Assembly: GCA_002868905.1 (NCBI GenBank)
Contig: PKUA01000078.1
Coordinates: 1 to 43,824 of the forward strand
Origin: Desulfuromonas sp.
GTDB lineage: Bacteria > Desulfobacterota > Desulfuromonadia > Desulfuromonadales > Geothermobacteraceae
DNA length: 43,824 bases
Direction: 5' to 3'
Below, one piece after another: positions 1 to 43,824 of this stretch; the first letter of the stretch is position 1; the number at the start of each line of letters is the position of its first letter. Both the position numbers and the translations under genes were made by a program. The notes under the pieces were generated by a model. It worked only from the letters and a program-made list of their open reading frames with translations. It was not told where the DNA came from and did no database searches.

Positions 1-108
1 ATCGCCACCGGACTGGTCATCGCCACCGGACTGGTCATCGCCACCGGACTGGTCATCGCCACCGGACTGGTCATCGCCACCGGACTGGTCATCGCCACCG
101 GACTGGTT
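1..108. repeat. 18-bp tandem repeat, six copies
   Basis: The unit ATCGCCACCGGACTGGTC occurs six times head to tail. Five copies are identical and the sixth (91-108) differs only in its last base. The array continues off the window edge. The unit length is a multiple of three, and on the minus strand it encodes DQSGGD within the lipoprotein gene, so copy-number change would lengthen or shorten the protein without shifting frame. Confidence 0.95.
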
Positions 109-228
109 ACCATCCGTTTGGTGCTCATCTCCTGACGAATTCGATCGATTGTCCCCACATCCGGCCAACATGGCAGTGCCGAACGTTAAGGCAAGCGTCA
201 ACAGAACCGCGATTGTCTTTCTGGACAT
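1..228 (-). CDS. Repeat-containing lipoprotein, C-terminus cut by window edge
   Basis: The reverse strand is open from an ATG at 228-226 to the window edge, giving 76 codons with no stop. The start has a GGGAG ribosome-binding site a few bases upstream. Residues 1-24 form a lipoprotein signal peptide: MSRK positive end, hydrophobic core, and lipobox LAGC with the lipidated cysteine at residue 24. A short polar Ser/Asn/Asp-rich linker follows, then from residue 41 a tandem hexapeptide (N/D)QSGGD, six copies to the edge. The mature protein would be membrane-anchored with a highly flexible acidic repeat stalk. The family is not recognised and the rest of the protein lies outside the window. The signal peptide and lipobox are directly visible; the stalk role is inference. 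Confidence 0.8.
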   Translation of the reverse strand, partial: MSRKTIAVLLTLALTFGTAMLAGCGDNRSNSSGDEHQTDGNQSGGDDQSGGDDQSGGDDQSGGDDQSGGDDQSGGD

Positions 229-574
229 TATCTCCCGCCCTTTCTGCTCGCATTACCCTTTTTCATTTCATTCAAAACCACACGTTATAATAATTAAAAG
301 CATTTTCCGTGCCGCGCGAACTCCTTTCCGGGGAAATTGAAAATTCGGCCGTTATCCACCTAACCACATGAAATACCTTAGTTAAAAGAGCAAACAGCTC
401 ACCACCCTTCACCCTGCCGAACACAGGCCTGATTGAGCCAACCGGTCTGATGGCCATTTTTCTCCAATTCACGACTTCGTATTGCTTGATTTAACGGGTC
501 GGAGTATATCTAAACATCCAAACCCGGCAAGCAATGACAGCTTTAAACCATCAAAATTTTCGATGGAGCGCAAC
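229..574. other. Intergenic region between divergent lipoprotein and HD-domain genes
   Basis: This 346-base AT-richer stretch separates the minus-strand lipoprotein from the plus-strand HD-domain gene. It holds the lipoprotein ribosome-binding site next to 228 and a plausible forward promoter at 482-510. I see no convincing RNA gene or coding region. The longer open frames here lack ribosome-binding sites and resemble no protein. Confidence 0.5.
482..510 (+). promoter_or_regulatory. Candidate sigma-70 promoter for the HD-domain gene
   Basis: TTGCTT (482-487) and TATATC (505-510) are separated by 17 bases. Transcription would start near 517, downstream of the most upstream possible start codon (482) of this reading frame. 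This supports the internal ATG at 575. Confidence 0.45.
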
Positions 575-1141
575 ATGAGCTTACACATCTCCCGCCAACA
601 AGCCCTCAAACTGCTGCAACAGCATGTCAGGCAACCGAATATGTTGAAACACTGTCTGGCATCGGAAGCTGTCCTGCGGCGACTGGCAAGACACTTCGGA
701 GAAGATGAAGAGCTTTGGGGATTGTCGGGTCTGCTGCACGATCTCGACGTCGAAACGACCGGAGACGATCTTTCCCGTCACACCCATGAGACGGTGCGAG
801 TCCTGCGGGAGATGGATTTTCCGCAAGAGATGGTGGAAGCGATTCGCCTGCACAACGAAAAAGCCCACCCGGACAAACGGAGGACCCGACTGCATCATGC
901 CCTGGCGGCCAGTGAGACGATCACAGGGCTGATCGTCGCGACCGCCCTGGTCTATCCCGACAAGAAGCTCGCCAGCGTCAAGGTCAAGTCGGTGCGAAAA
1001 CGAATCAAGGAAAAGAGCTTTGCCGCCGGGGCCAACCGGGACATCATCCGCGAATGCGAACTGATCGACCTTCCGCTGGACCAGTTCTGCGCTCTGGCCC
1101 TGGAATCTATGCAGGAGATCGCCCCCGAGCTCGGCCTCTGA
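575..1141 (+). CDS. HD-domain hydrolase family protein
   Basis: The 188-residue protein has the HD metal-dependent phosphohydrolase fold: His26 in the first helix, the paired His55-Asp56 in LLHDLD, further histidines in the RLHNEKAHP segment, and an Asp in the closing helix. HD proteins of this kind hydrolyse phosphoester or nucleotide substrates; the substrate here cannot be told. The frame is open from 482, but the ATG at 575 is preferred because GGAG lies six bases before it and a promoter overlaps the earlier start. The gene stands alone and is followed by a long gap. No signal peptide or membrane segment is visible, so it should be cytoplasmic. Confidence 0.8.
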   Translation: MSLHISRQQALKLLQQHVRQPNMLKHCLASEAVLRRLARHFGEDEELWGLSGLLHDLDVETTGDDLSRHTHETVRVLREMDFPQEMVEAIRLHNEKAHPDKRRTRLHHALAASETITGLIVATALVYPDKKLASVKVKSVRKRIKEKSFAAGANRDIIRECELIDLPLDQFCALALESMQEIAPELGL

Positions 1142-1475
1142 TTCTGTCATGACCGAAATTCGCAAAGCCACTCGTGCCCAATTTTGATTTCACAGTACCC
1201 TCTCAAGCCTCGCAGGCCAGGCCCCTTCATGAACCCCGGCTTCAGACAACGGCTTCCCACATTTCAGCGAATTAGACTTTCATGCTGTCACTCCTCAAGA
1301 ATTAACCCGCCATTACATTATGATCCGGATGGCGCATCTCCAGCGTGAAAAGGATACCACCAACAGACCACAGCAAAGAAATCGGGGATTGGAACTGGAA
1401 CAGCCCGCCCCGAGCTGGTATATTTAATTCCTTTGCAATCTAAGTCCAAATACCTATTAAGGCCGCTCCGACATC
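1142..1475. other. Intergenic region upstream of larB
   Basis: This 334-base stretch carries no supported gene. Its last 60 bases contain two overlapping promoter-like elements for larB. No clear intrinsic terminator follows the HD-domain gene: a small GCCT/AGGC hairpin near 1206 has no T-tract. Confidence 0.4.
1416..1460 (+). promoter_or_regulatory. Candidate promoter region for larBC
   Basis: Two alternatives are visible. One is an extended -10 element, TGGTATATT (1416-1424). The other is TTGCAA (1433-1438) and TATTAA (1455-1460) with a 16-base spacer, which would give a very short leader before the ATG at 1476. Neither is decisive. Confidence 0.35.
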
Positions 1476-2234
1476 ATGAACCAGCAAGAGCTTAAACACC
1501 TTCTGGAAGAGGTCCAATCAGGCGGAACATCCATCAAATCAGCCATGGAACGGCTGCGCCGTCTGCCGTTTGAAGATGTCGGTGTCGCCCTGATTGACCA
1601 CCACCGCGAACTGCGACAGGGGACACCTGAAGTTATCTTCGGCGGGGGGAAATCTATCGAGCAGCTGCGAACCATCGTTGGTCACATGGTCGCCGGCGGC
1701 CGAAATATCCTGGCAACCCGCTTGGACGATGACGCGGGGACATCCCTCGAAAACGCCTGGCCGGACGGATGTTTCGACCGGGTGGCCAGAACCTTCAGCC
1801 TGCAGCAGGCCCCGCTACCGGCAACCGGTGACGGGACAATCCTGATCGCCTGCGCCGGCACATCCGACCTGCCGGTAGCGAAAGAGGCAGCCAACACAGC
1901 GCGGATGCTCGGTCATACGGTCGAGGAGGTCACCGATGTCGGCGTCGCCGGCATTCATCGGCTGCTGGCCCATGGCGAGGCATTGGAACGAGCAGCTGTC
2001 GTTATCGTCGTCGCCGGGATGGAAGGGGCTCTTCCTTCGGTTGTCGGGGGTCTCGTTGCCGTTCCGGTCATCGCTGTCCCGACTTCGGTCGGGTATGGCG
2101 CCAGCTTCGGCGGCATCGCGGCTCTCCTCGGAATGCTCAATTCCTGCGCAGCGGGAGTCACGGTCGTCAACATTGACAACGGGTTCGGCGCAGCGTTTGC
2201 GGCCTCCCGCATCAACCGGCGGCTGCAGGAATGA
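1476..2234 (+). CDS. larB: LarB, pyridinium-3,5-biscarboxylic acid mononucleotide synthase
   Basis: LarB carboxylates nicotinic acid adenine dinucleotide and hydrolyses it to begin the nickel-pincer nucleotide cofactor of lactate racemase-type enzymes. The 252-residue protein is full length. It shows the family's PEVIFGGGKS motif (residues 51-60), the PurE-like core ACAGTSDLPVAKEA (126-139), and the C-terminal LNSCAAGVTVVNIDNG motif (221-236) with Cys224, matching the cysteine known to form the covalent substrate adduct. The ribosome-binding site is weak (AAGG 13 bases before the ATG). The stop overlaps the larC start by four bases, so the two are co-translated. LarE, the sulfur donor, is not in the window. 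Confidence 0.93.
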   Translation: MNQQELKHLLEEVQSGGTSIKSAMERLRRLPFEDVGVALIDHHRELRQGTPEVIFGGGKSIEQLRTIVGHMVAGGRNILATRLDDDAGTSLENAWPDGCFDRVARTFSLQQAPLPATGDGTILIACAGTSDLPVAKEAANTARMLGHTVEEVTDVGVAGIHRLLAHGEALERAAVVIVVAGMEGALPSVVGGLVAVPVIAVPTSVGYGASFGGIAALLGMLNSCAAGVTVVNIDNGFGAAFAASRINRRLQE

Positions 2235-3424
2235 AAACCCTTTATCTCGACATGGTCGGAGGAATCGCCGGCGACATGCTGCTTGGACTGCTGATCGACC
2301 TCGGCCTCGAGCAGACGGATCTGGAGCTGACGCTGAAACAACTCCCGATCGACGGCTGGCGGCTCCAGGTCAACCGGGAGCAGCGGCTCGGCATAACTGG
2401 AACCCGCCTTCAGGTCATCCTGACAGGCGCTGAGCAACCCCGGCGCCGTTGGCGGGAGATTGATGCCCTGATCGCCGGGACCAACCTTTCCTCATCGGTA
2501 AAAACCAAAGCCCGCGAGGTCTTCCGGCAGATGGGAAAAGCGGAAGCGAAGGTCCACGGCAAACCGATCGAGGATATCCATTTCCACGAAGTCGGCGCGG
2601 TCGATGCGATCATCGACATTGTCGGCAGTGTCTACGGGTTGGAGCGGCTCGGCATCGAACAACTCGTTGGCGGGACGGCACCGCTCGGTTTCGGCAGCTG
2701 TCAGACCGCCCACGGCAATTATCCTCTGCCCGCTCCGGCGACCGTCGAATTACTCGGCGGATGGCCGGTGCGCGATGCCGCCTGTGACAAGGAGTTGGTC
2801 ACACCGACCGGGGCGGCGCTACTGGCCACGCTGGCGACCTCCGCCCCCCTGCCGGAGATGCAACTCAAGCGTACCGCCTACGGCATTGGCGGCTGGGAAT
2901 TGCCGGATCGACCCAACCTGATTCGCGGCTTGCTGGGAGAGACCGACAGTGCGACTCTCAACCGAGACAGCGTCGTGGTCCTGGAGACCCACATCGACGA
3001 CGCCGACCCGGAAACGCTCGGTTTCCTGATGGAGAGGCTTCTCGAGGCAGGCGCGCTCGATGTCGGCTTCTCCCCCTTGCAGATGAAGAAAAACCGGCCG
3101 GGCTGCAGGATTACTGTCATCTCCCCACCCTTGAACGAAGCGACTTTGGCCCACCTGGTGCTGCGAGAAACCGGCAGCGGAGGAGTGCGAACACAAATCG
3201 TCCAGCGTTACAAGTTCCAGCGACGCCTGGAGAAGATCGAAACCGAGTTCGGCCCTGTCACCATCAAACTGTTTTTTGATGGGGAGAATCTGTCCCATGC
3301 CACCCCCGAATACGATGAATGTTGTAACCTGGCCAGGGAGAAGAGTCTCCCCTTCCCGGAAGTTCAGCGCAGAATTCGAAACGCGATCGACGCGCACTTC
3401 TTTTTACCAACGGACACGCCATGA
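2231..3424 (+). CDS. larC: LarC, nickel insertion enzyme for the nickel-pincer cofactor
   Basis: LarC inserts nickel into the sulfurated pyridinium nucleotide in a CTP-dependent step, finishing the nickel-pincer cofactor. The 397-residue protein matches the full family length. It opens with LYLDMVGGIAGDML (residues 4-17), typical of the family, and carries the His/Asp-rich segment PIEDIHFHEVGAVDAI (117-132). In Lactiplantibacillus plantarum larC is split and needs a programmed frameshift; here it is one uninterrupted frame. It overlaps larB (ATGA) and also pgpA, so it belongs to a tightly coupled transcript. The target enzyme, a LarA-type racemase or epimerase, is not in this window. Confidence 0.93.
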   Translation: MKTLYLDMVGGIAGDMLLGLLIDLGLEQTDLELTLKQLPIDGWRLQVNREQRLGITGTRLQVILTGAEQPRRRWREIDALIAGTNLSSSVKTKAREVFRQMGKAEAKVHGKPIEDIHFHEVGAVDAIIDIVGSVYGLERLGIEQLVGGTAPLGFGSCQTAHGNYPLPAPATVELLGGWPVRDAACDKELVTPTGAALLATLATSAPLPEMQLKRTAYGIGGWELPDRPNLIRGLLGETDSATLNRDSVVVLETHIDDADPETLGFLMERLLEAGALDVGFSPLQMKKNRPGCRITVISPPLNEATLAHLVLRETGSGGVRTQIVQRYKFQRRLEKIETEFGPVTIKLFFDGENLSHATPEYDECCNLAREKSLPFPEVQRRIRNAIDAHFFLPTDTP

Positions 3425-3906
3425 TTGATCCGCCGCACACATCATCCCCTTCCAACAGTTTTGCTGTCTGGCTGGCCGCCAACGGAGGTCTCGGCTTTGC
3501 CCCCTTCGCTCCGGGCACGGTCGGGACTCTGGCCGGCATCCCGGCTTTCTGGCTGCTGGCACGATTTTCTCCGAGCCTCTACATTCTGACCTGGCTCGCC
3601 CTGTTCGCCCTCGCCTGCTGGTCGGCGGACGTAGCGGGACGACACTACGGGCAGGCCGATGACGGTCGCATCGTCATCGATGAACTGGTCGGATACCTGG
3701 TGACGGTTGCCATGCTGCCGTTCAGCTGGCCGGCCGCCATCCTCGGCTTCTTCTGGTTCAGACTGTTTGACATTGTCAAATTTCCTCCGGCTCGCTGGTT
3801 CGATTTGAATGTGAAAAACGGCGTCGGCGTCGTGTTTGATGATGTCGTGGCTGGCATCTACGCGGCCCTGGCGCTCCGCCTGACCATGGCAGTCTTCGGC
3901 CTTTGA
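3421..3906 (+). CDS. pgpA: Phosphatidylglycerophosphatase A
   Basis: PgpA dephosphorylates phosphatidylglycerol phosphate to phosphatidylglycerol in the inner membrane. The 161-residue protein carries the family features: the GGLGFAPFAPGTVGTLAG segment near the N-terminus (about residues 23-40), the acidic metal-binding region with DDGRIVIDELVGY (about 80-92), several hydrophobic membrane helices, and FDDVVAGIYAAL near the C-terminus. Its ATG overlaps the larC stop by four bases. It is followed 25 bases later by cinA, the usual neighbour in Deltaproteobacteria. Confidence 0.92.
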   Translation: MIDPPHTSSPSNSFAVWLAANGGLGFAPFAPGTVGTLAGIPAFWLLARFSPSLYILTWLALFALACWSADVAGRHYGQADDGRIVIDELVGYLVTVAMLPFSWPAAILGFFWFRLFDIVKFPPARWFDLNVKNGVGVVFDDVVAGIYAALALRLTMAVFGL

Positions 3907-3931
3907 CAACTCTCTTCCTGGCAGGATACCG

Positions 3932-5203
3932 ATGAGCAATCGTTCTCCCCATATCGCCATTCTCGCAACCGGGACGGAGCTTCTTTCGGGGGAGATTAAC
4001 GATACCAACACCCGGCAGGTCGCAGAACTCCTGGCCGGACATGGTCTTGTCGTGCGCGAATCGGTCTGCGTAGCAGACAGAGAGGACGATATTACTCGCA
4101 CCCTCGACCGGCTTGCCGCAGAAAACCGAATCGTCATCATCACCGGAGGACTCGGTCCGACAGAGGACGACCTGACTGCGCGGGCTGCGGCAAAAGCCTG
4201 TGGACGACCGCTGATCCTCAATGATGAGGCCCTCGAGCAGATTCGCGCCCGGTTCCGGCAGATCGGTCGTACGATGCACCCGGGCAATGAAAAACAGGCC
4301 CTGCTCCCGCACAAAGTCAAGGTATTGGCAAATCAAAACGGGACGGCTCCGGGCTTTCGGCTCCGGTTGCACGAAGCCGACCTGTACTTCCTGCCCGGAG
4401 TCCCCTCCGAGATGAAAGCAATGGTCGCCTCCGCCGTCATCCCCGAGGTTATCCAACAATTCCCCGACCTGCAGCCATCACAAGAACGCAGGCTGCAGGT
4501 TTTCGCCCTGTCGGAGCCACGGGTGGCCGAACTGCTCTCCAAGGCGGATCTGCCGCAAAAGGTCGAAACCGGATTTGGAGTCACCTTTCCGTTCGTAATC
4601 ATCAAGCTGCGCGCGACCGGAGAAGAAGCTGACGAACAGCTCGACCTGGCCGAACTCCGAGTGCGACAGTCCCTGGGAGACTTCATCGTTGCCAACCACA
4701 ATGAAACTTTCGCCGGCAATGTCGGGCGCCTGCTCCGGATCAAGGAGAAACGGGTCGCCCTGGCCGAATCATGTACCGGAGGTCTCCTCAGCAAACTTCT
4801 GACCGACCCTCCGGGAGCCTCTGCCTACCTGGAACGCACCGTGGTCAGCTATGCCAACAGCGCCAAGCATCAAGCGCTTGGCGTCCCCCTCGACCTGATT
4901 GAAACGTACGGTGCTGTCAGTAAGGAATGTGCCATGGCGATGGCCACGGGAATTCGTACCAAGGCCGGAACCGAAATCGGTCTTGCCATCACCGGCATCG
5001 CCGGACCGGACGGGGGCACAACTGAAAAACCGGTCGGGACAGTTTTTATCGCCCTGGTCGGCCCAGGGTTCGAACATGCGCGACGTTATCATTTTAGCGG
5101 CGACCGTGAGCGGGTCCGGACGTTTGCGGCCCATATGGCTCTCGACTGGCTACGCCGCTATCTCGGACGACTCCCGTTCCCGGAAGAGGATCGTTCCCCA
5201 TGA
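3932..5203 (+). CDS. cinA: CinA, nicotinamide-nucleotide amidase / competence-damage protein
   Basis: The 423-residue protein has both CinA parts. The N-terminal MoCF-like domain, starting IAILATGTELLSGEI (about 9-23) with TGGLGPTEDD (about 71-80), is the COG1058 ADP-ribose pyrophosphatase module. The C-terminal domain has ALAESCTGGLLS (about 274-285) and AITGIAGPDGGT, the NMN deamidase signature. Together they recycle pyridine nucleotides by converting NMN to nicotinate mononucleotide. The gene lies between pgpA and recA, as in many Geobacter relatives, although here a sensor kinase and thpR intervene before recA. The ATG is preceded by a GGCAGGA ribosome-binding site. Confidence 0.93.
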   Translation: MSNRSPHIAILATGTELLSGEINDTNTRQVAELLAGHGLVVRESVCVADREDDITRTLDRLAAENRIVIITGGLGPTEDDLTARAAAKACGRPLILNDEALEQIRARFRQIGRTMHPGNEKQALLPHKVKVLANQNGTAPGFRLRLHEADLYFLPGVPSEMKAMVASAVIPEVIQQFPDLQPSQERRLQVFALSEPRVAELLSKADLPQKVETGFGVTFPFVIIKLRATGEEADEQLDLAELRVRQSLGDFIVANHNETFAGNVGRLLRIKEKRVALAESCTGGLLSKLLTDPPGASAYLERTVVSYANSAKHQALGVPLDLIETYGAVSKECAMAMATGIRTKAGTEIGLAITGIAGPDGGTTEKPVGTVFIALVGPGFEHARRYHFSGDRERVRTFAAHMALDWLRRYLGRLPFPEEDRSP

Positions 5204-7983
5204 ACCGCTCCCGGAACAGACTCTCTGCAGCGTCGATTCTCTTCGGCGTCCTCCTTACCTCTGCCTGCATCGCGGGCTTCGGACTCGCATGGCTCCAGCA
5301 TAAACAGGCGGACGAACTCGCCCGGCAGCAAAAGCAACTCCACCAACAACAGCTGACCAAATCCGCAGAAAATATCGAAGTCGTTCTGCACGAGGCGAGT
5401 GACATTCTCGCGATATTGTCCCGGCAAACCCGCTTCCCCATCGACTATGACGAACTATCCCGGAGAATGGAGCTTGCCCTGGAGGCCTTGCCGGATCATC
5501 TCGAGGCAGCACTGTTCCTGCGAGACAAGGAAGGCAACATCCTCGCCTCATCACCAAGAGACTTTCTCAGCAGGATGAAAATGCCACCCCATCTCCTGGC
5601 TCAGCCAGGCTCCCTGGTGACCGGTCCGACGGGCATCACCACCCGGGTTGAATCCTTCCTCCTGCTGCATCAGCCCCTGCCGTCCAGGCAGCGGCAACTC
5701 TCGTTCTCCGCCGCGCTGCATCTTGACAAACTTGTCAACAACACCCTCGATGATTCCCGGTCGAGGGGAAAACAACTTTTCATCATCGACAACAGCGGAC
5801 TGCAGCTATATCCGAACCGCCATCTCAAGCCGCTCGCAGAACTTGAAACCCTCCCATCAGTGCGAAACGGTATGATCAGCGGTCGAACTGACTGCTGTCA
5901 ATTGCCGGGAACCCCCTGGGACGAACAACCGGCCCTGGCGAGTTATTCCCCGCTTGCCGTTCCGGGCGCGAAGTGGTCCATCGCCCTGGTATCCCCTTTA
6001 CCCCGGACGGTTTTCGGCCACTGGTCGATTCTCGGCCTCGGTGTTTCCGGCCTGCTGCTTTCGGGAGGGGCCATCTGGAGGGTCCGCAAACAGGGGAGCC
6101 AGCATCCGGGCAAAACCGCCGAGCAGGTCGACACCCTGGAAAAGAAACTCGATCACCTGCAGGATGAACTGACGAAATCGCGGCATCGCACCAGGCAAAT
6201 TCTCGACTTTGCCGCCGATGCCCTCCTCTACGTCGATCCGGCCTCGGGCCAAGTCATCGACCACAATCAGGCAAGCAGAGACCTCCTCGGCTACTCTGCC
6301 AAGGAGTTGAACCTCCTGGCCCTGGAGCAACTTGTCCCCTTCGAACAGCAATCGTTGATGGCAAGTTTTCTCGGCAAGCTGGCCGAGCGCCGTTTCGCTG
6401 AGGACCGCACCATGGGGATACAAACCCGCGAAGGGTCGACAATCCCGGTCTCAATCCGGGCACGGTTCGGGCAACTCGGGCACTGCCCCGTCGTGCACAT
6501 GGTGCTGCGCGACATCACGTCGGAGCATCGGATCGAAACGGAACTGCTGCAAAAGAACAGGGACTTGCAACTCCTGAACCAGATCGCCCATGCCACGGCA
6601 GGAAGCCAGAAGTTGAACCACATTCTCGATGTCACGCTCGACATGCTGATCAGCGCCATGCAGGCGGACGGCGGGGGTATTTATCTTCTCCGCCATGAAG
6701 GTCGTTCCCTCGATCTGGCCGCGCATCAGAATATTGCCGAGAAGGTCATCCCGGAACTGGAGAAGCTGCTACCGCAACAGGGGCTGGTCGGACGGGTTGT
6801 AACCACCGGAAAACCGGTTTCCTCCGTCAACCTGCAGAAAGACAAACGACTCTGGTTTAAGTCGGTGCTCGATGCCGGCTGGCTCGGGTTTCAGGCCGTA
6901 CCACTCTCCACCCAGGAGCGCACCCTCGGCGTATTATTCCTGTTCAATCATTCCCGGCGGGTCTTTTCCCGAGACGAAGTCGAACTCTTGATCAGTATCG
7001 GCAAGCAAGTCGGACAAACTGTCGCCGGCGCGGAACTTCTCGAGGCGATTCGCTGGCAAAACCGCCTGACCAAAGCGAGCAACCGTGAGCTCGAAATTTC
7101 CCGCCATCAGCTCCGCAAGAACCTGAAACACCAGGAAGACGTCAACCTGACCATGAGCCGACTGGAGAGCATGAAGAACCGTTTCCTGGCCGTTGCCTCG
7201 CATGAACTCCGCACTCCCTTGACTTACATTCTCTCCGGCAGCGAATTGCTGCAGAATCGAATCGGCCAGGTTGACGACAGTAACCAAAAACTGCTGGAGA
7301 TGGTTTTCCAGGGGGGACAACGACTCAACAACATCGTGGACGACCTGTTCGAAGTTGCCCGACTCGAAGCCGAAGAACTTTACCTTGGACGACGAGCCAT
7401 TGCTGTCAAAGACCTGTTTCATGGTGTCCAGAACCGATTCCGGGATTCCCTGTCTGAGCGGGAACTGAAACTTTCGATCCTGGCACCGGCCGATCTCCCC
7501 GAGCTGTTCGGCGACCCCGACCATCTCGGCCGGACTCTCGACCGCATGGTTGAAAACGCCATCAAATTCACCTCGCGGGGGGGAGAAATCACCCTTGGCG
7601 CCCAAACGATCAATGGCGAGGACATTGGCAAACGTCAACCTGAACTGGAAATGTTCGCGCCGAAGTTTTTCCTGCAGCCGCTTCACCCTCGCTACCTCAA
7701 GCTCACGATCGGGGATACCGGCATCGGCATAGACAGTGATGAACTGTGCGCCATATTTGACAAATTCCATTCCGCCGGAGACATCAGTCAGCATTTCTCC
7801 TCACAGAAGGAATTCGGTGGCAAGGGAGTCGGTCTCGGACTCGCTCTGGCGCGAGGTATGGTCGAGGCCCACGGAGGCATGATCTGGGTCGAAAGCGCCG
7901 CCGGACAGAATGCAGGGAGCTGCTTTCACATACTGATCCCAGCTTTCCGGCCCGAAGTTGAAAAAACTGGCCAACAGGCCTAG
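5200..7983 (+). CDS. Membrane sensor histidine kinase with PAS and GAF domains
   Basis: This 927-residue kinase overlaps cinA by four bases (ATGA). Domains in order: membrane helix about 13-32; a periplasmic sensor region about 33-268, probably Cache-like; second helix about 271-293; a short coiled coil; PAS about 330-445; GAF about 470-610; a coiled coil; HisKA with FLAVASHELRTPLTYI and phosphoacceptor His668; and HATPase_c with N-box MVENAIKFT (about 781-789), DTGIGID (about 837-843) and GGKGVGLGLA. No cognate receiver is adjacent, so the partner is unknown. A conspicuous CC pair occurs in the sensor domain (SGRTDCCQLPG). The ligand cannot be inferred. Insertion between cinA and thpR is unlike the plainest version of this gene cluster. 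Confidence 0.93.
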   Translation: MNRSRNRLSAASILFGVLLTSACIAGFGLAWLQHKQADELARQQKQLHQQQLTKSAENIEVVLHEASDILAILSRQTRFPIDYDELSRRMELALEALPDHLEAALFLRDKEGNILASSPRDFLSRMKMPPHLLAQPGSLVTGPTGITTRVESFLLLHQPLPSRQRQLSFSAALHLDKLVNNTLDDSRSRGKQLFIIDNSGLQLYPNRHLKPLAELETLPSVRNGMISGRTDCCQLPGTPWDEQPALASYSPLAVPGAKWSIALVSPLPRTVFGHWSILGLGVSGLLLSGGAIWRVRKQGSQHPGKTAEQVDTLEKKLDHLQDELTKSRHRTRQILDFAADALLYVDPASGQVIDHNQASRDLLGYSAKELNLLALEQLVPFEQQSLMASFLGKLAERRFAEDRTMGIQTREGSTIPVSIRARFGQLGHCPVVHMVLRDITSEHRIETELLQKNRDLQLLNQIAHATAGSQKLNHILDVTLDMLISAMQADGGGIYLLRHEGRSLDLAAHQNIAEKVIPELEKLLPQQGLVGRVVTTGKPVSSVNLQKDKRLWFKSVLDAGWLGFQAVPLSTQERTLGVLFLFNHSRRVFSRDEVELLISIGKQVGQTVAGAELLEAIRWQNRLTKASNRELEISRHQLRKNLKHQEDVNLTMSRLESMKNRFLAVASHELRTPLTYILSGSELLQNRIGQVDDSNQKLLEMVFQGGQRLNNIVDDLFEVARLEAEELYLGRRAIAVKDLFHGVQNRFRDSLSERELKLSILAPADLPELFGDPDHLGRTLDRMVENAIKFTSRGGEITLGAQTINGEDIGKRQPELEMFAPKFFLQPLHPRYLKLTIGDTGIGIDSDELCAIFDKFHSAGDISQHFSSQKEFGGKGVGLGLALARGMVEAHGGMIWVESAAGQNAGSCFHILIPAFRPEVEKTGQQA

Positions 7984-8168
7984 CCCGGTTTATTCGTGGG
8001 CGTACGTCGCGAAGACGACAAGTGGTTGTCAGCTCGGGCCAAGCACAGTGATAAGCGTTGCAGGCATTGCCACGCACTGTCGAAACGCGCAGAGCGAGCA
8101 CGGCCAGAGATGGCGGTCAATTGGCGGCTGCAGCAGGACACATCATGAATAATCCGGGCTAAACACCT

Positions 8169-8753
8169 ATGCAACGACTCTTTATCGCCATTCCACTTCC
8201 AACCACGGTCCGGGACGGATTGCGCCAGGTCCAGCTGCAGCTGATGCCACAATTGCGGGGAGTCAGCTGGACGAAACCTGAAACAATGCACCTGACCCTC
8301 CATTTCCTTGGCGATCAGCCGGATGATCTGGTTGCGAAAATTGCCGATATTGTGGTATGCGTAGGCAGTTCAACGCCCCCCTTCCAGCTGGCACTGCAGA
8401 GGCTTGGGGCGTTCCCGTCCAAAAGGCGTGCACGCGTGCTCTGGGTGGGGTTGCAGGATCGCCCTGAAATAGACCGGCTGCATGCACGGCTTGCAGTGGA
8501 ATTATCAGGTATCGGCATCACCGCGGAAACACGTGGTTTCAAACCTCACCTGACCCTCGGTCGTCTGCGAAAACGGCCAGCGAGGGTCAACGAGGTGCTT
8601 GCCGGTTTCGAGGGGGTATTGCCGAAGTTTTTGCCTATAGAAGAGATGATTCTGTTTCGAAGCCGCCTCCTGCCGACCGGGGCGGAACATTCACCTGTGA
8701 TCTCCGCCCCCCTGAAGGGAGCCGGGATACCCGACCAGACCCTGGAGGGATAA
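8169..8753 (+). CDS. thpR: RNA 2',3'-cyclic phosphodiesterase (LigT family)
   Basis: The 194-residue protein belongs to the 2H phosphoesterase family. Both catalytic HxTx motifs are present: HLTL at 41-44 and HLTL at 127-130. These enzymes open 2',3'-cyclic phosphate ends of RNA. The start MQRLFIAIPLP is typical. The gene ends six bases before recA, and the recA ribosome-binding site overlaps its last codons, so the two are likely co-transcribed. The 185-base gap upstream contains small consecutive hairpins (8005-8017 and 8017-8030) without a T-tract. Confidence 0.9.
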   Translation: MQRLFIAIPLPTTVRDGLRQVQLQLMPQLRGVSWTKPETMHLTLHFLGDQPDDLVAKIADIVVCVGSSTPPFQLALQRLGAFPSKRRARVLWVGLQDRPEIDRLHARLAVELSGIGITAETRGFKPHLTLGRLRKRPARVNEVLAGFEGVLPKFLPIEEMILFRSRLLPTGAEHSPVISAPLKGAGIPDQTLEG

Positions 8754-8759
8754 ACCAAG

Positions 8760-9779
8760 ATGGCTGAAAACCAACGCGACCGTACCATTGAACTGGCCAT
8801 GAGCCAGATTGAAAAACAGTTCGGCAAAGGGAGCATTATGCGTCTCGGGGAAGACAACACCATCCCCGGAGTCGAGGCGATCCCGACCGGCTCCATCTCC
8901 CTCGACCTCGCCCTCGGCGTCGGCGGTGTCCCCCGCGGGCGGGTCATCGAGATCTACGGTCCGGAATCGTCGGGGAAAACCACCCTCGCTCTGCATATCG
9001 TTTCTGAAGCGCAGAAAAAAGGCGGCATTTCGGCCTTCGTCGATGCCGAGCATGCGCTCGACGTCCAGTATGCCAAGCAACTCGGGGTGAACACCGATGA
9101 CCTGCTTGTCTCCCAGCCTGACACCGGCGAACAGGCCCTGGAGATCGCCGAGGTTCTGGTACGGAGCGGTGCCATTGATGTCCTGGTCGTCGACTCCGTG
9201 GCCGCCCTGGTGCCACGTGCCGAAATCGAGGGTGAGATGGGAGATGCCCATGTCGGCCTGCAGGCGCGCCTGATGTCCCAGGCCTTGCGGAAGCTGACGG
9301 CAACCATCAGCAAGTCGAAATGCTGCGTCATTTTCATCAACCAGATCCGGATGAAGATTGGCGTCATGTTCGGCAACCCCGAGACCACGACAGGCGGAAA
9401 CGCCCTTAAGTTCTACGCCTCGGTCAGAATGGACATCCGACGGATCGGAGCCATCAAACAGGGGCAGGATAGTATCGGCAACCGGACGCGCGTCAAGGTG
9501 GTGAAAAACAAGGTGGCCCCGCCATTCAAGGAAGCGGAATTCGACATTATGTACGGTACCGGCATCTCCCGGGTCGGGGACCTGGTCGATCTCGGCGCCG
9601 AGAATGAAATCGTCGAAAAAAGCGGCGCGTGGTACTCCTTTAACGGGGAGCGCATCGGACAGGGACGTGAGAATGCCAAAAATTTCCTGACCGAGCATCC
9701 GGAAACGGCTGATGAAATTGAGAACCGGTTAAAGCAGAAATTCGGGCTGACCGAGCCGGTCGCCGAAACAGGAGCCTGA
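8760..9779 (+). CDS. recA: RecA recombinase
   Basis: RecA forms the ATP-dependent filament on single-stranded DNA for homologous recombination and for LexA cleavage in the SOS response. The 339-residue protein shows Walker [10 protein letters not shown], the VDAEHALD segment, Walker [16 protein letters not shown], the L2 region [22 protein letters not shown], and a shorter than usual acidic C-terminal tail. A strong GGAGGG ribosome-binding site precedes the ATG. It is separated from recX by pilT. I do not see a textbook LexA box immediately upstream, since thpR abuts it. Confidence 0.98.
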
Positions 9780-9783
9780 CCTC

Positions 9784-10953
9784 ATGGAACTGAATGACAT
9801 CCTCAGCCTCGCGCTGAAATCCCGTGCCTCGGACGTCCACCTGAAAGCCGGACTCCCCCCGATTTACCGTATCGACGGCGCTCTTCGCCCCTTACCGAAG
9901 GCCCCCCGGGTTGGCCCGGAGCAGACCCACCAGATCGCGCAGGACATCATGAATGATCGCCAGTGGGAACGTTTCGAAGATGTTCATGAAGCCGACATCA
10001 GTTACGGTGTGCCGGGACTCGGCCGGTTCCGTGTCAACGTTTTTTCCCAGCGCGGCTCCGTCAGCCTGGTGTTCCGGGCCATCCCGTTCGAGACCAAGGG
10101 GGTTGACGAACTGCAGCTGCCGCCGGTGCTGAAAAAGCTCGCCATGGAACCGCGCGGGATGATCCTGGTCACCGGCGCGACCGGTTCCGGCAAGTCGACC
10201 ACCCTGGCCGCCCTGATCGATTATATCAACGCCCATCGGACCACGCATATCGTCACGATCGAGGATCCGATCGAGTATCTGCACCGGGACAAGAAGAGCA
10301 TTATCAACCAGCGGGAAGTCGGGTTCGACACCGAAGGGTTCGATATCGCCCTGAAGAGCGCCCTGCGCCAGGATCCGGATGTTATTCTGGTCGGCGAGAT
10401 GCGCGATTTCGAAACCATCGAGACCGCCATCACCGCCGCCGAAACCGGTCACCTGGTACTCTCGACCCTGCATACGGTCGATGCTCCGGAGACCATCAGC
10501 CGAATCATCTCTGTCTTTCCTCCCTATCAGCAGCGCCAGATCCGGCTGCAGCTCGCGGCGATTCTCAAAGGTGTCATATCCCAGCGCCTGGTCCCACGGG
10601 CCGACGGCAAGGGACGAGTGCCCGCGGTTGAGGTTATGATCTCCTCCGCCAGGGTCAGGGAGCTGATCGAGGACAAGGAAAAGACCAAGCTGCTGCGGGA
10701 CACCATTGCCCAGGGCTATGTCTCCTACGGCATGCAGACTTTCGACCAGTCACTGATGACCCTGCTGCAGAAGAAACTGATCACCTTCGACGAAGCCCTG
10801 CGCCAGTGCTCCAATCCGGACGACTTCAAACTCAAGGTCTCCGGCATTTCGTCGACCTCCGACATGAGTTGGGACGATTTCGACAACAAGGAGGATGACG
10901 ACGAGGGCGGTTCCGGCGAAGAGGAGTTGAAAATCGATCTCGACAAGAATTAA
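9784..10953 (+). CDS. pilT: PilT-type twitching motility ATPase with acidic C-terminal tail
   Basis: PilT powers retraction of type IV pili at the inner membrane as a hexameric ATPase. The 389-residue protein has the N-terminal SRASDVHLKAG segment, Walker A GATGSGKST (131-139), the Asp box TIEDPIEYLH, Walker B DVILVGEMRD, the His box HLVLSTLHT, and the AIRS-like RLVPRADGKGRVPA. Two departures stand out. It sits between recA and recX, and its C-terminus carries an Asp/Glu-rich tail after residue 355 (WDDFDNKEDDDEGGSGEEE). Paralogues of PilT are common in this group, so it may be a specialised copy. Confidence 0.92.
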   Translation: MELNDILSLALKSRASDVHLKAGLPPIYRIDGALRPLPKAPRVGPEQTHQIAQDIMNDRQWERFEDVHEADISYGVPGLGRFRVNVFSQRGSVSLVFRAIPFETKGVDELQLPPVLKKLAMEPRGMILVTGATGSGKSTTLAALIDYINAHRTTHIVTIEDPIEYLHRDKKSIINQREVGFDTEGFDIALKSALRQDPDVILVGEMRDFETIETAITAAETGHLVLSTLHTVDAPETISRIISVFPPYQQRQIRLQLAAILKGVISQRLVPRADGKGRVPAVEVMISSARVRELIEDKEKTKLLRDTIAQGYVSYGMQTFDQSLMTLLQKKLITFDEALRQCSNPDDFKLKVSGISSTSDMSWDDFDNKEDDDEGGSGEEELKIDLDKN

Positions 10954-11401
10954 TCCGGCATACCAGGCGGCCCTGCGTCTTCTGGGGCGGCGCGATCTCA
11001 GCCAAAAGGATCTCGTCGGTCGCCTGCAACGCAAAGGGTTTGCACGTGACGATATCGAGCAGGCCCTGCAACGCTGCATCGATCTCAACTACCTCGATGA
11101 CAGGCGTTTGGCGGAACGACTCGCCACCGATTTGCAAGCGAGCGGACGTGCCGTCGGGCGGCGTCTGTTGCTGGAACTTGAGAAACGGGGCATCGATCCG
11201 GCACTGGCTGAATCCGTTGTCACCGACCATGCAACCGACCCTGCCCCCGTCCTCAGGCGGGTGCTGCAACAAAAATTTTCCGACTACGATGACAGCCGGG
11301 CCGAGCAGCGGGAACGGCGCAGAGTGGTCAATTTCTTTCAGCGCCGCGGCTTCAGGCTCGGCACGATCCTGGATGTGCTGCGTGATAGCACAGAGGAATG
11401 A
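10937..11401 (+). CDS. recX: RecX regulatory protein, non-standard start codon
   Basis: RecX caps and inhibits RecA filaments. The reading frame is open from 10931. It encodes the family pattern from about 10961: YQAALRLLGRRDLSQKDL, then KGFARDDIEQAL, LNYLDDRRLAE and FFQRRGFRLGTILDVL at the end. There is no ATG, GTG or TTG until a TTG at 11108, which would remove the conserved first third. Candidate starts are ATC at 10937, ten bases after GAGGAG (10921-10926), or ATT at 10949, which overlaps the pilT stop. I chose 10937 for the ribosome-binding site. Translation by coupling or frameshift from pilT is an alternative. Identity is well supported; the start is not. Confidence 0.8.
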   Translation: MSTRINPAYQAALRLLGRRDLSQKDLVGRLQRKGFARDDIEQALQRCIDLNYLDDRRLAERLATDLQASGRAVGRRLLLELEKRGIDPALAESVVTDHATDPAPVLRRVLQQKFSDYDDSRAEQRERRRVVNFFQRRGFRLGTILDVLRDSTEE

Positions 11402-11430
11402 ACACGTGATGAAGGAGATGTTTTAAAGTT

Positions 11431-14094
11431 ATGGCCGAGCAACAAACCAAGCTGACCGGAAAACAGATTCGCCAACGTTTTCTCGATTACTTCGAAAAAC
11501 ACGGGCACACAATCGTCTCTTCATCCTCGCTGGTGCCGCACAACGATCCGACACTCCTGTTCACCAACGCCGGCATGAACCAGTTCAAGGACTGTTTCCT
11601 CGGCGCGGAAAAAAGAGCTTACGTTCGCGCTACCTCTTCGCAGAAATGTGTCCGAGCCGGCGGCAAGCACAACGACCTGGAGAATGTCGGTCGTACCGCC
11701 CGGCACCACACTTTTTTCGAAATGCTCGGAAACTTCTCCTTCGGCGAATACTTCAAAAAAGAAGCGATCGCCTTTGCCTGGGAATTTTTGACGGTCGATC
11801 TCGCCATAGACAAGAGCCGTCTCTATGTCTCGGTCTACACCGATGACGACGAGGCGGCCAACATCTGGCAGCAGCAGGAAGGGGTGCCGAAGGAGCGTAT
11901 TTTCCGCTTCGAGGAGGACAACTTCTGGGCCATGGGCGACACCGGCCCCTGCGGCCCCTGCTCCGAAATTTTCTATGACAACGGCCCCGAGGCAGGGTGT
12001 GACTCCCCGGACTGCACCGTCGGCTGTGACTGCGACCGTTACATGGAGATCTGGAACAATGTCTTCATGCAGTTCGACCGGCAGCCCGATGGTGAACTGG
12101 TTCCCCTGCCGAAACCGGCCGTCGACACGGGGATGGGCCTGGAGCGGATCACCACCGTCATGCAGGGGGTTCTCTCCAACTACGACACCGACCTGCTACG
12201 CAATATCATCGCCTACATCGAGGAACTCTCCGGCAAACGCTACGGCGACAGCATCGAGAACGACGTCTCCATGCGCGTCATGGCCGATCACAGCCGGGCC
12301 AGCGCGTTCCTGATCGCCGACGGGGTTCTCCCCTCCAACGAAGGACGCGGCTACGTGCTGCGCCGCATCATGCGACGGGCCATGCGCCACGCCAGGATGC
12401 TCGGTTTCGATGATCCGGTGCTGTTCAAAACAGCTGTCTACGTCCTCGAATCGATGGCTGACGCCTACCCTGAAGAAGAGAAGCGGAAGGGGTTCGTCGC
12501 CAAGGTTGTCGAAAACGAGGAGAAGCGCTTCATCCATACTCTCGGCAACGGCCTGCGCATCCTCGAAGATGAGGTCGACAAACTCCGCGCCGGCGGGAAC
12601 AAGATCATCCCGGGTGAGATTGTGTTCCGGCTCTATGACACCTTCGGCTTCCCGGTCGACCTGACCGCTGACATCGTGGAGAAGGATGGTTTCAGCCTCG
12701 ACGAGGAAGGATTCAAGCGTTGCATGGAGAAACAGCGTCAGCAGGCGCGTGAGCACTGGAAAGGATCCGGCGAGGAAAAAATCGGTGCCGTTTATCGTCA
12801 GTTGAGCGAGGAAGGAATCAAGAGCGAGTTTACCGGATACGGCGTCACCGAAGATCACGCCACCGTCCGTGCCATCCTGCGCGACGAAGCTCCGGTTGCA
12901 AGCGCCGGTGTCGGCGAAAAGGTTGAAATCATCACCGACCAGACCCCGTTTTATGGAGAATCCGGCGGCCAGGTCGGTGACACCGGGCGGATCGTTGCGG
13001 CCGGTGCCAGCCTGAGCGTGCTCGAGACCAAGCGCCCCCTGCCCGACCTGATCGTTCACGTCGCCCAGGTCGACCGGGGTTCTCTGAAAACCGGCGATCA
13101 GATCGAATTGACCGTGACACCTGAGGCACGCATGTCGACGGCCCGCAATCACACCGCCACCCACATCCTGCAAGCGGTGCTGGTTGACATCCTCGGCGAT
13201 CATATCAAGCAGGCCGGCTCCCTGGTCGAACCGGATCGACTCCGTTTCGACTTCACCCACTTTTCGGCTGTTAGCGCCGATGAAATAAACCGGATTGAAC
13301 GGGAAGTCAACCGCCGCGTTTATGCCAACCAGCCGGTCGCTGCCAGTGAGATGGCCCAGGACGAGGCGATTGCCGCCGGGGCGACCGCCCTGTTCGGTGA
13401 GAAATACGGCGACACAGTTCGCGTCGTTAAAGTCGGCGACTTCTCCATGGAACTTTGTGGAGGAACCCATGTTCACGCCTCCGTAGATATCGGCCTGTTC
13501 AAGATCCTATCCGAAACCGGTATCGCCGCCGGCGTCCGGCGCATCGAAGCAGTCACCGGGGAGAAGGCCGTGGAACTGGTTCAGCAACAGCAGCTTATAC
13601 TGAACAACAGTGCCTCCCTGCTCAAAAGCGACCCGAATCAGATCGAAAACCGGATCCAGCGCCTTCTTGAACGGCAGAAGGAGATGGAGCGGGAGGTTGA
13701 AGCTCTCCGTTCCCAGCTCCAGACCGGTCAGGCGGGTGATCTTCTGGATCAGGCAGTTGAGGTTGAAGGGATCAAGGTTCTCGGCACCGAGGTCGAAAGC
13801 ATGGACGGAAAACAGTTGCGGGAGATGGCCGACAAGTTGCGCGACAAGCTCGCATCCGGAGTTCTGGCCATCGGCTGCGAATTTAACGGCAAGGCATCTC
13901 TGCTGGTCGCAGTCACCAAGGACCTGACCGATCGGCTGCACGCCGGGAAACTGGTCGGCGAACTCGCCGCCGGTGTCGGAGGCCGCGGCGGTGGCCGCCC
14001 CGACCTGGCCCAGGCCGGCGGGAGCGAGCCAGGCAAACTCGCTTCGACCCTGGCCGAACTGCCGGCCCTGGTCGCCAAACAGCTGGCAGGCTAA
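11431..14094 (+). CDS. alaS: Alanine-tRNA ligase
   Basis: AlaRS charges tRNA-Ala and edits mischarged serine and glycine. The 887-residue protein contains the class II catalytic core (residues about 10-250, with [11 protein letters not shown] and [11 protein letters not shown]), the tRNA-recognition region, the editing domain with zinc-binding [11 protein letters not shown] (about 570-580) and [11 protein letters not shown] (about 672-682), a coiled coil, and the C-Ala DHHA1 domain ending [16 protein letters not shown]. An AAGGAG ribosome-binding site lies at 11412-11417. It follows recX by 29 bases, the conserved recA-recX-alaS order. Confidence 0.98.
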
Positions 14095-14120
14095 ATCATC
14101 CAGGGGGGAGCAGAGGCTGC

Positions 14121-15251
14121 ATGGGGAGAGACTTCGAGGTTCGACAAAATCCCGAGCTGGAATTGCGGCAGGAGATGCGCCGCACCATCCTGCTGGTCGA
14201 TGACGAAGAGGTGATCCGCGACCTCTGTGCCCGCACCCTGAGCGAGTATCGCATCCTGCAGGCCGGCAACGGCCGGGAGGCCCTGGAGGTCCTCGAGCAG
14301 GAACCGGTCGACCTGGTGCTGTCCGACGTCATGATGCCCGAAATGAGCGGGCTTGAACTGCTCGAAACAATCCGTAAAAACAACCCTGATCAAGCGGTCG
14401 TGCTCATGACCGGCTTCGGCGAAAAAGAGCTGATTCTGCGCGCCCTCAAGGCGAATGCGGATGATTTCATCCAGAAACCGGTCAACCTGCTGCAGCTGAA
14501 AACTTCGGTCCAGAAAGTTCTCGAGCAACATTCCCTTCGCTACGAAATCCGCCAGCTAAAGCGGATGGATCAGCTTAAATCAGAGTTTCTCGGTCTCATC
14601 TCCCACAAGCTCAAAACGCCGGTGACGGCCATATCCCTGATCATCCAGAACCTCGCCGACGATCTGTCAGAGGCTCCGGTCGAAATTCAGGAACAGCTCC
14701 GGCTGACCAAGAACCAGTCGCAGCTGCTGGCGGACCTGATCGAGGAACTCCTCGGCTACGGTGACACCATTCTCGACATGAATCCGACCGACCTGGAGTC
14801 CCTCCAGCTGGTCGATCTGCTGCAGACGGTCCTCACCCTGTTCGAAAAAGGCCTGCAGGCCAAACAGCTCGACATCGCCATCGAACTCCCCCAGGAATTA
14901 CCGACCCTTCCCCTCGACCGCAGGCGGACCCTGTTCGCCCTGCGAGCGATACTCGACAACGCGGTCAAGTTTTCACCGATGGGTGGCGTCCTGACGCTTC
15001 ATGCCGAGTTGAGCGAATCAGCCGTGCAACTCTCCATCTCCGATCAGGGACCGGGAATACCGAGAGAAGAATTACCGAAAGTTTTCGAGAAGTTCTACCA
15101 GGTCGACCCGGACAGCACAGGCCAGGTCCGGGGTTTCGGTCTCGGCCTGTTCTACGCCAAGCAGTTCCTGCGCGACCAGCATGCCAAAGTCGAACTCACA
15201 TCCCCGACAACCGGGGGGACCACCGCCACCATTACCTTCCCCCGGGTCTGA
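14121..15251 (+). CDS. Soluble receiver-histidine kinase hybrid (REC-HisKA-HATPase)
   Basis: The 376-residue protein begins with a receiver domain (about 20-135): acidic pair DDEE, phosphoacceptor Asp69 in LVLSDVMMP, and the conserved Lys in FIQKP. A linker helix leads to HisKA with FLGLISHKLKTPVTAI, phosphoacceptor His162, where HKLKTP replaces the usual HELRTP. HATPase_c follows with DNAVKFSP, DQGPGIPREE and GFGLGLFYAKQF. No membrane segment is present, so it is cytoplasmic and takes phosphate from another kinase into its own receiver. It starts 26 bases after alaS behind GGGGGGAG (14104-14111). Partners are not in the immediate neighbourhood. Confidence 0.92.
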   Translation: MGRDFEVRQNPELELRQEMRRTILLVDDEEVIRDLCARTLSEYRILQAGNGREALEVLEQEPVDLVLSDVMMPEMSGLELLETIRKNNPDQAVVLMTGFGEKELILRALKANADDFIQKPVNLLQLKTSVQKVLEQHSLRYEIRQLKRMDQLKSEFLGLISHKLKTPVTAISLIIQNLADDLSEAPVEIQEQLRLTKNQSQLLADLIEELLGYGDTILDMNPTDLESLQLVDLLQTVLTLFEKGLQAKQLDIAIELPQELPTLPLDRRRTLFALRAILDNAVKFSPMGGVLTLHAELSESAVQLSISDQGPGIPREELPKVFEKFYQVDPDSTGQVRGFGLGLFYAKQFLRDQHAKVELTSPTTGGTTATITFPRV

Positions 15252-15295
15252 ATCGAAAAATCTGCGCAACCCATTGCCGAAACAGCCTTTTTCGT

Positions 15296-15323
15296 TTGGC
15301 GCATCGTCTCGTTATGCTATATT
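15296..15323 (+). promoter_or_regulatory. Promoter of the hslVU-arg operon
   Basis: TTGGCG (15296-15301), a 16-base spacer and an extended -10 element TGCTATATT (15315-15323) match a sigma-70 promoter. The start would be near 15330, leaving about 87 bases of leader before hslV. No heat-shock sigma-32 type CCCCAT -10 element is visible. Confidence 0.6.
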
Positions 15324-15416
15324 TGCGACTTTACCCATTCTGGCAGTGCCATACCGTTTCAGAGTCATTTCAGCAAAACGCTATGTGGCAGGCTGCCCTC
15401 GTTGTGGAGAAAAACC

Positions 15417-15947
15417 ATGTTCCGCGGTACCACCATCATCTGCGTGCGCCAACATGACCGGGTCGCCCTGGCCGGCGACGGTCAGGTCACCTTGGGCAAC
15501 ACTGTTATGAAGCATTCAGCCCGCAAGATCCGTCGGCTCTATGACAACCGGGTTCTGGCCGGTTTCGCCGGGAGCACGGCAGACGCCTTTACGTTGTTCG
15601 AGAAATTTGACGCCAAGCTCAAGGAATTCCGCGGCAACCTGACCAGAGCCGCCGTTGAGCTCGCCAAGGACTGGCGGACCGACCGGGTGCTGCGCCGTCT
15701 GGAGGCCTTGCTGATCGTCGCAGACGCCGACACGACCCTGGTCCTGTCCGGTGCCGGCGACGTGATCGAGCCGGACGACGGGATCGCCGCAGTCGGCTCA
15801 GGCGGTTCCTTCGCACTGGCGGCCGCCCGGGCGATGGTCGCCTACAGCGATCTTCCGGCAGCGGAAATCGCCGAACAATCTTTACGGATCGCCGCCGGCA
15901 TCTGCATCTATACCAACGAGCATATCGCCGTGGAGAGCCTGACATGA
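15417..15947 (+). CDS. hslV: HslV, peptidase subunit of the HslUV protease
   Basis: HslV forms the double-hexamer proteolytic core of the ATP-dependent HslUV protease. The 176-residue protein starts [10 protein letters not shown]; removal of MFRG would expose the catalytic threonine of TTI. It also shows [29 protein letters not shown] and [12 protein letters not shown]. The start at 15417 is chosen over an in-frame TTG at 15402 because TGGAGA lies six bases before the ATG and the family starts here. Its stop overlaps hslU by four bases. Confidence 0.96.
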
Positions 15948-17287
15948 CCAATTTCACCCCACGGGAGATCGTTTCGGAACTCGACCGCTACATCATCGGG
16001 CAGAAAAACGCCAAGCGTGCCGTGGCCGTCGCCCTGCGCAACCGCTGGCGAAGGCAGCAGGTCCCCGAGGAATTGCGTGACGAAATTGCCCCGAAAAACA
16101 TCATCATGATCGGCCCGACCGGCGTCGGCAAAACCGAGATCGCCCGGCGCCTGGCGAAACTCGCCCAAGCGCCCTTCGTCAAGGTCGAAGCGAGCAAATT
16201 CACCGAAGTCGGCTACGTCGGTCGCGATGTCGAGAGCATGGTCCGTGACTTGCTGGAACTCGCGATCATCATGGTCCGGGAGGAGGAAGCCGAGAAGGTT
16301 CGCCTCAAGGCGGAGGATGCCGCCGAGGAGAAACTGCTCGACCTGCTGCTCCCCGGCACTGCCGATTCGGACCTCGACGCGGACGTGTCCGCCGAAGCCA
16401 AAAGCGAAGGCGGAACCCGGGAAAAACTGCGCAAACTGCTGCGGCAGGGAAAACTCGACGACCGCTTCGTCGAGGTTGAGACCCAGGAGGCGAAGATGCC
16501 GATGATGGAGGTCTTCAGTCCGCAGGGGAACGAAGAGATGGGGTTCAACATCAAGGAGATGTTCGGCAATATCTTCCCGAAGAAGACCAAGCGGACCCGG
16601 ATGAAAATCGGCGAGGCCAGGGAACTACTGATCCAGACCGAAGCGGAAAAGCTGGTCGATATGGAAAACGTCAAACAGCTGGCGCGCGAACGGACCGAAC
16701 AGAACGGCATCATCTTCATCGACGAGATCGACAAAATCGCCTCGCGCGAAGGGCTGCATGGCCCGGAGGTTTCGCGCGAGGGGGTGCAACGCGACATCCT
16801 GCCGATCGTCGAAGGGAGCACAGTCAACACCAAGCACGGCCCGGTCAAAACAGACCACATCCTGTTCATCGCCGCAGGAGCGTTCCATGTCAGCAAGCCG
16901 TCGGATCTGATTCCCGAGTTGCAGGGGCGATTCCCGATCCGGGTCGAGCTGGAGAGCCTCGGCGAAGGGGAGTTCGTCAGGATTCTGACCGAACCCCGTA
17001 ACGCCCTGATCCGGCAGTATGATGCCCTGCTCCAGACCGAGGGGATCGAACTGGTGTTCGAGGACGAATCAATCCACGAAATCGCCCGAACCGCCACTTT
17101 GGTCAATGATCGAACGGAGAATATCGGTGCACGACGCCTGCATACCATCATGGAAAAGCTGCTCGACGAGATCTCGTTCGACGCCCCGGAAATGACGGAG
17201 AAACGCCTGACCATCGATGCTGAATACGTGCGGGAACGGCTGAGCGATATCGTCGAAGACGAAGACCTGTCCCGCTTTATTCTGTAA
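15944..17287 (+). CDS. hslU: HslU, ATPase subunit of the HslUV protease
   Basis: HslU is the AAA+ unfoldase that feeds substrates to HslV. The 447-residue protein has the N-terminal [12 protein letters not shown], Walker A GPTGVGKT, the pore loop region [18 protein letters not shown], the inserted I-domain (about 110-240, charged), Walker [13 protein letters not shown], sensor [14 protein letters not shown], and the C-terminal SRFIL tail that docks into HslV. It overlaps hslV by four bases and is followed 18 bases later by argB, consistent with one transcript. Confidence 0.98.
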
Positions 17288-18205
<918 letters not shown>

Positions 18206-18254
18206 GCCTGGCAGCTCAGCCCGTTGCGGCACATACCATATTCAGGACAAGACC

Positions 18255-19448
18255 ATGAATATCTCAAAAGAGTGGATCAAACGGGGGGAGGACGTCATCA
18301 CCCGGACCTACGGACGCTACCCGCTCGTTCCGGTCAGGGGCGAAGGGTGCTGGCTCTGGGATGCCGATGGCAACAAGTACCTCGACTTCCTGGCGGGAGT
18401 CGCGGTCAACAACCTCGGCCACTGTCACCCGAAGGTGGTGGCGGCGCTGCAGCAGCAGGCAGAGAAGCTGCTGCACTGCTCCAACTTCTACCACATACCG
18501 CAACAGATCGAACTGGCCGAACTGCTGACCGCCAACAGCTTCGCCGACCAGGCGTTCTTCTGCAACTCCGGCGCCGAAGCGAACGAGGCGGCCATCAAAC
18601 TGGCGCGCAAATACAGCTTCGAGCAGCATGGCCCGGAGCGTTACGAGGTCATCACCGCCCTCGCCTCGTTCCACGGGCGGACCATCGGGGCCATCAGCGC
18701 CACCGGCCAGGAGAAGGTGAGAGTCGGATTCGAGCCGGTGGTTCCCGGTTTCAATTACGTCCCGTTCGGCGATCTCGACGCCCTGGAAAAAGCGATCAGC
18801 CCACGGGTCTGCGCGGTCCTGCTGGAACCGGTCCAGGGGGAGGGTGGAGTCAACGTCCCCCCCGAAGGGTACCTGCACGCCGTCCGTCAGCTCTGTGACC
18901 GCTACAACCTGTTGCTGATCTATGACGAAGTCCAGGTCGGCTGCGGTCGGACCGGGACCCTGTTCGCCTACCAGCACGATCATGTCGAACCGGATATCAT
19001 GACCCTGGCCAAGGCCCTCGCCGGCGGCCCGCCGATCGGTGCGATGCTGGCCCGCAAGCAGGTAGCGGCAAGCTTCGGTCCCGGCAGCCACGGCTCCACC
19101 TTCGGCGGCAATCCGCTGATGGCTGCGGCCGGCGTCGCCGCCATGAAGGTTCTGCTGGAAGAGAAAGTGCTCGACAACTGCTTCGCCATGGGGTCCTATC
19201 TTCACCTGAAACTGAGTGAAATGCAGGAGCGCTACCCGTTTATCCGCCAGGTCAGGGGCCGGGGCCTGATGCTCGGCATGGAACTCGATCGGGAAGGTGG
19301 GGATATCGTCGTCGCTGCCATGGACAAGGGGCTGCTGATTAACTGCACGGTCGGCAACGTCCTCCGGTTCGTACCGCCGCTGATTGTCACCCGCAATGAA
19401 ATCGACCAGGCAGTCGAGATTCTCGACTCGATCTTCAAACAACTCTGA
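18255..19448 (+). CDS. argD: Acetylornithine aminotransferase
   Basis: ArgD is the PLP enzyme that converts N-acetylglutamate semialdehyde to N-acetylornithine. The 397-residue protein is a class III aminotransferase: FFCNSGAEANEAAIKLAR for phosphate binding, FHGRTIGAISATGQ, EPVQGEGGV, the LLIYDEVQVGCGRTG segment, and the PLP lysine in TLAKALAGG (Lys253). The ATG at 18255 fits the family start and has AGGA upstream. The frame is open further upstream but that region overlaps argB. The gap to argB is 49 bases. Confidence 0.96.
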   Translation: MNISKEWIKRGEDVITRTYGRYPLVPVRGEGCWLWDADGNKYLDFLAGVAVNNLGHCHPKVVAALQQQAEKLLHCSNFYHIPQQIELAELLTANSFADQAFFCNSGAEANEAAIKLARKYSFEQHGPERYEVITALASFHGRTIGAISATGQEKVRVGFEPVVPGFNYVPFGDLDALEKAISPRVCAVLLEPVQGEGGVNVPPEGYLHAVRQLCDRYNLLLIYDEVQVGCGRTGTLFAYQHDHVEPDIMTLAKALAGGPPIGAMLARKQVAASFGPGSHGSTFGGNPLMAAAGVAAMKVLLEEKVLDNCFAMGSYLHLKLSEMQERYPFIRQVRGRGLMLGMELDREGGDIVVAAMDKGLLINCTVGNVLRFVPPLIVTRNEIDQAVEILDSIFKQL

Positions 19449-19492
19449 GCCCTGCAACACAACTCAATCTTGACGCAAAAGGGGATGATATC

Positions 19493-20401
19493 GTGAAGAA
19501 AGATTTTCTGGCACTGACCGACTGGGACAAGGGGGAACTCGACCAGATGTTTGCCCTGGCGGCCGACCTGAAAGCGCGCCAGAAGCGCGGGGAACCGCAC
19601 CGGCTGCTCGAGGGGAAAACCCTCGCCATGATTTTCGAGAAGAGTTCGACCCGCACCCGGGTCTCGTTCGAGGTCGGCATGGTTCAACTCGGTGGGCACG
19701 CCCTCTTCCTCCACTCCGGGACCACCCAGATGGGCCGCGGGGAACCGATCAAGGATACCGGCCGCGTCATGGCTCGCTACTGCGACGGCATCATGATCCG
19801 GACCTTTTCCCAGGAGGCGGTGGAAGAACTCGCCCGGTGGTCGGATGCGCCGATCATCAACGGCCTGACCGACATGTATCACCCCTGTCAGCTCATGGCC
19901 GACCTGTTCACCGTGATCGAGCACAAAGGGCATTATGACGGGCTCACCTTCGCCTGGATCGGGGACGGCAACAACATGGCGAACAGTTGGATCAACGCCG
20001 CCGCCGTATTCGGCTTCAAGCTGCAGGTCGCCACACCGGTCGATTACCGACCGGATACGACCGTGATGCAGCGGGCCGCCGACCTCGGTGCTGACATCAG
20101 CTATACCGCTGACCCGTTGGTCGCAGCAGCAGGAGCCGACGTCCTCTCGACCGATGTCTGGGCAAGTATGGGGCAAGAGGAAGAGGCCGAAAAACGGCGC
20201 CAAGCCTTCACCGGTTACCAGCTCAACACCGAAACCGTCGGCCGTGCCAAAGATGATGCGATCGTGCTGCACTGTCTGCCGGCCCACCGTGGTGAAGAGA
20301 TTAGCGATGAGGTGATCGAATCGCCGCAATCGGTGGTATTCGACGAGGCGGAGAACCGGCTGCACATCCAGAAAGCCATCATGGCAACACTGATGGGATA
20401 A
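19493..20401 (+). CDS. argF: Ornithine carbamoyltransferase
   Basis: ArgF joins carbamoyl phosphate and ornithine to give citrulline. The 302-residue protein carries the carbamoyl-phosphate motif SSTRTRVSFE, HSGTTQMGRGE, the HPCQLMADL segment, and the ornithine-binding HCLPAHRGEEI near the C-terminus. Translation begins at a GTG (19493) behind GGGGAT, which aligns with the family start. Only three bases separate its stop from the next gene, the RDD protein, so the two are translationally close. Confidence 0.97.
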   Translation: MKKDFLALTDWDKGELDQMFALAADLKARQKRGEPHRLLEGKTLAMIFEKSSTRTRVSFEVGMVQLGGHALFLHSGTTQMGRGEPIKDTGRVMARYCDGIMIRTFSQEAVEELARWSDAPIINGLTDMYHPCQLMADLFTVIEHKGHYDGLTFAWIGDGNNMANSWINAAAVFGFKLQVATPVDYRPDTTVMQRAADLGADISYTADPLVAAAGADVLSTDVWASMGQEEEAEKRRQAFTGYQLNTETVGRAKDDAIVLHCLPAHRGEEISDEVIESPQSVVFDEAENRLHIQKAIMATLMG

Positions 20402-20404
20402 ACG

Positions 20405-21133
20405 ATGTCTGATCGGCAAACCTTGATCACCTGTCCACACTGCGGTTTCGCCAAGTCGGTCGCAAAGGAGCGGCTGCCGCAACGGAAAATGAGGGTCACC
20501 TGCCCCAAGTGCCACCAGGGCTTTGGCTTTGACCCAATCAATTTGCCGGAAAAGGCCCTCCCCGAAACCACCGGCCAGGTTACCTGTCCGGCCTGTGGAC
20601 TGGATCAGGCGACGGGAGCCAGCTGCGAGAGATGCGGCATCAACTACGCATGGTATCAGCAGAATCTCTCGCTGCAGCCAAACCGACCGGCCGACAGGCC
20701 GGAGGCCTTACCCAAGGCAGGGTTCTGGGCCCGTTTCCTGGCGGTTGTCATCGACTCCATGCTCGTTGGCCTGGTCCAATTCGGGCTCAGCGTCCTCATG
20801 GTTCTAACCATCGGCAGCGTCGGCGGCAACAACCCGGAGGCGACGGCGGCGATGAGCGGGCTCGCTTCACTGGTCAGTCTGCTGCTCGGGATCGCCTACT
20901 ATGTTTTCTTTACCGGCTACGGTGGGCAGACCCCCGGGAAAATGGCCCTGTCGGTCAAGGTGATTCGCACCGATGGTGAAGAGATCGGTTTCGGCCGGGC
21001 TCTGCTCCGTGAAGTGCCCGGCAAGTTCATCTCCGGCATCCTGCTCGGGGTCGGTTATTTAATGGTCGCTTTCGACCGGCAAAAGCAAGGTCTGCATGAT
21101 AAGATTGCAGACACTTACGTCATTAAACTCTAG
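20405..21133 (+). CDS. Zinc-ribbon RDD-family membrane protein
   Basis: The 242-residue protein joins a cytoplasmic zinc-binding part to an RDD membrane domain. Zinc ribbon one uses Cys10, 13, 33 and 36 (MJ0042-type, CPHCG...CPKC). Ribbon two uses Cys61, 64, 74 and 77. The RDD domain begins about residue 104 with GFWARFLAVVIDSML (Arg and Asp conserved in the family), has hydrophobic helices about 110-135 and 150-172, and ends YGGQTPGKMALSVKVIR plus a third hydrophobic stretch. RDD proteins are membrane proteins of mostly unknown role, some linked to ion transport. It sits between argF and argG, three bases after argF, so it is expressed with arginine genes; a functional link is only inference. 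Confidence 0.88.
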   Translation: MSDRQTLITCPHCGFAKSVAKERLPQRKMRVTCPKCHQGFGFDPINLPEKALPETTGQVTCPACGLDQATGASCERCGINYAWYQQNLSLQPNRPADRPEALPKAGFWARFLAVVIDSMLVGLVQFGLSVLMVLTIGSVGGNNPEATAAMSGLASLVSLLLGIAYYVFFTGYGGQTPGKMALSVKVIRTDGEEIGFGRALLREVPGKFISGILLGVGYLMVAFDRQKQGLHDKIADTYVIKL

Positions 21134-21220
21134 GAGCGCGGGACAAGGTTGGATGGAGCGTCATGCGCCCAACACCTGTTCCAACATTCTTCTTTCAAGC
21201 AAAAGCAAGGAGCATCCCAT

Positions 21221-22435
21221 ATGTCGAAACACGGTTCCGTCAAGAAAGCGGTTCTCGCCTATTCGGGCGGGCTGGATACTTCGATCATCCTCAAGTGGCT
21301 GGTCGAGGAGTACGGTTGTGAAGTGGTCGCCTTTTCGGCCGACCTGGGTCAGGGCGAAGAGCTTGATCACATCCCGGAGAAAGCCAAGGCGACCGGCGCC
21401 AGCGCCTGCTACATCGAGGACCTGCGGGAAGAATTTGTCCGCGACTTCGTCTTCCCGATGTTCCGTGCCAACGCCATCTACGAAGGCCGCTACTTCCTCG
21501 GCACTTCGATCGCCCGACCGCTGATCGCCAAGAAGCAGATGGAGATTGCCGCCGCCGAAGGTGCTGACGCCGTCTCACACGGCGCGACCGGCAAGGGCAA
21601 CGATCAGGTCCGCTTCGAGCTCGGCTACTACCACTTCGATCCTGCGGTCAAGGTCATCGCCCCCTGGCGCGAGTGGGATCTGAACAGCCGCACCGCCCTG
21701 GAGGACTACGCCAAGGAGCACGGCATTCCGGTCCCGACCAGCAAGAAAAACCCCTGGAGCTCCGACCGCAACCTGTTGCACATCTCCTTTGAAGGGGACG
21801 TTCTGGAGGATCCCTGGGCGGAAGCTCCCGAGCATATGTACGTGCTCAGCGTCGCTCCGGAAGATGCCCCCGACACCCCGGAGTTTGTCGAGATAGAATT
21901 CAAAAACGGCGACCCGGTCGCGATCAACGGCGAGCAACTCTCCCCGGCCAACCTGCTGGCCAAGCTGAATGAGCTGGGCGGCAAACACGGCATCGGCCGG
22001 ATCGACCTGATGGAGAACCGCTATGTCGGCATGAAGAGCCGCGGTGTCTACGAGACCCCCGGCGGCACCATTCTCGAAGAAGCCCATCGTGGCGTCGAGT
22101 CGATCACCATGGACCGCGAAGTGATGCACCTGCGCGACTCGCTGATCCCCCGCTACGCCGAGATGGTCTACAATGGCTACTGGTTCGCCCCCGAGCGCGA
22201 AGCGCTGCAGGCGCTTATCGACGACACCCAGAAGACCGTCAACGGCAAGGCCCGCATCAAGCTTTACAAGGGGCACTGCCGGGTGGTCGGTCGCCAGTCC
22301 GACACCGACAGCTTGTTCAACGTTGAATTCGCCACCTTCGAAGCGGACGAGGTCTACAACCAGGCCGACGCCGAAGGCTTCATCAAGCTCAACGCCCTGC
22401 GCTTGCGCATCCGTAGCATGATGAAAAAAAAGTAA
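21221..22435 (+). CDS. argG: Argininosuccinate synthase
   Basis: ArgG condenses citrulline and aspartate using ATP. The 404-residue protein begins [15 protein letters not shown] with the PP-loop SGGLDTS, and shows [15 protein letters not shown], the [15 protein letters not shown] segment and [22 protein letters not shown]. The start at 21221 has AAGGAG eight bases upstream; the longer open frame from 21149 has no family match. It is followed at once by a strong terminator-like hairpin, so it may end the upstream half of the arg transcript. Confidence 0.98.
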
Positions 22436-22440
22436 ATACT

Positions 22441-22475
22441 TCGGGGCACGGTTCGCCGTGCCCCGAGTCTTCTTT
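22441..22475 (+). terminator. Intrinsic terminator-like hairpin after argG
   Basis: An 11-bp perfect stem, TCGGGGCACGG (22441-22451) with CCGTGCCCCGA (22456-22466), is capped by a TTCG tetraloop. A T-rich stretch (GTCTTCTTTCC) follows. It lies six bases after the argG stop and could reduce transcription into the NUDIX and argH genes. Confidence 0.75.
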
Positions 22476-22489
22476 CCAGCGGTCAACGC

Positions 22490-22981
22490 ATGGACTTCAA
22501 AAAACAGTCGATCAAAACCTCGGTCGTCGCCTGCATCATCGACAAGCAGGACCGGGTGCTGTTGACCCGGCGCTGCATCGAACCGTTCTGCAGCCAGTGG
22601 GTCATGCCCGGCGGCAAAATCGATCACGGCGAAGCGATCCTTGCCGCCCTGCACCGGGAGGTCCGCGAAGAGGTCGGCCTCGAGGTTCATGTCGATGGTC
22701 TGATCGACGTCTACGAACATCTCGGCGTCGGCGAACGCCAGGACCACTACGTCATTCTCTATTACCGTTGTGGCCCCGCCGGCGGCGAACTCGCCCCGAA
22801 CGGGAACGAGTGCACCGAAGCGATCTGGGCCGAGCATCAGGACTTGGCCGGAATGAACCTCCCCCCCGGATGCCGCCACATCCTGGCCCAGGTCTTCCCG
22901 GAGCTACCGTGGGGTGCGACGCCACCGGCGGACGATGCGGGCCGGGAGGTTCCCGACCAGCTCGATCTCCAGGTTAACTGA
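22490..22981 (+). CDS. NUDIX hydrolase
   Basis: The 163-residue protein has a complete NUDIX box, GGKIDHGEAILAAL then HREVREEVGL (about residues 42-64), which binds the metal and cleaves nucleoside diphosphate-X substrates. The strand SVVACIIDKQDRVLLTRR before it and the DHYVILYYRC strand after it complete the fold. The substrate cannot be read from sequence. The gene sits between the argG terminator and an unusual nitrilase-like gene that begins three bases after its stop. The last 20 or so residues are low in conservation and probably a tail. Confidence 0.9.
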   Translation: MDFKKQSIKTSVVACIIDKQDRVLLTRRCIEPFCSQWVMPGGKIDHGEAILAALHREVREEVGLEVHVDGLIDVYEHLGVGERQDHYVILYYRCGPAGGELAPNGNECTEAIWAEHQDLAGMNLPPGCRHILAQVFPELPWGATPPADDAGREVPDQLDLQVN

Positions 22982-22984
22982 GAC

Positions 22985-24154
22985 ATGCTGCATATCGTCG
23001 AAAAGGACATCGAAGTCGCTTTCCCCCAGGGGCACCACCTGCATGCCCTTCTCTGCCAGATCCCGAACCGGATCGAACGGAGTGATCGAGGTTTCCGGAT
23101 TGCCGATCCCGATCAACAGTGGGCCAGAATCGAATCGATTTTCGAGCTGGTCGGAACCGGCAGCGGCAACCTGAAGAAACTTCACTTCCTGCTGTTCCCC
23201 GAGAGCAGCCTCCCTGCCGACCGAATCGACGACCTGCTTCGCCTGGCCGAGACGAAGCTTCACCCGAACACCGTTACCATCATCGGGGTCGAGCACATCC
23301 GCCTGGCTGACTATCTGAGACTGCTGGAACGTTTCCAGGCGGACAACGAGGAAGCCCTCGCGTCGGTCCGAACCGACCAGGAGGCAGGTGAGATCGAGCA
23401 GATACCGGTCAACTGCTGCCTGATCATCTGCAAGGAAGAGAGCGGCCGCCTGCGAATATTCCTCGAAGCCAAAAGCCATCCGTTCGTCGGCGAGGAAAAC
23501 CTCGATCCGTTTCACGATCTCTACCGCGGCAAGGTCTTTCCGCTTCTGCGTTGTCATCCGACCTGTTACAACTTCATGGCATTGATCTGCCTTGACTACA
23601 TTTACCGGGACCTTTACCGCTCCAACATCAGCAATATCATCGACCATGCCAACCGCCTGTTTCACGAAACCCGACAACGACTCGACCTGCTGGCGGTCAT
23701 CCAGTGCAACCCGAAACCGGAACACGCCGCCTTTCGCGATGTCATCAACGGCTTCTACGGCGAATATCTCGAATATACGCCCGGCGTTCGCGACACCATC
23801 ACCCTGTTCTGTAACGCCTCGGGCGAGACCGCCTGCGAAGGGCTCGAACGGGCGGGAAGCTTCGGTCACTCCAGCGCCGTGATTCAAAAGCGCCACAAAC
23901 TCGAAAAAGTCGACCTGCCGGAATTCTCCAGTGACGATTTCGGCGGGCTGCCGATCTGTCGGCTCCGCTTCGGCCAGGACTCCCGGCTGTTTTTCTTCAA
24001 CCTGCCGGTGTTCCACGAACTTGACCCGCGCACGACCCGTGCGCCGTTGAAAATTCACAGCATCTTCCAGCAACTGGCCGATGACCGGTGGACACGAATC
24101 GAAAGCGATGCTTTCTCCTGGCCCTCAACAGAGAGTCGCGCCGGGAGCAACTGA
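22985..24154 (+). CDS. Predicted nitrilase-fold (carbon-nitrogen hydrolase-like) protein
   Basis: I do not recognise a named family for this 389-residue protein. Its sequence has the spacing of the carbon-nitrogen hydrolase triad: Glu73 in LLFPESSLP, Lys163 in FLEAKSHPF, and Cys202 in FMALICLDYIYRD, each ending a hydrophobic strand as in nitrilases. IIGVEHIRL (about 99-107) fits the strand that follows the first Glu. The 60 residues between Glu and Lys and the long C-terminal part are not typical. No signal peptide or membrane helix is seen. Its start is three bases after the NUDIX stop, so the pair is probably co-translated. Assignment to the nitrilase fold is inference from motif order; it could be an inactive relative. 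Confidence 0.7.
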   Translation: MLHIVEKDIEVAFPQGHHLHALLCQIPNRIERSDRGFRIADPDQQWARIESIFELVGTGSGNLKKLHFLLFPESSLPADRIDDLLRLAETKLHPNTVTIIGVEHIRLADYLRLLERFQADNEEALASVRTDQEAGEIEQIPVNCCLIICKEESGRLRIFLEAKSHPFVGEENLDPFHDLYRGKVFPLLRCHPTCYNFMALICLDYIYRDLYRSNISNIIDHANRLFHETRQRLDLLAVIQCNPKPEHAAFRDVINGFYGEYLEYTPGVRDTITLFCNASGETACEGLERAGSFGHSSAVIQKRHKLEKVDLPEFSSDDFGGLPICRLRFGQDSRLFFFNLPVFHELDPRTTRAPLKIHSIFQQLADDRWTRIESDAFSWPSTESRAGSN

Positions 24155-24196
24155 TACCATCAATTTGACCACTCACCCTTTCCAGAGAGAGTTCGC

Positions 24197-25582
24197 ATGA
24201 GCAACGACAAACCGTGGGCCGGACGCTTCACCCAAGCGACAGACAAGTTCGTGGAAGAATTCACCGCCTCCATCACTTTCGACCAGCGGATGTACCGCTA
24301 TGACATCCAGGGCTCGATCGCCCACGCCCGGATGCTGGCACGGCAGGAGATCATCAGTTCGGAGGATGCCGACCAGATCGTCGCCGGCCTGGAGGCGATC
24401 CTGGCCGAGATCGAGGCGGGGAATTTCGAGTTCTCGGTCAGCCTCGAGGACATTCATATGAATATCGAGGCGCGCCTGATCGAGCGGATCGGCCCGGTCG
24501 GTGGCAAGCTGCATACCGCCCGCTCCCGCAACGACCAGGTGGCGCTCGACATCCGCCTCTACCTGCGCGATGAAGTGTCGTCGATCCTCGCCTACCTCGA
24601 CAAACTGCAGGAGGCGCTGCTCGACCAGGCCGAAAGGAACCTGACGGTGATCATGCCGGGCTATACCCACCTGCAGACCGCGCAGCCGGTGCTGTTCGCC
24701 CACCACATGCTCGCCTATTTCGAAATGTTCAAGCGTGACTCGGAACGGATGCAGGACCTGCGCAAGCGGTTCAACCTCCTCCCCCTCGGAGCGGGCGCCC
24801 TGGCAGGCACCACTTTCCCCATCGACCGGGAGTGGGTCGCCGAACAGCTCGGTTTTGACGGCGTCACCCGCAACAGCCTCGACTCTGTCTCGGACCGTGA
24901 TTTTGCCATCGAGTTCTGCGCTGCCGGGTCGATCCTGATGATGCACCTTTCCCGCTTCTCCGAGGAACTGGTGCTCTGGTCCTCGGCCGACTTCGACTTT
25001 ATCGAACTGACCGACGCCTTCTGCACCGGCAGCTCGATCATGCCGCAGAAGAAGAACCCGGATGTTCCGGAGCTGGTCCGGGGAAAGACCGGGCGGACCT
25101 ACGGCAACCTGGTCTCCCTGCTGACCCTGATGAAATCGCTGCCACTCGCCTACAACAAGGACATGCAGGAGGACAAGGAACCGCTGTTCGACACCATCGA
25201 CACGGTCAAGGGGTCATTGAAAATCTTCGCCGACATGATCGCCGAGATGCAGGTCAAAGCGGACACTCTTCGGACCGCAGCCGCTCGCGGCTTCTCGACC
25301 GCGACCGATGTCGCCGACTATGTCGTCCGCAAGGGGCTGCCGTTCCGCCAGGCGCACGAAGTGGTCGGCAAGACGGTCCGTTACTGCATCGAACAGAACA
25401 AGGATATTCCCGAACTGAGCCTGGACGAGTTTCGCCAGTTCTCCCCATTGATCGAAGCCGACATCTTCGACTACGTCACTTTGGACGCTTCGGTCAACGC
25501 GCGCACGGCGACCGGGGGAACCGCCCGGGTCGCCGTGGAACGGGAGATCGCCCGGGCCCGAGCCGAACGACAAGGACGATGA
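24197..25582 (+). CDS. argH: Argininosuccinate lyase
   Basis: ArgH splits argininosuccinate into arginine and fumarate, the last step of the pathway. The 461-residue protein belongs to the fumarase/aspartase superfamily and carries [34 protein letters not shown], and the signature [15 protein letters not shown] with the catalytic serine loop. The N-terminal [18 protein letters not shown] is typical. A GAGAGAG ribosome-binding site precedes the ATG. Its stop overlaps the start of the downstream lipoprotein by four bases. Confidence 0.98.
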
Positions 25583-26367
25583 GACCCTCCCGCTCCCTTT
25601 CTGGCGCCAGATTTTTTCGGCTGGCGGCAGTGCTGATCCTGGTCGGTCTGCTCGCCGGATGCGGCTACAAGACCAATCCGGAGCCGCTCAGGTCGCCGCT
25701 GCCACGTGCCGTCAAGCAATTTGAAATCCGCCAGGTCGGCAATGCAATGCGCTTGAGCTGGATTGCTCCGGTGAAGAACCAGGACGGCAGCCTCATCACC
25801 AACCTCGACGGGTTCCTGATCTATCGCGGGGTTGTCAGCGATGACGATCAATGCTCGGAGTGCGGGGATACGACCAACCCACTACTCAAAATCGGCTACG
25901 AGTTTCCAGGGCCGGCCTTTCGCAATGGCAAAAGTTTTATCTTTTTCGACCAGGAACTGGCCGAAAACAGGGCCTACCGCTACCGCGTGGCAGCGTTGAA
26001 CCCGAACGGGTCCGAGGGAAACCCCGCCCGTATCGAAAAGCGCTTTCTCACGGCCCCTCCCCCCCCAACGGCCCTGACCGCAACCGGTCTCGACTCACTG
26101 ATCCGGCTCATCTGGTCGGCCCCGGCTGCGACCCGACCTGACTTTGAGCTGATCGGCTACCATCTCTACAAAAGCGACACGGCAGAGGGACCGCTGCTTG
26201 ACCAGCTGACGACAAGGCCCGTAACGACCACCGCGTTCGATGATGTTCGCGCCAAAGCCGGAGGCACCTATCGCTACGCCGTCCGTGCCGTTTACCGGCA
26301 GGAGGACACGCTCCTCGAGAGCGCAGCCACCCGGCCGGCCAAGGCCACCAGCCGGCAACGACCATAA
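25579..26367 (+). CDS. Fibronectin type III-like lipoprotein
   Basis: The 262-residue protein has a lipoprotein signal peptide ending in the lipobox LLAGC near residue 28. The mature start [10 protein letters not shown] resembles the LptM/YifL-type short lipoprotein motif often found next to argH or lysA. Two fibronectin type III-like repeats follow, about 45-155 (MRLSWIAPV ... [15 protein letters not shown]) and about 160-255 (LIRLIWSAP ... YRYAVRAVY). It should be anchored in the outer or inner membrane facing the periplasm. It overlaps argH by four bases. In Geobacter relatives, as I recall, lysA comes next; here it does not. Confidence 0.88.
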
Positions 26368-26443
26368 TCTCGCAAATATGGGGACACCACTGCCTTGACC
26401 GCACTGCCGCGTTATGTTAGGTAGAAAAGTCATTTTCAATTTT

Positions 26444-26462
26444 GTCAACCAGATTGGTTGAC
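26444..26462. promoter_or_regulatory. 19-bp perfect palindrome upstream of dapA, operator-like
   Basis: GTCAACCA and TGGTTGAC flank a GAT centre, an exact 8-bp inverted repeat 87 bases before the dapA start. It lies in the only sizeable gap between the arg and dap genes, downstream of a TTGACC hexamer (26395-26400). The size and symmetry suit a dimeric transcription factor, but no T-tract follows, so it is not a terminator. Confidence 0.5.
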
Positions 26463-26548
26463 CGGGGAAAGTTTTCAGTTTCAGCTCGAAATCCCGGTTC
26501 GGCGCATACGGCGTGGACCGGGTTTCGCACCACACGGAGGAGAGCTTC

Positions 26549-27424
26549 ATGTTCAGCGGTTCCATGGTCGCCATCATCACACCGTTTCGTGCCGACGGCA
26601 GTTTCGATGAAGAGAGCTACCGCCAGTTGATCGAGTTCCAGATCGAAAACGGCACCGACGTCATCGTGCCGTGCGGAACCACGGGAGAATCGGCCACCCT
26701 CGACTTCGAGGAGCACGACTACGTTATCAAGGTCTGCATCGACCAGGTCAATAAGCGGGTTCCGGTCATCGCCGGCACCGGCGCCAACAATACCGCCGAG
26801 GCGATCCAGTTGTCCAAACACGCCAAGGAGATGGGTGCCGACGGCCTGCTGCTGGTCTGTCCGTATTACAACAAGCCGTCTCAAGAAGGCATTTACCAGC
26901 ACTACAAGGCGCTGGCCGAGCAGGTTGCCCTGCCGCAGGTGCTCTATAACGTACCGGGGCGGACCGGGGTTAACATGACCGCCGCCACCACCTGCCGCCT
27001 GGCCGAATTCGACAACATCGTCGCCATCAAGGAAGCGTCCGGCGACCTGACCCAGGTCAGCCAGATCCTCGCCAACGCCGGCGACAAGATCGATGTCATC
27101 TCCGGGGACGACTTTTTGACCTTCCCGATGATGGCGTGCGGAGCCAAGGGGGTGATCTCGGTCTCGGCCAACATCGCCCCGGCCCAGGTCAAGGCGATGG
27201 TCACGGCTATCCAGGCCGGCAACTGGGAGCAGGCCCGCAAGCTCCACCTCGACCTGCTTGAGCTGCACCAGGCGATGTTCATCGAGTCGAACCCGGTCCC
27301 GGTCAAGACCACGGCCTCACTGATGGGGAAATGCCGCGCCGACGTCCGCCTGCCGCTGGTCGCGATGCAGCCCGCCACCCTGGAAAAGCTGCAGGCGACC
27401 CTGAAGAAGTATCAGCTGATTTAA
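26549..27424 (+). CDS. dapA: 4-hydroxy-tetrahydrodipicolinate synthase
   Basis: DapA condenses pyruvate with aspartate semialdehyde, the entry to lysine and meso-diaminopimelate synthesis. The 291-residue TIM-barrel protein has CGTTGESATL, Tyr133 in LYNVPGRTG, and the Schiff-base Lys161 in VAIKEASGD. The start at 26549 is preceded by GGAGG and begins FSGSMVAIITPF; the longer frame from 26513 adds residues not seen in the family. A hairpin lies between it and dapB. Confidence 0.97.
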   Translation: MFSGSMVAIITPFRADGSFDEESYRQLIEFQIENGTDVIVPCGTTGESATLDFEEHDYVIKVCIDQVNKRVPVIAGTGANNTAEAIQLSKHAKEMGADGLLLVCPYYNKPSQEGIYQHYKALAEQVALPQVLYNVPGRTGVNMTAATTCRLAEFDNIVAIKEASGDLTQVSQILANAGDKIDVISGDDFLTFPMMACGAKGVISVSANIAPAQVKAMVTAIQAGNWEQARKLHLDLLELHQAMFIESNPVPVKTTASLMGKCRADVRLPLVAMQPATLEKLQATLKKYQLI

Positions 27425-27435
27425 TCACCACGATT

Positions 27436-27466
27436 GGGGCAGGCCGGGCGGCCTGCCCCACGTTTT
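27436..27466 (+). terminator. Hairpin with T-tract between dapA and dapB
   Basis: GGGGCAGGCC (27436-27445) pairs with GGCCTGCCCC (27450-27459) over a GGGC loop, followed by ACGTTTT. It is a good intrinsic terminator in form, yet dapB begins 17 bases after it with only a short ribosome-binding region, so partial termination is likely. Confidence 0.7.
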
Positions 27467-27482
27467 AAAAAGAGGACATGAC

Positions 27483-28286
27483 ATGACTCGAATTGCCGTC
27501 ACCGGCGCAGCGGGACGCATGGGAGGACGCATCATCACCCTGATCACCGAGACCGAAGGTCTCAGCGTGACCGGGGCGGTCGAAATGGCCGGGCATCCGC
27601 GCCTCGGCGAAGACGCCGGCTACATTGCCGGCTGCGGCGACCTCGGTGTCGCCATCACCGATTCCCTCGAGGAAGCGTTGGCTGATTCCGACGTCCTGAT
27701 CGACTTTACCTGGCCCGAGGTGACCATCGCCAACGCCGTTGTCTGTGAAAAGCTCGGCAAAGGGCTGGTGGTAGGAACCACCGGCCTTAAGGGGGAACAG
27801 CGCGGGATCATCGAGGCGGTCGCAAAAACCATCCCGGTCGTCTTCGCCCCGAACATGAGCGTCGGGGTCAACGTCTGCTTCAAGCTGCTCAAGGATATCG
27901 CGCAGACCCTCGGCGACGGTTTCGACGTCGAGATCGTCGAGCTGCACCATAACAAGAAGAAGGATTCCCCCTCCGGCACCGCGGTCCGGATGGGAGAGAT
28001 CGTCGCCGACGCCCTCGACCGCGATTACGACCAGGTCGCCAACTATCACCGCGAGGGGATGTGCGGCGAGCGGACGTCCGAGGAGATCGGCATGCAGACC
28101 GTGCGCGGCGGCGACATCGTCGGCGAGCACACCGTCTACTTCATCGGCATGGGCGAGCGGATCGAACTGACCCACCGCGCCATGAGCCGCGACATGTTCG
28201 CCCGCGGCGCCATCCGCGCCGCCGGCTGGCTCGGCGACAAACCGGCCGGGCTATACGACATGCAGGACGTTTTAGGCTTGAATTAA
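27483..28286 (+). CDS. dapB: 4-hydroxy-tetrahydrodipicolinate reductase
   Basis: DapB reduces the DapA product with NAD(P)H to tetrahydrodipicolinate. The 267-residue protein has the Rossmann motif VTGAAGRMGG at the N-terminus, the hinge VGTTGL, FAPNMSVGVNV, and the catalytic ELHHNKKKDSPSGTA with its histidine and lysine. AGAGGA lies eight bases before the ATG. It is followed by an intrinsic terminator at 28324. Confidence 0.97.
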   Translation: MTRIAVTGAAGRMGGRIITLITETEGLSVTGAVEMAGHPRLGEDAGYIAGCGDLGVAITDSLEEALADSDVLIDFTWPEVTIANAVVCEKLGKGLVVGTTGLKGEQRGIIEAVAKTIPVVFAPNMSVGVNVCFKLLKDIAQTLGDGFDVEIVELHHNKKKDSPSGTAVRMGEIVADALDRDYDQVANYHREGMCGERTSEEIGMQTVRGGDIVGEHTVYFIGMGERIELTHRAMSRDMFARGAIRAAGWLGDKPAGLYDMQDVLGLN

Positions 28287-28323
28287 GTTTTTTGGAGTTT
28301 GGTTTTTAACGGTGAATATCAGA

Positions 28324-28351
28324 GGCGACTCCCTAAACCGAGTCGCCTTTT
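28324..28351 (+). terminator. Intrinsic terminator after dapB
   Basis: GGCGACTC (28324-28331) pairs with GAGTCGCC (28340-28347), followed by TTTT. It lies about 40 bases after the dapB stop. Confidence 0.8.
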
Positions 28352-28377
28352 CACAAAATCTTTCTAACAACGACATA

Positions 28378-28501
28378 GGGGACGAGAACTTTTTCGTCAG
28401 GTCAAGGAAGGCGAGCCAAAGAAGCGCAGGCGTAGCAGCGCTACGTCGAGCACAGCTTTGGTGAAGCCTGACGCCGAGATGGCGAAAAAAACCGTTCCCC
28501 C
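28378..28501. repeat. About 124-bp imperfect palindromic element before dapL
   Basis: Nested inverted repeats span the whole gap between the dapB terminator and the dapL ribosome-binding site. TTTTTCG (28390-28396) faces CGAAAAA (28483-28489). CGTCAGG (28395-28401) faces CCTGACG (28467-28473). CCAAAG (28416-28421) faces CTTTGG (28456-28461). CGTAGC (28431-28436) faces GCTACG (28440-28445) with an AGC loop. The GGGGAC and GTTCCCC ends also roughly pair. It could be a dispersed palindromic element of the REP/MITE kind or a structured leader of dapL. No second copy is evident in the window. Confidence 0.6.
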
Positions 28502-28514
28502 CACGGAGGAATGA

Positions 28515-29750
28515 ATGGCTCGCATCAATGATAGTTACTTAAAACTGAAGGCCGGTTACCTTTTCCCCGAGATCGGCCGCCGCGTCGGCGAATTCACCAA
28601 AGCCAACCCCGACGCCCAGGTGATCCGCCTCGGCATCGGCGATGTCACCCAACCGCTCGCCCCGGCCGTCCTCAAAGCGTTTCACGACGCCATCGACGAC
28701 CTCGCCAGCACCGACCGCTTCGCCGGATACGGCCCGGAGCAGGGATATGGCTGGCTCTCCGAACTGATCATCGAGAAAAGCTACAAGCCGCTCGGCGTCG
28801 AGCTCAAAACCAGCGAGATGTTTATCTCCGACGGCTCCAAGTGCGACTGCGCCAACATCCTCGACATCTTCGCCATGGACAACGTCGTCGCCATCGGCGA
28901 CCCGGTTTACCCGGTCTACAACGACACCAACGTCATGGTCGGCCGTACCGGAGAAGCCGATGACAAGGGGCACTACCAGGGGATCGTCTACATGCCGTTC
29001 ACCGAGGCGAACAACTTCGTCCCGGAGCTGCCGCAGGAGAAGGTCGACCTGATCTACCTCTGTTTCCCGAACAACCCGACCGGCACCGTGGCGACCAAAG
29101 ACGAGCTGAAGAAGTGGGTTGATTACGCCATCGCCAACGACGCGATCATCCTGTTCGACGCCGCCTACGAGGCGTTCATCACCACCCCCGGCATCCCGCA
29201 CTCCATTTACGAAATCGAAGGGGCGAAGCAGTGCGCCATCGAGTTCCGCTCCTTCTCCAAGACCGCCGGCTTCACCGGCGTGCGCTGCGGCCTGGTCGTG
29301 GTGCCGGAAGAGCTGATGGGGACCACCGCCGACGGCGAGACATACTCCCTCAACAAGCTCTGGAACCGCCGCACCTCCACCAAGTTCAACGGCGCCTCTT
29401 ACCCGGTGCAGCGGGCCGCCGCCGCGGTCTACTCCGACGAAGGGTGGGCCCAGGTCAAGGCGACCATCGACTACTACATGGATAACGCCCGCATCATCCG
29501 CGAAGGTCTGCAGTCGGCCGGTATCTCCTGCTACGGCGGGGTCGACTCCCCCTATATCTGGCTGAAAACTCCGGAAGGGCTTTCGAGCTGGGATTTCTTC
29601 GACAAGCTGCTGCAGGAGTGCCATGTGGTCGGCACCCCCGGCTCCGGCTTCGGCCCGGCGGGCGAAGGGTTCTTCCGTCTCTCGGCCTTCGGCGACAAGG
29701 AGAACGTCACCGAGGCGGTAAAACGGATCAAGGAGAAGTGGGGCAAGTAA
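28515..29750 (+). CDS. dapL: LL-diaminopimelate aminotransferase
   Basis: DapL converts tetrahydrodipicolinate directly to LL-diaminopimelate with glutamate, bypassing the acylated DapD/C/E route. The 411-residue class I/II aminotransferase begins [20 protein letters not shown], typical of DapL. It shows [11 protein letters not shown] and the PLP lysine Lys249 in [18 protein letters not shown] precedes the ATG at 28515. An overlapping ATG at 28511 is out of frame. With dapA and dapB it completes the aminotransferase variant of lysine synthesis up to LL-DAP. Confidence 0.97.
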
Positions 29751-29758
29751 GATGACAC

Positions 29759-29785
29759 AAAGGGCGGCCGACTGGCCGCCCTTTT
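29759..29785 (+). terminator. Intrinsic terminator after dapL
   Basis: AAAGGGCGGCC (29759-29769) pairs with GGCCGCCCTTT (29774-29784) over a GACT loop and runs into TTTT. It lies eight bases after the dapL stop. Confidence 0.85.
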
Positions 29786-29864
29786 CTCCAGGGACTTGCT
29801 CCCAACAGGTGCCTGTCCCTTTCAGGGGTACATCCACCTAGTGACTCCAACGACAGGATACCGC

Positions 29865-30326
29865 ATGCAAATCTGGGTCGACGCCGACGCCTGTCCGCGC
29901 GTCATCAAAGACATTCTCTACCGCGCCGCCGAGAAGCGTCGCATTCTCCTGATCCTGGTCGCCAACCAGCCGCTGCGCACGCCCCCCTCTCCCTTCATCC
30001 GGACTATCCAGGTCGCCGCCGGGTTCGACGTGGCCGACGACCGCATCGCTGCCGATCTGCACCCCGGCGATCTGGTGATCACCGCCGACGTACCGTTGGC
30101 GGCAGCCGTGATCGAACGGCAGGGGCACGCTCTCGACCCGCGCGGCCACCTCTACACCGCTGACTCCATCGGCGAACGGCTGATGATGCGCAACGTCCTC
30201 GACGAGCTGCGCGGCGTCGGGGTCGAGACCGGCGGGCCACCCCCGATAAGCCAGTCCGACCGCCAGCGGTTCGCCAACAGCCTCGACGCCTTTCTCGCCC
30301 GGCAGCGGAACTCGTCTCAGGGTTGA
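29865..30326 (+). CDS. YaiI/YqxD family protein (DUF188)
   Basis: The 153-residue protein belongs to the YaiI/YqxD family, a PIN-like fold of unknown function. It starts [18 protein letters not shown] with the conserved Asp pair, has the [11 protein letters not shown] segment, and ends with an [13 protein letters not shown] helix. The ATG at 29865 matches the family start, with AGGATA upstream; the open frame to 29796 lies in intergenic sequence just after the dapL terminator. The neighbour downstream is a small zinc ribbon gene. Confidence 0.88.
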
Positions 30327-30432
30327 CCCTCCGGCAAGAGACGACAACAATGGCACCATGACGGACCCGGACCGATGGGGCCGCCCGCCCTCCCACACGA
30401 CAAGTCACTGTCCATCCTCCATACAGCATCCA

Positions 30433-30441
30433 TGGTAAAAT
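30433..30441 (+). promoter_or_regulatory. Extended -10 promoter element for a small zinc-ribbon gene
   Basis: TGGTAAAAT fits the TGn extended -10 pattern with TAAAAT. No good -35 is visible. The transcript would begin about ten bases before the GGGAGG ribosome-binding site of the gene at 30469. Confidence 0.4.
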
Positions 30442-30468
30442 GAGACAAGAAAGTGAAGGGAGGACGCC

Positions 30469-30618
30469 ATGGAAGAAGCACGCTGTACCAAATGTTGCCG
30501 GCTTTATGAAAAAGAGGAATTGCTGCAGCGCGAAGACAACGGCGAACTGGTCTGCCCGGACTGTTCGGGCCTGCTGGACGCTGAAGACCTCAGTTGCGAA
30601 TATGATGAGACCGGCTGA
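30469..30618 (+). CDS. Small zinc-ribbon protein, 49 residues
   Basis: A short frame starts at ATG 30469, six bases after a strong GGGAGG ribosome-binding site, and ends at TGA 30618. The protein MEEARCTKCCRLYEK... has CTKCC at 6-10 and CPDC at 29-32, a two-knuckle zinc ribbon, with an acidic C-terminal tail. The role is unknown; proteins like this often bind zinc and a partner. A terminator lies 35 bases downstream, so it is a free-standing unit. Confidence 0.75.
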   Translation: MEEARCTKCCRLYEKEELLQREDNGELVCPDCSGLLDAEDLSCEYDETG

Positions 30619-30652
30619 TAATCAACCAGGGAAACGCTCGACCTGAATCGAA

Positions 30653-30693
30653 GGGGACAGGCCGCTTTGTGCAAACCAGCCTGTCCCCGTTTT
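30653..30693 (+). terminator. Intrinsic terminator
   Basis: GGGGACAGGC (30653-30662) pairs with GCCTGTCCCC (30679-30688) over a 16-base loop, followed by GTTTTCTC. It separates the small zinc ribbon gene from the metallo-hydrolase gene. Confidence 0.7.
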
Positions 30694-30705
30694 CTCTTCC
30701 CTGCC

Positions 30706-30714
30706 TGCTATACT
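30706..30714 (+). promoter_or_regulatory. Extended -10 promoter element for the metallo-hydrolase
   Basis: TGCTATACT matches the extended -10 consensus (TGnTATAAT with one change). No clear -35 is present. It lies 44 bases before the ATG at 30758. Confidence 0.4.
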
Positions 30715-30757
30715 TGCATCGCACCCATCTTTCAATCCACATCCAAGGAGAGGCTCC

Positions 30758-31441
30758 ATGAACAGACTGATCTGGTACGGTCACGCCACTCTCGGTCTCG
30801 AAACCGGCGGTCACTCGCTGGTCATCGACCCATTCTTCAGCGGGAACCCTGCCGCCTCGACCACCGCGGACGCGGTCAATCCCGACTTCATCCTGATCAG
30901 CCACGGCCACGGCGACCACGTCGGCGATGCCATCGACATCGCGAAGCGGACCGGGGCCAAAGTGATCGCCAACCACGAGATCGTCACCTGGCTCGACACC
31001 CAGGGAGTGAGCAACGTCCACGGCCAGCACCTCGGCGGCGGCTACAACCACCCGTTCGGCTACCTCAAATTGACCCTCGCCCTGCACGGCTCGATGCTGC
31101 CGGACGGCTCCTACGGCGGCAACCCCTGCGGGTTTCTGCTGACCACCCTCGACGGCAAGAAGATCTACATGGCGCAGGATACCGGGCTGTTCGGCGACAT
31201 GAAACTGATCGGCGAGGAGGGGCTCGACGTGGTGGTCATTCCGATCGGCGACAACTACACCATGGGACCGGACGACGCCCTGCGCGCGGTCAAGATGCTG
31301 CAACCGAAGACCGTCATCCCGATCCACTACAACACCTTCGACCTGCTCAACCAGGACGCTGCAACCTGGAGCAAAAGGGTCGGTGCCGAGGCCGACACCA
31401 ACGTGGTGGTGCTGCAACCGGGGGAGAGTTTCGAGTTCTGA
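30758..31441 (+). CDS. Metallo-beta-lactamase fold hydrolase, UPF0173 family
   Basis: The 227-residue protein is a compact metallo-beta-lactamase fold hydrolase of the UPF0173 (UlaG-like) group. The metal-binding motif is ISHGHGDHVGDA (about 47-58). NRLIWYGHATLGLE at the N-terminus, the Asp in YMAQDTGLFGDM and the His in VIPIHYNTF supply other ligands. AAGGAG lies eight bases before the ATG. The substrate is unknown. No signal peptide is seen. It has its own promoter-like element and sits between small single genes. Confidence 0.9.
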   Translation: MNRLIWYGHATLGLETGGHSLVIDPFFSGNPAASTTADAVNPDFILISHGHGDHVGDAIDIAKRTGAKVIANHEIVTWLDTQGVSNVHGQHLGGGYNHPFGYLKLTLALHGSMLPDGSYGGNPCGFLLTTLDGKKIYMAQDTGLFGDMKLIGEEGLDVVVIPIGDNYTMGPDDALRAVKMLQPKTVIPIHYNTFDLLNQDAATWSKRVGAEADTNVVVLQPGESFEF

Positions 31442-31532
31442 GTTCCAGACAAATATGCTACGTTCAGGACCCGAAACAACAAACCACACAACCAGACCGC
31501 AGCCGATTTACATTTTAGACCGAGAGATCGCC

Positions 31533-31799
31533 ATGACCCAGACCAACCAGCACCTGACGACCGGGCAGGACCTCCTCAAGGAGGTCGCCCTGCGCTACGC
31601 CACCCAGCACGGTTTGCGCCCCGACAGCATCATTTGGGAGCAGCAATACGACGAGTGGTGGCTGAAAGTGACCACCCCCGACCATTCGGTCAAGGTGGTC
31701 TTTTCTCATTATGAGATCGAGGATTTCGCCGTACAGGGGGAAGGTTCGAAAGGGTCGAAGGTCAAGATCCGCAACGCCTTCGCCAGCCTGGCGATGTGA
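31533..31799 (+). CDS. Hypothetical protein, 88 residues
   Basis: I do not recognise this family. The predicted protein begins MTQTNQHLTTGQDLLKEVAL and has an aromatic centre, IIWEQQYDEWWLKV, then SVKVVFSHYEIEDFAV, suggesting a small alpha-beta domain. It has no cysteines, signal peptide or membrane helix. The ATG at 31533 has GAGAGA upstream; the open frame to 31383 overlaps the metallo-hydrolase and is not credible. Confidence 0.65.
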   Translation: MTQTNQHLTTGQDLLKEVALRYATQHGLRPDSIIWEQQYDEWWLKVTTPDHSVKVVFSHYEIEDFAVQGEGSKGSKVKIRNAFASLAM

Positions 31800-31934
31800 T
31801 ATCTCAGTAGACACGAAGATCGACCACGGATCCACTGCTTTGGGCAGCCCTCGATGACACATTAAGGCACTCGCCGCAGGGGGATTCCGGCGAAAACTTT
31901 ATTGACACAAAAACCACGCGAAAGAGGAACAAGC

Positions 31935-32276
31935 ATGAGCGACCTGCCAAACTGCCCCGAATGCGGCTCCGAGTACACCTACGAAGACGCCACCATGTAT
32001 GTCTGCCCGGAATGCTCCCACGAGTGGGCCATAGAAGCGGTGAACGACGAAAGCAGCGATGAACGGGTTATCCGCGACGCCAACGGCAATCAACTCGCCG
32101 ACGGGGACAGTGTCACTGTGATCAAAGATCTCAAGGTCAAAGGTTCGTCGTCGGTCGTCAAGGTCGGGACCAAGGTCCGGAACATCCGCCTGGTCGATGG
32201 CGACCACGACATCGACTGCAGGATCGACGGCATTGGGGCGATGAAGCTGAAGTCGGAGTTCGTCAAGAAAGCCTGA
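31935..32276 (+). CDS. yjdM: YjdM/PhnA family zinc-ribbon protein
   Basis: The 113-residue protein matches the YjdM (formerly PhnA) family along its length. An N-terminal zinc ribbon uses CPECG (about 7-11) and CPECSHEW (about 25-32), followed by the beta domain [15 protein letters not shown] and the C-terminal [13 protein letters not shown]. Despite its old name, a role in phosphonate breakdown is not established and no phn genes are nearby. The start at 31935 follows AGAGGA by six bases. The next gene begins 13 bases after its stop. Confidence 0.92.
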
Positions 32277-32289
32277 CCCGAAGACAGAC

Positions 32290-33258
32290 ATGACACCGAA
32301 ATTCGTACCTACCGCCATCCTTCTGCTTCTGTTCTGCTGTCTGCCAGTTCTTGGCCAGGCAGAGGAACTGAGCCCCTTCACCAGCGACGGCTGCAGCCTG
32401 TTCCCGGACGGGACTGTCGAAGATCGCACCATGTGGTGCGACTGCTGCCTGACCCACGACGTCGCTTACTGGCAGGGAGGAACAGAAGAGGAACGGTTGG
32501 CGGCCGACGAAGGACTGCGCAATTGTGTGCTCAAAACAACCGGCAACGAAGCCCTGGCGACCGCCATGTTCCTCGGTGTCCGCGCCGGTGGCTCCCCCGC
32601 GTTCCCGACCTGGTATCGCTGGGGATACGGATGGCCGTACGGCCGCGGCTATCAGACACTCTCGGCTGCAGAGCAGAGAAATGTCCGGGAACAGCTCGGA
32701 CTCTACCTGCTGCAGCACCCGGACGGCTACTGCGCCGGCCGGGATCAGACAGTAGAATCAGGCGGCGAGCGCCCGACCACGTGGGCCACCCCTGTTCCGT
32801 CCGAACACCTCGACAACTTTTACCGGCTCGACGCCAAAGTCTACCGCGGTGCCCAACCGGACGAGGCAGGATTCGAAGAACTGCAGGACCGTGGCATCCG
32901 CAACATCCTGAGTTTTCGCGAGTATCACGCCGACCACCCGGAGAATCCTGCGGACTTCAAGCTTGACCGGGTCAAGATGGCGGCCGGTTCCATCACCACC
33001 GAGCAGGTTGTCGAATCACTCCGCATTATCAAACGAAGCGAAGGACCGGTCCTGCTCCATTGCTGGCACGGGTCGGACCGCACCGGCATGGTCAGCGCCA
33101 TGTACCGGATTGTCTTCCAGGGGTGGAGCAAAGAGGAGGCGATCGACGAGCTGGTTAACGGCGGCTATGGTCACCATGCCTGGCTTTACCGGAACATCCC
33201 CGAGTTTATCCGGGAGGCCGAGATTGAAGCGATCCGAACGAAGGTCCTGGCTCCCTAA
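32290..33258 (+). CDS. Secreted phospholipase A2-like and protein tyrosine phosphatase fusion
   Basis: The 322-residue protein has a signal peptide (hydrophobic 9-21, likely cleaved after GQA). The first part (about 25-150) carries DGCSLFPDGT and then CDCCLTHDVAYWQGG (50-64). Its CCxxHD arrangement, with Cys53, His56 and Asp57, resembles the catalytic helix of phospholipase A2. The second part (about 170-315) is a dual-specificity/tyrosine phosphatase: VYRGAQPDEAGFEEL, a loop Asp near FREYHADHPE, and the P-loop HCWHGSDRTG with Cys258 and Arg264. Both active sites look intact. A periplasmic or outer-membrane location is inferred. The phosphatase assignment is firm; the lipase-like one is by motif only. 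It may share a transcript with yjdM. Confidence 0.82.
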   Translation: MTPKFVPTAILLLLFCCLPVLGQAEELSPFTSDGCSLFPDGTVEDRTMWCDCCLTHDVAYWQGGTEEERLAADEGLRNCVLKTTGNEALATAMFLGVRAGGSPAFPTWYRWGYGWPYGRGYQTLSAAEQRNVREQLGLYLLQHPDGYCAGRDQTVESGGERPTTWATPVPSEHLDNFYRLDAKVYRGAQPDEAGFEELQDRGIRNILSFREYHADHPENPADFKLDRVKMAAGSITTEQVVESLRIIKRSEGPVLLHCWHGSDRTGMVSAMYRIVFQGWSKEEAIDELVNGGYGHHAWLYRNIPEFIREAEIEAIRTKVLAP

Positions 33259-33303
33259 TCGCCCATTCCTTGTTCTCCTAACCACCTCTGCTAAGCTTAA
33301 GGC

Positions 33304-33918
33304 ATGGAGACACTGGAAATCTTCTTCGATTATGTCTGACCATGGTGCTACTTCGGTGCGGTGCGCATCGAGCAATTACGCCGGGAATTCGACCTGACCC
33401 TGCAGCACACTGTCTTCCCGCTCCACCCCGAAACGCCCGCGGAAGGGATGGAGTTGGACGATCTGTTTGCCGGTCGCGGCTTCGACCTGGACGCCATGTT
33501 CCATCGCCTGCGCCAAGTCGCCGACGAGGTCGCACTCCCCCTCGGCAACAGAACCCGCACCTTCAACAGCCGCCGCGCCCAGGAACTCGGCAAGTGGGCC
33601 GAGCAGCAGGGACACGGAGACGCTTTCCGCAACGCAGTTTACCATGCCTATTTCGCCGAGGGACGCAACATCTCTGCAATTAATGAGCTGACCGGGATCG
33701 CCGCCGAAGTCGAACTGCCGCCTGTCGAGGCACGGGACGTCATCACGTCGGGTCGCTACACGGCAGAAGTCGATGCCGACTGGCAACGGGCTCGAAGCCT
33801 CGGCGTCACTGCCGTTCCGACCCTGCACTACCAGGGGAACTTGCTGGTCGGCTTTACCCCCTACTCGACCATGAAGAACCTCATAACTCGCAGTGGAAGT
33901 TGGGCCCGCGTCGATTGA
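33304..33918 (+). CDS. DsbA/FrnE-family oxidoreductase, probable selenoprotein (UPWC active site)
   Basis: The frame from ATG 33304 reads METLEIFFDYV, then TGA (33337-33339), then PWCYFGAVRIEQL and continues to a stop at 33918. DsbA/FrnE thioredoxin-fold proteins have DYVCPWCYFG at this point, so the TGA stands exactly where the nucleophilic cysteine should be. Read as selenocysteine the protein is 204 residues with U12-P-W-C15. The rest matches the family: an alpha-helical insertion, then SLGVTAVPTL with the cis-proline and NLLVGFTPYS. A SECIS-like hairpin follows the TGA. Selenocysteine DsbA-like proteins are known in related bacteria. A nonsense mutation is the alternative. The ribosome-binding site (AAGG) is very close to the ATG. 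Confidence 0.85.
33352..33372 (+). promoter_or_regulatory. SECIS-like hairpin downstream of in-frame TGA
   Basis: Bases 33352-33360 pair with 33364-33372 in nine consecutive pairs (two of them G-U) around a GUG loop (33361-33363). The loop begins 21 bases after the TGA and has G in its first position. This matches the general form of bacterial selenocysteine insertion elements bound by SelB: a stem placed within the coding sequence shortly after UGA with a guanine in a small apical loop. Confidence 0.7.
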
Positions 33919-33933
33919 CCGGCGACAAACCTC

Positions 33934-33961
33934 TTGCATTCCATCATGAAGCATCTATAAT
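33934..33961 (+). promoter_or_regulatory. Sigma-70 promoter of the bacteriohemerythrin gene
   Basis: TTGCAT (33934-33939) and a perfect TATAAT (33956-33961) are 16 bases apart. The start would be near 33968, about 33 bases before the ATG at 34001. Confidence 0.7.
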
Positions 33962-34000
33962 TGTGACCAATTTTGTTATTTTTGCGCGCACGGAGCAACC

Positions 34001-34408
34001 ATGTCCATCACCTGGAATGAGAAACTGAGCGTCGGTCACGACCTGATCGATGATCAGCACAAGGAACTTTTCAAACGTTACGACAGCCTGATCGATGCCT
34101 GCAAGTCGGGGAAAGGGAAAGCAGAAATCCGCCCGATGCTCGACTTTCTGCTGGAGTATGTCAACCGGCACTTTGCCGAGGAAGAGCGCTTCATGCTGAG
34201 GCTCTCCTACCCCGACCGGGAAGAACACCTGCGCCAGCACCGCGAATTCCTCAACAAGGTCACGGAGGCCTCTGCCGAGCTCGATGAAAAGGGAGCGACC
34301 GTCAGTGTCGTAACTTCGATCAGTCACACGACGTTTAATTGGCTGATACGGCACGTCCGTCAGACCGATGTCGAACTCGGTCGCTTCATCGTGGGCCAGG
34401 CCGCCTGA
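34001..34408 (+). CDS. Bacteriohemerythrin
   Basis: The 135-residue protein is a four-helix bundle that binds oxygen at a di-iron site. All ligands are present: His20 in DDQHKELF, His57 and Glu61 in NRHFAEEE, His76 and His80 in HLRQHREF, and His118 and Asp123 in WLIRHVRQTD. The start MSITWNEKLSVGHDLIDDQH is typical. It has its own strong promoter. Single-domain hemerythrins are frequent in Geobacter-like bacteria, where they are thought to store, deliver or sense oxygen. Confidence 0.95.
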   Translation: MSITWNEKLSVGHDLIDDQHKELFKRYDSLIDACKSGKGKAEIRPMLDFLLEYVNRHFAEEERFMLRLSYPDREEHLRQHREFLNKVTEASAELDEKGATVSVVTSISHTTFNWLIRHVRQTDVELGRFIVGQAA

Positions 34409-34435
34409 CAAAGCTGCTGAAACCTGGCTGGCCGG

Positions 34436-34606
34436 TCAGTGCAGCCTGGTGCGGATTTCCGTCAACACGTCCTGACGCTCCCGTAACATCTCACGGTATT
34501 CCCGCGTGTCGGTGTGAGAAATCTCGTCGTGGAGTGCCGACAGACTGGTGTCGAGCATGTCGGCCAGGGCAGTACGTTGCTTGTCGCTGAGTTCCAGGTT
34601 CATCAT
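34436..34606 (-). CDS. Small hypothetical helical protein, 56 residues
   Basis: On the minus strand an ATG at 34606 is preceded six bases upstream by AAGGGAGG (34613-34620 on the plus strand as CCTCCCTT). The predicted protein MMNLELSDKQRTALADML... is almost wholly helical and charged, with no cysteines. It resembles small uncharacterised cytoplasmic proteins. The frame is open upstream to 34747, but the ribosome-binding site argues for the short form. It lies between the hemerythrin gene and the divergent dienelactone hydrolase gene. Confidence 0.65.
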   Translation of the reverse strand: MMNLELSDKQRTALADMLDTSLSALHDEISHTDTREYREMLRERQDVLTEIRTRLH

Positions 34607-34776
34607 CACCGGCCTCCCTTCGCGTCGTTGATAAGCTGCTTTTTGCAGGTTTTCTTCTATGATACTCCGCCTCGAGAAGTATTGGGGCCTCCTGCTTTTG
34701 GCCCAATTGCCATTTCCGAAAGCGGTGATAACTTTGAAATGGCGCAAGGAATACTCTCGAAATGAGGTGAACCACC

Positions 34777-35529
34777 ATGAGAACAGCCTGCACGATCATC
34801 ATGCTGTTTTTCGCCGTCAGCGCATCGGCCGCCGGGATCAAAGTCGACTACCAGGTCGACGGAGAATCCTTCGAAGGATATTTTGTCTCTGCCGGCGCCA
34901 ACGCTCCACTGGTGCTGCTGGTTCATGACTGGGACGGTCTGACCGACTATGAAGTCAAGCGAGCCGGGATGCTCGCTGACATGGGGTATGCTGTATTCGC
35001 CGTCGACCTGTTCGGCAAAGGGGTACGCCCGACCGGCATTGAAGCCAAACGACAGCAGACCGGCGCCCTCTATGGTGACCGGGAACGGATGCGCAAGCTG
35101 CTAAACGGAGGGCTGACCGCAGCGAAAGTGGCTGGCGCCAACATCGACAACGCCGTTGCCGCCGGTTACTGCTTCGGTGGAGCGGCCGTCCTGGAAATGG
35201 CGCGATCCGGTGCTGACTTGCAGGGATTTGTCTCCTTCCATGGCAGCCTGAAAACTCCGAAGGACCAGGACTTCGCCAAAGCCAAGGGATCGATCCTGGT
35301 GATGCACGGTGCGGCGGACGAGGTCGTCAGTATGCTCGATTTCTCCACTCTGGCGTTTGACCTCGAAAGTGCCGAAGTCCCCTTTGAAATGATCACCTAC
35401 AGCGGAGCCCCCCACGCCTTCACCGTCTTCGGTAGCGAACGCTACCGCAAGGATGCCGATAAAAAATCGTGGCGCCGTTTTGTTGAATATCTCAAAGAGA
35501 CCCTGCACCAGGAGCCGGCCCCAAAATAG
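34777..35529 (+). CDS. Secreted dienelactone hydrolase family protein
   Basis: The 250-residue alpha/beta hydrolase has a signal peptide (MRTACTIIMLFFAVSASAAG, cleavage near 19). The dienelactone hydrolase triad is intact: Cys132 in GYCFGG, Asp181 in MHGAADEVV, and His213 in SGAPHAF. LLVHDWDGLTDYEVKRAGMLADMGY is the family N-terminal strand-turn. The substrate is not known; periplasmic members act on esters or lactones. A possible promoter TTGCCA (34707-34712) with TAACTT (34729-34734) lies upstream. It converges with the AEC transporter gene 17 bases downstream. Confidence 0.9.
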   Translation: MRTACTIIMLFFAVSASAAGIKVDYQVDGESFEGYFVSAGANAPLVLLVHDWDGLTDYEVKRAGMLADMGYAVFAVDLFGKGVRPTGIEAKRQQTGALYGDRERMRKLLNGGLTAAKVAGANIDNAVAAGYCFGGAAVLEMARSGADLQGFVSFHGSLKTPKDQDFAKAKGSILVMHGAADEVVSMLDFSTLAFDLESAEVPFEMITYSGAPHAFTVFGSERYRKDADKKSWRRFVEYLKETLHQEPAPK

Positions 35530-35546
35530 CCAGGCAGGGTCCCGTT

Positions 35547-36506
35547 CTAAATCAGACCGAAGCTCCGCAGCAAAAACACCCCGACAGTGGTTGAAAGGAT
35601 CGAACCGAGCGTGGTGGTGGCAATAATGGCCGCTGCGAGGTGATGATTCCCCTTCAGTGCCTGGGCCATCGGGTAGCTGGCGGCCGCCGTCGGGGATGAA
35701 CTCATCAGGTAGAGAACCCCGAGCTCCTCCCCCCTCAGGCCGAGGCCGATCCCCCCGAGGGTAATCAGCAGCGGCAACAGCAACAACTTGCCACAGGTCG
35801 CAGCATAAAGTGGCGGAGAAGCCTGAAACTCCCGCAACCGGATCGAGGCCCCGGCGCAGAGCAGGGCGAGCGGTAATGTCATCTGGGCAAAATAGCCGCC
35901 GGTCTTGAGGAGGATACCCGACACTCTGATTCCGCTCAACGAAACCAGCACCCCGGCGCAAATCGCAAGGATCAACGGATTTTTGCCGATCCCGATCAAT
36001 AACGGCATCAGGCTGGCACTCCGTCCCTCCCCCTCCTGGTGCCTGGTCAACGTGATCACGGCGAGCACATTGTAGAGCGTGGTGATAACCGCGAGGTAGA
36101 CGGAGGCCGTGGTCACCACCGACTCCCCGAAGGCGCTCAGACAGAAGGCAAGGCCAATAATTCCCATATTACCGCGGTATGCCCCCTGGACAAACACCCC
36201 ACGGTCGCTCACCACCCGAAGACGCGGTGCAATAAATCGGTCGAGCAGCAGAAACAGGATCACGATCGCCGCCACTGCGTAACCAACCAGCAGCAACGGC
36301 AGCCCGTGGCGAAAATCGGTCTGGACCAGCTTGACGAACAACAGGCACGGCAGGGTAACCTTGAAGACCAGGGCCGAGCCGATCCGGGCGAACTCCTCGG
36401 TGATCCAGCCGATTCGTTTGAACAGGATGCCGAGGCCGAGGATGCAGAAAATCGGCGCAGTGATCGAGATGGAAAAATAGAAATCGGCCAGCATGAATTC
36501 GATCAT
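35547..36506 (-). CDS. AEC family transporter
   Basis: The roughly 319-residue protein is an inner-membrane carrier of the auxin efflux carrier family. It has about ten hydrophobic helices in two bundles, with RGNMGIIGLAF and the SSSPTAAASYPMAQALKGN segment typical of the family's crossed helices. Bacterial members move dicarboxylates or amino acids; the substrate here is unknown. The start is uncertain: ATG 36506 follows GGAG by three bases, ATG 36494 is an alternative, and the frame is open to a TTG at 36524. It is divergent from the DUF302 gene. Confidence 0.88.
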   Translation of the reverse strand: MIEFMLADFYFSISITAPIFCILGLGILFKRIGWITEEFARIGSALVFKVTLPCLLFVKLVQTDFRHGLPLLLVGYAVAAIVILFLLLDRFIAPRLRVVSDRGVFVQGAYRGNMGIIGLAFCLSAFGESVVTTASVYLAVITTLYNVLAVITLTRHQEGEGRSASLMPLLIGIGKNPLILAICAGVLVSLSGIRVSGILLKTGGYFAQMTLPLALLCAGASIRLREFQASPPLYAATCGKLLLLPLLITLGGIGLGLRGEELGVLYLMSSSPTAAASYPMAQALKGNHHLAAAIIATTTLGSILSTTVGVFLLRSFGLI

Positions 36507-36703
36507 TAACTCCGGTTGTTTCAACCTGTTGATTTCGCAACAGGCAAATTAGCACAACACCCGTACCGTGCGCGGGCGAAAATGAATTGACTCGATATTT
36601 TCACCTCGCTCCTCGCAACACAGTGCCCGTTTGCATTCCATCTTCTCCCTGCTAACCTTTCCCCATACCCAAACCATCCCCACGATAATGAAAAGGATAC
36701 GAC

Positions 36704-37102
36704 ATGGATATTGAAACTCCCTACGCATTCGGAAAAAAGGTCTCCGATTCTTTTGATGCAACCGAAACGAAAGTGCGCGAAGAATTGATGAAGGAAGGGT
36801 TCGGCATCCTGAGTGAAATCGATGTCACCGGCAAGTTCAAGGAGAAACTCGGCCGAGACTTCCGGCGCTATATCATTCTCGGCGCCTGCAATCCGGCACT
36901 CGCCTGGGAGGCCTTCGGGCACGAAATCAATATCGGGACGCTGCTCCCCTGTAACGTCGTTGTCTATTCCGACGATGACGGCTCAACAGCTGTTGTGGTC
37001 ATGGACCCATCAGCCGCACTCTCCCTGATCGGAAATCCCGACATCACCGAACTCGCCAGGCAGGTCAAGGAGAAACTCGAACGGGTGCTGGTCCGTCTCT
37101 GA
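36704..37102 (+). CDS. DUF302 family protein
   Basis: The 132-residue protein matches the DUF302 family: FDATETKVREELMKEGFGILSEIDV, then DFRRYIILGACNPALAWEAF, LLPCNVVVY and the final NPDITELARQVKEKLERVL. The conserved cysteine and histidine positions (GACNP, FGHE, LLPC) are present. It has no signal peptide here, although some relatives are secreted. Function is unknown. AAAGGAT lies before the ATG. A weak promoter-like pair, TTGCAT (36631-36636) and TAACCT (36653-36658), lies upstream. Confidence 0.88.
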   Translation: MDIETPYAFGKKVSDSFDATETKVREELMKEGFGILSEIDVTGKFKEKLGRDFRRYIILGACNPALAWEAFGHEINIGTLLPCNVVVYSDDDGSTAVVVMDPSAALSLIGNPDITELARQVKEKLERVLVRL

Positions 37103-37362
37103 AATTCCGACTGTTGGAAAGCAAGCTCCGTCACGCCTGCAACCGACGTCGGCGGTATCATGACCTACCTAGTCACATTTGAATTATTAGCTCGTTTCTT
37201 CTTCAAGGCCATGCTAGGATGCTCTCATTGGAATTGCAGAGAGTCCACCAGCTGGTTACCGCAAGATCCATCTTCCCCCTGATCAGTGATCCGACAGTTC
37301 GAGGAAGCAATCCAGGTGGGGATCGAGGCAACTGGCAATCTGGTTGAACCGGAGGGATCTGA

Positions 37363-38907
37363 ATGGACAGCAGTGACCCCGACCGCTGCAGCACCACGAC
37401 GCAAAGTCCGGAACAACGGATTCTGCTCTCCATTCTGGTTACAGCCCTGACCGCCCTCCTGTTCTCCCTGAGTCGGGTCAATTATCCTCTGTTTCACACT
37501 CTGGTCGAATTTGCCAGCATCAGTGTCTCCTTCACCCTGTTCAGCATCGGCTGGAACGCGCGTTATGTCACCCGTAACGACTCTTTCACCTTCCTGGCGA
37601 TCACGTTCTCGGCAGTTGGCGGTATTGAACTATGTCATCTTCTGACCTACAAAGGGATGGGGATTTTCCCAAACCTCAGCAGTGACATCCCGACCCAGTT
37701 CTGGATCGCATGTCGTTTTCTCGAATCGGTCAGTTTCCTGCTCGCCGCATTGCTGGTCGACCGCAAACTCCACATCAAGGCGGGAACCGTACTGTTCCTC
37801 GCCATTGCGGTCGCCGTCGCCACCGGACTGACGATCTGGCCATTCAGGATTTTTCCCCACTGTCTGGTCGAAGGGGCGGGGCTGACAGCGTTCAAGGTGT
37901 CCTGCGAGTACCTGGTCTGTTTCATATTTCTGTTCGCAGCTTTGGTCTTTCGGCGTAAAAAGGCCCATCTCGACCCACAGCTGCTGAAATTACTGACGGT
38001 CGCCATCAGTCTCAACATTGCCGCGGAGTTTGCCTTCACCCTCTACCGGGACGTCTACGGTCTCACCAATGTCCTCGGACATATCCTCAACCTGGCAGCG
38101 ACTGTCTTGGTTTACCGGGCGTTGGTCCTCGGTTCTCTCCGTCGACCCTATCGGACCCTGTTTCGCGACCTTGACCAGTCCCATCAGGCACTCGACCAGG
38201 AGCTCGAACAGCGGCGTCTGACCGAAGCGGAGCTGCGTGCCACCAATGACGAACTCGACACCTTTGTCCGGGCCGTATCCCACGATCTGCGCTCCCCGCT
38301 GACGTATGTCATCGGCTCGGCCCAGCTGCTCGGTTCCGAACTGAATGAGCGACTCAGCACCAGCGAGAAGACCCTGATCCAGGGGATCGAAGCCCAGGGA
38401 CAGTCCATGGTGAATATGCTCGAAGACCTGCTATCCCTCTCCAAGATCGGTCACCTGGAACAATCTCCTCAACCGATCTACACCCAGTGGCTGGCCGAAC
38501 GTGTCATCCGGGATCTGGGCGAAAATCCTGAAGGGAATATCAAGATCGACTCCATGCCGACCCTGGTCGCCCACGAAACCCAGATTTACCAACTGTTGCT
38601 GAACCTGGTCAAAAACGCGCTCACTTACGCAAAAGACAGCGCACGCCCCATCGAAGTCGGAGGGGACCGGCAAGACGGCGAGGCACAATTTTACGTCAGG
38701 GATTACGGGCCGGGGATTCCACTGGAGGAGCGGGAGAAGATATTCGAGGTTTTCCACCGGGTCGATCCCGACTCCGACATCCCCGGAACCGGGATCGGCC
38801 TCGCCACCGTTAAAAAGGTTGCCGACTTCTACCGGGGAAAAGCGTGGGTCGAGGAGACTCCGGGGGGCGGCGCAACCTTCCGGGTAACGTTGCAGGACGT
38901 CGGCTGA
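37363..38907 (+). CDS. MASE3-domain sensor histidine kinase
   Basis: The 514-residue kinase begins with a MASE3 membrane sensor (about 20-255): multiple helices, with NYPLFHTLVEFASISVSF, the HLLTYKGMGIF motif and PTQFWIACRFLESVSFL. A coiled coil (about 265-300) leads to HisKA, FVRAVSHDLRSPLTYV with His307, and HATPase_c with LLNLVKNALTYAKD, DYGPGIPLEE and GTGIGLATVKKV. No receiver gene is adjacent. GGAGGG lies six bases before the ATG. MASE3 ligands are unknown. The 260-base gap upstream holds no supported gene. Confidence 0.93.
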   Translation: MDSSDPDRCSTTTQSPEQRILLSILVTALTALLFSLSRVNYPLFHTLVEFASISVSFTLFSIGWNARYVTRNDSFTFLAITFSAVGGIELCHLLTYKGMGIFPNLSSDIPTQFWIACRFLESVSFLLAALLVDRKLHIKAGTVLFLAIAVAVATGLTIWPFRIFPHCLVEGAGLTAFKVSCEYLVCFIFLFAALVFRRKKAHLDPQLLKLLTVAISLNIAAEFAFTLYRDVYGLTNVLGHILNLAATVLVYRALVLGSLRRPYRTLFRDLDQSHQALDQELEQRRLTEAELRATNDELDTFVRAVSHDLRSPLTYVIGSAQLLGSELNERLSTSEKTLIQGIEAQGQSMVNMLEDLLSLSKIGHLEQSPQPIYTQWLAERVIRDLGENPEGNIKIDSMPTLVAHETQIYQLLLNLVKNALTYAKDSARPIEVGGDRQDGEAQFYVRDYGPGIPLEEREKIFEVFHRVDPDSDIPGTGIGLATVKKVADFYRGKAWVEETPGGGATFRVTLQDVG

Positions 38908-38934
38908 CCGTTCACTGCACCTGCCGGCACAGAT

Positions 38935-38962
38935 TTGACACAACCACATTATCTGCTACAGT
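38935..38962 (+). promoter_or_regulatory. Sigma-70 promoter of a small zinc-ribbon gene
   Basis: A perfect TTGACA (38935-38940) and TACAGT (38957-38962) have a 16-base spacer. The start would be near 38969, about 28 bases before the ATG at 38997. Confidence 0.6.
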
Positions 38963-38996
38963 TACCCCACGTGCCATACCATATATAGGAGGTCCT

Positions 38997-39188
38997 ATGC
39001 TGCGCTACTGTGCCTGGTGTGGGGTATTCCAGGGAGCGACACCGCATCCCGGATACCAGATACGCCGGAACGTCTGCGAAATCGACACCTCCACCATCTG
39101 CCCCTCCTGCCTGTCGAAACATTTGCCCCCGAAACGGGAACAACCAACAAATCCGATCCTCTGGAGATTTGAACCGAAAGAGGGATGA
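38997..39188 (+). CDS. Small cysteine-rich protein, 63 residues
   Basis: The ATG at 38997 has a full AGGAGG ribosome-binding site (38988-38993) and a good promoter. The protein MLRYCAWCGVFQG... carries CAWC at 5-8 and CPSC about 36-39, a likely zinc site. The pattern recalls the short C-terminal CAxC...CPxC module found on some sensor kinases and regulators, here as a separate protein. The tail is basic and proline-rich. Its function is unknown. It follows the MASE3 kinase and may be independent of it. Confidence 0.75.
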   Translation: MLRYCAWCGVFQGATPHPGYQIRRNVCEIDTSTICPSCLSKHLPPKREQPTNPILWRFEPKEG

Positions 39189-39261
39189 ACCTGTCTCCAC
39201 GAGGACAAATGATCGTTGGTTGCCCGATCGAAAACATTACCCATGAGATTCCGCTGTTTTC

Positions 39262-39291
39262 TTGACAGTTCAACAGGGCAGTTGATATTCT
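39262..39291 (+). promoter_or_regulatory. Candidate promoter of serA
   Basis: TTGACA (39262-39267) is followed after 18 bases by TATTCT (39286-39291). The start near 39298 would leave a leader of about 58 bases before serA. Confidence 0.5.
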
Positions 39292-39355
39292 GCGCTCTTG
39301 GCAAAATATCCCCCAATGACTGTTGGGAGAGGCATTTACAATCCGGATTTGCATA

Positions 39356-40951
39356 ATGAAAGTCTTGGTATCCGACAATTTTTCTCGTGAAAGCCTGGAC
39401 CTGCTCGAGCAGGCGCGAGGGATTGAACTGCTCTATCGTCCCGGCATCACCCGAGCCGACCTGCTCGACGAGATCGCCGAGGTCGATGCGCTGGCGGTCC
39501 GGAGTGGCACGCTGATCGACGAGGAACTTCTGGAGCAGGCGGAGAAACTCCGGGTCATCAGCCGCGCCGGGATCGGGACTGAAAATATCGACATGGCCGC
39601 CGCCAACCGCAAAGGCGTGGTGGTCATGAATACACCTTTCGGCAGCACCATCACCACGGCCGAACACACCATCGCCATGCTGCTGGCCCTGGCCCGGAAC
39701 ATCGCGGCGGCCGACCGCTCCATTCGTGCGGGCGAATGGGAAAAACAACGCTTCCTCGGCGTTGAGATCGCAGGCAAAACCCTCGGCGTGATCGGCGCAG
39801 GCAAAATCGGCCGCCTGGTCATTGAACGTGCCCGGGCGTTGCAGATGAAAGTCATTGTTCACGATCCCTACCTGACCGAGGAGACGCTGCTGCAAATCGG
39901 CGCCACCCAGGTCGAACTTGACCAACTTCTGGAGCAGTCCGACTTCATCACCCTGCACGTGCCGCTGAACCTGGAAACCGAAAATTTGATCGATAACGAA
40001 GCCCTGGACAAAGTCAAACCGGGCTGCCGTATCATCAACTGCGCCACCGGCGGACTGATCGACGAGCAGGCCCTGGCCGCCCACATCAAGACCGGCAGAG
40101 TTGCCGGGGCCGGAATCGACGTCTTCACCCACGAGCCGCCAGAGCCGGACAATCCCCTCCTCTCCCTGGAACAGGTGATCTGCACTCCGCACCTGCGAGC
40201 CGCGACCATCGATGCGCAGATCAATGTTTCGGTCCAGGCGGTTCGGCAGCTGCTCGACTTCCTGCTCCATGGCGAAATCACCAACGCCCTCAACGTCCCA
40301 TCGGTCAACGCCGAACTGTTGGAGGAGATCCGCCCTTACGTCGACCTGTCCGAGCGACTTGGCCAGTTCCAGGCCCAGTACAATCCGCGCGGGCATAAGC
40401 AGGTCACAATCGAATACAGCGGTTCGACCGGCCAGCACCCCATCTCCCCCCTGACCATGGCGGTGCTGAAAGGCTTGCTGACCCCCTCTCTCGGATCGAT
40501 GGTCAACTTCGTCAACGCCCCACACCTCGCGCGGGAGCGGGGAATCAAGGTCATCGAATCCCGCAGCAGCGAAAGTGAAGGGTACGACAACCTGATCCGG
40601 GTGACGGTCGAGGGGAGCGAAAAAACCTCGGTGGTCAGCGGAGTCATGTTTGGCCCTCACGCGCGAATCGTCCGGGTTGATGAACACCGGGTCGAAGCCA
40701 CACCGACCGGCCACATGCTGATCCTCCACAACCGGGATCTTCCCGGGGTCGTCGGGCATGTCGGCAACATCCTGAGCGAGGCGAAGATCAATATCGCCCA
40801 GATGAACCTCTCGCGGGACACTGAAAACGAAACCGCTATCTCCCTGATCAACGTCGACAGCAAAATTCCCGAAGATCTGATCGCGCGGATGCTCCAACAC
40901 GAAGCGATCCTCTCCGCCTTCCAGGTGAGACTGACTCTGAACGGAATCTGA
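39356..40951 (+). CDS. serA: D-3-phosphoglycerate dehydrogenase
   Basis: SerA oxidises 3-phosphoglycerate with NAD to open serine synthesis. The 531-residue protein is the long form: substrate and Rossmann domains (GVIGAGKIGRLV, the Arg of AVRSGT, Glu in the FTHEPPEPDNPL segment and His in CTPHLRAAT), an intervening ASB domain (about 320-450), and a C-terminal ACT domain (NRDLPGVVGHVGNILSEAKINIAQM) where serine could bind for feedback. The ATG at 39356 matches the family start MKVLVSDNFS; a TTG at 39323 is an alternative with no support. hisZ follows two bases after its stop. Confidence 0.97.
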   Translation: MKVLVSDNFSRESLDLLEQARGIELLYRPGITRADLLDEIAEVDALAVRSGTLIDEELLEQAEKLRVISRAGIGTENIDMAAANRKGVVVMNTPFGSTITTAEHTIAMLLALARNIAAADRSIRAGEWEKQRFLGVEIAGKTLGVIGAGKIGRLVIERARALQMKVIVHDPYLTEETLLQIGATQVELDQLLEQSDFITLHVPLNLETENLIDNEALDKVKPGCRIINCATGGLIDEQALAAHIKTGRVAGAGIDVFTHEPPEPDNPLLSLEQVICTPHLRAATIDAQINVSVQAVRQLLDFLLHGEITNALNVPSVNAELLEEIRPYVDLSERLGQFQAQYNPRGHKQVTIEYSGSTGQHPISPLTMAVLKGLLTPSLGSMVNFVNAPHLARERGIKVIESRSSESEGYDNLIRVTVEGSEKTSVVSGVMFGPHARIVRVDEHRVEATPTGHMLILHNRDLPGVVGHVGNILSEAKINIAQMNLSRDTENETAISLINVDSKIPEDLIARMLQHEAILSAFQVRLTLNGI

Positions 40952-40953
40952 AC

Positions 40954-42246
40954 ATGAAACCGAACATGACCACTCCTGAAGCTTTACTCCCCAAGGGGGT
41001 CAAGGATTTCCTGCCGCGCAAAGCGGCCAAGATCGATTACCTGACCGATACCCTCAAGACCCTGTTTCATCAATGGGGGTTCAGGCCGGTGGTCCCACCG
41101 CTGCTGGAGAACCTCGATGTCCTCGAGGCCGGTCTCGGCAGCGGCCTGCAGAGCCAGACCTTCCGCTTCGACGACAGGCAGGGGGGCCGCCTGGTGGCCG
41201 TCACTCCAGACATCACCCCCCAGGTCGCACGCATCGTCGCGACGCGGATGCAGGACCTCCCCCTGCCGCTACGCCTTTGCTATACCGGCCGGGTGCTGCG
41301 CCACACCGAACAGCAGGCCGGCAAGGATCGCGAACTGTTTCAGGCCGGGGTCGAGCTGTTTGGACTGGACAGCCCAGAGGTCGACGCCGAGATGATTGTC
41401 ATGGCGATCGAAGGGTTGCGCCGGGTCGGCGCCGAGGAGTTCACCATTGACCTCGGTCAGGTAGAGTTCGTCCGGGCCATTCTCCACGATCTCCCCCTGG
41501 CGGACTCGGTGATCGATGATTTACGCGAGGCCCTGATGCGCAAGGACAGCTCCAGCCTCAAGGCGACCCTTGCCCGGACCGACCTCGAGCCCCAGCGCCG
41601 GGATGAACTGCTCGCCCTCCCCAGGCTTTTCGGCGGGATCGAAATTCTGGAAAAGGCCGAGGAGATCGTTGTCACCCCCCGGGCACGGGAAGCGCTGGAC
41701 AACCTCCGTCAGGTCATCGGACACCTGGACAAGGACCTGGTTGAAAACTACATCACCTTCGACCTGGGCGAAATCCGCGGCCTCGACTACCATACCGGCG
41801 TCACCTTCCAGGGATATCTGCCGGGAATCGGCCGCGCGGTCTGCAGCGGCGGTCGCTACGACAACCTGACCGACCGCTACGGCAGATCGCTGCCCGCCAC
41901 CGGCTTCAGCTTCAACCTGCTCAACCTGTTGTTCGCCCTCGATCAATCGCTCGATCGAAGGGCCGAGCAGATGACCGACGTCCTCCTCTACCAGGAGGGA
42001 GAGAACAAGGTGCCGGCCCAACGTCTTGCCCGGGCTTTGCGGGAAAATGGGTTCTCCGCTGCCAGGGACATGCTGAAACGCCCCATGGAGGAGAGCCTGG
42101 CCTACGCCCGGCAGATGAATTACCGTTACCTCATGGCGATCACCGATGAACAACAACCGGTCCGGCTCCTGACGGTCAAGGATGGATCCGAACAGACCGT
42201 TGATTTTACCGACCTGGAAAACGGACACTTCGACCTGTCAGGCTGA
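40954..42246 (+). CDS. hisZ: ATP phosphoribosyltransferase regulatory subunit HisZ
   Basis: HisZ is a histidyl-tRNA synthetase paralogue that activates the short form of HisG in histidine synthesis. The 430-residue protein shows the class II core, KGVKDFLPRKAAKIDYL, motif 2-like LRLCYTGRVLRHTEQ, GKDRELFQAGVELFG, and LDYHTGVTFQGYLPGIG with CSGGRYDNL. It does not have the complete HisRS anticodon-binding domain. HisG is not in this window. It is two bases after serA and 99 bases before purA, so it links serine, histidine and purine synthesis on one probable transcript. Confidence 0.9.
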   Translation: MKPNMTTPEALLPKGVKDFLPRKAAKIDYLTDTLKTLFHQWGFRPVVPPLLENLDVLEAGLGSGLQSQTFRFDDRQGGRLVAVTPDITPQVARIVATRMQDLPLPLRLCYTGRVLRHTEQQAGKDRELFQAGVELFGLDSPEVDAEMIVMAIEGLRRVGAEEFTIDLGQVEFVRAILHDLPLADSVIDDLREALMRKDSSSLKATLARTDLEPQRRDELLALPRLFGGIEILEKAEEIVVTPRAREALDNLRQVIGHLDKDLVENYITFDLGEIRGLDYHTGVTFQGYLPGIGRAVCSGGRYDNLTDRYGRSLPATGFSFNLLNLLFALDQSLDRRAEQMTDVLLYQEGENKVPAQRLARALRENGFSAARDMLKRPMEESLAYARQMNYRYLMAITDEQQPVRLLTVKDGSEQTVDFTDLENGHFDLSG

Positions 42247-42330
42247 CACGGCCGCGGGCAACGCAACATCGACTGAACACATCGATTCCCCGGTGATGAG
42301 CGCGACCGTGCCCTCCCGGAGAGGACTTGA

Positions 42331-43644
<1,314 letters not shown>

Positions 43645-43696
43645 CAAGGAAAAAACTGGCGGCAGCACAAGACTGGGAAAAAAGCCGAAAAAAGAG

Positions 43697-43725
43697 TTGA
43701 CTTGCAAAGCGGCTTTCGGTATAAA
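43697..43725 (+). promoter_or_regulatory. Sigma-70 promoter of tRNA-Lys
   Basis: TTGACT (43697-43702) and TATAAA (43720-43725) are 17 bases apart. The start is expected near 43732, just before the tRNA 5' end at 43742. Confidence 0.85.
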
Positions 43726-43741
43726 TTCGGTCTCGCAGCGT

Positions 43742-43817
43742 GAGCCGCTAGCTCAGTTGGTAGAGCATCTGACTTTTAATCAGATGGTCGTAGGTTCGAT
43801 CCCTACGCGGCTCACCA
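43742..43817 (+). tRNA. tRNA-Lys(TTT)
   Basis: The 76-base cloverleaf has acceptor GAGCCGC pairing with GCGGCTC, the D-arm with GCTCAGTTGGTAGAGC, anticodon stem TCTGA/TCAGA around CTTTTAA (anticodon TTT at 43775-43777), the T-arm with GTAGGTTCGATCCCTAC, discriminator A and an encoded CCA. It decodes lysine AAA and AAG codons. Confidence 0.97.
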
Positions 43818-43824
43818 TTTAAAA

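Follow-up and report, generated by a model that had tools for sequence, protein, structure and literature searches.

The kind of selenoprotein to which the gene described here is a further member was published in 2005, when a Sargasso Sea paper placed nine DsbA-like selenoprotein sequences under COG2761 (PMC1088965). A 2006 survey names such a protein for Anaeromyxobacter dehalogenans, Desulfovibrio desulfuricans, and Desulfotomaculum reducens; its rows for three Geobacter species and Desulfuromonas acetoxidans name none (PMC1794560). Published representatives of the family include NIP15863.1 and Dde_1263. A 2007 paper gives a DsbA-like case at Dde_1263 (PMC1914089), 45 DsbA-like selenoproteins from 41 organisms were counted in a 2016 survey (PMC5029168), and the family is included in a 2022 review (PMC9312934). 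The 'DsbA-like protein form 1' of a 2026 review has the PF01323 domain and a UxxC motif, as does the protein here (PMC13188914).

FrnE of D. radiodurans (drFrnE) has been proposed to reduce disulfides in the cytoplasm, with its C-terminal CXXXXC motif aiding regeneration, and the frnE mutant shows greater sensitivity to cadmium and diamide (PMC8945050). The same source gives cd03024 as the CDD domain number of FrnE and considers that homologues without CXXXXC are regenerated differently, the FrnE proteins of D. maricopensis and S. roseofulvus also being without it (PMC8945050). As these two proteins lack the motif, CXXXXC does not define the FrnE family. In a Pseudomonas, overexpression of a dsbA/frnE-like gene resulted in higher allicin resistance (PMC7119367). 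Within the literature covered by our search, no Sec form appears under the name FrnE.

A predicted FrnE-type selenoprotein gene

The window, meaning the whole 43,824-nucleotide stretch of Desulfuromonas sp. DNA that was analyzed, contains a gene at 33304-33918 that, judging from sequence comparison and a structure model, we are highly confident encodes a FrnE-type selenoprotein. Compared by description, it resembles the DsbA-like family of COG2761, which we take to be the FrnE group, in its PF01323 domain, its UxxC motif, and an in-frame TGA with a hairpin behind it. Of the features that mark a selenoprotein of this family, the domain, a TGA at UxxC position 1 with Cys homologues, a SECIS-type stem-loop, and the Sec machinery were found here. 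The features of the locus, all on the forward (+) strand, are as follows.

32290..33258, +, upstream same-strand ORF of 322 aa, ending 45 bp before the selenoprotein gene
33304..33918, +, predicted FrnE-type DsbA-family selenoprotein gene, 204 aa, Sec at residue 12, stop TGA at 33916-33918
33337..33339, +, UGA predicted from codon conservation to be read as selenocysteine (Sec12, residue 1 of UPWC)
33346..33348, +, codon of Cys15, the proposed resolving residue and sole Cys of the protein (codon conservation, Cys listing)
33352..33372, +, bacterial SECIS-type hairpin with a conserved 7-bp core (33353-33359 / 33365-33371) and apical loop GUG (33361-33363)
33361..33363, +, GTG taken as start by the mechanical ORF call, identical with the hairpin apical loop (ORF list, fold)
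33817..33819, +, codon of Pro172, invariant in 38 aligned rows
34001..34408, +, downstream same-strand gene for a bacteriohemerythrin (NF033749, 110.8 bits, cut-off 84)

The frame that opens at ATG 33304 reads METLEIFFDYV-TGA-PWCYFG and continues to the TGA stop; the TGA at 33337-33339 is the sole other one in frame. Because an in-frame TAA lies one codon upstream, at 33298-33300, ATG 33304 is the earliest possible start. A first-pass annotation of this DNA had claimed a frame open on either side of the internal TGA, which the reading frame of 33304-33918 confirms, and had placed that TGA at the first Cys of a CPWC motif, which agrees with the reading TGA-PWC and with the Cys found at residue 12 in some relatives. 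It had also expected ordinary gene calling to begin at GTG 33361, and the ORF list indeed gives 33361..33918 with a GTG start and 185 aa. Mechanical calling of this selenoprotein drops the active site, and the start that it takes is the SECIS loop. This call is also what speaks for a real product that begins at the GTG and has no active site, for example an adaptor protein. We regard such a product as highly improbable, as D9, Y10, Sec/Cys12, P13, W14, C15, and Y16 are invariant in 38 aligned rows, the first strand of the structure model is formed by residues 3-8, and the GTG itself is the loop of the hairpin.

Protein family and predicted fold

The only Pfam match of the protein is DSBA (PF01323; 103 bits, cut-off 25.6), and NCBIfam has no family for it at an E value of 0.001. 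Its top sequence match in the PDB is D. radiodurans FrnE (phmmer, 9.2e-18), which is also the best fold match of the structure model (pLDDT 95.6) by both Foldseek and VIA-align; the latter ranks FrnE above SCO1869, HCCA isomerase, YjbH, kappa GST, and DsbM. The UPWC enzyme of the DsbA/FrnE family that the first-pass annotation had proposed thus stands as a FrnE assignment, by sequence and by predicted fold.

Comparison with individual structures points the same way. The three entries of D. radiodurans FrnE (DR_0659; 5cnw, 5cp1, and 5xwh) share the fold at VIA Z scores of 26.1 to 26.6 and rmsd values of 2.2 to 2.4, with 199 aligned residues and 27% identity (Z 26.6 for 5cnw), and the CPWC-type site of that protein matches UPWC here. 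In contrast to it, the protein described here has Sec in place of the first Cys, a single Cys besides, and no C-terminal CXXXXC pair, a motif that is present in many FrnE proteins but not in all; Sec12 and Cys15 are thus its only redox residues. SCO1869 of Streptomyces coelicolor (3gl5), a probable DsbA oxidoreductase, follows at Z 25.7 and 26% identity and has a CPWC site with Cys where the present protein has Sec. DsbM of Pseudomonas aeruginosa (5hfg, 5hfi), called a cytosolic disulfide reductase in its entry title, is more distant (Z 18.5, 19-20% identity).

Pro172 is by its position presumably the cis-proline of the thioredoxin fold. The stretch NSRxxQELGKWAE is invariant in the 38 aligned rows except for A92, which lies in the unspecified part, and it differs from the aligned FrnE; from these alignments, it may be a marker of the clade with UPWC sites. 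Two further DSBA matches occur in the same genome, on contigs C5 and C31, both without a TGA.

As read from the sequence by eye, no N-terminal extension precedes the first strand, which begins at residue 3, and a stop lies one codon before the ATG. Together with published predictions for FrnE, this makes the cytoplasm the probable location of the protein, in keeping with the first-pass annotation, which had inferred it from the missing signal peptide. A periplasmic DsbA, which would carry an N-terminal signal peptide, was rejected on the same reading of the sequence. In HCCA isomerase and kappa GST, a catalytic Ser takes the place of the first Cys. Identity with either enzyme was rejected as well, as Sec or Cys, and never Ser, occupies the site in 231/231 readable loci.

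Conservation of the TGA codon

Of 277 genomes of the class, 76 have a homologue (E <= 1e-10); a profile search that included sister subfamilies gave 83 of 395 sampled genomes of the phylum (E <= 1e-20). Among the five genomes of the family, the gene is confined to that of the window; given this count and that of the class, the gene is dispensable. On plasmids, 52 records matched, all below 60% identity, and several of the 15 listed are named 'DsbA family oxidoreductase'.

We compared 233 loci, two of which start behind the site of residue 12, leaving 231 readable. The locus sets share species, and the window's gene is present twice (L009, L194). The genome_contigs loci are the best 80 of 158 matches, and the 70 loci used from the phylum matches are made up of 30 and a further 40, most of the latter lower-scoring. 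At residue 12, TGA is found in 77 of the 82 readable class loci (window's gene included) and Cys in the other 5; the corresponding counts are 79 and 1 among the 80 genome_contigs loci and 209 and 22 among all 231. Loci named Geobacter argillaceus, Pelotalea chapellei, and Geomonas limicola are among those with the TGA form. Cys in relatives at this position was a check proposed by the first-pass annotation, and these 22 loci provide it. At residue 15, a Cys codon is present in 82/82 class and 80/80 genome_contigs loci (162/162). This pattern indicates that the UGA at 33337-33339 is very probably a codon for selenocysteine.

It is conceivable that the TGA is a sequencing error or a recent pseudogene, that is, a broken TGC or TGT, from which it is one base away, and Cys homologues do exist. 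This explanation is very unlikely, as the TGA is conserved across the phylum at the frequency given above, the Cys15 codon is kept throughout, the frame is open to its end, and the hairpin behind the TGA is conserved.

Sister subfamilies with UPFC or UPYC sites also have an in-frame TGA (L227, L229-L232, L234, L235, L238, L239, L242, L247, L248, L250-L252, and L254).

A SECIS-type hairpin behind the TGA

The stem of the hairpin starts 12-13 nt behind the UGA, within the coding sequence. With the TGA numbered 1-3, its core consists of 7 pairs between positions 17-23 and 29-35, closed by a small apical loop. A stem-loop directly 3' of the UGA with a G in a small apical loop corresponds to the bacterial SECIS as defined in PMC1088965. 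A comparison with Rfam gave no SECIS family and one chance-level match, on the other strand (E 1.9). Single-sequence folding gives the window's hairpin a z score of -0.93, short of significance, and among its own synonymous shuffles 8% pair equally well; the case for the hairpin therefore rests on comparison.

Across 115 distinct sequences, the stem has a mean of 7.13 of 8 pairs, compared with 4.82 under synonymous-codon shuffles that leave the protein unchanged, and the top family mean among 200 such shuffles is 5.01. Pairing in the core extends to 845 of 882 cells over 126 distinct sequences, whereas 500 deals of the 3' letters reach a maximum of 791. Sliding the register by one to three bases lowers the pairing from 6.7/7 to 1.4-3.4/7. 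Compensatory changes are seen in several pairs, among them 19:33 (A-T 58, G-C 55, T-A 3) and 22:30 (A-T 96, G-C 17, T-A 1). The Cys homologues, in 21 distinct sequences that are mostly distant, have 3.9/7 core pairs; within the UPWC clade, the mean is 5.2/7 for Cys (6 rows, 4 to 7) versus 6.7/7 for Sec (119 rows).

In L250 and L254, the main register has 3/7 pairs, yet the stretch folds at about -20 kcal/mol; the hairpin seems to be placed in another register in these two.

Selenocysteine machinery

The window's genome (3.30 Mb, 84 contigs) has a tRNA-Sec on contig C80 at 25021-25112 (72.3 bits, cut-off 47) and, on contig C51, selA (618.2 bits), selB (390.8 bits), and selD (355.7 bits), each above its curated cut-off. 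A search of the genome for selA, selB, selC, and selD had been suggested as a check in the first-pass annotation, and its outcome is positive. The selD, selB, and selA genes adjoin on one strand (G000:C51:30291-34842; L128, L010, and L018), and a single in-frame TGA occurs within selD.

That the TGA is instead decoded as a residue other than Sec, either as Trp by near-cognate read-through or under a reassigned code, would leave the frame open just as well. We give this next to no weight, since Cys is the sole residue at the site in relatives that lack the TGA, the genome has the Sec machinery, and the hairpin is conserved beyond what the protein itself constrains. A general reassignment of the code is further argued against because the same gene ends in TGA. 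Decoding of the UGA at 33337-33339 as selenocysteine would proceed through recoding by SelB and tRNA-Sec, helped by the SECIS hairpin.

In the class, selA was found in 233 of 277 genomes and in 68 of the 76 with a homologue; as selA is so common there, its co-occurrence with the gene is weak evidence. The remaining 8 of the 76 gave no selA match. Of these eight, G193 carries both selB and, at contig bases 37-130, a tRNA-Sec, G199 has selB close to a contig start, with tRNA-Sec not found, G068 has tRNA-Sec, and G078 has tRNA-Sec and a partial selB at a contig start. Searches for selA, selB, and tRNA-Sec found none of them in G058, G063, and G065, which are 63-81% complete. Two genomes with the TGA form are rated more complete: G217 (L047; 96%), the last of the eight, has no selA, no tRNA-Sec, and no selB over the cut-off, and G468 (L223; 100%) was searched for selA and tRNA-Sec, neither of which was found. 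The lack of detected machinery in G217 and G468 may reflect an assembly gap or loss of the machinery.

Proposed function and genomic neighborhood

We consider it reasonably likely that the protein serves as a cytoplasmic disulfide reductase. In the proposed cycle, the selenolate of Sec12 would attack a disulfide of a protein or a small thiol, Cys15 would resolve the mixed selenenylsulfide, and the resulting Sec-Cys bond would be re-reduced by thioredoxin or a low-molecular-weight thiol system. Recycling by such a system is proposed because the C-terminal CXXXXC pair of D. radiodurans FrnE is missing. In the cell, it would likely repair thiols of the cytoplasm during disulfide, metal, or electrophile stress.

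The same Sec-FrnE might follow another chemistry. It might serve as an oxidase or disulfide isomerase, or it might resemble HCCA isomerase and kappa GST, which have the same fold (VIA Z 20.0-21.7), and be an isomerase or transferase that depends on glutathione. This is the less likely course, as the protein keeps a two-residue UXXC redox site, in which Cys15 is present in all 162 loci, and the nearest relative in both sequence and fold is FrnE. For the disulfide reductase that we prefer, no conserved neighbor that would point to a substrate emerged around the window's gene and the 80 genome_contigs loci.

To look for a conserved operon partner, we grouped the ORFs of these 81 flank sets into clusters and inspected the 25 widest. 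The top two represent the downstream portion of the gene itself and an antisense ORF that overlies it. The third (20 members in 16/81 sets), which includes the window's histidine kinase at 37363, varies in distance and strand, and the remaining inspected clusters reach at most 7 sets, the number for a quinone-oxidoreductase-like gene named by eye; no cluster was accepted as a partner. The nearest neighbor lies on the same strand within 150 bp in 26/76 cases downstream and 29/76 upstream, and these neighbors are too varied for inference. In the upstream ORF of the window (32290..33258), a phosphatase domain is confined to residues 175-287; its translation may begin further downstream than called, or its N-terminal half may be an unmatched domain. 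This ORF is absent from the recurrent neighbors of relatives in the flank clustering.

Sec and Cys forms in the UPWC clade

After a redundancy filter, 140 Sec and 18 Cys rows entered a careful tree (158 rows, rooted on three Cys rows), on which changes were counted by the Sankoff method under four cost schemes. The Sec/Cys states need ten changes (bootstrap 5-95% range, 10-10). With a gain costing 1, 2, or 4 relative to a loss, these resolve into one gain and nine losses; at 0.5, the lowest gain cost among the schemes, there are seven gains and five losses. Four Sec-to-Cys losses within the UPWC clade are found under all four schemes: L221 with L226, L181, L180 with L182, and L043.

The fork joining the whole UPWC clade, which comprises 119 Sec and 6 Cys rows, has support of 84/67. 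L221 and L226 hang on a branch 1.03 long; its support is 100/100, and that of the fork enclosing it is 99/88. The forks that nest L180 and L182 among Sec rows have support of 94/48 and 98/57, and a fork of 98/95 encloses them. Among the rows flagged for long branches, L186 and L242 fall outside the clade and L255 and L256 belong to the outgroup; the long row L225 is inside.

The genomes of the six Cys rows in the clade have selA in five cases and selB in the sixth. Sec and Cys copies occur together in G199 (C3 and C59; estimated contamination, 1%), G198 (C279 and C408; 7%), and G259 (C199 and C192; 6%). In G245, where only a Cys copy was found, selA and tRNA-Sec are kept, and selA is also kept in G649 and G311. 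From these observations we lean, by a little, toward a history in which Sec is ancestral and preferred in the UPWC clade and reverted to Cys four times, mostly with the machinery kept, partly in second copies, and with the hairpin weakening afterward.

Table 1 of the 2006 survey records no Sec-to-Cys and one Cys-to-Sec event for the DsbA-like family (4 sequences), the meaning of its columns being taken from the totals of 15 and 33 in the text (PMC1794560). That survey counts 15 Sec-to-Cys events in four families; organisms that contain selenoproteins harbor 11 of the resulting Cys forms, and some of the forms retain remnant hairpins (PMC1794560). The 2026 review describes the Sec-to-Cys change as rare and documented mainly for FdhA and SelD (PMC13188914), and the literature covered by our search holds no report of Sec-to-Cys reversions in the DsbA-like/FrnE family. 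The clade offers a natural matched set of Sec and Cys homologues, some sharing one genome, that bears on why bacteria keep or drop selenium in a cytoplasmic disulfide enzyme.

The Cys copy on contig C59 of G199 (L180), which stands beside a Sec copy, keeps 7/7 core pairs of the hairpin, and its minimum-energy fold differs; the retained pairs would fit a recent reversion.
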